Assembly (NCBI GenBank): GCA_023053545.1
Contig: JAKZAN010000005.1
Span: 5,022,001 to 5,086,000 of the forward strand
Source of the DNA: Lepidurus packardi
Lineage: Eukaryota > Arthropoda > Branchiopoda > Notostraca > Triopsidae
DNA length: 64,000 nt
Direction: 5' to 3'
Shown here one piece after another: positions 1 through 64,000 of this stretch (position 1 is the first letter of the stretch; the number at the start of each line of letters is the position of its first letter). The notes beneath the pieces are model-generated. The model was not told the DNA's origin, did not search any database, and was given only the letters and a program-made list of their open reading frames with translations. A program made the position numbers and the translations under genes.

Positions 1-164
1 GTAATGGCTCAAGGGCTCTAAGAAGATGGGAGATTCAATTCTGGATGAATTCTACCCGGTGATGACAAGCAGTTCAACATCACCGACAGCAAAATTCACC
101 GACAATTAAAAACTCGGCAACTCGTCGAACTTAAACGTCCTAGAAGAAGAGCCAGTATTTGACC

Positions 165-229
165 GGACGAGTGTGGGATCTAGTCATGATACTTTTAAGT
201 AATTCACATGTACCAGATTCCCACTCGCC
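165..229. repeat. short imperfect inverted repeat, copy A
   Basis: The left end GGACGAGTGTGGGATCTAGT and the reverse complement of the right end (ggcgagtgggaatctggtac) match imperfectly, so the unit could fold into a hairpin. A second diverged copy lies at 1499-1557 with the same two ends (ggacgagtgttggatctagtca and cccactcgcc). Two copies with conserved ends but a diverged middle suggest a small repeated element. No target duplication was recognised. Confidence 0.45.
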
Positions 230-1498
230 CATCAAATCCCAGCCTTAAAATAACTTGGAATTCGTAGAAATAGTTGGCGTAACTACTTCCGAAAAATGAA
301 CCTCTCCGTTCGGAGAATGTCACTGGAATGGTACACATCAACCATATTTTTGAACGCAGCTAAACTATCGACAGTTCCACTACCTCCCCACAGCCGAACG
401 AGGTCACAACCCCTTTTCACCCGCAACCAAGCCCCAAGGGCTGCGTAAACCTTTCACATGTGAACCATTCCCTACAAATTCCGCAGAACAGTTTACTCAA
501 AAGGCGGGGGCGAACCTTACCCAGTGATGTTAAGAACAGGCTCCATCCACTAAGGTAGGGTTCTCCCCGCCTGTGAATAACTAACCTCTTTGACCTTACT
601 CCATACTGCCCTGCGGGTGACCCAGTAAAAGCTACCAACCCCCCTCTCCCAACCCCTCTGACCCTGGTTTCACCAGATTCCCCGAATAGGAAAGGGAACA
701 AACTACAAAAACATTTTCATAAAATTCGAAACAACAAAACATACCGGATTTCATATTCAAGTCAACATACCAAAGTAGTAGTCAAAACCAACCCCATTTT
801 CACCATAACCAAGACGATTACAAGTTACGACATTGGCCAAGATGAAAGCGGGGTCGAGAATAAACATTTAAACACTAATTAAACATAATAGAGACAGGAG
901 ATAAAGGAAACAAAATAACAAAACAGAAAGCAACATTACAGAAAATAACAAATTATACCTACGCTAGCAATTGCATTGGCGGCTGAATCCCGTGGTGCTA
1001 TGCATAATTAACCAATCCCAGCATCCCATCCACTGGATCCAGCGCCAAAAAAAATGCTCCATTCTGCTTTGAAATGGGAAGAGTACAAAAAAGGAAATCG
1101 CTATTAATTCGAGAAAAAAGCGACAAACTTGGCTTTAATTAGAGTTGAAGACTGAAGGAATGTAACGTCTAGGTAACTACGGCTGTGATACGGAAGGCTC
1201 CACATACCACAGCGGTAGTTCCTTGGCGAACAAGCCTTTTTCAAAAACAACAACTTGCTCGATCAAAGTTCGGCGAGTAACTGACATCTTGACTTTTTCG
1301 CACAATTCCAGAACACTTGAGAGTAACGCCGGAGATCGAACGGTACACTTTGCCTTGCTGATCTAGCTTTATGAGTCGGACACAGTCATACAGCTAGACC
1401 ACCAAAGAAAAATATACACTCGCACGCGAAACTGCCCAAACCCGATTTTTTTAAGATAACTAGCACTTCACGGATAGTCGCTCAGGTACACCATCGTT

Positions 1499-1557
1499 GG
1501 ACGAGTGTTGGATCTAGTCACGGAAACTATTGCACGTGGACTAAAAACCCACTCGCC
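1499..1557. repeat. short imperfect inverted repeat, copy B
   Basis: This is the second copy of the unit at 165-229, in the same orientation. The outer 20 or so bases are conserved and the middle is diverged. Confidence 0.45.
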
Positions 1558-2680
1558 AGCGACCGCGAACACAGTTGGCCGTCAACAAGGCTTTGCTCTT
1601 TTCCACCAGGAATGAAATGCCGAACAGAACCTCCAGACACCGAGCTCTGGTTCCAGTAAAACAGACGACCTGAAAGACTTCCTAAATCGAAGAGTTACAC
1701 AAACCCCTGTGCTTCTTTTTCGCTCGAACACGACACCAACTTGGCTGGACTTGCCAGTTTTCTGTTATACCTCATCGCCAAGCTAAACCGATTCATAAAA
1801 TAACGACAGAAAATTGTTGGGTGTAACTATACTATCAAGCTTAACAAGTAATGTAGGTAAAAAAAAGTGGAGAAAATAGATCAGCTTGGGAATGTGGGAA
1901 CAAACTGGCGGGGGGAGTTTGGTTCGAATAGCTGTTCTTGTTGACTTCAAGAGTAGATATGAACTTGACTGTCTCGCAAAAAGCTGTCAACTGACGTGGC
2001 TATGATGCAAACCGGGTCCTTTTTTGTAGCTTTGTTGGTCTCTATAAATGGACCCTAGCCTAGAGGTCTTCGCTCCATTTTTCTTGGTCCCGGGTCACCT
2101 TGCATACCACGTTTCGAATGCATAAAGATTGACCTATGCTGACCCTATCACGTGAATGGAAAGGTCAACACCCCCCAATACCTTTCCCTTTTATCTTCCT
2201 TAGAGGATATATTCTGTGGGGGAAAGGGGTAAAAAGGTCAAAGAGCTCAAAACTCCATTTCCTGTCCGTTTTGGGACGCCTTTTGTTCCGTTTCACATGC
2301 TCTTCAAAGCTCCCGAGAAGCTGAGAACTAGTGGATAAATGACCCTTTACCAAGCAAGCTGACCTTAGGTCAATGTCCGGAGCTCGTCCTAGAACTTTTC
2401 CCAGGGCTCTAGACAAAAGGTGAAGGTGCCCTTTACTTTCTGGTCAACTTGGTGTACCTAGAGGTATTTCCTGTGTCCAAGTTCCTACGGAGGATAAAAT
2501 GGAACAAAAGGATTTCTTTCTTTTTTTGAAACTACTTTTCGAAGTTTTCGCAACCAGATCAGGGTTTCTAAACACTTAGTAACATTGCACAAACTTTTAA
2601 GCTCTTAATTACCCTGCAACTTCTGCAGCAGACAGCTTTTCCAACTCCTGGGAATCAAAAATACTCTTTTGGGAGTACAT

Positions 2681-2981
2681 CAGGGGCGTCGCGAGGGGGT
2701 TTCCATTGGGGGGGTGGAGACCTTAGTTTTACCGACTGTAGTTGACGATTTTACCGACTGTATTATAGTTTCTATCTTATATTTTCTATCGACTATTAAA
2801 GATTTAAACAGTTATTATCGTAGTTATTTCCTTTAATTTTTCGAGATTTATTGAATAATACTCGTTTTATTTTCATTTTCCGAATTTTACCGACGGCGAC
2901 CCAAATTTTACCGAATCGGTTTTTGGCCAATTATTGGGGGGGTGGTGCACCCCCCCAAACCCCCCCCTCGCGACGCCCCTG
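2681..2981. mobile_element. hAT-type MITE with 8-bp target duplication
   Basis: A 301-bp element begins CAGGGGCGTCGCGAGGGGG and ends with its near-perfect inverse (CCCCCCTCGCGACGCCCCTG). It is flanked on both sides by the identical 8-mer gagtacat (2673-2680 and 2982-2989). Eight-base target duplications and a CAGGGGCG-type terminus are typical of hAT transposons. The interior carries no transposase; it is AT-rich with repeated TTTTACCGAC motifs, so this is a non-autonomous MITE. The perfect duplication suggests a fairly recent insertion. Confidence 0.85.
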
Positions 2982-2989
2982 GAGTACAT

Positions 2990-3619
2990 ACTTACTCAAT
3001 AGCACTGCTATGTTGCCAGAAACCGTCTCGTTTACGTGACAAACCTGGCGTCTCTAATCAACTCCAGTACGGAATCACTGACCAGCGAAAAATTATAATT
3101 ACTTTGATTAGAAGTGTCCAGTTAATTCCGTAGAATGTTTAAAATCGTTATAATTGTTTTAAATAAATGATTAGCAGGAAGTAACTTTTGCTGTTTACTA
3201 TATTACTTCTTGATTTGGGCTCTTATATAATTAAACGCAAGTTTAATCTAAGATATAATTAGCCCGCAGACTTGGTAAAGTAAGCGTTTAATTGACGGGA
3301 AATTGTTCGTAAACTTAGATTTACACAACAAAACGTAATCTATTTTCAATAAGTAAAGTAGATCTCACGATTTCACCGATGCCCCAAAATAGTGTATTGA
3401 GCATAACAAATGCCGTAAACAAGGCTGACATAGACTTAATAAAATTTGTGTTTAACCCTACTTTCTCTTTCAAGCCACATTTGCTTCACGAGTTATCCCT
3501 CTAAAGCAAGATCCGTGATTTTCCTGCACCCTAATTTACACTAATATCTCCGAATAGTCTCACTTTGATTTAGACATATTACTTTTTAAAAAATTGACGC
3601 TTCCCTACTTTCGAACAGC
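2990..3619. other. intergenic, downstream of the aconitase gene
   Basis: AT-rich DNA with no recognisable gene. It probably includes the 3' UTR of the minus-strand aconitase gene. Confidence 0.5.
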
Positions 3620-6600
3620 TTAGTCCAACATCTTCCTCACCATATAATTCAAAATACCACCGTGCTTGAAGTAAGTCAGCTCCACGTCGGTATCGAAACG
3701 TAGCAAAACTTCGAAACTACGCCCATCATCCATCTAAAACAATTGCAGAAATATATCAATAATATCCTACATATAGAAAAGCCAAATCGACATCACCTGT
3801 ACACGTAAAGCCTGTCCTGGGGTCACATCGTCTGGAATGATGATGCTGAACGCCTCGGTGCCTCTTAAGCCCAAATTGTCTGCATCTTGGCCAGGCAAGA
3901 ACTGCAAAGGTACAATTCCCATGCCCACCAGATTGGAGCGATGAATTCGCTCAAAAGATTCCGCAATAACCGCTTTAATGCCCTGAAATTAAAATACACC
4001 GCGAAAGTCATTAATCGTTCAATCTTGTTTCCCGAAAAGACTTAAGCTTCAAAATCGGGCGCTTTACCAAAAGGAAAGGTCCCTTAGCAGCCCAGTCCCT
4101 AGAAGAACCACACCCATATTCCTTGCCGGCAATTACGATCAACGGCGTATTATCCGCCTGATACAGGGCGGCGGCGTCGAAGATGTCCAGCTCTTGCCCA
4201 CTTGGGAAATGGACAGTGCGAGGACCAGCTTTGGCTACCAAGCGATTTACCAAACGGATATTGGCGAACGTCCCACGTACCATCACCGCATCGTTGCCTC
4301 GACGTGATCCATACGAGTTAAAATCCCGTGGTGTCAATCTAAGTAACGAAAATTGATCTTAGTAAAATTTCACGGACCTGCCTTATCCTATCCTTAAAAA
4401 TAAATAAATAAGAAAGGGTGGAGCTAAAAAAAAAAAAAAAAAACTAGATTCCATCAGTGCGCGCTCGGACTAATGAAAGCGGATGCAGGCGCGCACTTGC
4501 AGGATAGGCAAGAGAAATCGAGAACAGACATTTACCCTCTTTCCGTCAAGTATCGAGCAGCCGGGCTGTTCCGAGCGATGGATCCGGCAGGCGAGATATG
4601 ATCCGTGGTGACCGAGTCACCCAAGTAGAGCAAAATGCGCGCGTTTTTTACCGAACGCATGCCAGGGGGTTCTTTAGGCATGCCTACAAAGAAGGGTGGA
4701 CGCTTGATGTACGTCGAAGTGGTGTCCCAAGGATACCGCTGGCTCTCTGGAGCCTGCAAAGCGTTCCACGGACCACTGCCTTTAGCCAATTGAGAGTAAA
4801 CGTGCTGGAACATGGATGGGACGACTGTTGTGCGTTCAACTTCCTGAATCTCGCTGCGTGAAGGGTAAATATCTCTCAAAAACACTCCCTCACCCTGCTT
4901 GTTATAACCTAGAAAACAGTATCGATTCCAACGACATGAAATAACCAATTTTTCGATATTACCAATTGGCTCAGTCTCGAAGTCAATATCAACGGTACCA
5001 GCAATGGCGTAAGCCACAACCAACAACGGCGACGCCAAGTAGTTTGCGCGAGTGTGAGGATGAATCCTGCCTTCGAAGTTACGGTTTCCAGACAAAACGC
5101 CACAGCAAACTAGTTCTCCCTAAGAAAAGACAAGCTGAGTCGAAACCCCAATAAAATATTCGAAACAAATAAAAAAAAAAGATAACTAATCGACATTGTA
5201 TTATCACTTTCTAGACGCTTTATTTCTTTTTAAATTTTCGTTAATGTTATTATTGCTAATTATTATTAATGTTATTATTGTTAATTGTTATTATTTTTCT
5301 CACTTGATCAATGGCTCCGGCTATTTCTTCTGGTAAAGGTCCACTGTTGCCAATACAAGTCATGCAACCATAGCCTACGATATTAAATCCCAATTGTTCC
5401 AATGCAGGGATAACGCCGGAAGCCTCCAAATAGTAGGTTACCACCCCCGATCCCGGTGACAAAGAGGTTTTAATGTAAGGTTCGACCGATAAACCAGCTT
5501 CTACAGCCTTCTTAGCCAATAAGCCTAAAAAGAATGTCAACAAATAATTTTTAACGAATCAAAAAGTCTATCAAAAAGGAATTAATGTTTACCTGCTCCG
5601 AGCATGACGGACGGATTACTAGTATTGGTGCAGGAAGTAATAGCAGCGATGACAACAGATCCATGCTTCAGCTTGTATTGTTTGTTCTCGTAAACAAAGG
5701 GAACTTCCATTGACAGTTTTTCAGGAGGGATTCCAAAACCTTTGAAGCCAACCTGAATATTTGAGACAAAAAGCGGAATCAAACATGAATAGAAGTGCTC
5801 TAAATATTCAACATAAATTGTAAAAAATGTTTGCGTTATTCACTTTGTTGGTTAGACAAGCCCGGAAATCGACTTGCATATCCGAGACTGCAACTCGGTC
5901 ATGGGGACGTTTGGGTCCGGATAGGGATGGGACGACGGTTCCTAAATCCAGCTCGACCACTTCGCTGAAAACCGGATCTTCTGCTGCGTCGTCGTAATGA
6001 CGAAACATTGACACAGCTTTCAGGTAAGCTTCAATGTAAGCTATCTTCTCAGGAGATCGATCTAACAAACGCGAGAATTGATTTATCCGTTTTAAAGAAA
6101 TAAAAGTAATATGTACTGGTTTGAACCAAGTATTCAATGCTTTTGGCGTCAACCGGGAAGAAGCCAACAGTGGCTCCGTATTCGGGGCACATATTGCTGA
6201 TCGTAGCGCGATCAGCGATAGAAAGTGCAGCCACGCCAGGGCCAAAGAACTCTACAAATTTGCCCACCACGCCAACTTGTCGCAAATGCTAAGGACAAAA
6301 AAAGGTAAGGTAAAATTAATACGAAATACTCGACAGAATTTTTTATTTTACTTTGGTAATCGTGAGGACCACATCGGTGGACGTCGAAAAGGAATTCAAG
6401 GAGCCCGTGATTTTATAGCCCACCACTGGGGGCAGCACCATGGAAATCGCTTGACCTAGCATTACAGCTTCAGCTTCTATCCCGCCCACTCCCCAGCCCA
6501 AGACTCCTAGCCCGTTTATCATCGTCGTGTGCGAGTCCGTCCCGACTACCGAATCTGGGTATAATAACGAATCCTTTCCTTCACAAAAAACCACTCGCGC

Positions 6601-8671
6601 CAGATACTCCAAATTGACTTGGTGAACAATGCCCATACCAGGCGGTACAATGAGCATATTATGCAATGCTTTGGCGCCCCACTGTCATATAGAAACACAA
6701 TGAAATTAGCATTCTTCTTTAACAGCTATAAGATTTTTCGAAAATGTTTAATTTTTTTTCAAAATTAAAAAAAAAAAATTCTCGAAAAATCTTAACACAT
6801 CTTCCAAAATCTTGAAATTTCGAAAAATGTGAAAAGTTTTGAAACTCTGTTTTTTGTAAAATGGAAATTTCGGAAAATTGTACAAAAATTTTGAAATTTA
6901 AAAAATAGTTACTTTTAAGAACACGAATCGCTCCTTATTGCGCTCAAACTCCAAATCCTGGTTCTTGGTCAAGGCATCCGCCCTACGAAATAAAATACAC
7001 AACCCATCACCCTTAACATTCAAATTTTTTTATAAATATAATATCAAGTAAACTGAACCGCAAAAAAAATCTTCAAAAAAAAGTTCAAGCCGACACCCAT
7101 CTCATTCCCGGAATTTCCTTTCCCAATCAGAATAAAAAGGATCTTAAAATCAAGCCCAAGACACTGACCACGCAGATTTGAGCTTATGGAAGGGACACGT
7201 CAAGTCCGTGATAGGTCCTGCTCCGAATTCCAAGTTCTTTATGGTCTCTATCGTCCGTTCTTGGCTTTGTTTGGCCGGATCGTTGTGCTGGAGACATGGC
7301 AAGGCGGTGACATCGGCAGCTTCTAAAATACACGTGACTCCATCGCACTGGCCTTTGCAGGACGGGTAATCCTTACTTAAGGCCGTTCTTCGCCCTCGTA
7401 ACACGCTGCCCCGCCCTCTGGAGAAAACCAACGTCCCTCGCTTGGGTGTAGGTGAGACCGAGGTTTTACTCGATGCAGTTTGGAGTTGCTGAAAGACCGG
7501 GAGGCGACTTGTAGAGGAAAGAGCGGTGTCTTCTAAATCCAATATGGGCGGGGCGGAGGGTCCTGGGCCTGTGTCCCATGGGGAGATTCCGGCTGGACTT
7601 CTGTGGAGGTGGGTTGAGAGAGGCGTGTGATACGATATGCCAGTAGCAGGTAGCAAAAAGGGAGGCGTTAGCAAAGGGAGAAACAAACCCAGGAACACCA
7701 AAATGGCATTTCCCCCAAAATCGAGCCAAACGTGCGAATACGCTCGCTAAATACATGTTAAATCACCTCGTTTGTAGAAGTGACGTGCCCAGGCATAAGC
7801 ATTTTTGTAAAAACAAGTATACAAAACCGAAGGTTAAGAATCTAGCGTAGGCTCGGGATAGCGGAACGAAAGGGGGAAAAACAAACAAACCTTAAGGGCT
7901 ATATAGCGTTATTATGTTACCTTCGGAAGACGTCGACTTGGACAGAATGGTCAATTACCAAGTCCGCAGGGCAAATGGGATTAATGCGCTCAGGATCACC
8001 GTTTAATTCCTCTACTGCGTCTCTCATCGCAGCGAAGTCTACCACTGCAGGCACTCCCGTGAAATCCTACAGAAAGTTGCACACTTTTAGCGGATTTTAT
8101 GAGTTTAAGGAAATTAAACCTGGAGGATGACACGGGCTGGCTTGAAAGCCACTTCCACGTCTCTACCTTCCGCTTGGATCGTTTCCCATGCGAGAATATT
8201 CTGTACATCCTGAGAAGTCACGTGAAAATTGTCGCAATTGCGGACCGCCGACTCCAGAAGAATCCGAATCGAATAAGGGAGCTTGGAGAACTTTGCTTCA
8301 TCCAAGCCAGCAAGGTGAAAATAGTTGAAGGTCTGGCCCTCGACGCTGAGAGATTTCTTGAGGTTCTCATATGGATTCGTGAGGTCTGTTGTTCAAAAAT
8401 AAATAAAAATACTAAATGCAAAGATATAAGATGATTTTCATCTCGCTTGTAAAAGTACTAATACGAAAAAACGTCAGTTCGGCTGTACCCTGAAACGCAT
8501 GTGTGTATTATGTTACATATTCAAGACTTGGACTTTGATTTTTCATTGGGTTTGACATATGACGATGACGTTGGGCAAGGCAAGGGAAAGATTAACCACG
8601 CATATTTCCGTAGTTGTAATGAATTTTGGAATACACATTTTATGACCAGCCTACTTACCATCGACTGCCAT
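3620..8671 (-). CDS. ACO1: cytosolic aconitase / iron regulatory protein 1
   Basis: Interconverts citrate and isocitrate with a 4Fe-4S cluster; family members that lose the cluster bind iron-responsive elements. Coding exons, in transcription order: 8671-8659, 8385-8120, 8066-7921, 6982-6913, 6681-6352, 6288-6117, 6061-5844, 5752-5593, 5524-5304, 5119-4963, 4908-4536, 4338-4068, 3982-3797, 3733-3620. Together they give 898 aa with phase kept at every junction (human IRP1: 889). The three cluster cysteines are present (SCTNTSNPS and GCMTCIGN), as are the active-site segments SGNRNFEGR and [10 protein letters not shown], so it should be enzymatically competent. The start is a 13-nt coding exon (MAVD). 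A further cassette exon at 7169-7600 fits the same phase (separate entry). The 4909-4962 intron is only 54 nt and stop-free in frame. Divergent from the taperin-like gene. Confidence 0.95.
7169..7600 (-). CDS. candidate cassette exon of the aconitase gene, IRP2-like cysteine insertion
   Basis: A 432-nt (144-codon) open stretch inside the intron between the exons ending VQVDVFR and starting ADALTKNQ. On the minus strand it has a long pyrimidine tract ending cctccacag at its 5' side and a TGCGTG|GTCAGT donor. Entry and exit phases are both 2, so including or skipping it keeps frame. It is Pro/Ser-rich at first, then cysteine-bearing: [11 protein letters not shown], a further ALPC, and LTCPFHKLK. 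Vertebrate IRP2 differs from IRP1 by a roughly 73-aa insertion at this very site, with a CxGxCD segment and an ILCPFH segment. Homology is inferred from position and these motifs; use of the exon needs transcript evidence. Confidence 0.7.
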
Positions 8672-10663
8672 GATTAAATTTCCCCAAGTTCTGTTGACGA
8701 AACTGTTGACATACAAACTAAACCTGTTCTAACCACAACAACGTAGCCCAAAATCTTCACTGAGAAATCACGTCACGTCTATCTTAACGTTGCCAGTTCT
8801 GCCCATCAATAAATATTTGCAAAATTTTAAAGGTTGAAGATCTTTTAACTGACTATTTTCTCCCCTTTCTAATTATTGGTGTAGTTGAATTAACAATACA
8901 CTTAAAATTATTCAAAATGTCTTACAAAAGCGACGTTGAATCTTTTGGTGTATTGTTATCAATCCACAGCTCGAGATTTGTTGCGTGAATTCACAATATA
9001 ATTAACGTCATTGTCTTTCACTGGAATTTATTAATCGCGTCAAAAAGCTTATCCTTGTCTCTGAAATAAACCAAGAGGCTAGTTTAATGGCTTTATGGGC
9101 AATTCTTCACTCCGGTTCCTATAAGCCTAATTTGCACACCAATTTATAGGTGTGGCTTGTAAACTCTGGGAAGTCAAAAGTCATTTGTGCTACTACATTC
9201 TTTTATATTGAGGGTCTTGCGTGTATTTTTATTCAACAGCGACGCGTTTCATTGCCTGTTTGTTTCCTGAGTTCATTTTTATTTTTGGTAAGTCGTTTTT
9301 GTTGTTTCCCCCTTTTGTTTTATTATGGCTTTATTTTCATTATGCTTAATTAGCCTGTGGTTGTTGTGTTCCCTTATTTAAGTTTTGTTAGGTTTCCATT
9401 TTAGTTTTATCCAAGCTATTTGTAAAATATGCTAAGTTGTCCTAATTTTCACACGAAAAAAAGAAAACCTTAAAATAGGTACGTCAAATTGTGTGGTGTT
9501 GCTATGTAATAATTCTGTCAATGCCATTGTAACTACTGAGCAGAAAATCGTAACGAAAGAGTGAAAAAAAAAGTCGTAGCGGGTGACCATGCCGGAGGGC
9601 CACTTCCTCGTAATATTTCCTTCTTGGCGCAGCGCTAAGCCCCGCCCACCGTGTTCGCTTTGCGCACGCTGGTCGCGAATGACTTCCTGGCTCGTTCGCG
9701 ACTAAACCAACTCGTAGCAAGCACGTCCAACGAATCCTAGTTAGTTCGTCAAAGACTGTGACCGAAAGTTTTGGAGAAAACTTCCGAAATCTCTGACATA
9801 ATACTTTCCCAAAAGCGTTGTCATAAGATTCTAACTGTTTATCCGCACTTCCTTAATCATGAGTGAAGTACTGTACAAGTCGAGCTTAGACCCCAGGCAC
9901 CTGTCAATGTCAGTAGCAAAGGATCGTTTACCGAAAACAAGTGACAAAACTGTGATGAAAACTCGCTAGAAAATTCATTCTTGGAGTGAAAACGCCACCG
10001 TAGATTTCATTGTGACGTTACATTTCCCCTCTCCAAGTACACAGTTTCATTCTCGACACATGTTTTGATTCTGATTCCAGTATCTTTTTCGAAAGTTTCT
10101 TGTGACATCACTTACTTGGAAGTCGAAAAAATTTAGTTCTTGAACACATAGGCGGCTCAGAATTGGCTTAGCAGCAGCTTAACAGGATCCCCAGCAACAG
10201 CCAACGAACTTTTCTTGTCATAAGCCTTTTTAGTGTCTATGTGTGTTATGTGCACATGACATAAGGCAGCGTTTCTTGAGGTTTCCTGAACGTCGTTGGA
10301 AGCCTTGCAAGTTTCTGAACCTGGTTTCTTTGGAGTACCTGCTTATCGTTTTGCTTATTCCCGTCCGATTCCATAACCGGAACGAAAATAAAAACGTGGT
10401 AAAAACGTTGTAGGGAATTACGATTGGACGGTTTTATTTACGTCAGTAAACGATACTATCTAATCAGAGACACGATACGGTCCCCTCAGACTTGATATTC
10501 TACATACAATAGCACTTGTCATTCTACTTCGTGCGTTCCGAGCCAAGATCGAAAAAGAGACAAAAGTGGGACAGTTAAGTAAACGATTTGAGCTAACGTG
10601 ATTGTTCTTGATTGGGATCACCACTTTTTCATCCGCATCTCAAAAGAAACTGCAGTTTGGGAA
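8672..10663. promoter_or_regulatory. divergent promoter region, aconitase / taperin-like gene
   Basis: About 2 kb between two divergently transcribed start codons. Most is AT-rich and featureless. At 9590-9710 there is a locally GC/CpG-rich stretch with a CCCGCCCACC GC-box-like site and ACTTCCT ETS-like sites, a plausible core promoter or non-coding first exon. No coding exon is recognised. Confidence 0.4.
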
Positions 10664-13600
10664 ATGGCTTCTTCAAATCAACCATCGCCTCCGTGGAAAC
10701 GCGAATTACTTGCGAAACGCCGAGCTCGTAGCAATGCTCAGGAAGAAAGCAAAATTGAGGTTCAAACAGGTAAACAAACAAAAAAAGTTGAGGAATAGTG
10801 AAAAAAATTCGGATATGAGGCGGTGTATGAAATCCTTATGTTGTCAAGTTCTGGAGTATGTAGTGTATAAAGCAGTAGGTTTCCTTGCGATCAATAGATT
10901 CGGATGAATCATCTAGCGAACGGTGAAATAGCGGATCTGCGCTTTCGGTTGCGTTCAGGGTTTGACAATAAGGACAAAATACGTTTGGCTAAGCAGGATA
11001 TGGATACTTTTATCTTTTTAAATTAGTTTTTTCTTTCTCTTTTTTTGTTAAGTATACAGGCTCGTATCAGACATATATTTCCTTATGTATACGTCTAGAC
11101 TTCGGGATTGTATTTATCATAGCGAAACGAAATGAAGATAGGGTTTGAAAAGGTGCTATGGTGCTTTGATAACTAATTTTCTGATTTTTCGTTGTCATTC
11201 TTGTTTCTATAATGGATTCACTGTTTTGATCGGTCTATTTTCATATTTTTATTTTACTATCGTAAATTTATATGAGCAACTAGCGTGGAGTAGGTGAAGT
11301 AGAAAATGACTAGTATGAAGTAGATTTTACAAAAATCTCGCTTGGAGTAATGTAGAGAAGATTATCTTTGTACTGTCTTCAAGTTTTTAAGACCGTTTAA
11401 CTTGTAGCATCGGAACAGACAAACACTAAAAATAAAAGAATATTTTTGCTAAAAAATTACGATAACGAAGCTAACTTAAAAAAGAGTTCATGGCAGTTGC
11501 AATTGCCTTGTTTATAAAAAAAAGGCTAATTGTTGGTCACAAAAAAGCAAAACTACAAATTTGAAAAATATCATCTCAAGTATAGTTTAATTTACTTTCT
11601 TACGAACACTTGCCCGTATATTGGTTAAGGCTCCCGTATACCTTAGCTTATTGATGCATAACAGTCACAGATGGCCCTGATGTTTATTATTGTTTTGCCG
11701 AAGCTTGGCGGAAGAATTGCCGGCAAAGTTTCTACGCTTGTTTTGAGTGTGAAAAGTACAAATTGTTACCACAATTTGTTGTAGCAGTACAATATCCCAA
11801 ATCAAGTCATCAAACTTTCGGAACAGGATTTCTCGAAAAAGGCTTGCCAGATTTGAAAGCAATCTTAAATAAAAGTTTTCTTTTGTTAACAGCTAGTGCA
11901 CAACCGAGGGGACGTATTTTTAGACAACGTATTTCTCATAGTTATAAACTTTGTTTGCATATTGCTAATTTATTACTCACCGGAAAAAAACTTGCTTTGT
12001 TTGTGCACTACCTGTTAGCAAGCTCAGTATTACTGTCAAAGAATTTTTTAATGAAATGCACTGGTTTTCTCAAAAAGTTGTTCCGAATTTACCCATGTTA
12101 ACCACCTATACCCAGCTAAGGTATACGGGAGCATGGCTATCTAATTATCGAGCATACCATTGTGGGCGCAGAAGCAATTCGCGTTCATTTACGACACCGA
12201 TACGAAGCACCGTGCGAGGTTACCTATGGGTAGCTTAAGAGAAACTAGCTAACCTACACGGGAGCATTCAAATGGTTGCCGTATACAAAAAAATCATGTA
12301 CAAGTTCTTATGGGGGAAAATTCCTAGGTCGATTACAATAATGAATTTAATATAAAGACTAATATTGTTAATATTGATGCAAACCAGTAGAAAACTTAAT
12401 TCTTAATAATGGGAATATACACTGTTGATTCTAGTTGCGGGAACAGTCCCTAGAGATCGTGGTGCTACCAAAATTTCCCCTTCAAAGAAATCGCCCCCGT
12501 CAATCATGCTCGCTGGACGCAACGAATCGAGACCGCTTTCACTCACGACCAATACCTCCCCCTCAGGGCGTTGGAATTCTCATCCTCCCGGGACCAACAA
12601 TTTGCCTTCCACAGGACGAGCTAGCAGTAGCAGTACAGCGCGAGCGAGCGGCGGAACTCATCCGTCGCAGCTCGTAACCTCAACCACTCATTCCAGTGAT
12701 CTTATCACCATGGTGGAAGACAAACGCTCAAGAGAGCCGCTCATCAACATCCAACCCCAGAAAACCATCTTGAGTCCCACTTTAGCCTCTTTAGCCCGAT
12801 ACAACGAATGCGGTGGTGACGAAGAGCTGGCATACGGACCAGGTATCGTTAAAAAACTCAAGAGTCGCTTCCTCAGCCGAACTTTACGAGAAAAGAGCAC
12901 CGAGAACTCCCGACCTTCGTTACGACGCGCCGCCAGTTTGGAAGATTGGTTAGATTTGGACAAAGACACCGTTGTGACCTCGAATCCTGTGCCTTCCCAG
13001 CCTCACTATCCTACCATCGCATCCTCTAGTGCTGGGATCACGCCTACTACCCCTTCTGCGAGTGCTCTTGAACCGCAACCACCACCGGTTGCTTCGATCC
13101 CAAACGATTCCAACTACTTCCTCAAGAAAACCCGCTCTGTAGACAGTTTAGGCGGCCTAACGCGTCGGAGTGTGTCCGTAAGCGATCTCTTATCACCTAC
13201 GTCTCGTGCGCCCCGCCCAGCGTCTTTGGTCAAAGAAGATATCGTCATTATAGAGCGACCCGCGAAAAAAGAGTCCGTTTCAGCAACGGTGGAAACTAAA
13301 GCTGCATGTGCTGCTTCGGCGACGAAAACGCGAAGAGTTCTGCCCACCACGACGTTGTACGGTGTGGAAGATGGGGAACTCCCCGCCCCCGATACGGTTA
13401 AACAGGTTAAGCGCATCTTTGAACCCGGCTCGGGCCGTCGATCCAGTAACCGCCGAATCCAAGCGACCGGGAGTGATAATAGCATTACTAATAGCAGTAG
13501 CACAGCCAGTAAATCGAATTATAAGTCATCCGTGGCGCGCATGAATGAAGCCAATTCGCAAAACGCTGAAGTTCAACCCGCCAAACCGAGCCCGAACCCT

Positions 13601-16600
13601 ATTCCACTGGAATTACAAGTGGAAACGCCCAAGATCTTTGACTTGGCGCCAGTCCCGCCGCAAACAACAAGCAAACCGATGCCTTTGACACCAAAGCCGA
13701 ACGTTGTACGCCCTTCGACACGGCCTAGACCGCCCATTCCGGAAGTTCCCGCCTCGGAACTGTCAAAAACCGCGGATTCTGTGGATGGTGAAGGAATCCG
13801 TATCATTACCAAATCTGCCATGGATAATATCCGTAATGAGAGCGTTTCCACACAGTTTAACTTCAATAATCAAAGTAAAACCGAGACCAAACTCTTAACT
13901 AACGTTAGCTCCGCCCCCGCCGCCAAACAAGTGGGAATAATTCGCCCCATCACATTCCAGCCTGTCAAAGAAACGCCGGCCGAAATTGTTATAAACAAGC
14001 CAAGTGTGAACACGCAGAAAGCGGGGAACAATGTAAATAAACACGAACCCAAGGTTCATGAAGTGGCCCCCACGAAAGCTGCCCCCGGCCCCGAGTCGAT
14101 TCAACCTTTGAAAGTTTCGTTTAAAGACGGAACGACGCCCAGGACCGTGAAAATCGAGCAGGGCAACAATGAAACTGTAACCAGGTCTGTTGCTAAAGCA
14201 GTGACGAAAACAGAGCAAAAGCCGGTGGTTAATGGCATCGGCGAAAAGAAGTCTGTAAAGGCGAGTCAAGTACAACCAGGGAGCTCGTCTATGGTGTTTA
14301 ACTTTGTAGATAAGAATGAAACACCCAGTCATATTAAAGACGAAGGGAGTGCCCCCTGCCCTATGAAATTCAAGGTAAACTAAGTTTTTTTTTTTTTTTT
14401 GTTTTTTTTTTTTTTATAAATATTATTATGTTTTTCTAAATCGAAATTCAGTTTTTCTTCAAAAAAGAAAAGCAAAGGTTAGCATTTATAAAATTATTTA
14501 TTTATGCTTGGATTCTCAGCATAACGACTCTGGGATCGTATTCATTTCTACGAGTGGTGAATCCGACGATTCTCGGTTTGTGGAAGACGAAGATGATGTC
14601 AGAGCCTCAGATCCCGACTTTATCCGACGACCTCCTTCGCCTTGTAACGTGTCATTTATCAATGACAATATAGTCATTAAAGGAAAGTCCGCACTTCAGC
14701 GGAAACCGAAGTCCAAAAAGGTAAGAAAAAGGGACCTGTTTTAATGATAATTTCACAAGTGATTTAAAAACGAGGCCTTAAAGTTTTTTTAAAGGCCAGA
14801 AAATTCATTAAAAGAGCAATCTGGTCTTTTGTGGCTTTGTTGAAGAAAAAAAATGAAGTCACAAAAGCCAGGATGCAGTTCTAGTTGTGCGGAACGTTCG
14901 ATATGAAAGATTTGAATAACTGGAAACGGACTCAAGGTTGGAAGTAAGCGAGTAACAAGAAAAGACCATCCGGAGCGGAAAAAAAAGAATAGCTTTATTG
15001 CTTGTCCTTGGCAAGAAAAGTAAAGGCATTCCGTAATCCCAAGCTGTGGGAGATGAAAATTCTGTTTATAAACTTTGAGTCCATTGTTTGTAACGTGCTT
15101 TTGCATTAGCGACACCCGATCCTAACGGCAATGTCAAGAGGTTTCTGAACTGCTTCTCTTTACAAGGACGAAAAGGGGAGATTGGGAAAACAACAATAAA
15201 CTTTAGCGTTGCAGTTGTTCGAACATCTTATTAAGGTGACTTTTGGCATTTTCTGTTTGACAATTTTGCTACTTTAAGACATAGAGCTTACATAAATAGG
15301 GATTTTTTCACTATCTTTTTTTGTGGGGGGGAGAGATAGCGAGCAAATTCTGATAAGTATCTTAGCTGTGAACGAGGGAACTTGGGAATGTAAAATACTT
15401 TACAGACCCAAGTAACATGTAAGTTTTATATAGTTGTGTACACAAGTGACGCACCGTTATCTTTGCGGTAAATGTATAAATATCAGGACAAGTTTAATTT
15501 GGAAAAGGAGTGAAGCTTCATGAAAAAACAAATTCAGAAAGGAGGAAAGGCATGAATATCAAGAAAACGTTGATACGTTGGGGAAAAAATTCATTTTCAA
15601 TGATATCTTGACTGCTTTTTTAATTGATACTTTCATGTGTAGAAATCAAAGAAAAGCATTTTCATTTTATTGGACGGGCGGTTATACATCTTCATTTTTC
15701 GGGCATGGAATCTGTTGCTTTGCATTCTAAGTTAGGTAGAGATTTCTTTGGTTTTGGTCATTGATTAGGAACCTGAGAAAGTCGTGAGGGCGTAATGACA
15801 ACAGGTATTATGAGTAGAAAGCAAGCGAAAGATGTGGCTAATGAGTTCCAAGAACTCCCTTTTTTGGTTGGTCACCCTTGGTTAATATTCAGAGACCTCG
15901 CATTGCACTGAAGCGGAAAGGGTGCGGTCGGGGGAATTAGAAAAATTGGGGAAAATAAGGGAAAGAAAAAGGAAATCGGGGCTTAATAGTGAAACATGGT
16001 ATCGCACTGGCGGTTTTCCTAGGGAAGACGAATATCTTTTTAGAACTCAAAATTTATTTGAAATGTTGCTGCATAGTGGATATTTTTCCATCAGCGCTTT
16101 TTTTACTAGTTACTTTTCAAAAATTACTTGCGAGTTACTTTTTTGCAGCTATTTAAGTTAAAGAGTTAATATTTTAATTAAAAGTGCTGGGTTTTAGTTT
16201 TTTTTTTTATTTTGCTTTTGTATATCTGGTCTGATTTTCCCGATTTCCGTAGTTTAATATCAGTTTCAGCGAGGAACTGACGTTGCTGTTTGAGTATCCT
16301 TCGGAAACATCGATGCTGGAAGATGACACTGGAGCAACAGGCACAACAGGTGAATCTCGTTTTGTGTTTCACCTTTAGACCTAAATTGTAAAGGAAATGA
16401 AGGGTTGGGAAAGTTAACAATGGCGTTAAAGACAGTTTGAGCTAAGATAGTGGAATTTAACCTTTGATGTTTGTGTGGCTGTAGGCGGTTTGGCTAGTTA
16501 TGCCCCGAGCAGATTGCAATTAGCTGCTTCTTTTGAGCTGGGAGTGTCCAAGAATCCCAGCAGTATTACCCCTCCTCCAGCGCCGGCGCCCCAGTCCCTG

Positions 16601-16681
16601 ACCGAAGCAGAGGATTGTCTTCGGCCAGCCGAAGAGGGAACGGTGTGGAGTGCCGAGTATTCGTCGGATATGTTATTCTAG
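10664..16681 (+). CDS. taperin/phostensin-like PP1- and actin-associated protein
   Basis: Exons 10664-10769, 12435-14374, 14520-14720, 16253-16349 and 16485-16681 join in phase to 846 aa. The N-terminus has the short basic PPWKRELLAKRRA block seen at the start of this family. The long second exon (about 647 aa) is low-complexity Ser/Pro/Thr-rich sequence, probably disordered, with a basic GPGIVKKLKSRFLS segment near residue 165. The conserved domain is C-terminal: exon 4 encodes FSEELTLLFEYPSETSM, matching the FEYPSE signature of the phostensin/taperin PP1-binding domain, and exon 5 follows with LASYAPSRLQLAASFELGV. Human taperin lies at stereocilia bases, and phostensin binds actin ends and PP1. 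The RVxF-type docking motif is not canonical here. Family assignment rests on the C-terminus; orthology to one vertebrate member is unresolved. Confidence 0.8.
11629..12133. mobile_element. TTAA-type MITE, copy 1 (taperin-like intron 1)
   Basis: A roughly 505-bp element in intron 1 of the taperin-like gene. It starts GGCTCCCGTATACCTTAGCT after a TTAA and ends CTAAGGTATACGGGAGC, the inverse of its start. It aligns over its whole length with the element at 57140-57674. No transposase is encoded. The right-hand TTAA is not preserved, so this copy is older or edited. Confidence 0.75.
14721..16252. other. intron 3 of the taperin-like gene
   Basis: A 1.5-kb AT-rich intron with no recognised element or additional exon. 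Its flanking exons join in phase 0. Confidence 0.6.
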
Positions 16682-17052
16682 TTTGTCCTTGTTTCTTTCT
16701 GCCATGGCCTTTAATGTGTGCGTAACAAAAGAAAAAGCATTTTTTGAATTTTTTGACAAAACTTCGACGGAAGGGGAAACGGTGGTTTCCTATTGAACAG
16801 ATAACGAAAGGAGGAAAAGTCCGGAAATGGAAATCAAGTTTCTGAAGTTTCTGTATTGAGTCGATGAATTTATTTGTACAAAAACAAGAAACCTTTGGTC
16901 CAATTTGTAAACCTTTCGATTTGTTTGGAGAAGAATCAGTTTGTTTTGTCCAGCATTGTTTGTTATAGTGATTTGTGATACATGTTGCATTGACCTCCCA
17001 GCCCCATGTTTTTTTAGTTAAGTGGCTTTGACAGCAAATCCAATACAAATGC

Positions 17053-17058
17053 TTTATT
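17053..17058 (-). other. AATAAA poly(A) signal overlapping the MED22 stop codon
   Basis: On the minus strand the end of the MED22 frame reads TTC AAA TAA AGC, so the TAA stop is embedded in AATAAA. The only other transcript on this side is the convergent taperin-like gene, which ends at 16681. Confidence 0.5.
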
Positions 17059-17816
17059 TGAAACTAGACGAGTAATACTCTTCTTCGAGATCGTATAAAT
17101 CAGCAGCTAAATCGTCGCGTAATAACATGAGTTTTCGGTCACATTCTTGCTGCATGGTTTGCATAAGACGTGAGTTTTGGGTAATAGCTTCGTTCACAGA
17201 AGGGAAATCGTTAAGGATCAGATACTGCTTAAGATCTGCTACAAGCTTCATTAGCGATTCTCCAGCTCGAACCTATCGCGCAAAAAAAATAATGATAATT
17301 TTAGGGAATTTACGTATTATTACAATGTTAGCGGCTCGGACAAGCATTTCGAAGTGGTCTTCTTCACACTGGGTCATCCGGCTGATTTGCCCTTCGTCTT
17401 CCACTCGCGACAGCTTCATAATCTCTAGAATTTAGAAGCGTTTTTTACTATTTTAATTCTCACAAGTTCAAGTTCAACAGATAGTTGAGATTCAGACAAT
17501 TTTTTTTTTTTTTTTAATAAAAACCGGCGTAGGATCGCGCCTATTGCCTCGGGCTGTATTATGCGTACGGTTGTACATTGTCAATGTTTAAAATTGTATA
17601 AGTACAAGGGTAGGGTTACTATTTTAATTCTCACAAGTTCAAGTTCAACAGATAGTTGAGATTCAGACAATTATGAATTATTGTTTGTTATGATAATTAA
17701 AGAGTTGACATACCAGAGAAATTATCAAGCATCGATTTCACGTCATCCTTTAGCCGCTTGTTGTAAGATTTTAAGAGCGCTTCTTTGTTTTGGGGAAGTA
17801 ACCTCTGCTGGGACAT
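17054..17816 (-). CDS. MED22: Mediator complex subunit 22
   Basis: A head-module subunit of the Mediator coactivator of RNA polymerase II. Exons 17816-17714, 17424-17324 and 17272-17054 join in phase to 140 aa. The product matches the family nearly end to end: [19 protein letters not shown] at the start, then [26 protein letters not shown] plus [20 protein letters not shown], and [11 protein letters not shown] at the end. It stops shortly after the EEEYYSS segment, where human MED22 (about 200 aa) has a poorly conserved tail. Divergent from PITRM1 with 392 nt between start codons. Intron 1 contains a 56-bp duplication bracketing an oligo(T)-headed insert. Confidence 0.93.
17446..17672 (-). 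mobile_element. oligo(A)-tailed insert between 56-bp direct repeats
   Basis: The same 56-bp sequence (tactattttaattctcacaa... to ...cagacaatt) occurs at 17446-17501 and 17617-17672. Between them lie about 115 bp that start with a run of T and include a GC-rich segment (ccggcgtaggatcgcgcc). Read on the minus strand this is a short sequence ending in oligo(A), flanked by exact direct repeats, the layout of a retroposed short RNA. The repeat is long for a target duplication, so a small segmental duplication is possible. I do not recognise the RNA. Confidence 0.55.
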
Positions 17817-18208
17817 CGTTGTTGTTGTTGCTTATTTACAGATATGGACCCAAGCATGTACACATTTGCGGAGAATAGAAAGAACCAAACCGTGATCCCC
17901 ATTAGTTTATAAAATGTACCTTTCGAGGCCTCGTTTGCTGGAATATTTTGGACATAACTTATATAAATGTAGAAAATGAAGTTTAAGTCAATGTATCTGT
18001 AATCTTGAATTTTAATTAGGTTTAGATTTATTTCAAATAATTCTACAGATCTCTGAATGAGAATATAATTTCGTTTCGCCATTCAGTATTAGTTCAGCTT
18101 ATGTCCGTAACGTTTAAGCGAGTAAACAAAACACGTGTGAGATAACCTACTCATCAAATTAAACAGGTAAATTGCAAGTTACCACACTAGCTTCAACGTT
18201 AATAAACA
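17817..18208. promoter_or_regulatory. divergent MED22 / PITRM1 intergenic region
   Basis: 392 nt separate the start codons of two divergently transcribed housekeeping-type genes, so the region must contain both promoters or a shared bidirectional one. It includes a GTTGTTGTTGTT run in the MED22 5' UTR. No specific factor sites are claimed. Confidence 0.55.
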
Positions 18209-21200
18209 ATGCAGCTACTACGGTTGCAAGTCTTGAAGTATGGGAACAAAGTCATTCCCAAATGGCCGTTGTTTTCCGTCGCCACAAATCAAGCCAGAAA
18301 CAGCTTAGCAATGGCTACTCTTCACCAGCGAGACTACAATACACCGACAACGTCGATAAAGCCCTATACATTAAGCAGTAGCATCAAACTAGGCGCAATC
18401 TTAAACAACTTTCAAGTGAAATCCATTGAACAAGTTCCTGATCTTTATTTAACCGCAATTAAACTAGAACACATGGGCACAGGTTCGGATTATCTACACA
18501 TTGCCCGCGAAGATCCCAACAATGTCTTTTGCGTGGGCTTCCGGACCACGCCCATGGATTCTACCGGCGTTTCTCACATTCTCGAACACACTACTCTTTG
18601 CGGAAGCGAAAAATACCCTTGTCGAGATCCCTTCTTCAAAATGTTGAATCGCTCTCTGTCCACCTTCATGAATGCCATGACGGGTCCCGACTACACCATT
18701 TACCCTTTCGCTAGCCAAAACTTGAAAGATTTCTACAACCTGATGGCCGTTTACCTCGATGCAGTCCTCTACCCTCGTTTACGCGAGCTGGATTTTCTCC
18801 AAGAAGGCTGGCGATTAGAACACCAAGACCCTTTAGATCCTAAAACTCCTCTCGTTTTCAAGGGAGTGGTCTTCAACGAAATGAAAGGTGCCTTTTCAGA
18901 TTCTCAGCAGATCTTGGGGCAAAAATTGCTAAACTTACTGCTTCCTAGTCACACCTACGGTCACGTTTCAGGCGGAGAGCCTTTGAAGATCTTAGATTTA
19001 ACATGGGATCAGCTTAAGAATTTCCACGCGAAGCATTACCATCCGAGCAATGCGCGATTCTTCACTTACGGCAATTTTCCTTTGGAAAAGCACCTTGAAT
19101 TCATCGATTCTTACGTTAGTAAATTCACTAAAATTTCACCTTCAGAAGAAGTCCCATTAGAACCTCGTTGGAGCATTCCGAAGAGAGGCGAAATTTACTG
19201 CCGAACGGATCCCTTTGCCCCAGATCCAACAAAGCAAACGACAGCCGTGGTCACCTTTGCCCTAACGGATATTCGCGACAGCTATGACACGTTTATAGCT
19301 CAGATTTTATCGGAATTGCTACTGTCAGGTCCCAGTGCTCCGTTTTACCCAACGTTACTCGAACCCAATATTGGCATGGGTCTAAGCCCCGTTTCGGGCT
19401 TCGACGCCCATACTCGAGACACGACTTTCTCCGTAGGCTTGCAAGGAATCCGCGACGACGACATTTCAAAAGTATTCGGGCTAATTGAGGATACTTTCCG
19501 TGACGTTGTCGCCACTGGTTTCGATTCCGAGCGAATTGAAGGCATTTTGCACTCCGTGGAACTCAACGTCCGCCATCAGTCTGCCAATTTCGGATTGAAT
19601 TTAGCGATGGGCATGACCCCGTTATGGAACCACAACGGCGATCCTGTTAAAGCCTTGGAAATCCAAGCGAAGGTGGCGCAATTCCGCCGGGATCAAGCTA
19701 GCGACCCTCAATTTTTAACGAAATTGGTCCAGAAATACTTTATTGATAATAATCACAAACTTTCACTGGTTATGCGCCCTAAGGAGGACTACGAGGAATT
19801 TGAGAAGAGTAAAGAGGCGACAATCTTGTCTGAAAAAATAGCGAAGCTTACCACCGAGGACCGCAAACAGATTTATGAGAAAGGATTGAAATTAAAAGAA
19901 CTGCAAAGTACTTCAGAAGACGTTTCCTGTCTCCCGACTTTGCAAATCTCCGATATTCCTGCCCAACTAGAAAAGGTCGTTTTGCAACACCAGAATATAA
20001 ACAAAATCCCTCTTCAGTTGTGTCTTCAACCCACTAATGGAATTACCTATTTTCGGTCGGTTCTGAACACGCAGCACGTACCTCAAAATCTGAAACCATT
20101 TTTACCCCTATTTTGCGCTGTTTTGACCAAAATGGGGGCAGGGCAACTAGACTATAAACAGTTTGACAAACGTGTCGAACTGAAAACAGGTGGACTAGGC
20201 GTGGGTTTACACATCAGGGACGACAAATCCTCGTTGCGTAAATATGAAGAAGGCATAGTCATTTCTTCGTACGCTTTGGACCACAATCTCCCAGAAATGT
20301 TCGATTTATGGTCAAAGATCTTCAATGAGCTAGACTTAAGCGATGAGGGGAGATTTGAAACCTTGGTTCGCCATCTAGTGGGAGATATGATTAACGGAAT
20401 CACGCATATTGGGCATCAGTTCGCCATGTCACTAGCTGCATCCGTTTTAACCCCCGCGGCTCAATTTAAGGAACAGTTAGAAGGCTTAACATTTGTCAAA
20501 CAGCTTAGAGATCTCACCGAAACTGGAAAGTTTCCAGTCATCTTGGAGAATTTAAGGCAAATATCTAAATACGTACTCCGACCACAGAATGTTAGAGCGG
20601 CTTTAAACATGGGCCCCGCTTCTTCCGACGAAGCCACTAAAGCTTTAGAATCATTTTTGCAGTCGCTTCAAGTTAGCGTCAAATCTTCTGATCAACCATT
20701 GAATGAGAATTCGGGTTTTGAAGCATCTAGTTGCAAAATCCATCATGTGTTGCCGGTACCAATCAATTTCACGTCAAGAACATACCAAACTGTTCCGTTC
20801 CAATCATCAGATTTCGCACCTTTACGAGTCTTAGCACGTTTAATGTCGGCCAAGTACCTCCATCCCGAAATTCGCGAGAAAGGTGGAGCTTACGGAGGCG
20901 GAGCCAACGCTTCTGCCAGTGGCATCTTTTCGTTTTATTCGTATCGCGATCCTCGTTCGTTAGCGACATTGGATTCCTTTTCTGGAGCCGTTGATTGGGC
21001 TCTAGAAGCTAATTACGACGAAGAATCTATCAAAGAAGCCAAATTGAGCATATTTCAAAAGATTGATGCCCCCACGCCACCTGGTAGCAAAGGCTTGACG
21101 TATTTCTTGAATAACATTACTGAAGAAGAATTGAATGCACACCGAGATCATGTTAAGCAGGTTACGAAAGAACATTTAGTTCGAGTAACTTCCACGTACT

Positions 21201-21286
21201 TACGTAGCGCAAAAACTACCGGAAACGTCATTTTAGGGCCTGCTAATGCAGATATAGCTAACGATAAATCCTGGAGGATACAATAG
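18209..21286 (+). CDS. PITRM1: presequence protease, mitochondrial (M16C metallopeptidase)
   Basis: A 1025-aa protein (human PITRM1: 1037) that degrades cleaved targeting presequences and other short peptides in the mitochondrial matrix. The first 40 or so residues are basic with few acidic residues, as expected for a matrix-targeting signal, which supports the first ATG. The inverted zinc motif HxxEH is HILEH at residues 123-127, with the distal glutamate in FNEMKGAFSD near residue 224. The C-terminal half retains the paired inactive M16 domains and the Arg/Tyr segment REKGGAYGGGA that completes the active site. The whole frame is one uninterrupted exon, while its neighbours carry up to 27 exons. 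All motifs are intact, so it is not a decayed retrocopy. Confidence 0.95.
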   Translation: MQLLRLQVLKYGNKVIPKWPLFSVATNQARNSLAMATLHQRDYNTPTTSIKPYTLSSSIKLGAILNNFQVKSIEQVPDLYLTAIKLEHMGTGSDYLHIAREDPNNVFCVGFRTTPMDSTGVSHILEHTTLCGSEKYPCRDPFFKMLNRSLSTFMNAMTGPDYTIYPFASQNLKDFYNLMAVYLDAVLYPRLRELDFLQEGWRLEHQDPLDPKTPLVFKGVVFNEMKGAFSDSQQILGQKLLNLLLPSHTYGHVSGGEPLKILDLTWDQLKNFHAKHYHPSNARFFTYGNFPLEKHLEFIDSYVSKFTKISPSEEVPLEPRWSIPKRGEIYCRTDPFAPDPTKQTTAVVTFALTDIRDSYDTFIAQILSELLLSGPSAPFYPTLLEPNIGMGLSPVSGFDAHTRDTTFSVGLQGIRDDDISKVFGLIEDTFRDVVATGFDSERIEGILHSVELNVRHQSANFGLNLAMGMTPLWNHNGDPVKALEIQAKVAQFRRDQASDPQFLTKLVQKYFIDNNHKLSLVMRPKEDYEEFEKSKEATILSEKIAKLTTEDRKQIYEKGLKLKELQSTSEDVSCLPTLQISDIPAQLEKVVLQHQNINKIPLQLCLQPTNGITYFRSVLNTQHVPQNLKPFLPLFCAVLTKMGAGQLDYKQFDKRVELKTGGLGVGLHIRDDKSSLRKYEEGIVISSYALDHNLPEMFDLWSKIFNELDLSDEGRFETLVRHLVGDMINGITHIGHQFAMSLAASVLTPAAQFKEQLEGLTFVKQLRDLTETGKFPVILENLRQISKYVLRPQNVRAALNMGPASSDEATKALESFLQSLQVSVKSSDQPLNENSGFEASSCKIHHVLPVPINFTSRTYQTVPFQSSDFAPLRVLARLMSAKYLHPEIREKGGAYGGGANASASGIFSFYSYRDPRSLATLDSFSGAVDWALEANYDEESIKEAKLSIFQKIDAPTPPGSKGLTYFLNNITEEELNAHRDHVKQVTKEHLVRVTSTYLRSAKTTGNVILGPANADIANDKSWRIQ

Positions 21287-21326
21287 TGTGAATTACGTAT
21301 AGCAATTCTTGTAATCGTCATAGTCA

Positions 21327-21332
21327 AATAAA
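21327..21332 (+). other. poly(A) signal of PITRM1
   Basis: AATAAA lies 41 nt after the PITRM1 stop and 48 nt before the next start codon. A T-rich stretch follows, ending TTTATTTCTTGTAG at 21370. Confidence 0.6.
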
Positions 21333-21379
21333 TATGTTTTCCTTATGTTTTGTGTTTTTATTTCTTGTAGGGTTTTATA

Positions 21380-22788
21380 ATGGATGAAGAGTTGGTGCCA
21401 GAGTGGCTGCAATTTCTGGACGAGTTTCATTGGATTTATGATTACGCCAATACTGATATCCTCACAGAAAATGTTTTGGAGAAAATCCCAGCAGATTGGG
21501 TTGAATCTTGGTCCAACCAAGTAAATGTGGCAGGAATGCCAGAAAGTTTTAACGATTTTCTGACGAAATGTGAGAAATTCTCGAAGCTTTTGAGTGGAGA
21601 AGTCTACCAACCCGGCAACAATAAATTAAACCTTAATGGAGACTCGTTGCTGGGTTTGTCACCCAAGAAATGTCATGAAGTATCGCAATTAGCGAGTTTT
21701 GTCCAAACAACGTGCGCAGAGCAAGGCGTACACCATGTCGTTGACTTTGGCTGCGGATTGGTAACACCATGAGTGATGTCATTACTAAAGAGACTAAGGT
21801 TTCTAAATTTTAGGGATATTTGGGTCGAGTGCTCGCTAGCGAGTATGAAATGAATGTTTTGGGATTAGAGCAAGATGTTCAACGCGTTCAAACTGCGATA
21901 CGTCACAATGAAAACTCGTTGCGACATTTCGAGCTTCAGATTTCTTCTCGTCGTTTGACCTTCCAAGCGCTCAAAATTGACAAAGATTCATTATGTCCTA
22001 TAAAAAGAATCCTCGAAAATTGGCAGCACAATAATTCACCCTTAGGCATGGTAGCGTTACACGCCTGCGGCGATTTAACTGTCAACATGCTGAAATTGTT
22101 CCAACGTTTGCCGGAATTCAAAATGGCAGTCATCGTTTCCTGTTGCTATCATCGCATGCAGATTTCGGAAGCAAAATTCCTAAACTTTCCACTAAGTTCA
22201 ACTTTTCAAACCCAGTTAGCTAAGAACCCAGCTTGGTCTCGACATTTGCGAACATTCTTGTTCCGCTTAGCAGCTCAGGAAACGCCCACGCGAACCGCAG
22301 GGCGTTCTAATGAGATCCAGCACAAGCAAATGTTCTACCGAGCTCTTCTCCAAAAATACGCCCTTGACCGAAGAATCTCCTTAAAGAAGAAGCGCCGAAG
22401 AGTGGTGCACGAGATCTGTAACGACTTTTCAGCATACTTAGACCAAGTTTTAGAGGGATACAGTTTAAATAACGACCAGGAACTTCACCGGACTAACCTT
22501 CTGGCGCTGTATGAGAAATATCGTTCCAGTGAACCTTCCTTTGCACTTTTGGCAAATTTACAAGTAAATTGATTAAAAGGAGCAAAAAATTAGCTGCATC
22601 CTCCGTTATTTATTATTCCTTGATGCAAATTTGTTTCCTATTAGGCCCATTTTCAGCCCGTGGCAGAATCATTACTATTTTACGACCGATTACGCTATTG
22701 CCAAGAGTCTGGGTTAACTGCTACAGCTGTGAAAGTTTTTAACGACTTTCTTTCCCCCCGCTGCTGGGCCATTGTCCTAACAAGATGA
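21380..22788 (+). CDS. METTL25/RRNAD1-family methyltransferase-like protein
   Basis: Exons 21380-21760, 21814-22563 and 22645-22788 join in phase 0 to 424 aa. Family features: SPKKCHEV before a Rossmann-type VDFGCGLGYLGRVLA loop (S-adenosylmethionine binding, split by a 53-nt intron), LGLEQD as the acidic ribose contact, MVALHACGDLTVNML, and the C-terminal AESLLFYDRLRYCQESG block typical of METTL25B/RRNAD1. The substrate is not established by sequence. It starts only 93 nt after the PITRM1 stop, and a strong splice-acceptor-like TTTCTTGTAG lies 9 nt before the ATG. That implies a 5' UTR exon further upstream, or processing from a shared transcript. I cannot decide between METTL25 and METTL25B orthology. 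Confidence 0.85.
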
Positions 22789-23083
22789 CTACCGCGAGTA
22801 AAACAATAGAACGCTAACTTAGTTATCCTTGGGTTTATCTTATAGAAAGTACAATCCGTATCTGTTACAAATTAAAGTGCATTTATAATACCAAAATCCG
22901 CCCTTAAGCCCTTCTTAAAACTTGTCAGGCTTTTTTATTTATCTTTTTTCACACTAGTTTTTCTCTGCTGATTCAGCTGGTGTGTATATTTTAAATTTTA
23001 CAATACGATAAAAGTGATTTGCCAATCTTGCAACTTCTTCATAAGGCGTTTTGGGGTGTAAGCTGAAATGATTTGAAAACGAT
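22789..23083. other. convergent intergenic, METTL25-like / zinc-finger gene
   Basis: 295 nt of AT-rich DNA holding the two 3' ends. Nothing else is recognised. Confidence 0.5.
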
Positions 23084-24144
23084 TCATTTTTTTAAATGTG
23101 AGAGGTAATGTCGTTTATGGTTAGATTTGGTAGAGAAACTCTTCTGGCAAATAGCACAAGTTAGAGGCGAGCCACTAGGACTCATTTCTTGAGGTAAAAC
23201 ATTGTTTGGGACAGGCAACACAACTTTACTGGGGCTTTGCTTTATTCCCGGTCCATCCATATGAGAATTCGATGGCTCCTTGGTACTTTCGCGCTCTTTG
23301 TGAGCAACGCTTTGCAAATGGCGCTTAAAACTCGCTTTGGATGCTACGGATAGCTGACAGAGAGTGCAGAAAACCGAACTCTCCACAGTAGAAGGAAGAG
23401 GGGAGGAGTCCGAGGTTTTCTTTTCCTCTGAAGGTTTGTTGGTTGACCCAAATTTAGCGACGTTTCGAAGATGGATTTCGCGAGTAAAATGGCGATTTAA
23501 GGCTGTTTGAGATGAGAATTGTTGGCAACAAGTTCCGCAATAGAACTGCTGGCTTTTACTCCCATTAGAAAAGTTCAAATTACGAGAGAGCGAATTTTCA
23601 GTTTTAGGCGGTTTTACGGGCGAATCTACTTTGGTCTTGGTGTTACTGCTGTGGATTGTTATTTCGTTGCGTCCCATGTTTTGGTGCATTTCTTCGTGAT
23701 GATGTAAAGCTTCAGCCGAAGCCAAGAATCGGCCACACTCGCAACAAGGGAAGACATTTTTCAGAGTTAACTGGCACCTCCATAACCTGGCAAACGGATT
23801 GAGTCCCACACGTGGATAGTCAGTAAGATTCTTATTCTGATCTTCCTTCTGCTTTGCTAGGTTTTTGACAGTTGAGAGGCTTACGGGTTTGCGAGACTGT
23901 GCAGCTGGAATTTTCTTCGAAGTAGATGCAATTCGGTCCATTTTAGGAATCTTTGAGGAGGTAGGTAAGAGCGTTTCTTGTTGGTATCTCGCACCTTAAA
24001 AGAAAAAAAAAACAATCGAGATTTGGACAGAAGAGTAACTAATAACAAGGTCCTACCTGGTGAAGCTGTACCAGGAGCAGGGGCGACGGATGTTCTTTTC
24101 CGAGCAGGATATTTTCTTTCCGTGTCTTCTTCCGTAACTTCCAT
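23084..24144 (-). CDS. C2H2 zinc-finger protein, unassigned
   Basis: Exons 24144-24057 and 23994-23084 join in phase (G|GTGCG to GGT GCG) to 332 aa. Four zinc-finger-like units are visible: CCECGRFLASAEALHHHEEMH near residues 115-140, then YCGTCCQQFSSQTALNRHF, FCTLCQLSVASKASFKRHL, and a C-terminal CAICQKSFSTKSNHKRHYL. The middle two have the longer Cys-Cys-His-His spacing seen in RNA-binding or matrin-like fingers. The linkers are long and Ser/Pro/Lys-rich, unlike tandem KRAB-type arrays. The N-terminus is basic (RKYPARKRTS). I do not recognise an ortholog; a nuclear nucleic-acid-binding role is likely. Confidence 0.8.
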
Positions 24145-25534
24145 TTGTAGGCTAACAAAACTCTTAGAGAAAAGGGATATAACCTGATTAGTTATACAAT
24201 TACTTACTAGAGATTATAGACTTACTTTTGCAACGTTAGTACATGTACGTTTCCTTTTGAATTTGGCGAAAAATAAACATAAGCACCTGTAGCTCACAAC
24301 AAGCTTCCACGCCAGTTGTTGGAGTTTTTATCTGTCTCTCACTAGATGGGGAGTATAGCTGAAAAGCGACTTATATTTCAAATTTCAAAAGCAAACCGTC
24401 CAGCGCCATTAGTTTGTTTCCTGTTTTCATTGTTGACGGGCTTGGAACCCTACATTTGTTTTAAAAGTTCTGTTTTCTGGTGTCTTACGTTATAATTACA
24501 ATTTTATGGTAACTAAGTGAACTCAGCAGAGGTAATGTGGTAAGAAATTGATTAACGAGCAATTCTTAAAAGAAGTTTTACTATAGTATGAAAAAACAAC
24601 TTTAACTTGGATTGGACTTCCACCCATTCTTTAGACTATTGTAAGTTTATATCTCTTTACACCTTAAACTATCATCGGCGATTTATTATCGACTCGTCTC
24701 CAGACTTCGTAAATAGAAGTCTAGTAAAAAATCTCTTGGTTAAGAGATCTCAAAACCCAACAAAAAACAAAAGTGGAAAAGAGGGGAGAAAAATTAGTTT
24801 ATATTCGTTTCTGTTTGTCTCTTATCTAGACGGCGTGGAGTCAATTTCTTTTCTGTTTCTCTTTCGAACTGCTAACGACACAAACTTAGGTAAAAGCAAC
24901 TTGGCACCTGCTCCAGGCTAGGACCTCAGGATGTTTACCTAACCTATCCTTCTCCATTGCCCCACATAACTCAATATATAGCAAGGAAAAGACTTGAGTA
25001 CTTTTCTTATTAACCTTAGGCGTTCTTTTTCAATAATCCATTTCCTCACTAACGTGCCGCGAAAGGCCTCCAAAACAGTAGCATTTCCCACCTTCAAAAA
25101 AGGGAAAGGAAAAAAATGAGAAAGCATTTGGGATGACGGCGATTTACGATAGTAAACTGTTGCACTCTCCATGTATGCTCTTTCTTCCTCCCAGCTGGCC
25201 CATTTCTCTCTCCCCTTCACCTAAACTTACGTAGGGGCTGCTATTCATACTTTTATGGAGCTGGGAGGGGTGAAAGACAAGGAGACTGCGCTTAGATCTC
25301 TGGCCGACTACTGCACATGCACAGTGACACACAGACGCCTTAATTCCTAGATCCCTGATGTCTGAAACCTCCAACCAACTTTCAGTCGCTTCTGGATTGC
25401 TTTGCTCTTAACTTAGTGTCCTTCCGCCCAAATTCTACTATTCAGAAGTTGTAATACGCGCGGGATTAGTAATGTGGATCTTTTGGAAATTCGTGTAGAC
25501 ATTCAGATATTTAGAGGAAAATAAAAGGGGAAAT
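24145..25534. other. intergenic, zinc-finger gene / centrosomin-like
   Basis: About 1.4 kb between divergent genes. AT-rich, with only short frames that resemble nothing. It should contain the promoters of both genes. Confidence 0.5.
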
Positions 25535-28500
25535 ATGGCGTTATTTCGATTGGGTTCATTTAAAAGTGCTTCGAGACGCAGTTGGAGTGACCATTCAGAG
25601 CAACAATCGTCATTACCGCCTTTTAGGTACACATGCCAAACAAATTATTTTGATTAGTATTGTCGTTAAGGAAAACTCGCACTCATTATGAAGAGTAGTT
25701 TTTTTTTACCAGACTTTATAGCTCATAAATTCCTTGTACGCTCCAAAACCGTAATGGATGTTAAGGTGTATTATTGGTCCACATGTCATCCTAAATCTCA
25801 ATTAATCTACCGTACATGCCGTGTGACGACACAGCTTTAGATCGTAGAGTGCGGAATTTCTTTTAAGATGTTTCTGCACTGATGGTTAGAAATGGGATAT
25901 CGACCTGTTAAAACACTTATCCAGGTTCCTTTACCTTTTTTTTCATAGGGCTACTTCTAATACCCACTAAGACTAATTTACTGTGTCTAGCTTCTGCGAT
26001 GCTCGATCCGTTCGGTTGATCAAGGGTATTCCCTTGATCCATCGTCGTAGGGGAAAAAGCATCCCTTAATGCGAATATAGCCTGTAAGGGACGAAAGTGC
26101 TGATATCGGGGAAAAAACTTTACATATTATATCTTCTTTTATTTTTTGGCTAGTAGCGGGAAAACCAGTACGAAATGCGACTATATTTTTCGTAATTTAA
26201 ACGGAAAATACAAGTTATCTACGAAGTTACGATTATATCGTTTTTGGTTAGGCTAAAAATTAGCTTAAAAACCCTGAAGTTTAGTTTCACAGTAAGTGCG
26301 TTTGGTTTATTAGAAGTTTTAGGAACAAAACAGGAAATCGTTTTGCCAAACAAAAGAGGAAGGGTGAACTTTAAAATTCAAGAAGATCGTATTTCAGTTG
26401 TAAGAAAGTCGGGAGTTCTTACGCTTCAGAAGACGGATTTATGACTAGCTTCCGTTTACATTTTTAAAGGGACGTTTATGCGAAATTACGTGGCTTGTGT
26501 AGGACGAAAGACTTTGGGGTGGGTTTTGACTATTCCGGGCCTACGTTTTTCTTGTGTTTGTGCTTTTGGGTGTTGACGCAACCTTAAAGAATGTGCTGGA
26601 TTTAGGAAATCAACGATTTTTGATGACATTGTTTGTAGATTTAAGGCCATAGCAATCTGGAGGGATGAAACGCGTGACTTTTGTAACGCATTTATGCATT
26701 TCAGAGTCTGTGTTGTCCAAGTCTAGCCAAGTTCAACAACCATTTTTTAGTCCAAGCTTTCTTTTTTATTTTTCATTTCCTATATTAGTAGAGGATTTTG
26801 AATAGTTCCCTTCAGTGTTGTCCGTATCCGACTGTCGTGGGGCGTAAAATATGATGAATTATAATTAGACAAAATGACCTTTTGCGCGGAGTGAACGAGA
26901 AATAAAATGCGGACAAATTCATTCTATTTTCTTTTTTTTCACACGGGGCGTGGCTTACTGAACAGGTTGTCTAATTATAGACGGATTGTAGTGCGGTGGT
27001 TGGAAATGAATTTCTAGACTAGACAAAGGACAGGAGAGATTAGTTTGTAGGTGCGAAAAGCAGGAATGCATTTTTTATTTCGTTGGGGGGAGGGATTTCT
27101 GGGGTGACTTTGTGGGATCAGCACACTGCGACTGCAGTAAATTTAGCCCTGGACGTTCTTCTGCGGCTGTCAAATTGGGGATCAGCCGCAGTGAAAAAAA
27201 AAAGGAAAAAGGATTCGGAGGTTCGAAGAGTTTTTTTTCTATTTTTTTTTTAAGCTGAGAGCCAAGCTGCCAAAAGACTCTTGTCGTCATTAATTCTTGT
27301 CATTGAAAAGATCATTAGAAATGCCTGTTGAAACCCTGAATTCTTCACTGGCCATATAGATGTACCCGCGAAGACATTTACGTGTGTTTATGACTTGTTT
27401 GAGCTGGAATTTTGATGTAATATTTTCTCTTTTATTGCTATTTGTCTAGTTCCAGTCCATCGCAGCTGCAAATGTCCCTCGATCAAACTTTCAATGGCTC
27501 CGTGGCGTGTAAGTTTATCTTCACACTTGATCTGCTACCTGAAATTATTAGCCTAATTAAGAACATTAAACAATGTGATTTAAAGTTAATTAAAGCAAAG
27601 TAAACAAAACTGAATGAAAGTAATTGGATCCCAAATTCTTTCTTGTAGTTAGTTTCGTTAATATATATAGTGACAGGCTTCCAATGAAGTTGAGCTAATT
27701 TACCATAATTCCACATTTCTCTAATCTGTAACTTCTTTATTATAGTTTCCACGGGAGCAAGAGGGTCGGGGAAGTCATCGCCCCTTCGTGGCCATTGCGT
27801 CAAGGAGTATGAGGAAAAGCTGGCCAAATTTGAGCACGAGAACTTCAATCTTAAACTCCGAGTTTTCCTCTTGGAAGAACATATGTCCAAAGCCCTAGGC
27901 AAAGATAATGCCGCCGAACTTGTCAAAGAAAACATCGAATTGACGGTAGTTAGTCTTACGATTGATCTTCTTTGGGCAATTAAATTTGTACTAATTTTAA
28001 TCATAGGTTTCAAATGAAGCGTTGCGGAAAGAAATGGACAATAAACAACAGCTTTTGGCGCAAGCCTCTGCGGCTATTGAACGCCTAGAAAAGCAACAAA
28101 ATTTGGCCGAGAAAAATTTCGAGATGGAAAAAGCGAGTTGGGAACTTCGTGTTCAAGCTTTACAGGCACGTTTGGATGAAATGACGACTCAAGCGGCTTC
28201 TTTGGCTGCTGCGGCTAATTTACCTCCTTCTGAAGCGTCCATGGCTTTGTACCAGCAAGCGTTCAGCCCTTTAGCTTATCAATGTGGCTGCGACCATGAA
28301 AGAGAAGCTTTGGAACTCAAAAAACGTTTGGCGAACGTGGAGAATCAGCTAGAGCAGCTCAGGGAGGAGGCGATGCAGCAATTGGTGGAGTTGGAAAGCT
28401 CTAAAACTGAAACCAAGCAAGCGAGGGAGGAACTCGAACGTCAGCGCGAGCAAGTTGGAGTCCTGAGCGTGGAATTGAACGAGAAAGCTCAGGCGTTGGA

Positions 28501-31500
28501 AGCACGTCAGCGGCGTTTATTTACGTTGGAGACAGAGCTGTCGGAAAAGGCGGAGAAATGCCAAGAATTGGAGCAAGAAGTGGTGGAGAAGGAGGCCAAA
28601 TTGGATTGCTTGATGCAGGATATGGAGACGAAGCACATGGAAATTAAGGACAAGGACAAGCGCATCAAAACCTTGAAAGACGACTTGAGCGCCAAAGAAC
28701 CCGAGATTGAAATTAAAGTAACGAGTTTTATGTTTTCTTTTGATTATTTTTCTAAAATTACGTATGTTTAAAATAGTAAAAACCCTACATTGTCTTTTCT
28801 TTTGAAAAGGTGCAGGAAATTTCAGAAAAGGACAAGATTATACAGGAGAAACAATGCCAGCTGGAGCAGCAGAACAAAATTTTAGTAGAAATCCAAATTA
28901 CGCTGGATGAAAAACAGAAGCAAATTGAAGAATTGGAGAGCTCTTTGTCTGACAGGAAGAAACGGATTGAAGTGCTTGAGAGTACCTTGTCTGCTGCTAA
29001 GCGAACGATCAAAGGCTTGGTAGAGGACGTAAGTCTTTTTTTCCCTTTCGTGCCTTTTTCGTTTATTTTTGTTTGACAGTCAAGGAGTCTTTTTTTCAAG
29101 CGTTGTTCGGATGAAGGGAAGGTCGTGTTTAAATACTTATTTTGAGATTTATGACGTTGGACTATGGGACTGGTCAAATGCTATACGAGTGACTCAAAAT
29201 TTTGTGGTTTGACGTGGAAGCTCCTTCCACGTCAAACCACGAAACTTTGAGTCACTCGTGGTTTTGAGGGTTATTTGCGTAGAATTCCGAGATGTTCGAC
29301 AGAATGGACATTTCTTATTGAAGAAAAATGATGTTTTATGTGTCCACCTTTTATAAAATAAGGTTTTCTGGCTAGAAATGGTTATTTTGGAATCAGATGA
29401 GAAAAGATACTGCAAAAAAGACACTGCAACAATATTTTTCCAGAAATACCAAGTTTGAAGTAGCAGGCTTAGAATATAAAGTCGTAATAATCTTTAGGTT
29501 GGAAAATCTAAAGAAGCACAACTTAAATGACGGTTCTAACGTTCCCCAAAGTGTCAAAAGTCGACGTTTTGTCAAAAATATTAGACGCAACTTGGGAGTC
29601 TAGAACGTAGTTGGATGTTCAGAACTTAACTGCTCGTGGAGACGTTCCATAATCTTGGACATGTTCTGTAATTCTTGGTTGAGGTTTCGTGGCGGTAAAT
29701 TTTCTACTCAGATTTGCCAAGAATCGTTCCTGCGTCGTTCTCTCTGGAAACAACCAAAGTTTCTTTCTATTCTTTACTGTTTTAGAAGCTTTGAAGTTTG
29801 TGTTTCGCCAGTTTGTAACTCTTTTATTCCATTTTTCTGCTTTCACAGGCCCAGAAATATGAAAAAGACAAAGAAAGCCTGTCTAACGACGTGAAGAAAC
29901 GCGACAAGCGTATTAAAGACCTGAGTGCCGAGCTAAAAGAAGTCAAAGACATGCTTAACAAGGCGCAATGGGAAGCAGAGACCTCGGGCAGAGAAGATAA
30001 CGTCAAAGCCATGGCTGAAGAGGAAAATGAGGTAAAAAGAGAGCAAAAACCTCATCTCGCCGAAGATTTACATTATTTATTATGCATTCCGTATTCTAGC
30101 GTTTATGGACCGAATTGGAAGAGAAAAACAAGCAACTAGCAGCCTTCGAGAAGGAACGAGAAGCGTGGAAGAAGGATGCTGAGCAAGTGCAGGTATATCG
30201 ATTTCCCATGTGTTCTTTTTTTCACCCTTTGCGGGTTTCCTGTCTTGAAAACTAGCGCTTATCTCTTAATTTTTTTGTCTCTAGCGTCTTATCACCGAGT
30301 GTTCAGCTCGCCAAGAAGCTTTGTCGCTGTGCGAACAACGTGCCTCGGGCTTAACAGCCAGTTTAGCAGACGTCCGCCAGCAGCTCGGGTTCAAAGAACA
30401 GAGATTGGCCGATTGCGAGCGCGATTTACACGCTTTACGTACACAGAGCCATTCCTCCCCTTCTCCGCACCAATCCACGGAGATCGTCGTCCTTCAACAC
30501 GCCCAGCCACTACCTACGAGCCATAAAGTCCCTCGTAAGAAGAAAACTGAGCTCGGATCGCGTAAATCAGTCAGTGGAGTCAGTTTGGAGTCGGAAGAAG
30601 AAGAAGACTGCAAAGCCATTTCAGGAATAGAGCTTCCGACCCCATTACTGGTGGCCCAAACTTCTGTTACCAACGGCTCCTTACCTTTAACGGAAATGGC
30701 GTCTCATGGAGTGAGAAATCAATCGTCGGCAGACGCGAGCTTGAGAGAAATGTTGGATAGTAAAGAGAAGCTTGTCGAAACGCTCATGAAGCAAGTGAAG
30801 GACAAGGAAGATGAGATTGTTCGATTGCAGCAGCTTTTGACGTCAACCTTTGGTTCACCTTTGACGTTATCCCCTAAACGCCGAAGTAAACCAGCGGATG
30901 AAACAGACAAAGGGACGCGAAAGGAATCCCAAGTAGGAGAAGCAAAGGAGAACCGATTAGATGCCGTTTTAGCCGAGAATGCCAAGTTAAAGGACGATTT
31001 GGTGGCGGCACAAGAGCGGACAGAAAGTTTGGAGACTCAGCGAGAGGAAATGAAGAAATTAAAGGACGAAAACGCGAATTGGAAGAAAAATTGCGGGAAA
31101 TTCCTTCAAACCAGTCTCCAGACGCACGATTCGAGCTTGAAATACAAACGAGAAATTGCGAAATTGCGCAAACGCTTGGCGGATTCTACTAACGCATGCG
31201 ATATGCTCCGCATGCGCCTAGAAGAATTGGCGGATTTCCTAGAAGAAGTTTTGCATCTGGAGGAAAATGGCGCACTGAAATTAACTCGCATGTCGCCCCA
31301 ATTGCGTCAAGCCATCCAACATTCCATTTCCCAGAGTCGCGAGTTATCGAGGTCCTTATCACAGTCTCTCATGATTGGCGTCGACGCTACGAACGAAGAT
31401 GATGACAAGGAGGCAGAGACCAGTTCGGTGTCAAGTTGGAGCCTTTCGGAGCTCAACGGCCCTTCGCGGATCACAGATATCCAAAATGCCGGGCAAACGG

Positions 31501-34325
31501 AAGACTTTACACATTTAAGGCAAGAATTGGACTTGCAAGGCAAGATTAGAGATGAACAAGCTTCCCTAATCGAGAATTTGCAGAGCCAAGTACGAAACTT
31601 GCAAGAAAAATCCCTTTGGGAGAGAAAAGGACTCGACGGGGATGAGCTTAAATGGGGGAATGAGACGTTGGATTCGATCGTTTACCGTCCGAGTGTAGCA
31701 GTGGTTGGGGAGAACCTGACCAGCACTCCCTTTATGGGGAAAAGTCAGGATTTCATTAGACCGAATGCGCCAGTACTCTTCCAAGCATCGTTCTTGAGCG
31801 CGGAGACAATGGACGGAAATGTGACGCGGCGTGAAAAGTCGAGTGGTCCACAGCCAAGTCTCCAGAGTCAAATGTCTGGGCCAGGAACCACTGGGAGAAG
31901 TCTTACGCATCGTACGCGGTCAGACGTGGTATTGGCGTCGGAAACAGAGGCATGGTCTGAGCCGGATCGGTCGGTTTCCTTCGCAAGAATGGGATTGGCA
32001 CAACCGAGTAACGTGAGTCCTACGAACGGAGGGAATTCCAAGAGTCCGCATGGACGCCACACCCACTCCCGAGGACCGGTGTTGCGCAACGGTTCACAAT
32101 CAGATGATAGTTCAGACATTACAAAGCAACGTAAGTTAATTGTCAAAATTACAGAAATTAATTATCAAAGAGTATATTGTTAACTTTCGTCTTTTTAAAG
32201 CGTTGAGACGAACCAAATCAGATGCCTCGGAGCTGAAACGAGTTCAATACAAATTGAGAGAAGCCGAAATTGAACTGGAACAGTATCGAGCTGAACGTAT
32301 ACAGTTCCAGGCTGGTCTCCTCTCCTTGGTAATTAAAAGCCTTAATTTTACATTTATCATATTTATTTATTATACTTAGTTTATTATTTATTCTTATTTA
32401 TTTGCTTTAATTTTATGTATGTTATTCATTTGTTAAGTGATACCGATGACAGTGAATCGGATGAAGTTTTCTGTTGTTAATTTCTGTATTTAATTTGTAT
32501 GTCGTATTTCTCCCTGTTATGTAAATTTTTTGTATTTCATTATGTCTTTAATTTCCACATTTATTTTCTGTCTCAGATTTCTAGTAGTTTTTATGTTTAA
32601 TTATGATATTCTTAATATGTAATATAGGGTGGGGACGATGAGTCGAATTCGGCGTTGGTATTGGACGCTTTGCAGAACCGTGTGGTGAAGCTGAAGGAAA
32701 GTTTGAAACGCAAAGATCAGCGTTTGACGGAAGCTCGTGATGCTCAGCTGCAGCTTGAGTTTAAATGGAAGGAGCAAGGTTTCCGCGTGAAAGAGCTCGA
32801 GTTGACAACCAAAAGCTTAGAAGACAAGCTTGCCCACAAAGACAAGGAGTGTCATGACTGCCAAGAAAAGCTGAAGCTCTCCGAACAAATGCTGGGGCGT
32901 CTTAAAAGCGATTTGGAAGCCACGGGGACGGAATTGGAAAGCCGTGAAATGAGCATTAAACAGCTCGGATGGAGCGTTAAAGATCTCGAAGCCCAGCTCG
33001 CCAAGGAACAAGAGACCGCGCAAGCCAAAGAAGTTCAGGTGACGTCACTCCAGGCCAAATGGTCCGAGGAGCTCGTCAACCTCGAAAAGGAAATGGCGTC
33101 GCTGCGGAAAGCCAAATCTACGACGGAAGAAGAAAATCAGAAGATTCGTCAAGAATACCAGTTCTTGAAGTCCGCCGCCCCTTCAGCTTGTTCCCAATGC
33201 GCTAAATTGGCCAATATTAGCAATATTTCGGTCAGGGAAAACAAGGAAAATATCCGGCAAATGAATGTGGCCGTCCAAACAGTATTTGTGCCATCCCCAT
33301 TAGCACGCCGAGAGCCACTCATGGAAAGACAGTCCTTTTATTGCATCCAGGCCGCTGGTAATCATAAAAAATCTATTTTTCCCCCATTAGCTCCAAACTG
33401 TACTAGCTTTCGGATGCTTCACACATATCACCTGATTACGATTAATTAACACGTTACTTTTTAATGCTAGGTATGGCAGACAACATTCCTAATAGTTCCG
33501 AAGCTGAAGGTTTTGGCGGGAAAGTGTTGGTTGATGTTTCCGCGTTGAGTTCGCCCGGTGTTGCTGTTAGCACGAGCGAGGTTCGTCCAGGGCCAGGCTC
33601 GGGAGGTTATGTGTCTGATGTATATTTGAGTAGCGGTAGCCCAGCTAGTTCCTCTAGGCCTAGTCCCCTTGCGTCCACTTCTGGCACGGAAACGGACATG
33701 AAAGACGCTCATGTTAGTAGCATGGAGAGAACAAAAAAATCTTAGATTTATTATTGAAATTTCTGTGAGAGAATGTTGCGAGATTTTTAACGTGCGTTTC
33801 TCATTTGGTAGATGGTAGGTCTGTCCTACACCAATCTGCAAGTTGGACCACATACGGATTACCTGCTTTCGCCCGATTTGGGGATCGAATCATCTGAGTC
33901 GTCTCGTTTACCAAGTCTGGAGGTCTCTTCGCCTGAAACGAGGGCGAATATCGGAGAAAATAAAGAACTTGCGCCACCACGTATTACTGTTGCAGAGCGT
34001 CCCAGTCAAAGTAAATTTCTTTTCGAAACTGCGTATAATTTCAAACGTTTTTATTAATTTCCAAATTGTATGATTTGAAGGGTCTGTCAAGTCTACGCCC
34101 GTTTTGCTGACTCCAGGGTGTCCGACGTGTCCTATATTGCTGCAGAAATATAACAAGGCAAAGGCGTTGCTTACCACAACTACCACCAGATTACGCGAAG
34201 CTCATAAACAGCAAGACAACATTAAACATGCAGTGGGGCAAGAACTCACGCGAACAAGACAAGTCTTAAAAGCCGCTGGAGGGCTTTTGCAACTCACCTG
34301 TGAACGAGAAGAAGTTCACCATTAG
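25535..34325 (+). CDS. centrosomin / CDK5RAP2-type centrosome scaffold (CM1 protein)
   Basis: Recruits and activates gamma-tubulin complexes at centrosomes. Exons 25535-25626, 27450-27508, 27746-27945, 28007-28717, 28810-29028, 29849-30031, 30100-30192, 30285-32130, 32201-32328, 32628-33357, 33471-33712, 33812-34010 and 34081-34325 give 1648 aa in phase. The diagnostic part is the CM1 motif near residues 65-95 (SSPLRG, KEYEEKLAKFEHENFNLKLR, VFLLEEHM), which binds the gamma-tubulin complex. Long heptad-rich coiled coils follow to about residue 1430. Then comes a Ser/Pro-rich tail with YLLSPDLGIES, which resembles CDK5RAP2/myomegalin, and a C-terminal CPTCP segment. Exon 1 (MALFRLGSFKSASRR) is inferred from an ATG, a good donor and matching phase across a 1.8-kb intron; otherwise the start is ATG 27472. 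Convergent with XRCC2. Confidence 0.9.
25627..27449. other. intron 1 of the centrosomin-like gene
   Basis: A 1.8-kb AT-rich intron if exon 1 is correct. No coding exon was seen. A short perfect hairpin (gatcaaggg / cccttgatc) occurs near 26017-26039. Confidence 0.45.
29185..29259. repeat. long near-perfect hairpin in a centrosomin-like intron
   Basis: Two 36-nt arms (29185-29220 and 29224-29259) are reverse complements with only two mismatches, around a 3-nt loop. It lies inside the 820-nt intron 29029-29848. It could be a fold-back MITE or a precursor of a small RNA; the very short loop is unlike most animal microRNA precursors. Confidence 0.7.
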
Positions 34326-34636
34326 TTTATAAACAAATTTCAAATTCTCGCTTCGACTCGAATGTGTGTATTATGCACACTGTGATGAATTGCAGGACCA
34401 ATTATTGCTACGCTTAGGAACATTCATGTATATTGGGATGGTAAAGGGTTTGACTTCATTACAATTACAGGTTATGACTACTACAATACAAAATAGAATT
34501 TTAACCGTGCGTTATAAAATTGTAACCAAAAACGTAAACTACGATTTGAACATTCTTCGATAAATGATGGTAAAAGCTTTCGACTTTTCTATACTGACCA
34601 AAATAAGAGTAACGACCAAAATATATTGTACAACTT

Positions 34637-35485
34637 TTAACCATGCAGTGACATAAAAATCGGAGAATTATCTTGGATTTTAAAAGGAATTGAAACCCGA
34701 TTTGGCAACTGAAGCTCAAAGTCTTGGTGAGATGTTTTGGAGAAGAGGAGTTGGGATGCTTTGAGCTCCTTGAGACTTTCGGCAACTTCTTCCCAGTTCC
34801 AGGTGATCGATTGGCAGCTAAGCATTACGCAGATTTTAACCCCCTTTATGGCGTTCACGAGGGTTTTGGCAAGATTACAGCAATAGGTCGCTAATCGACG
34901 CTGGGAGAGTAAACGATCTTCCCAGTAAAACGTGGCTAAACTCTCCCAGATAATCAAAGAAACTGGTTTGAGAGTAATGAGCGCTTGTAAGCCTGCTAAC
35001 AACATTCTCAGTTCATGAGCCGAGAAACATGTTACGATTTGCAGGCGGGACAAGGATTCATCTTTTATACTTTCGATATCTTGAGTATTAAAAGGTAGTG
35101 GTGAATCGTTCGAGTCTCTGGGGCGTTTCATTCTCAAACTTTGCTTGATTCGCTTGTCTAATCCGGCATAGAGTCGCAATAGGCTGAAATGGTGCTCAGT
35201 GTTAATTAATAGCACCGAAGCACCAAGTCCCCCCACGTCTTTCTCTTTAAACTTGGAGGGAAGGATACATTTCACAATCCAGTGAGTTAAAACCAGGGTC
35301 TTCCCGGTGCCTACGTCCCCTGACAGTAAGTAAAGACTGTCGGGCAAAGGTCCATTTTCCCCGAAAATCCTGGATTCTAAACCACACAAGGAAACGCGGG
35401 GGGTAACTCGGGCTAAGAAATGTAGCCCATTTTCTGTCCTAATATGAGCCTCACTTTTGGCCATGACACTATAGCTAACGGCCAC
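34637..35485 (-). CDS. XRCC2: DNA repair protein XRCC2 (RAD51 paralog)
   Basis: A 282-aa single-exon gene (human XRCC2: 280 aa). The protein is a RecA-fold ATPase-like member of the BCDX2 RAD51-paralog complex, which assists homologous recombination. Visible features are the Walker A motif GDVGTGKT (residues 56-63), CILPSKF just after it as in vertebrate XRCC2, LLINTEHHFSLLRL (vertebrate IDTDYHFDMLRL), and a Walker-B-region strand VSLIIWESLATFYWEDR, where XRCC2 proteins carry the same SxxFYWxDR sequence. The first Met is used; Met8 is an alternative. It is convergent with the centrosomin-like gene (311 nt between stops) and divergent from the FATP gene. Confidence 0.92.
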   Translation of the reverse strand: MAVSYSVMAKSEAHIRTENGLHFLARVTPRVSLCGLESRIFGENGPLPDSLYLLSGDVGTGKTLVLTHWIVKCILPSKFKEKDVGGLGASVLLINTEHHFSLLRLYAGLDKRIKQSLRMKRPRDSNDSPLPFNTQDIESIKDESLSRLQIVTCFSAHELRMLLAGLQALITLKPVSLIIWESLATFYWEDRLLSQRRLATYCCNLAKTLVNAIKGVKICVMLSCQSITWNWEEVAESLKELKASQLLFSKTSHQDFELQLPNRVSIPFKIQDNSPIFMSLHG

Positions 35486-37434
35486 AAGAACGAAAATAAT
35501 ATATCCTTTGTTCTATCCTTTGAAGCTTGCACATGGTTTTGTTCAGACGAGTTTTATAATGGCGCCACATTTAATCGCCATCGGTGGTAGAAGTAAGAAG
35601 CTTTCTTACTACTTATCTACCGAAAACAGGCTGTAGAAGGGCGTTACAGCGCAGTCGAATGTCATTAAGCTCTAGTGCTGTAGTACTCTTGCCTTCGTTT
35701 CATCGAGTGTCGGTTAGATAACGTACAGCACGTGTTGTCGAGACAAGTGAAACTGGTGAGAAAATGGCTTACTTGGGTTAAACCAATTGGGAAATTACAA
35801 GGTAATAGAAACTTTGTTTTGAACTATTGGCCGTAGGCGTTATTATGGACATTTATGTTATTGGTTGCTGATTGATCCGGCAAAGCTTATCTCGGTCTAA
35901 GGGTATTAATTAGCCAAACAATCTCAAAAAGTAAACCAGCCTTTTTATACCGGCTAAAACCTTGAGTTTCGCATACAAGCATATGGGCCAAGGTTGACAC
36001 AAGACAGTTTCTTATTGTAGTTTTTATTTAAATTGCATGCTTTGTAACAAATGCAACATACGAGTATCTCTTTTCTGAGAAATACACATTGTTCCCTCAT
36101 GCTCTTCAAACTTTTTCACACTTGTGCTAGCAAGAAAAGAACATTTGTTGCATCTGGAATCATTTTTATGTTTTTTTACATCCGTATTTGTGTGGGACCA
36201 GTTATTATCTTAAAAAGAAGACGTAGAGCTGTGGACTTATCCCTTTGGAATAATAAAAATTAGATTACAATCCAAACGCGGTTTGGAATACTTTTAGAGA
36301 GGTTCCTTATCTAACGCTGAGAAAGTACACACACTCGTTCTAACGTAAGGTTTTTTTCGCGTTGTCTTGTTGGTTAACTAAGAAAACGAAACGAGATGTA
36401 GCAACAGGTTACGTTCAAGGACATTTTTTTGGTTGCCATTGTTCTTTCCTTTTACTATTAGATGCGAAAGAGTGGGCCGGTTTACTGAAAAGAAGACAAA
36501 AATATCTGCGGATCTTTGACCTACCTAAATTCAGAAGGCAATGAAGCGAGATGTAGATGTTAATTAAATCCTTCTTGCAGACAAATTTAGTTCCCAATCA
36601 GTTAACTTTCGCAAGGTCTAATTGTCCTTCCTGTCTCGTAAGAGGGGAAACGGGGACTTGCGTTTAGAGAAGTGGTCAGGTTTCTGTATCTGCAAACTCT
36701 ATCTAGCTGACCCTAGAGAGTATCGAGGTCATTAACGGAGAGCAATTCTTCAAAGAATTGGTGGGGTCTTGTGGTCAGGGAGACTGTGCAACGATCAAAT
36801 TCCAAAGGTCACAAAGTCCATCTGAAAATTCCGTTTGCACCAGCTCTAGTCCAAGGTCATGTTCATTTCCCAATTTAGAGTTAAATTGCCCTATAAAATT
36901 GAAGCGGTTAAATACTATCTTTGGCTCCCTTGTTTTTTGTGTTTTTTTTACCATTTCTGTGTTAGTTTTGATAGTGATTTCAGATATTCTCCGATAATAG
37001 ATTCAATAAAATTTACAGTTAAGTTCCTTGGAACGGCCTGCACTTACTTTCTTGTACAAACATTATCGCCAGATGATGGTAAAGTAGGTTAAACTAAAAT
37101 GGTTAAAAAAAAAGATTTATTGTATTTCATTGAACTGGTGAAGCGAGGAGAAAGAGACCCGAAGACAAGAAAGTTTTCTATGATTTGCCATATTCTAATA
37201 TGAGTGAAAATACTTATCGTGCTTTCTCTTTGCCTCGGGGACGTTTTGGTTATTTCCTCCTTCCGAATCCCTTTTCCTCGCAGTTTTCATCGTTCGCCTG
37301 GGAGTGGAGACCATACCTTAAGTCTAATACGTGGCCTGTATCCTGTGGAATTGAAGAGGAGCCGTAGCCAAAAGCTTTGGCCAGAAACTTGGTTTAGCAA
37401 GCAGTCCTTTGAACTTTTGGGAACACTCGACACC
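35486..37434. promoter_or_regulatory. divergent intergenic, XRCC2 / FATP
   Basis: About 1.9 kb without a recognisable exon. Near 36804-36820 it contains AGGTCACAAAGTCCA, a direct repeat of nuclear-receptor half-sites with one spacer base (DR1), including the HNF4-type CAAAGTCCA. It lies about 615 bp upstream of the FATP start. Other AGGTCA-like sites lie nearby (36728 and 36855). Confidence 0.45.
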
Positions 37435-40400
37435 ATGTTCCTCAACAAGGGTGCAGTGTACGGGGCAGTCGTGGTTGTACTTTACACCGCGTTCAAAGTT
37501 CCGCTCTGGCAGATCGCTCTGCTCTTCTTGACCAAGTTTGTCGCCATGGACGGAGGAAGTAACTGGTTACATATTCTATTCAACACCTTTAAACGGGATA
37601 TGACGTAAGTTTCCCTTTTATGTTAGTACTGTGTTTCATTATTAGCCATTTGTGAGTCTTTAATCATTGCATTGTTGAACCAGTTGAATATGTCGCCAAG
37701 TTTTCGTGCTTTTTTTCTTAATTTTTTAGTTAATTGTTGAAATATTTGCCTCTTATAAAATAATTCTCGTCTTTTCGTTATTTATTCGAAAGTAAATACA
37801 GACTTAAAACTAGGACTTACATTACTAAATGATTAGTTGAAAATTCTTGACGGCAAATTTTGCCACTTAAATCTTTATTTCCAATTCTGATTTTTTTTTT
37901 TTTTTTTTTTTTTTGGTTTGGTTTCGTTGTTGAACTCGGAAAATTTGTGAATCGAACATTTGTTTTTGGTCTATTTTTTGCAGAGGTCTAATGCGCTATA
38001 TGAAAGTGTTACGACGCATGCGCTACTGCCAAAACAACAATATGACTGTACCGAAGGTATGGATGGAGAACGTGCGAAAACATCCACATAAAGTGTGCTT
38101 AGTTATGGACGACATAGAATGGACGTACCAAGATATTGAGAACCTAAGCAATCAAATTGCTCGAGCGTTTATGGACGAAGGTTATCGTCCGGGCGACGTT
38201 ATTTCGCTCTACTTGGACAACCGTCCAGAATACGTCGCTTTCTGGCTTGGCTTAGCTAAAGCGGGCATTGTTTCTGCGCTTATCAATTACAACTTGAAAG
38301 GCAAAGCCCTGTTGCATTGCATAAACGTGGCGGAGAGCAAAGCTGTTATTTATGGCAAAGACCAAGCGGATGGTGAATGACGTCATATTTTTTTTTATAT
38401 ACATACATAACGAACTAAAATATCTTCCCTCCTAGCTGTCAATGAAATTTGCGCTGAGCTAAGCAGTAATACACTTTACGGCTTCGAATTGTCGATCAGG
38501 CCATCCGGCGTAAGAAATCTAGACGTTTTGATTCCTGCCGCTTCTAGCACTGGGCTAGATTTGGAAGGCGTGGCCAATTATGAAGACAAAATGGTGTACA
38601 TTTACACCTCGGGTACTACCGGTTTACCCAAGGCGGCTGTTATTCGGCATTCGCGGTAAGAAATAGCTACACTTAATAAGTTAGTGAGTGAATGTGAGTG
38701 TTATAGAATGGTAGTTTGCATCTTTCTCTATTTCGTGATATTCGCTCATCCCAAAACTTTTATTTGCTTTCACAAGGAAACAAAGGCTTGTTTTCAGCTT
38801 TGTTGTCCGTTCTAGCCTGGCGAAATTAAGCCTGTTAGCTTTGTAGCTTGATTTCGCAGTTGCAATTTCTTAAAATAGTTGTTTTGACTATGAAAACGTT
38901 GTTCGTTACAACTTGTAGCTACCTTTTTACCTCGGTGGCCGGTTACCACGCGGTAGCTCTGCGCCCTGATGATGTGGTCTACGGCCCTTTACCCCTTTAT
39001 CACACTGCAGGCGGTATTTTGGGCGCTGGGATGATCTTTTCAGGCTTAAAAGTGGTCCTTAGAAAAAAGTTTTCAGCCACCAATTTCTGGACGGATTGTG
39101 TCAAGTACCAATGCACGGTAAGAACTAAAGAAAAAAGAATAGCCCTTTCCCGTTCCTTGATTTCACCCCCGTTTTTAATTGTTGTCACGTCCAATTGTCG
39201 CTCCTTTTCCCCTGCCAATAGCGTCCGGTTTTCCCGCTCCAAAAAACGTTATGAACGTTTCACCCCGCTCTGCCGCATGTTTGCCTTAGTAGTAAGCTGT
39301 TTTCTTTGGGTCCTTTGGTGTTGGTTTTTCTCGTGTCCTTTGCATGAAAGTGCCTAGCCTTTATGACTCCTAGATAGAAAGAGATATGTTAGAAACGTAG
39401 TTTTAGAAAAACCTCACGTGAAAAAGAACATTTTCTGACGGCCTTACGTGTATCTGTTAGTCTTAATATTTTTTTTTTTTTTTTTTTTTTTTATACTATT
39501 CCTATTTTTTCTGACTTTTTTCTTTACGAAACAAAACTTGTTCGCTTCAGTTTCATGTTCTTCTCCTCTGCGGTTTTCTACATGACGGCGCTCTCACATG
39601 ACGAAATCATCTATGACCCCTTGCCCTTGTACCATACGGCGGGTGGAATGGTTGGCGTGGGGCAATGTGTACTCTTCGGGTGCACAGCCGTGCTCAGGAA
39701 ACGCTTTTCCGCCTCGGCTTTCTGGACGGAGGCCGCCAAACACAATTGCACGGTATGGACTCTCCCTTTACAACAATCCTCGCCAACAAGACATGCCTTT
39801 TAATTAATATGTTGCAACCTTCCTTTAAAAAATGACATAATAATGTTAAATTGACTTCAATTAAACTTACATTTAAAAAAGACAAAGAACGATGTGGTGG
39901 CAGTGACTCGTTGTATTGTAGTGCTGTCTAGCATGCTTGCACGCGCTTTTTATTTATTGCACCTCCCTACCCTCAGTTTTGACCTTTTTCTGCTCTCCAA
40001 TTATTTCAAGTTTGAACTTTAGTTGCGTTCTGTTGGGTTTTTTTCTTTGGCGAATTAAAGCTGCTTATTTTTCCGAGGAAAAATTCTTAAAGCGGCTGTT
40101 CCAGTTTTTATCGTGTGAACTATCTTTATTTTATTTTACGGTCAAGTTTTTGTGCCTTTGCACGAATTTTGCCATAAGAATAAGCTTGCTGTTTTTAAAC
40201 TGAGTGGTCCAGTTGCAAAGGTGTTTTAAACAAAAACTCCCACATGAAGAAAAACTGGCAAACTTTGCTCTCGTTTAAATTGATCAATTTCTTTCAACTT
40301 TTAACCGAATTTCTTATTTATCAATGCATTTTACGTTTTCTTCAGTATAATCGAAAAAAATTATTTTAAACAAATGTCTAAAAAAGGTTCGTACTGTTTT

Positions 40401-41648
40401 TTTTTTTTTAAATATATATATATATATTCCTTTTTTTTAAAGAAAAAAAAAGTAAAAGAAACTCGCCTGTTGAGTGTTGACTGTAACTGAATGTTTTGGA
40501 TCCTTATAGGCCGCTCAATACATTGGCGAAACCTGTCGCTACTTGTTAGCCGCGCAACCAAATCCAGAAGAACAGAAACACAAGGTTCGAATTATGTTCG
40601 GAAATGGACTCCGGCCCCATATTTGGGAGCAATTTGTGAAACGGTTTGGAATTGCCCAAGTAGCAGAATTTTATGGAGCCACGGAAGGCAATGCGAATAT
40701 TAGTAAGCTTTTATAAGAATAAATGTTGAGTTTATTTCTCTTCTTGCTTTAATTTTGCGTTTAGTTAATATGGATGGCAAGGTGGGAGCAGTTGGATTCG
40801 TGTCGAGGATTGCGCCTTGGGTTTACCCAGTGGGTCTTATTAAAGTTGACGAAGAAACCGGAGAAGTTATTCGCGCGGAAGATGGATTGTGTATTTCTTG
40901 CAAACCAGGTATGTTGGGCTTCAAAAAGACTCAAGTTTTCAAGTTAAATTTAACGTAATTCAAATTTTCGTAAGATGAACCGGGGATGTTTGTGGGAAAA
41001 ATTGTAAGAAATCATCCAGTGCGCGATTTTCATGGTTATGCTGATCCCACAGCGACTTCCAAGAAAGTTTGTTTGGACGTTTTCCGGAAAGGTGATGCAG
41101 CTTTCCTCTCTGGAGACATCCTGGTTATGGACGAGCTGGGTTACTTGTTCTTTAAGGATCGTACGGGCGATACTTTCCGTTGGCGTGGCGAGAACGTTTC
41201 GACGACTGAAGTAGAGAGTATTGTGAGTAATGTGGCTGGATTGAAGGATGCAGTCGTCTTTGGCGTCGAAGTTCACGGCGCAGAAGGTAAAGCTGGGATG
41301 GCGGTGATACTCGACGCTGACAAAGCCTTGGATATGGAGATTTTGGCAACAGGATTGGCAAAAGAACTCCCAGTGTACGCTAGACCTTTGTTTATTCGTA
41401 CCGTTAGTGAAATGGATATGACAGGTAAACGTTACTTGTTTGGGTTTAAAAAATGAATCATTATTTTAAGATTTGTTTTGTTTTAATTAGGTACCTACAA
41501 ATTGAGGAAAGTTGATTTCCAGAAGGAAGGTTATGACCCGAATAAGATCAAAGATAAGCTGTTTTTCTTGGATCCTAAAACGGCCAAGTACATTCCGCTG
41601 ACGAGTGAATTGTATGCCAGGATTGAGAATGGAGGTTTGAGATTGTAA
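37435..41648 (+). CDS. SLC27A4: long-chain fatty acid transport protein 4-like (SLC27A)
   Basis: A membrane acyl-CoA synthetase that drives fatty-acid uptake by coupling entry to CoA activation. Exons 37435-37604, 37984-38372, 38436-38655, then either 38919-39117 (4a) or 39551-39752 (4b), then 40510-40702, 40765-40908, 40975-41424 and 41491-41648, give 640 or 641 aa (human FATP4: 643). The N-terminal hydrophobic span [20 protein letters not shown] is the membrane anchor. The AMP-binding motif is [15 protein letters not shown] (about residues 246-260). The FATP signature [17 protein letters not shown] and the C-terminus [14 protein letters not shown] are intact. The choice of exon 4 changes the segment around PLYHTAGG. 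The gene lies directly upstream of the vitellogenin receptor. Confidence 0.95.
38919..39117 (+). CDS. FATP alternative exon 4a
   Basis: Encodes RYLFTSV...[17 protein letters not shown]...[11 protein letters not shown]. Acceptor acttgtag and donor ACG|GTAAGA. It needs one base to complete the codon CG|C left by exon 3 and ends in phase 0, exactly like 4b. It aligns with 4b over its whole length. Confidence 0.88.
39551..39752 (+). CDS. FATP alternative exon 4b
   Basis: Encodes [15 protein letters not shown]...[17 protein letters not shown]...[11 protein letters not shown]. Acceptor ttcgcttcag and donor ACG|GTATGG. It has the same entry and exit phases as 4a but is one codon longer. If spliced after 4a it would be read in another frame and meet TGA within 17 codons, so the two can only be used alternatively. 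Confidence 0.88.
39753..40509. other. FATP intron after exon 4b
   Basis: A 757-nt AT- and T-rich intron with a short (TA)n run near 40411. No further copy of exon 4 is seen. Confidence 0.6.
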
Positions 41649-41977
41649 AATGGATTCAGTTTTGAGTTTGAATCTTGTTGAATGAACAAGCCGTTGTTGG
41701 TTTTTTACTTATGCATAATTCGTGTGCCTTAAGTCAGTCCTATTATTCCGAAAGAGTTAGTAAGCCTATGTGGTGAGTACAAAGGTGAAAGACTAGCAAG
41801 GGAAAAGGCAACAGAATCTGGCTTAAAGCAAAATCAAATTGTGACCCGTATGTTGGCACATTTTTATGTATCGGGAGTTGAACACTAGTTTTTTTTACTG
41901 CATTGGTTGTCTTTTTAGTAAACATAGCTTATGTGTATTAAGCTGACATGGATGTTCGTTGTACAACTGAGTTTAAC

Positions 41978-41983
41978 AATAAA
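41978..41983 (+). other. poly(A) signal of the FATP gene
   Basis: AATAAA lies 330 nt after the FATP stop, in the interval before the vitellogenin receptor start. Confidence 0.5.
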
Positions 41984-42407
41984 CTTGTCGGGTTCAGTTT
42001 GTTTTCCTAAATTGCGTTTCGAAAATCCCCTATATAGGCGTGAAGGGACGATCAAACTGGTTCAGTGTATACAAGGCTTCTTTTTTTGTTAAGCAAGCTT
42101 TTGCATTATTCGTTCTAAAGGTACATATAGTGGCATAACAAGACCCCCATCCCACCTCATCACCCACTCCAAATCCCCCTACAACAGGACAAAACACACT
42201 TATAACTTCAAAACGTGCCTCGCTTTTGTCTGAGGTTTGCTGTTATTCTGGCAGTTCAGTCTTACAAACGGTATTTTTCTAGTCTTGTGTACGTTTGTCG
42301 CAGTCTTTGCCCAACTTCTGCTCAGTGCGTTCGGTGTACGTGGATTGCTACCTTTTACTTGAAACGTGTCTTTAGTAATAATCTTTTCTGTGTTAGTGTT
42401 TCTTTCA

Positions 42408-45400
42408 ATGGGGTTTGTCACATGTTTTATCATTTTGCCGTTATTGGTACCTAGTCTTGTCTCAGGTAACTTTGTGTACTTTTTAACCCTCTAATTTACA
42501 GTTCAAAGTCCCCCAAAATATCTGAATTTTTCCTTAGGAGACCTACATTTCTGCCGCATGAATGAATTCTCGTGCAGTCAAGGTGGTTGTGTAACGGGTT
42601 CCAAACGTTGTGATGGAAGCCTGGATTGTCCAGATGGGAGCGACGAACTAAACTGCCTTTCCAAGAGTATTTTTCAAGGGCTTTAAATGATTCTGAAATG
42701 ATTTTAAAGGGTAAATTTTAGGTAATCGTTGCAAATCAAACGACTTTTTCCCCTGTTCCAGCGGAGAATGTGTGTCTATACGGTACAAATGTGACGGTAC
42801 CAATGATTGCGCTGACGCTAGCGACGAGCAAAAATGCCATCTCCTACCAGTACGCTTACTTTACATTTCTCATTTTCATCTTTTAATTAACTAAGTTTTA
42901 TTTCAGAGTGTCATGAATATTTCCTGTCCCCAAGAACAATTTCTCTGTGATGGTATCTGCTTGCCTAATTTATATCGCTGTGATGGAACAAAGGATTGCG
43001 CGGATGGAGCAGACGAGATTGATTGCGATTTGCTGAAAAAGGTAAGCAGGGAATTCACATTTTATCGTATCTTGTTAAAAGCTCAGTTTTTAGAGCTGTA
43101 CTGGCTTTTTTTGCGGGACGAAATGTCTTTCGATGGATCAAGTGTGCGACGGAAGGGTACAGTGCCCGGATGAGAGTGATGAAGCTGTCTGTGGTAATAT
43201 TGTTTAACTTACAGGTTTCACGAGTTTCAATTATTGTGTAATCTTTTTTTTTTGTAGGACTGGAGCCCAGTTCTTGTCTACTAGAAGCGGGGTGGTTTTT
43301 GTGTCCGGGTACTACACGCTGTCTGAATTTAACGCAGACTTGTGATCGTAAAGCTGACTGTCCTCGGGGTGAAGATGAGAGCGATTTATGCGGTAATAAT
43401 GATATTAAACGTTACATATGAATTACAGAAGTGTAAATATTTCGAGTTTTTCTAGGAGTTGTGTGTAGTACTCGGAAATCGCCCTGTTCCCACAAATGTA
43501 CAGTGACACCGCAGGGACCGCATTGCTTATGTCCACCCGGCTTTCGACTGGACCGCGACAATTCTACTTGCATAAGTAATACTTCTTGGATATTTCTATT
43601 TTTATAAATTTTACTAGCAAGAACGTCCCACTTTTAGATATCAATGAATGTAGTCTGGAGCCGCCGGTTTGTAGCCAAAAATGTGTGGATTTACCTGGGA
43701 GTTATGAGTGTGTTTGTGACACGGGATATGTACTCCAAGATCGTCATTCCTGTTTGTCCAACGGTGAGAATAAATTTCGTTAATTTCTTTAGTTTTAGTT
43801 AGGTGTGTCTTCCAATTCTTCTTTAATTTCTGGCTAAATACTCTTGTTTTAATCATAAACCTGACGTTTATATTAATTTTAATGTAATTTACTTGAATTC
43901 TTCTGTAGCATTAAGTTCTAGTTAATGAAGTTAATTAAGAAGTAGTTAATGAAGTTAATTAAGAAGTAGTTAATGAAGGAATGTTTCAACGAACAACTTT
44001 TCATATAATTGTTATTTAATCTTAGCCAAAACACTTTCTTAATACTTTTTTTTAAATATTTACGGAAATAATTGATGTTTCTTTAGGTACCGAAGGAGTT
44101 TTGCTTATATCTTCCCCTCCAGAGATTCACAGTTATAATATTCATTCGCAGCAGTATTTCAGGATGCAAGATCTACCTCCTTTAAACATCCTAAGCTTTG
44201 ATTTCGATTACGTGGACGGACAAGTGTACTGGGTCAACGTGGAAAATGATGATGGCTCACAAGTGGCTGTTTATCGCAGTCGAATGCGAAGCCAAGAGAA
44301 GGAGGTAGTGATTCACGCAGGTTGGTACTTCTTTCTCAGTATTGCCTGGAGTTCTCAAGCTTCCTATTGTACAGATTTTCATGCTATTCACGGAGTCGCT
44401 TTGGATTGGGTCGGACGACATCTCTACTTGACTTATACTAACCCAGGTCGTGTTGTTATTTGCGATCTGCAAGGGTATCTTTGTACCGCCCTACTTGAAG
44501 GTTTGGACAAACCCGCCGCAATCGTTCTTGATCCCGAAGACAAGTAAATATCCTTTTATAATTTCAGATTATAGATTTTAACATGACGATGTTGCATAGA
44601 CTCATGTACTGGGTGGATGGAGGCATACACCCGTATATTGGTATGGCCGGAATGGATGGTTCGGGTCTGCATCCTTTTGTGCATGAAAATATAGCCCATC
44701 CAACTGGACTAGCTTTGGATCGCCCTGGATTGCGTTTATACTGGGCTGATTCGTTTTTCAGCCACATTGTTGTGATTAATCTTGACGGTACCCAGCGCCG
44801 AGAACTGCCTGTGTACGTGGCTCACCCTACCAGCTTGGATGTCTGGGAAGACTGGCTCTTCTGGACGGACATCGGTAACCGTGAAGTAGGGCGCTGTGAC
44901 AAACTCACGGGTCACAATCACACGACCCTCGCTCGCTCAGCTCACATGACTCCTCTAGCTTTGAAGTTAAAACATTCTCTCAAACAACCCATGATCCATG
45001 GGTCCTGTTTAGAGGCGAATTGTTCTCATATGTGTGTCCTATCTCCTGTATTGCCTTACCGATGTCTATGTCCTTTGGGGATGGAGTTACTATACGACCA
45101 ACACACCTGCCAAGGTTCATACCCTTTTATCTATCTTAGGTACAAAATGTAATTTATAATATTTTGTAGATTCATTTAAGACGCCGTGGCTAATCGTGAA
45201 TCGAGCAAACCGTCTTTTGCAAATTCACCCAGATCGCCTGGGTCGCACGTCAGTCAAAACTATTCGCATTAAATCCTCACGTCGTATTGGCGCCATGGCG
45301 TTCCATCCCGCACTCAACAGTGTAGTTTATAGCGACCTCGCCAGTAAATCCCTGTACGCGTTCAATATGGCCACCCATACAGAATCAATACTTTGGAACC

Positions 45401-48400
45401 GTAGTATTGACGCCATAGAAGGGCTTGTTATAGGTTAATGCTCAACATCCACTCTCTACAAAGAAACCTAACATAATTAAAAAAAAAAAAATCTTTCAGA
45501 TCCTCTTTCTGGGCTAATGTACTGGACCGACGCTGGTCACCAAACAATGGAATGCGGCGATCCTATTGAGAAGACCCGAGCGGTTTTATCTGAGGAAATC
45601 CACCATCCAACGAGTCTTGTTGTCGCTTATCGCAAAGGGTAGATTATTTTGTAATAATAATTCTTGGGTGCAAGCTAACGAATCTTTGGGTTATAGGATT
45701 GCTTTTGTAGTCGAAAACGGGTTGGTAAGCCAGAAACATGGAATGTTGTTCCGTATTGTTCGCTTAAACTTGACGGATTCGACCGTTCGGGTTTTCGTGC
45801 CCTTTGTGAACGGCCCAGGTACCGTTCTCGCCTACGACCACGTGACTGACTACTTGTACTGGTCGGATCCTAATCATGGTACCATTGAGAGAGGAAAGTG
45901 GGATGAAAGCGACCATCAAATCGTCCGCGCTCACCTTGGGTACCCTAATTACCTTACCATCATGGGTCCTACTCTCTTCTGGGCGGAACGACTCCAAAGT
46001 ACTCACCTACAAGCGGTCAACACCGTAGGTTTACAACCTGAACGGCCGTTACATATTGGTAATACCTGGTTCTTTAATGTTATTTTTCTTGCTAGATATG
46101 ATATTGATAAAAGTTACATAAAACTGATTTTGATTCAGGGCCGCCTACTAACGAGGACATCCGACACCTGGTCGTACTTCATGTACCCGAGGTCAGAGAT
46201 CAAACCCATGCCTGTGATATTACAAACGGTGGCTGTGATCAAATCTGCCTTCCTACTGGCTCAGGACGCGTATTTATAACTATTCTTTTTTTAAAAAAAA
46301 AAACTTCTTGTAACGCTTTCATTGTTTTGAACTCTAGCGTTGTATCTGCGAGGTTGGGTTCGAGCTGGAGAATTCAACGCATTGCGTACGTAGGACTAGT
46401 TGCATGGAAAATGAATGGCAGTGCGGCAATAGCAATTGTATATCCAAAGGCAAAAGGTAATTTTGAATGCATATGCGTAGACTATTTATGACAGGTTTCA
46501 TAATATATAGTTATTCCTAATATTTTTTTTTTCGTTTTGGGGTATGTTTTCTTAATCTTTTGGGATACCTTCAGATTTTCTTATGTTTCCGTATTTTTTT
46601 TTATTTTAATCAGCGTGAGCAAAGCTCTTGGCCGACTTTTATTGCTAGCTCTCTAATTATTTTACATATCATTGAATATTTTTCATGTTTTCCTATTATT
46701 TTAACCAAGTTAAACTCATTTCGTAGATGTGATGGAATTATGGATTGCTTACCCAATGGAGATGATGAAATTCATTGCGTAACAACTACGCCGTTTATTC
46801 CTTGCGCCCTTTATCAATTCAGATGCCAAGATAATACCTGCATTAGAGACAAAGATGAATGCGACGGAGATCTGGATTGTCCCGATGGTTCCGATGAGCA
46901 TAGCGATTGTCCTGCCATCTTTTGTAATAAAGGTAATTCAATTGTTTAAAAAGCAAAAACTTAATTATTAGTGATATTTTAATTTTTATTATAGCAAGCG
47001 AAATTATTTGTCAAGATCACAAACGCTGCTATTTAAAGTCCCAAAAATGCGATGACGTCGAGAATTGTGCCGACGGATCGGATGAACAAAACTGCCCTCG
47101 TAAGTCAATAATAATTACTATTTCATGTATTTTAAGTTGTCCCAAGTATTATTTGCTCTTTTGTACCCTAATATTTGAGTGTCAGTGTTATTCTAATGAC
47201 TTTAATTTTTTTGGCATTTCGACTATTATTTTATACCGGTGTTATGTTTTTTCCTTTTTTAATCGTTATATTTTAGAAACCTGTACTTCTAGCGAGTACC
47301 ACTGCGAAGGGGAAGATACCGAATGTATCAACCTGGCGTGGGTTTGTGATGGCGTGGCGGATTGCCCAAAAGGGGACGATGAGAGCAACTGCAATATTAC
47401 CTCCCCATTGAAAGTATCGGTAGCATGCCCCGAAGGCCAATCCACTTGCAAAAATGGCTACTGTCTCCCTAGCTCGTATTTCTGCGACGGCGAAACAAAC
47501 TGTCCAGATAATTCCGATGAAGAATTTTGCGATAATAACACTCCTAGTTCTTCCAAACCCGCCCTTAGCATGGACTGTCCACCTGGTACCATCTCTTGCT
47601 TTCTAAGTACTGGCCAATGCATTTCTGCAAAAGCTAAATGCAACTGTGTGCAAGAATGCGAAGGCGGCGAAGACGAAATTCGCTGCCCAGCTTGCGAGAA
47701 CAGATACAGGTGTCATGAAGACGATTTGATCCTGATTCCACGCTCACAAGTCTGCGATGGGGAAAAGGATTGCCCCTCTGGATCGGACGAGAGTTTTTGC
47801 GGCCAAATGGGAGAAAATATTCCTGTAGAACCGGTTACGAACTTGACCCAATGCGGCGATAGTTACGCATGTAAATCTGGTGAATGTGTTGACTGGTCTT
47901 TGGTCTGCGACAAATATACACACTGTTCAGATACGACTGATGAAGATCTGCAATGCGGTATGTATTTATATACAATTCTCTTCAATTTTTTTTATCTAGA
48001 TCATTTTTAGGGACTGCTTGCTTAGATTCTTCGGTTTGTCTTAAACACGAAGTGTGTCAACCGACACCTTACGGTCCCGTTTGTTTTTGCAGTAGGGGGT
48101 ACCGGAAGGTTAACGGCCACTGTGAGGATATCGACGAATGTAGTGAGTCGCAACCATGCTCGCATGACTGCCTGAATGTAAAGGGCGGGTACAAGTGCTC
48201 ATGTGCGGCTGGCTTCACCCTTCATTTGGATAAGAAAAGCTGCAAGTTGGATGGTAAGGCCGCCAAAAAATAATTCTGAAAATATCGCCGTTTCTTTAGA
48301 ATTTCTGTGCAGACTTTTCTTAATTGTTTATGCTTCACTTAAGGTGACAAGCCCCTCCTTTTACTAGCGACTGCCCAAAACGTGCAGCTGTCAAGTATTG

Positions 48401-50237
48401 CTTCACTGGATTCTTTGTCTACCTTGTCTCAGCTACCAGCCGCGGGGATTCAAGCGATGGATTTCAACGTGCGAAAACGTACACTTGTATTTGCTACGGG
48501 TAAAACAGAATTAAAATAAATTGTTCATATTTTTCATGCAACTTGTATTAGATAATGGAGACCTTTATACCACACAGCTGAGCTCTACAAACGGTTGGAG
48601 TACGTTAGTGCATCTTGGAAGCAATGGGGGATACTACCCTAGCTCATTAGCGTGGAACTGGAACACCAATTACATCTACTTGGTCTTACAGAACACCACG
48701 CAAGATACCTCCGACATTATAGTAATTATTTGCCTAATTTATCCCTACTAATATAAGAAACATTTTTCTTTTAAATGTCCTTTTCCCCTACCTAGGTTTG
48801 GTCCTGGGCTTTAAAGCAGCAGTTCCCATTGGTTCGACGTCAAGGAATCATTGCTGATATAGCCGTGGATCCAACGCGGAACCTTTTAATATGGGCTGAG
48901 ATTTCTTTTAATTCTCAAAATGATCCCATCGGCGCTATTATGACCTCTTTCCTCAACGCTAGTCATCCGTTAGTTTTAGTTCAGCATAAGGTTGTAAGCC
49001 CCAGGGCTATTGCATTGGATAGTCTCAACAGAGCCATCTATTGGGCAGATTCTCATCTTCGGCACATTGAAGTCATCAGATACGACGGCAAACAGAGGCA
49101 CGTCGTCGTCCAGTCGTTGGTAAGAATAGATAATTTACATAAGATTGGTTTAATTCGTGAATAAGCTAAAACATAATTTTAGGATGGTTATCCCATTTCC
49201 TTGGCGTTTTTCAACGATATGCTAATTTGGTCCTGTTCTGCGCAAGAGCACGTGCATTTGCAATCGCTAGTCCCTGGCAGTAATGTCCGCGAAATTCACG
49301 CCGGCAAACCATTTCGGATCATTCGTATCGCACATCTTGCCCTACAGCCTTTAGCAGGTATTATAAGACAGAATATGCGTTAGTGATCGTATTGTTATTC
49401 AAGTTCCGGTTTAGCAATGAATCGTTCTTTTATCAATGTTGAATGACGTAATTAATATTCATATTTTACTAACTTGCTGAAACTTGAATTTCTAAGGTTG
49501 AATTAAAATTCTTTACAATTATTTTACAGATTCAGACGCTTGTTTGGAACATAAATGTTCGCATTTCTGCCTACCAAACGAAAACGGTTATTCCTGTCAT
49601 TGTCCGCCATCCTTTTTACTAGCTACTGATCATCAGAATTGCATTCTTTCTCCAGAACATTCGAGGTTTAGCTTAATATGAATATTTGCTAAATATTTAA
49701 CTCAAAATTCGATAATGTTTTGTTGTGATAGGCATGGTCAAAAAGCTCACAGGATCAACCATGCTGACGTGGATATACCAGATGGTACTGGAGTGACAGT
49801 ACTTTCAATTGTTGTCTGTTTGGGAGTGGTTACAGCCTTATCATTGGCGGGATACTTTTACTTTAAGCGGTGCAAGAAAGAGGTCGGATCTCCCTTCAAG
49901 TAATCTATCATGCGTACTTTATTTCTTAAATTAGTTTTGTAATGTATTCTAAATTTGCAGGTTACGATTAAGAATGTCTCCTTCTGCACCTGAAGAAAGT
50001 GTGACATGGGAGGATAGCGTTGACTTTTCGGATCGCAGCATTTTACACCGCAAAGAAACTCTGAAGCTTGAAAAGGAAAAGCCGCACGAGAAATCAAAGG
50101 ATGACGGAAGCGAGTCGAAAGAATATGGTGTTAACGATGTGCGAAACCGGAGTTCTTCTATTATTGCTAATCAGTCAGTGCAAATTTCACCCGTAACTTT
50201 TTCTATGCGGGATAAATTACTGGCCGGAGAAGTCTAA
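42408..50237 (+). CDS. VgR: vitellogenin receptor (LDL-receptor family)
   Basis: An endocytic receptor of oocytes that takes up yolk protein. Twenty-seven exons from ATG 42408 join in phase to about 1834 aa. Order: signal peptide [19 protein letters not shown] (exon 1); five LDL-A repeats (exons 2-6, 42538-43392); two EGF modules (43456-43763); YWTD propeller 1 (44087-45000) and EGF; propeller 2 (45170-46058) and EGF; eight LDL-A repeats (46338-47957); two EGF modules (48011-48253); propeller 3 (48344-49357); EGF; one transmembrane helix [20 protein letters not shown]; a roughly 105-aa tail. The 5+8 LDL-A arrangement and size match arthropod vitellogenin receptors (insect yolkless type). Repeat 3 of the second cluster is degenerate. 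The tail has no NPxY signal, only a C-terminal KLL. Alternative: an LRP of other function. Confidence 0.88.
43919..43978. repeat. 24-bp tandem repeat, about 2.5 copies
   Basis: The unit TAGTTAATGAAGTTAATTAAGAAG is repeated in the VgR intron between the second EGF exon and the first propeller exon. Confidence 0.85.
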
Positions 50238-52096
50238 AGCTGTAAAACAGTTGAGAATCGTTATGATCAGATGATTTTATTATTTGTTGCTTTTTAAATG
50301 TTGTTGTGTTAAAATTTTTTACGTTAACATTTATCGCTCAGTTATAGTTGCATTTAAAAACAAATGCGACTATAAAGCTACAATTGCGACTAAAAAATAT
50401 GCTACTAAAAAAGCTGCAATTGTGCAAAAGCTACAATTTGAGGACTTCGTAATGTTGTTATTGGATGTCAAGAAAGAGATATTACAGGCGTGTTTCATGA
50501 AGAAGTTGTTATAACGTAAATAAACATAAATTTATGTAGAAAACAAGCACAATAGTGAATATAAAAAATAAAGATAAGGGAGACTCGAGATCGTTCGAAC
50601 ATTTTTAATTTTTTGCTTTCTGTAGACCTCCGTAAGCAATGGAACAAACAACTTTTGCGCGTATTAACAAGTCAGTCACCCGTCTCCTACTTTTCCAGTT
50701 GGTGTTTTACAGCTCCGAGTTATAGAGCTGGAAATATTCTCATTTTTCGAAAGCTCACATTTTGTCAGAAGGTGCCCCAGGCATGGAGCAGCTTCGGACG
50801 GACGTGGGACACTTTCGGACCCAACTGCTTTTAGTGGCAAATGTCGAGAAAAACAATATATTATAAGCTCACTGGGTTACGCGTGTATTGAAAGACAAAA
50901 AATGAATCAAAGGGGTTTAGTGTCAAACATCCAGAAAAACATAATTTTTGTTAAAAATTCGGTGGGTTACATCGATCAAACGACATAATAAGAAACCAAG
51001 CTCGCAACTAGCGAAATCAAAACTTGATAGATCGAAACCAGCAACTTCTAGTGATTTGCCCACAAAATGTCCACCATCTTAAGACAGAAAGCTACCCTTC
51101 TCTCATTTCTTAAAGACGAGGCGCGTTCAGTCTATGTCCGAAGGTGCCCCTGAAATCCTGTCCGAAGGTGCCCCAAACATAACTTTAAACTTAGAAAACC
51201 AAAAACTCTGAATAAAAAAAGGTTAGACTGCTAAGAGCTGTCAACTTATAACTTATCCTATCAGCTTGCTAAAACGACACTTGATGTGAAGTTGGGAATA
51301 TTTACTTGCGCTTGGGATTTTCACATAAACATGCGTAACTTCTGAACGCTGAGGTGGAACTAATTTTATTTACCCACAAGACACATGTGCATGACAAGTT
51401 CATGTAGGCTTTTTGTTACGGAAATTCCTACTGTGTGTCGTTGGATTACTTGAGTGTCCGGGGGTGCCTCATGTCTGAACATTCCCCACTCTCCCCGTCA
51501 AATCGATGATTTTGCTTACCTCCCTTACTCCTTTGGGGATTAAAGGGTTTCACTTTCCTCCAGAGGAAAGCCCATTGGTCTAGCGACCTATGTGTATCTA
51601 TTTATATCTGTTAGGATCTGCCATAAATTATATTTCTTTGTCCCATTTACCTTGCCCATCACCTTGAAATTTGGCATGTCAATAAAGCATGTGAATAAGT
51701 GTTCATTTGGTATTTTTTACATTGACAATACCCACAATAATATCGATTTAGTAAGATTTTTTTTTATAGATATTCAATTTTTAAATTTATTTCACATCCT
51801 TTTACTTACTTTACATGACTTTTTTCCCTCGTATATGATGCCTCTATGCTGGGTTAAAAGCAGCCGCAATATGGCCCAGCACCACAATTCGTAAAAGTTT
51901 TTCAAGTTTCCCACGAGAACGCTACTTGTCTAAATCTGACTTAGCTATTGGATCTAACTCGCTTACTCTGAGAACCATATACTTTTGTTGTGCAGACGGG
52001 ATTTAACACCAACAACACAACATAAACCGAGCGAAAATGTCGTACAATTGCATAGAATATCATTGTTAAGTGCATAGTTAATTAAAATACAGTACT
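50238..52096. other. intergenic, VgR / HERC2
   Basis: About 1.9 kb with no recognised exon. Poly(A) signals AATAAA occur at 50519-50524 and 50567-50572, suiting the VgR 3' end. It holds two diverged copies of a roughly 53-bp unit (50829-50880 and 50915-50970, both TTTAGTG...AAA...GTGGGTTAC-like) and several copies of the motif GTCCGAAGGTGCCCC (near 50766, 51137, 51160; degenerate near 51456), which suggests an eroded repeat family. Confidence 0.55.
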
Positions 52097-55000
52097 ATGG
52101 ATAGCCAGGTAAATAGTATGGGCGAAGGAAATGGCTTAACTAGGATAGGATTGCCACCCTTAATGACCTGCGAAGCATTGGTAAACGAATGGAATAAACG
52201 AGTCAAAGACGGCACGTTAAAAGTGAAAGATTTCAACAACCAATTCCTTCAAGACTACAAAATTTCACCCAATACTTTATCTGGTATATCCAAGCTGAAA
52301 GATATTGGCTGTGGGAATAAATTTAGAGGAGCTGCGAAAGGCTTAAGTCATCAGGAATGGAGCCAAAAATACCAATCGACTCTTCAAGCTTGGCAATGGG
52401 GTCTCGTCCCAAGTAATTATCTCTTAATATAAGTTTTAAGATCGCAATTACTTATTTAAAAATTAATTTTATTTAAGACTCAACTGGCGTAGCAGATATC
52501 GTTAACGGTTTACATACGGAAGTTCTCTCCAAATGCGGCGAGGCCGCATTTATAATGCCTCACATTAGCCTCATGGTCCGTCGTTTGATTCTGATAAAAT
52601 CTGCGTATGAAAATGCTCAAAATTACGAGAATAATAGCGTGAAACTCGCTGCTGAAACTGCTGATTCTCCTGAAAACCATCTTAAGAGCGATGCTGAACC
52701 TGTACTGGCCAAGGAAATTTCTAAAAAGCCCGAACTGAAACAGTAAAAAAAGAAAAAGTTTATGTTCCCATATTAAAAGCTCTGTTTCTAGACTGGATTT
52801 GGGTTCTACCTTGGGACGGGTTGGATCTCGAGCAGCCCTCAGTTTCGCTTTTACTTTCCTACGCAGAGTGTGGCGATCAGGTACTCTTAACTTGTCTTTA
52901 CAAAAAAATAATACAAGCTCTGCGTTTTTTTCAGGTGATGATAGCGACCTTTGTCGAGAGTTTCTGCAAGACACACTCGAAGCATTGCTATGCTTGCCTC
53001 CAGCATCTTTATTCGCTCAAGAGACAATATCGCCCTTATGGCTTGAAATGGTGGGAAAAACCAAGTCATTTCTGGAATCAGTCGTGTTTGGGTAACGAGA
53101 AATAAAATAATTCTCAACTTTCGAAAATCGTAGGTTTTCACAATATTATATCCTACTCTGTAGTGAAGACGCTACACCTGTTCCAGCTAGTGACGTCCAC
53201 GTAGCATTGGCTTTGTACTTGGAACTATGTCTGCAGGAAGGCTTACTATGTTCCATGCTTAAAGCGGTTCTATTCCTATTTAAGCTATGGGACTTGAGTT
53301 TTGAAGGCGAAGGCGATAACCGCCAAGCAGGCCAAAGTCAAGTGGCACCCTTAGTTTCGTTCTTATGTCGTCTAGAATCTTTGTCCATCGTTTCTCCTTT
53401 CGCTGAGTCGGCGAGCACATTTGAAGGAGCCGATCGAGTAAACTTCTGATTGTAGTGTTTGCTTGTTTTTCGTAATTTAAACGGTTCTTTGTTGATAGCT
53501 TTTGCCAACAGCATGCTTTCTACGGTTTTTGGACCTTCCCGAAGATGAAACCCAGTTAATAGATTTGCAGCAAGTAGCTGTGGCAATTTTGTGCCATTTG
53601 GATCGCTTACTGTCCAGTCCTAACTTCCCAACATCTCTAAAGTAAGCACAATTCAACGCAAGTTTCAGTTAAGGTTTTAAAGAGTTTAGTGAGACAAAAT
53701 TGTATAGAATGGATTGTAAAACGTTTGTTTTAGGGTTCCTTTTGTATTGGATCCTACGGCGGCTACCTTTTCTTGTTTGGAGAGTCTTTTGACTCGCGTA
53801 GAGGATTCCTTATCGAGCAAATTGGATTGGCCACCTTCTCAAGCGGTGGAATGTATTGCCATTTCCTGTTTAAGACTCTTACGCCTCCAGTTGGCCACAA
53901 TTGTACACCAAACAAGGCCAAATCTGCCTTCAACCTTATGGTCCCGCTTAAAGACGATTGTAATTGAATTCGCGAGCGGACCGCCCACTTTGGGTCCTAT
54001 ACAAAGTCAAGCCCAAGAAGTGTTGCAAATAGGCTGGCCAATCTTACTTCCTACGGCTAAGGAACGAGCAGAAGCACTTTCTTCGCTTTTGGGCGTCAAT
54101 CCAAGTTTGGAAGAAATTGGTAGCCAAACTTTGACGGGGAAACGATTCATGACCGACCTCTTAGTGACGTCACTCATGCAGGAATCGGACTTGGAGCAAG
54201 CTGTCGAAGAGATGTTGAAAGGTAAAACGGTGAATACAAAAAATGCGTTACTAACAGTGATTGAACACCGTTCGTTAGGGAAAAACGTGGGGAAATCGAT
54301 GGGATCCGCATTTATGCACCTCGTACAGCAATTACTGAGCCATTCTTTGCAGCACACACTACACTCGTTAGAATTGTGCGCTCAAGACAAAACAAAGCAC
54401 TGGGAACAATGGGCATATCCTACAGGCTTGGATTTATTGCTACAGTTTCAACGCTTGCTGTTCACTAAGGTATTAGCTTCGAGTCCTGCCGCCCTGCTCC
54501 CAGACGTCTTTGGACAATATATCAAGATGCTTTGCGACCACGTGGCCAAAGCGCTGAGTAGCGCGACGCGTTTAGCACAGAATGTGGGTAAAAATTCGCC
54601 TTCTTTGGCTCGAGTTCTTCGTCTTAGCGTTCCGGGCGTCTTGTACCCCGAGTTTGTGCTAAGCTTGTTGATCCTACACATTTCCCGGCCCGAAACTTGC
54701 ATCACGATGGATCTCGCGCCTCTAGTCTTCTTAAGAAAGTAAAAAGCCGCAAGATTCTGATTTTAAATTCTAACTTTTTTTTTGCATAGGCTTTGGAACA
54801 AATTCGCCAATAAATGTCCATGGTTGGAAGGCGCCGAAGAAGGTTTGGAAGGGCAAAATTTCCGAAATGTAAGAGCCGCATCCAATTCTCGAAGTTTTTT
54901 GCCTGAAAAAAAGGTTGCGGCGTTGGTACGATTGGCGGATTTTAAGAATCATTGTAAAGATGGGGGCCATTGGTTAGTAATTGAGGGCAAAGTGTATGAT

Positions 55001-58000
55001 GTCCACGATGTATTGAGGGAAATTCCGTGTGCAGAGTTATCACGGAATTTTATTGGCTTGGACTGTACGCGTCAATTTGAGGTAAATTTATTTATTCATT
55101 TCTTTTTTATTGATTTGAGTTTGTTGTTTTTGTTGAGCGATTTTCTTATTTACCTTGATTAAGTCTGTTCCACATTCGGCCATGGCTCAAAAACTGATGG
55201 CGAGTTGCTATATTGGCCAAGTCGAAGTGGAAAGTGAAGGAGAAGATATTTCGGTGACGTCATCAGAAATTAAAGCGGCGTCCGCGACGGTGCTCAACGT
55301 CCAGCGTTGGCAAGCGATCTTGCTTGGTTTGCATTGCCGCCTGCTAGTGGATAGTTTGCAGTTCAGCTCGGAAGAAAAACAGTGCAATAACTGGATTTCG
55401 TCCCCGGTACTCCAAGCAGGATTGGATTTATCCCAAGTTAAGAAGGAAGATCCTTACGAAGAAGATAAAGAAGGAAGCGATCGCGATGCTGCGCCGAAAT
55501 TGTGCTCGCCGTTGGCCAGCAACGTCAACGAATACCACGAATTTTTTAATAGTTTTCCTTTGGGAGTTTCAGAAGTAATCAATCAGCGCTTTGTAAAGAT
55601 TTGTAATCTATTTTCGTTTATTTCTTTCATTAGACTCCTTGGATTAACGCCTTTTGGTCCCAAATTGCACAAATTCGTGAGCAAGAAGGGATTGGCGTAT
55701 CCATGAGCTTTACTGCAGATCATCCAGTAGACGAAGTAGGGCGCTCAATTCTGGCCGTTTTGCTCTATCATCTTGGGCTTACTGAGTTGGTACTCCAGTG
55801 GGCGCAACAATGTAAGAACAAAAGATTCATCCAATTTTCCATACGCCGATTTTAGGCTACAAAACATCCCAAAATAAGAATCTTGAAACCAGATTCCCTG
55901 TTACTATCTTTAGAAACAACGGAGCTCTGTTTTGACAAAATTTGAATTGTTCTATAAGATTTTTATAAAAAAAGGGTTTTAATAAGAATAATTGTTTAGA
56001 CCAAAATTGGAGCAGCTCCGGTAATTTTCAGAGCACAAAAGTACGAATGTCTAGTACCTGATCACTTGTATTGAGATGCTATATCCCTCCTATCGGTTTT
56101 GACGAAATACTACAGTTTTTTTTTAAGATTGGAATTCGTGTTGATTGGATTTATAATGTATTTTCTTCTTTTTGTAGTGGGGAATGGTTCCTTGCCTAGT
56201 CCGACACGACCAATTGTGTTACTGGACTTGCTAAGAGCAGTAGAGTCGGGCAAATGGCGACTTGTCCGGATAAGGCAAGACCAAAATCGGTCGTACAAGG
56301 AAGTGTGTTCGCCGGTGTTGGAACGCGCCCGGTTTTTACTCAGCGAAGTGCTACCAGCCTATTCTGTCCGGAAATTGCCCAAACAATCCAATTTGAGTAA
56401 AGCAGGCGACAAAAAAGAGACCAAATGGGTCCAAATTGTTCGGAGACTCATTCGACTCAAACGCCTCAGTCGCGCAGCGGAAGTTTTCGTAAACTTATGG
56501 CGCGAGCGTCCCGAAGATGCCCTCAACGCCAGCATTAAGGTAAAAATTTTGTGAAAAAAGGAAAGAAAGAAAGTCCAGGAACGTCGATTTCATCGCAAAC
56601 ATTTTCAATTTATAGAGTCTCGGACTACACTGCATCGTAGCAGCGCAGGAAGCCGAGCGCAACTTTTTGTCCAGTTCCTACGAATCGTGTTTCGCTAGTC
56701 AAGACCGAGAAGATGCGCCTTTGGCCGACGAAACTTTCCGTCGCCAAGTGACTCAGAACGTATGGGATTTTGTCCTCTGTGAGGAAATCGGCGACCTAAG
56801 CACCCTTCGTAAGGGTCTCCAGGCGCAGGTAAGACACCTTGAAATCCTTCTCAAATTCCATTTATGGACAATTGTTTCCCAAGGTCCGCCGGGCGCAGTT
56901 ACGGTTAAGTGGCTACCATACTCTTCTACTCCTCTTGGAAGAGGAGAGCCTAGCCTCTACCCATGTTTACGTCCTTGCTGGCTGGCTAGGGGTAGTGGAA
57001 CGTCATCCAACTGCTTTGGCGGCCTGGAACGACAAGTTGTCCGTAGTTCAGCGGAAGTAAGTCATATATTTTGTGTCTTTTTGGAGCTTTTTGGAGCTGT
57101 ACAACACAGTTTGGGAGTTGAGAGGTTGAGTCGCGTTAAGGCTCCCTTATACCTTAGCTTATCGATGAGAAAGAATCACAGATGGCACTGATGTTTGTTC
57201 TGGTTTTGCGAAAGCCTTGCGTAAAATAGTAAGAAAAGAAATAGGTAGCTAATTGCTGGCAAAGTCTCTACGCTTGTTTTGCTTCTAAAAAGTACAATTT
57301 GTCACCACAGTTTGCTGTAGCAGCACAACATCTCAAATCAAGTCGTCAAATTTTCGTAACAAGATTTCTCGAAAACGGCTTGTCAGATCTGAAAACAAAG
57401 TGAAACAAAAGTTTCCTTTTGTTTTATTAGCAGCTAGTGCACGACCGAAGGACAGATTTTTGGGTAACGTATTTCTCATAGTTGCAGAATTCATTTGTAT
57501 ATTGCTAATTAACTACTCGTTGGAAAAAAATCGTGCATTGGTTGTGAACTACCTGTTAGCAAACTTAAGAGTCTTGAAAAATATTTTTTTCACGAAATGC
57601 ACTGGTTTTCTTAAAAAATGTTACAAAATCCCCCATGCTAATCGCCTATATCGTGTTAAAGGTATACGGGAGCCTTAAGAAGTTGAAAAATTGTTCAGAG
57701 TTTATGTTTTGTTTTCGCATTGTACAGGGATGTAATCAAGTTGGGGTTGGTACGTCGGGGTCTACTCAGCTGGACGCTAAGGCGGCTACAGACTTTGACC
57801 TATAATCTGAGCCAGTTTGCGGAATCTTCTATCGAACATACCGAAACTTTCCGCGATATATTCTTTCTCCTGGCGTTACTATCGCATCCCTTAGCGACCG
57901 ACGAGCTCTCATTTTTGGTCCATTCTGGTCTATTGGGTACTTTAGCCTGCCTAATTAAGATCATGGGTACTTCCAAACTAAACTCCGCCAAGCGCTCGTC

Positions 58001-61000
58001 AGCATCTAACGCAAAATACGCGCCAGGTAAGTTGAAATTAGGGTTGCCTGACAGTACACTTGAGAAAAGCAATGAGATGTTTGCTAAAAATCGCTTCCCC
58101 CTTGTTTATGCATAAATCTTGAAGAGTGTTTGGATGGTCGCGTGCAAGCGTGTGTCCATGACGCTTTCTATCAGCGTCACCCATACTCGACTCCGTTATC
58201 CGGTACCGAGTTGGCCGCCTACATGAAGACTGGTTGTCGGGTGATCCGCGGAGCAGACTGGAAATGGGGTGACCAGGACGGTAACCCTTCCGGAGAAGGC
58301 CGCGTCATTAGCGATTTGGGAGAAGACGGGTGGATCCGGGTCCAGTGGGACAACGGATCGACCAACTCGTACCGTATGGGCAAAGAAGGAAAATACGACC
58401 TTCGTTTAGCAGACGCTTCTTCTCCTGGTCACGAGTCGGATTACACTGACAAGGAAGAAGGCGAGGAGTCTGATCTGCGTGAAAATACGTCCCACTTGAC
58501 GGAAAAAGCCATTTCGGTCAGTCTCTTGCACCAAAAAGCGTCTGAGCTAATGATGTCACTCTGGCTGCAAGCGGGTTTACAAGGTAGCGCCCTTACTTCC
58601 GAGACCCGAAATCTCCTTTCCGCCTGGTTACGCGAAGGTATCAGAGCCCATTATCTGGCGGATCCGCCTGAGGCTGGGATGGAATGGGCGACGCTGGGTC
58701 TTCTAAAGGCTCTTATGACCAAAGGCGCGTTTTACGTTGAACTGGCCTCGCCCGCATGGCTTAAACTCTGGGCGGCGTTACTGGATCATGGATCGCAGTA
58801 CTCTTTGACCCTACAGGTCCAGGTATTACAGCTACTCAAGCTCGTATTACCTCAAGCGGGAAGAGAAGTTGGGGATGACCAGCAACAGCTGCTCAATCAC
58901 CTCTGTTACCTGCTGCATAACGCAGTCTTAGGGTTAAAACCGGATCCAGCTATTGAAGTCTGTATGGAACGCTACATCACCAACCCGAGTTCGTTTCCTT
59001 GTCCGCCATTGCTACTATCCGCGTCCTACAACAGTACTTTAGCATCCGAAATTGTGGCGCTCTTTCGGGCGTTACACAAAGAACCTCACTGGAAGTTAAG
59101 AGTAACGAACCTCCTGCGATGCGCTTTGCAGAACCTAGGACTTTGTAAAGCCAAAGATTCCGTAGAAATCGTAGCAGGTTTGGCGGTTATGAGTCATTCG
59201 GACGTAGAAGTTCGACCGCATTTGGGAGGTTCGGTACGGATTCGACGTTTCGAGCACGAGACAGACCAAGACGCGCTGGGCATTGTCATGAAAATGGAGC
59301 ATCACGGTAAGGTTCGCGTCCTTATGCAGTCCAGTGGGTTAAGCTGCACCATTCCCGTGCGTAACGTCACCACGTTAAAGGAAACGCCATTCGATGTGAC
59401 AATTTTACCTAACGATGAATCGTTCCAACAGGGTCTCCAGAACCTACTCATGATCACCGGATTGGAAGATGTATGTAGAGCGCTACAGGCTACGAGCGAG
59501 GGTCCTGATTTCACAGTAGGTGTTCTACGAGGACAGCAGCTATTTTGGGCCAAGTTACAAGCGGCCAAAACCCTTCTAAAAGATTCCGCGTTACTCTGTC
59601 ATCTTCTAATGCAAAGTACCCCGGCTGTCCCTGATGAAATGGGATTGGAAGAGACTACCGAAGGCGGGAATGCTGACGGCAGCGAGTCCTTACAAGCTTT
59701 CAACCCTAGCGAACAACTCATTTCATCGATGCCAGTGCCGAGTCTAACAGTACCGCTGTTGGCGTTACCCAAGTCAAGATCGCTACCCGAATTAGGTGCC
59801 ACAAGAGTGACCGTGGCTCATCTGATGCCAAGTTGTTTACTCTTACATCGGATTCTACGTCGGGCAGCGGAACCTAGTCCCATAAAGTCTCATTTTACAA
59901 CTGAACAATTGGAAATTGCCGTGTTACTTTTAATGCAGCAATTATCCCACGAAGCAACTGTCAATAACCCCATCCAAGAGCGTAGAGAAGACCAACAGGA
60001 TGTTTCGGAGAGTGCGGCTTCTTCTTCAGAAGATCCGGCGTACCCTCTCCCTTGTAATGAACGTGCTGAAGTGGTGAATCGGCCTCAAAGAGACGAAGGA
60101 GCGTTAGGGTTTACATCCTCTCCGACTCCAGCCGTTAGGCAGGTTATAGAGATGGGTTTTCCGCGTTTGAGCGTCGAACGTGCCATGAAATGCTTAGGTA
60201 AGGCTTGAATCCAGCGTCTCTCTAAGGATCGGCTGATAATGGAGATACATTTGTAGGGGGTGGTGAGTTGGGTACTCCTAGTTTGGAAGTCCTGGTCAGT
60301 TGGCTGTTGGAGAACCCTGACCAAGTTTACTCAGACGAGGGTCCTAATACAGATTCCGAAAGTTCTACCGTGTCCGAGCCAGGCCAGGGCGAAGAGGAGC
60401 CGCTCCAAGCAGCGGCTTTACCGTCCAGTTTGGTGCCTTTTGCGACGGGATACCGGGAACGGCAATCTTTTGACAGTAGCGATGACTACGCGATTTACGT
60501 ACGCGACCGACTTCGGGTTGGAATGTGGGTCCGCTGCTGCCGAAGTTACGAAGAAGTTACAGAAGGGGACATGGGCTGTGTGGTCAAATTGGACCGCGAT
60601 GGTTTGCATGATTTGAATGTTCAAGTTGACTGGACGCGAAAAGGCGGTACTTACTGGATGCGCTACGTCCATCTAGAGTTGACGGGAGAACCATGCAACC
60701 GATCCGGTAAGTTATCTGCGGGACAAAAGGTCCGTGTGAGGAGTACTGTTACAACGCCAAAATACAAATGGGGATACGCTTCTCATCGCAGTATTGGAAC
60801 GGTCACAGGTAAGATATCTCACTTTTTTCCATGTGTTCATTGATTCGTGGATTGTTAGACGTCGTTAACAATGGGCTGGAAGTCGTCGTTCAGTTTCCTG
60901 AACAAGCCAATTGGACAGGTCTGGTTTCAGAAGTGGAAGTCGTTGGAGAGTCCTTGTCTGGGGAGGCAGACTCATTACCGGGGCTTTTAGGTCCTTCGGA

Positions 61001-64000
61001 GTTTGTTCACACGAACGTGACTTGCGACAACTGTGGACTTCATCCGTTGTACGGGCCGCGGTACAAATGTAGAGTGTGTCTTGATTACGATCTTTGTGAA
61101 AACTGCTTCGCTAACAATGGAGTTCATCGCCATCCCTTTTCTCGAATTCTTCTCCCAGGTAAAGAAGAAAAAGAAAACAAAAAGGCTAAAGTATTAAAGG
61201 CTCCGCGTTTGCTAAAATCCGGTTCCCAATAAAGGAGCTCAACCTTCTTACGCCGGTCGCCCGACTTCAAACGTGTCTAATGGTCAAACGTCAAAGCCAA
61301 GCGTGCCGTCTGTTCGTTCGTTGAAAGAATGGTCCGAGTGTGTCCGAGATTTACGCGTATCTTCAAGAGAAAACTGGGCCCATCGGCTAGTGGACAATAA
61401 TTTACACACGTACTGGCAAAGCTGTGGTCTAGTTGGTCAACATTGGATCCGTCTCACCATGGTTCCACGTGTTACGATCCAAAGATTACTCATGCACGTA
61501 GACCCAGCGGATGCTTCGTATGTTCCAGCCATGGTAGTAATCAGTGCTGGAGATTCTTGGGCCCACTTAAAAGAATTGTCCGTGGTCAACGTAGGTACGC
61601 ATGACTCGCTTGTAACTCTTCTTGGGAGTCAAGGCCAGGTAAACGTGATACCAACCTTTTTGCGATTCCGCTAGAGTTTGTATTTCGTCCTCTTAGTATT
61701 ACCGGTACGTGGAAATCGGGATCAAACAGTGTCGGAATGGAGGTATAGACTGCAAGATCCGGGGACTCAGCGTGGAAGGGCGATTAGGGAACCTACCGGA
61801 TGACCAGGCACTCTACAAAACACTTTTCGCTTGGGATACCGAAGATCTCACGGTTGCAAACTTGATTTTCTATTGTGAAGATGCAAGTGACATTTATTTA
61901 TAAAATTTCGGCTTAACAGGAGGAAGGATGGGTTGCTATACTGCCCGGTTCAGTGACCTCTGCATCTGCGACCAGCAGCGTTATAGGTCATAACATGGCC
62001 TGCCACGTATTCGTATGGGGACTGAATGATAAAGATCAGTTGGGAGGATTGGTAGGGTCCAAAATCAAGATTCCGTCGCTCTCTGATACCTTAGCGGCCC
62101 TGAGACCTATTTGGACGGCTGGTGGTTCCAAGTCCCTCTTCATAGTCTCACAACAAGGAAAAGTAAGTTAGTATTCAGAAGATATCATTGATGATTGAGT
62201 TAAAGAAATTGACTTAAAATGGCTTTTCACAAAGCAGAAATGATAATATTGGTTTGTTTCGGATAAAGGTTTACGCATGCGGAGAAGGAACCCATGGTAG
62301 ACTGGGACTGGGGCACTCCTCGAACGTCTCAAAGCCAAGGCTATTGACGTCGTTGTCACAGTACGTGATCAAGAAAGTGTCGGTACATTCAGGAGGCCGT
62401 CACGCATTGGCCTTAACATCGGACGGGAAGGTAAGTGAGTTCGGTCCTGTTTACATCTCTTACGTCCTCTTCTCTGTGTAGGTATTCGCATGGGGTGAAG
62501 GTGACGATGGTAAATTAGGTCTTGGCGATACGGCAAGTACCAGCACCCCTCGCTTGATATTTGCCTTGTGCGGAGTATGTATCCGAGACATCGCCTGCGG
62601 TAGTGGACACAGCGCAGCCATTTCTACTTCAGGAGCATTATACACTTGGGGCCTCGGCGACTACGGGCGGCTAGGTCATGGCGACAATAACTCTCAGTAC
62701 CTCCCTAAACAGGTAAACGTGGTTCTTTTCCATTCTTGCCATCATGGTAACTTTTGTTTAAAGGTTGAAGCCCTGAAGTGCAAACGCGTAATTCAAGTGG
62801 CTTGCGGAAGTCGCGACGCACAAACCTTGGCCTTGTTAGAGGGCGGGGAGGTATATTCTTGGGGTGATGGTGATTTTGGGAAACTAGGTCGCGGTGGAAG
62901 CGAGGGGTCGTCCGTCCCAATGCATGTCGAGAAACTCGACGGTGTAGGAGTTATACAGGTCGAATGCGGAGCGCAGTTCTCGTTGGCCTTGACTAGTAAC
63001 GGACAGGTAAAAGGTTTTCATGAATTCCAAGCATTTTTCTGCTCGATCTTGAAAGAGGGGCATGGTTTTGTTTGGTTTAGATTTACACGTGGGGTAAAGG
63101 AGACTACTTTCGATTGGGCCATGGGTTGGATAGTCATTGTCGCTGGCCTACGTTAGTCGAAAGTTTGAAAAACTTCAAAGTCATTTCCGTGGCTGTTGGA
63201 GCGTTACACTGCATGGCCTTGACCGACCAAGGCCACGTGTATGCTTGGGGCGATAACGACCACGGGCAGCAAGGTAATGGAACTACGACCATCAACAAAC
63301 GGCCAACGTTACTTCAGCTCCCCTTTCCTAATGGAAGCCACGAACCGAAGCTGAATAGAGTAGCTTGCGGATCTTCACACAGTATTGCGTGGAATGCGCC
63401 TGAACCCGCTGCTCCTGGCAAGCCCGAGCCAGTAACCTTTCCCTGCAACAGTGACCCACTCGCGTCTCAAGCCTGGGGTACGTCTTTTGAACTAATTTTT
63501 CTTGTTTGTAAGAGACTTTCGCAATCTTAGGGTTAGAAGAGGGAGTAACGTCTTCGACCCACGTAAAATCCGTCGAAACCGACTTCTTTACCCAAGGTGG
63601 CACAGCCCAACCCTGTTTCCCGCATTCTGTCCTTACGTTGAGCAGTACCGCCGCTCAGCAACGTGTTTTGAACCATATTTTGTCGACTTTGCAAGTCCGA
63701 TTCTGCCGAGACGTCGTACTAGCCGTATTTCAAGAGCTCCAGAAGGAATTGCAAGGTTGTCCTGACGACGAGCACATAGTAGGGCTTCCGGCATTAGAAG
63801 ATGATGATCAAGGCGGCGGAGAAGGTCCAGCGACTCCAAGTATTGAGCTATTTCAGTCAATGAACTCCTCTTCTGGATTCGATGTCCTGCAGTCGACGTT
63901 AATTGGAAAAAATAGCAATTGGCCGCCGTGTGAGTCGGAAATGAGTAGCAGCGTCCTCCCCGTAACCCATTTGGGACAGTTAACCTCTATCCTGGACGCA
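52097..64000 (+). CDS. HERC2: HERC2-type giant E3 ubiquitin ligase, N-terminal part (truncated by window end)
   Basis: Twenty-five exons in phase encode about 3142 aa; the rest, including the third RCC1 domain and catalytic HECT, lies beyond 64000. Order: conserved N-terminus ([24 protein letters not shown], exons 3-4); cytochrome-b5-like domain ([20 protein letters not shown], exon 54790-55081); MIB/HERC2 domain ([19 protein letters not shown], 58220-58410); UBA-like [20 protein letters not shown] (60140-60320); CPH domain (about 60520-60690); ZZ finger (CDNCG, CRVC, CENC, 61020-61140); DOC domain (61300-61760); RCC1-like propeller RLD2 (62000-63400). Human HERC2 has another propeller, RLD1, before the b5 domain; here the flanking segments ending SLK and starting VPFVLDP are separated by only a 92-nt intron. 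The boundary at 61852 (weak donor ACG|GTTGCA) is uncertain. Confidence 0.93.
53642..53733 (+). other. 92-nt HERC2 intron at the position of the missing RLD1
   Basis: Donor CTAAA|GTAAGC, acceptor TTTGTTTTAG|G. The codon AA|G joins in phase, giving SPNFPTSLK then [14 protein letters not shown]. In human HERC2 the equivalent segments (SSPTSHKG... and ...RVPFVVD) flank a roughly 370-residue RCC1 propeller. Confidence 0.85.
57140..57674. mobile_element. TTAA-type MITE, copy 2 (HERC2 intron)
   Basis: A 535-bp element starts GGCTCCCTTATACCTTAGC and ends AAGGTATACGGGAGCC. It is flanked on both sides by TTAA (57136-57139 and 57675-57678), as for piggyBac-type insertions. It lies wholly inside HERC2 intron 57057-57727 and aligns with the copy at 11629-12133. 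No coding capacity. Confidence 0.78.

Follow-up and report, generated by a model that had tools for sequence, protein, structure and literature searches.

A candidate exon resembling the IRP2-specific insert in an IRP1-type gene of the branchiopod Lepidurus packardi

Mammalian IRP2 is described as carrying an insert that is unique to it relative to IRP1 (PMC2854138). This segment was once proposed to be a sensor of iron or heme, with iron assigned to C168, C174 and C178 and heme to C168 or C201, and was later reported to be dispensable in cell culture (PMC2267205); it is reported to be unstructured and dispensable for iron-dependent degradation (PMC2854138, PMC2267205). Sponges are reported to have one IRP1 and to lack IRP2 (PMC7034838). 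Among the matches listed in a search of full-text literature, a scope that leaves subscription papers and the gene annotations of other invertebrates outside, none was recognised as describing an invertebrate IRP with an insert of the IRP2 type, and the novelty of such an insert is therefore provisional.

The window analysed here is a stretch of 64,000 nucleotides from a Lepidurus packardi contig (JAKZAN010000005.1). It contains a complete gene for IRP1/cytosolic aconitase, for which we built an exon model by hand (Table 1). The gene reads through in frame in two versions, giving 1042 amino acids when a 432-nt block is included and 899 when it is left out. Against PDB, the long form scores highest with IRP1 (2b3x, 1380 bits), cytoplasmic aconitase (3sn2, 1371 bits) and IRP2 (6vcd chain A, 1235 bits). 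The short form shares 608 of 885 aligned residues (68.7%) with human IRP1 and 531 of 865 (61.4%) with human IRP2. All three [4Fe-4S] cluster cysteines and all 12 active-site positions compared match IRP1. Since R536 and S778 are retained, where human IRP2 has K and N, the protein is not to be filed as IRP2. Ten of the 11 IRE contacts listed in PMC4184891 are identical; the exception is K379, where the protein shares the R of human IRP2. Judged by its cluster cysteines, active-site residues and IRE contacts, the gene is of the IRP1 type.

Table 1. Features of the window, with positions counted from its first nucleotide
Feature	Position	Strand	Remarks
IRP1/cytosolic-aconitase gene, coding span	3620-8671	minus	15-exon GT-AG model; leaving out the candidate exon gives 14
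Upstream exon	7921-8066	minus	ends ...VDVF(R), phase 2; GT-AG model
Stop-free block (432-nt version of candidate exon)	7169-7600	minus	phase 2/2
Candidate exon, preferred 249-nt version (83 residues)	7169-7417	minus	stronger in-phase acceptor
CKGQCD motif	7342-7359	minus	counterpart of human IRP2 C174-RGS-C178-D
CPFH motif	7186-7197	minus	counterpart of human IRP2 C201-P-F-H204 (heme-motif core)
Downstream exon	6913-6982	minus	begins (R/W)ADALTKNQ, phase 2; GT-AG model
mir-36	25-124	minus	below Rfam threshold
mir-279	152-242, 1486-1570	minus	just below Rfam threshold
mir-996	162-232	minus	above Rfam threshold
mir-998	966-1058	minus	below Rfam threshold
mir-2944	1153-1240	minus	just below Rfam threshold
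mir-9	1343-1417	minus	above Rfam threshold
Presequence-protease-like M16C peptidase	18206-21286	plus	single open frame
LDL-receptor class A protein	46937-48010	plus
MIB_HERC2-domain protein	58088-60208	plus

A cluster of microRNA hairpins lies downstream of the gene on the same strand (minus, window 25-1570). In the 3' flank of the gene, at 2675-2987, two 25-nt arms with 92% complementarity and 263 nt between them form an inverted repeat that has the look of a short, non-autonomous DNA transposon. When the whole assembly (108.6 Mb, 344 contigs) was searched for aconitases, at least four loci were found: the IRP gene, a mitochondrial-type locus at C4:3.226 Mb and two on small contigs. The large contigs yielded a single IRP gene, counts from this aconitase search being lower bounds. 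One of the two small-contig loci, on a contig of 96 kb (L001, G000:C107:576-5048), is IRP-like, lacks the insert and has four in-frame TAA/TAG codons, one of which faces a conserved Glu; it is probably a contaminant, perhaps from a protist with reassigned stops. Many COX1-like stretches with TGA codons, readable under the invertebrate mitochondrial code, are scattered over large contigs C1, C2, C4, C5, C6, C21 and C38, as expected for nuclear copies of mitochondrial DNA.

The original prediction placed in an intron of this gene a 432-nt block free of in-frame stops, with phase 2 on both sides and encoding CKGQCDG and LTCPFHKLK; all of this is borne out for 7600-7169, which lies between an AG and a GT. 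The block was also said to have good splice signals, and here the sequence disagrees. A leave-one-out weight matrix built on the 14 introns of this gene ranks both boundaries last: no acceptor scores below the one at 7600 (-1.0) and no donor below that at 7169 (0.5), two further donors (0.9 and 1.4) being almost as weak as the latter. In the same phase, position 7417 offers a stronger acceptor (7.6 as against -1.0 at 7600), which suggests an exon of 249 nt rather than 432 nt; its length of 83 residues is near the 73 of the human insert. We therefore prefer the 7417 acceptor and regard the longer version as probably extending too far at its 5' end, while both acceptors may be in use. The open frame itself runs from 7746 to 7150, beginning 48 codons upstream of 7600, so that it does not fix the 5' boundary. 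That the donor is weak and the phase symmetric hints at most at an optional exon, and the acceptor, if it is the one at 7417, no longer hints at optional splicing. Direct joining of the flanking exons, as in the 899-residue model, rebuilds a gap-free IRP1-like stretch of 11 residues.

Openness like that of the block, in the same frame, arose in 210 of 20,000 Markov sequences with the block's own composition and in 16 of 20,000 with the composition of the flanking intron. Frame scores are 0.444, 0.419 and 0.255 for 7417-7169 and 0.367, 0.277 and 0.310 for 7600-7418, and with a codon-frame contrast of 0.03 to 0.05 the exon falls below all 12 other scored exons (0.18 to 0.45); when codons 79-145 of the block are taken by themselves, the scores improve (0.500, 0.321, 0.243). 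Codon usage is not decisive, yet it weighs somewhat against a coding exon. The idea that the exon derives from a repeat or a transposon was considered and rejected: one copy of it was found in the assembly, and no Pfam family matches it up to an E value of 10. The encoded segment is probably flexible. Its single-sequence fold (mean pLDDT 37.2, pTM 0.17) is compatible with disorder yet uninformative.

As had been claimed, the block sits between VDVFR and ADALTKNQ, exactly at the site of the 73-residue human IRP2 insert (IDFSK / PETVLKNQ), within domain 1, flanked by the DHS-QVD and KNQ blocks, and IRP1 has no insert at the corresponding site (2b3x, 3sn2). With the letters of the human insert verified against 6vcd, the alignment pairs TDLTCPFH with T197PILC201PFH204 and CKGQCD with C174RGSC178D; the CPFH core is identical in the two, and its cysteine lies 10 residues from the end of the insert in both. 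Read by eye, human C174, C178 and C201 have counterparts, and C168 has none in place. LTCPFHK, also compared by eye, agrees with five of the seven positions of the HRM_r pattern given in PMC3904948 and so falls short of the full pattern. All of the IRP2-like sequence lies within 7417-7169, and the likeness, judged from these alignments, is one of motifs and is restricted to the C-terminal 64 or so residues. The predicted resemblance to IRP2 thus stands for the exact site and both motifs; it does not extend to the N-terminal part, which shows no similarity, and whole-insert statistics are modest.

Shuffling the 83-residue insert 1,000,000 times never gave both motifs together with CPxH placed as in the human insert; CPxH appeared at that offset 101 times and CxGxC[DE] appeared anywhere 2219 times. 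The pattern C[KR]GxCD occurs once, in the candidate exon, among 121,809 six-frame residues of the window, and CPFH twice, including the candidate exon, among 189,065 residues of the window and four loci. Since the motifs had been singled out beforehand by the original prediction, the chance figures for them are partly post hoc, a concern tempered by the earlier naming of C168, C174, C178 and C201 for IRP2 (PMC2267205). Global alignment to the human insert was matched by 14 of 20,000 and 38 of 50,000 shuffles for the 144-residue version and by 843 of 50,000 for the 83-residue version (943 of 50,000 when the human side was shuffled); local alignment was matched by 1685 of 20,000 shuffles and, for the 83-residue version, by 2509 of 50,000. 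With p about 0.0008 to 0.02, the whole-insert alignment is modest. Ungapped, the last 20 residues were equalled by 416 of 200,000 shuffles. The C-terminal 64 residues alone were equalled by none of 50,000, a figure that is flattered because the cut was placed at the shared motif, and the N-terminal part of the 144-residue block did no better than shuffles (26,095 of 50,000 as good). The window also supplied decoys, 79 stretches in one comparison and 303 shorter ones in another; all scored below the candidate, the best of the 303 coming close behind (-6 versus -4 for the candidate exon). A control alignment to the reversed human insert was equalled by 446 of 5000 shuffles in one comparison and by 633 of 5000 in the other, so the true orientation does better.

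Relatives of the exon were sought in several collections. A protein search had been proposed as a check on the kinship, and phmmer with the exon alone against PDB gave no match up to an E value of 10. The genome-contig collection contained 88 stretches fitting the pattern, none of which was confirmed as a relative, and none was found in the viral-contig collection. Wider queries found four loci in viral contigs and five in bacterial records. In five of these nine loci, the aconitases L037-L041 (L042-L045 were left out), the two flanking matches either overlap or are separated by no more than 12 nt, and no insert is therefore present; these aconitases are of bacterial type or, in the case of L041, eukaryote-like, and have little bearing on animals.

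The same genome encodes other parts of an IRP-based iron system. A tblastn search with human FBXL5 found a homologue at C1:11.591-11.593 Mb, with 144 bits over human residues 1-258, 48 over 288-374 and 75 over 589-691, and hemerythrin, F-box and LRR parts are all present; its C-terminal part preserves GCQNLxC-x4-CC. The Pfam hemerythrin model gave no match to FBXL5, the human protein query being the one that found it. A direct scan found IRE hairpins at three of four ferritin places (L033:3528, L033:6102 and L034:3554, plus strand), each with a CAGUGA loop, a bulged C and all five pairs of the upper stem; they share the strand of the ferritin match and precede it by 291 to 466 nt. The fourth place, L036, had none, and three further ferritin matches on small contigs lay outside the scan. 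Shuffles of L033 plus L034 contained on average 0.01 such hairpins. Folding energies relative to shuffles (z of -3.64, -1.07 and -1.18) differ widely, and the energy support is thus uneven. With the Rfam IRE model, nothing in the genome reached E 0.001, a search in which the controls matched nowhere either, and nothing in the four ferritin loci reached E 5. At position 8 the ferritin IRE bulge is C in Lepidurus, whereas arthropods are said to have G (PMC8466369).

The best reading of these observations, in our judgement, is that of an IRP2-like insert, well placed in an arthropod gene of the IRP1 type. This reading, together with a cassette use of the exon, is favored by the exact site, both motifs at the right offset, the whole-insert alignment of the 144-residue version (38 of 50,000 shuffles), the strong in-phase acceptor, the openness of both frames, a donor weaker than any other in the gene, the single exon copy, the single IRP gene on the large contigs, the IRP1-type active site, FBXL5 and the three IREs. 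It is weakened by the global and local figures for 83 residues (843 and 2509 of 50,000), the small codon-frame contrast, the missing C168 counterpart, the five of seven HRM_r positions and the reported dispensability of the mammalian insert (PMC2267205, PMC2854138). A more specific version, that a cassette exon (7417-7169, possibly 7600-7169) related to the IRP2 insert gives the gene two protein forms, we place only just short of an even chance. Alternatively, the exon could be IRP2-like and constitutive, every IRP molecule carrying the insert and the short form being absent. The insert is part of human IRP2 as solved, and the in-phase acceptor at 7417 is of ordinary strength; the gap-free IRP1-like skip junction, the retained aconitase residues and a donor that is the weakest of 14 argue weakly the other way, and we consider constitutive use unlikely, though a serious contender.

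A real exon might also be unrelated to the IRP2 insert, having arisen as a lineage-specific insertion in a tolerant surface loop, with motifs acquired by convergence or chance. The low whole-insert similarity (843 of 50,000 shuffles), the dissimilar N-terminal half, the lack of relatives in the genome-contig and viral-contig collections and the sponges with one IRP1 and no IRP2 (PMC7034838) would all fit, but two motifs in identical order, one at an identical offset from the junction, make this improbable to us. We give still less credence to the idea that there is no exon, the block being intron that happens to stay open between sequences resembling splice sites by chance: it would account for the two weakest sites of the 432-nt version, the frame still open past the proposed acceptor, the small codon-frame contrast and the equal openness of 210 of 20,000 composition-matched sequences, but it would make the motifs and the exact IRP2 position a coincidence and leaves the good acceptor at 7417 aside.

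If the exon is indeed an IRP2-like cassette, skipping it would yield an ordinary bifunctional IRP1, and including it would place a flexible Cys/CPFH segment in domain 1, producing an IRP2-like form that would work alongside FBXL5. Such a segment might respond to heme or oxidants and thereby alter stability and lifetime or IRE binding. One arthropod gene would then do what vertebrates split over two, and it would offer, in one gene and animal, a way to read the effect of the insert on aconitase activity, IRE binding and turnover. The insert could, moreover, be older than the vertebrate IRP1/IRP2 duplication, an optional exon by which the ancestral bilaterian IRP gene would have made both forms through splicing, vertebrates later fixing its inclusion in one paralog and its loss in the other; this we propose tentatively, rating it slightly less likely than the two-form gene itself. 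Optional use and deep ancestry are, for the present, attractive conjectures. If the exon is expressed and conserved, a supposed vertebrate speciality would become an old animal invention, and an arthropod counterpart would serve as an evolutionary test of the importance of the insert, marking as lasting residues C174, C178 and C201-P-F-H204.

Among known systems, the IRPs of the earthworm Eisenia and of sponges share with Lepidurus a single IRP1-type protein and an IRE system (PMC4184891, PMC7034838), and the excerpts of these papers available for the 890-residue Eisenia protein and the sponge IRP do not mention an insert. With IRP1/cytosolic aconitase (2b3x, 3sn2), which has no insert at the site of the candidate exon, the Lepidurus protein shares 68.7% identity over 885 residues, the cluster cysteines, the active site and the IRE contacts. 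Vertebrate IRP2 (IREB2, 6vcd chain A) differs in having K and N where the Lepidurus gene, of IRP1 type, keeps R536 and S778, and its insert has 73 residues rather than 83 or 144, with a C168 that lacks a counterpart in Lepidurus and little similarity in the stretch between the motifs. It shares with the Lepidurus segment the insertion site, a phase-compatible length, C-[KR]-G-x-C-D, C-P-F-H and the spacing from CPFH to KNQ.
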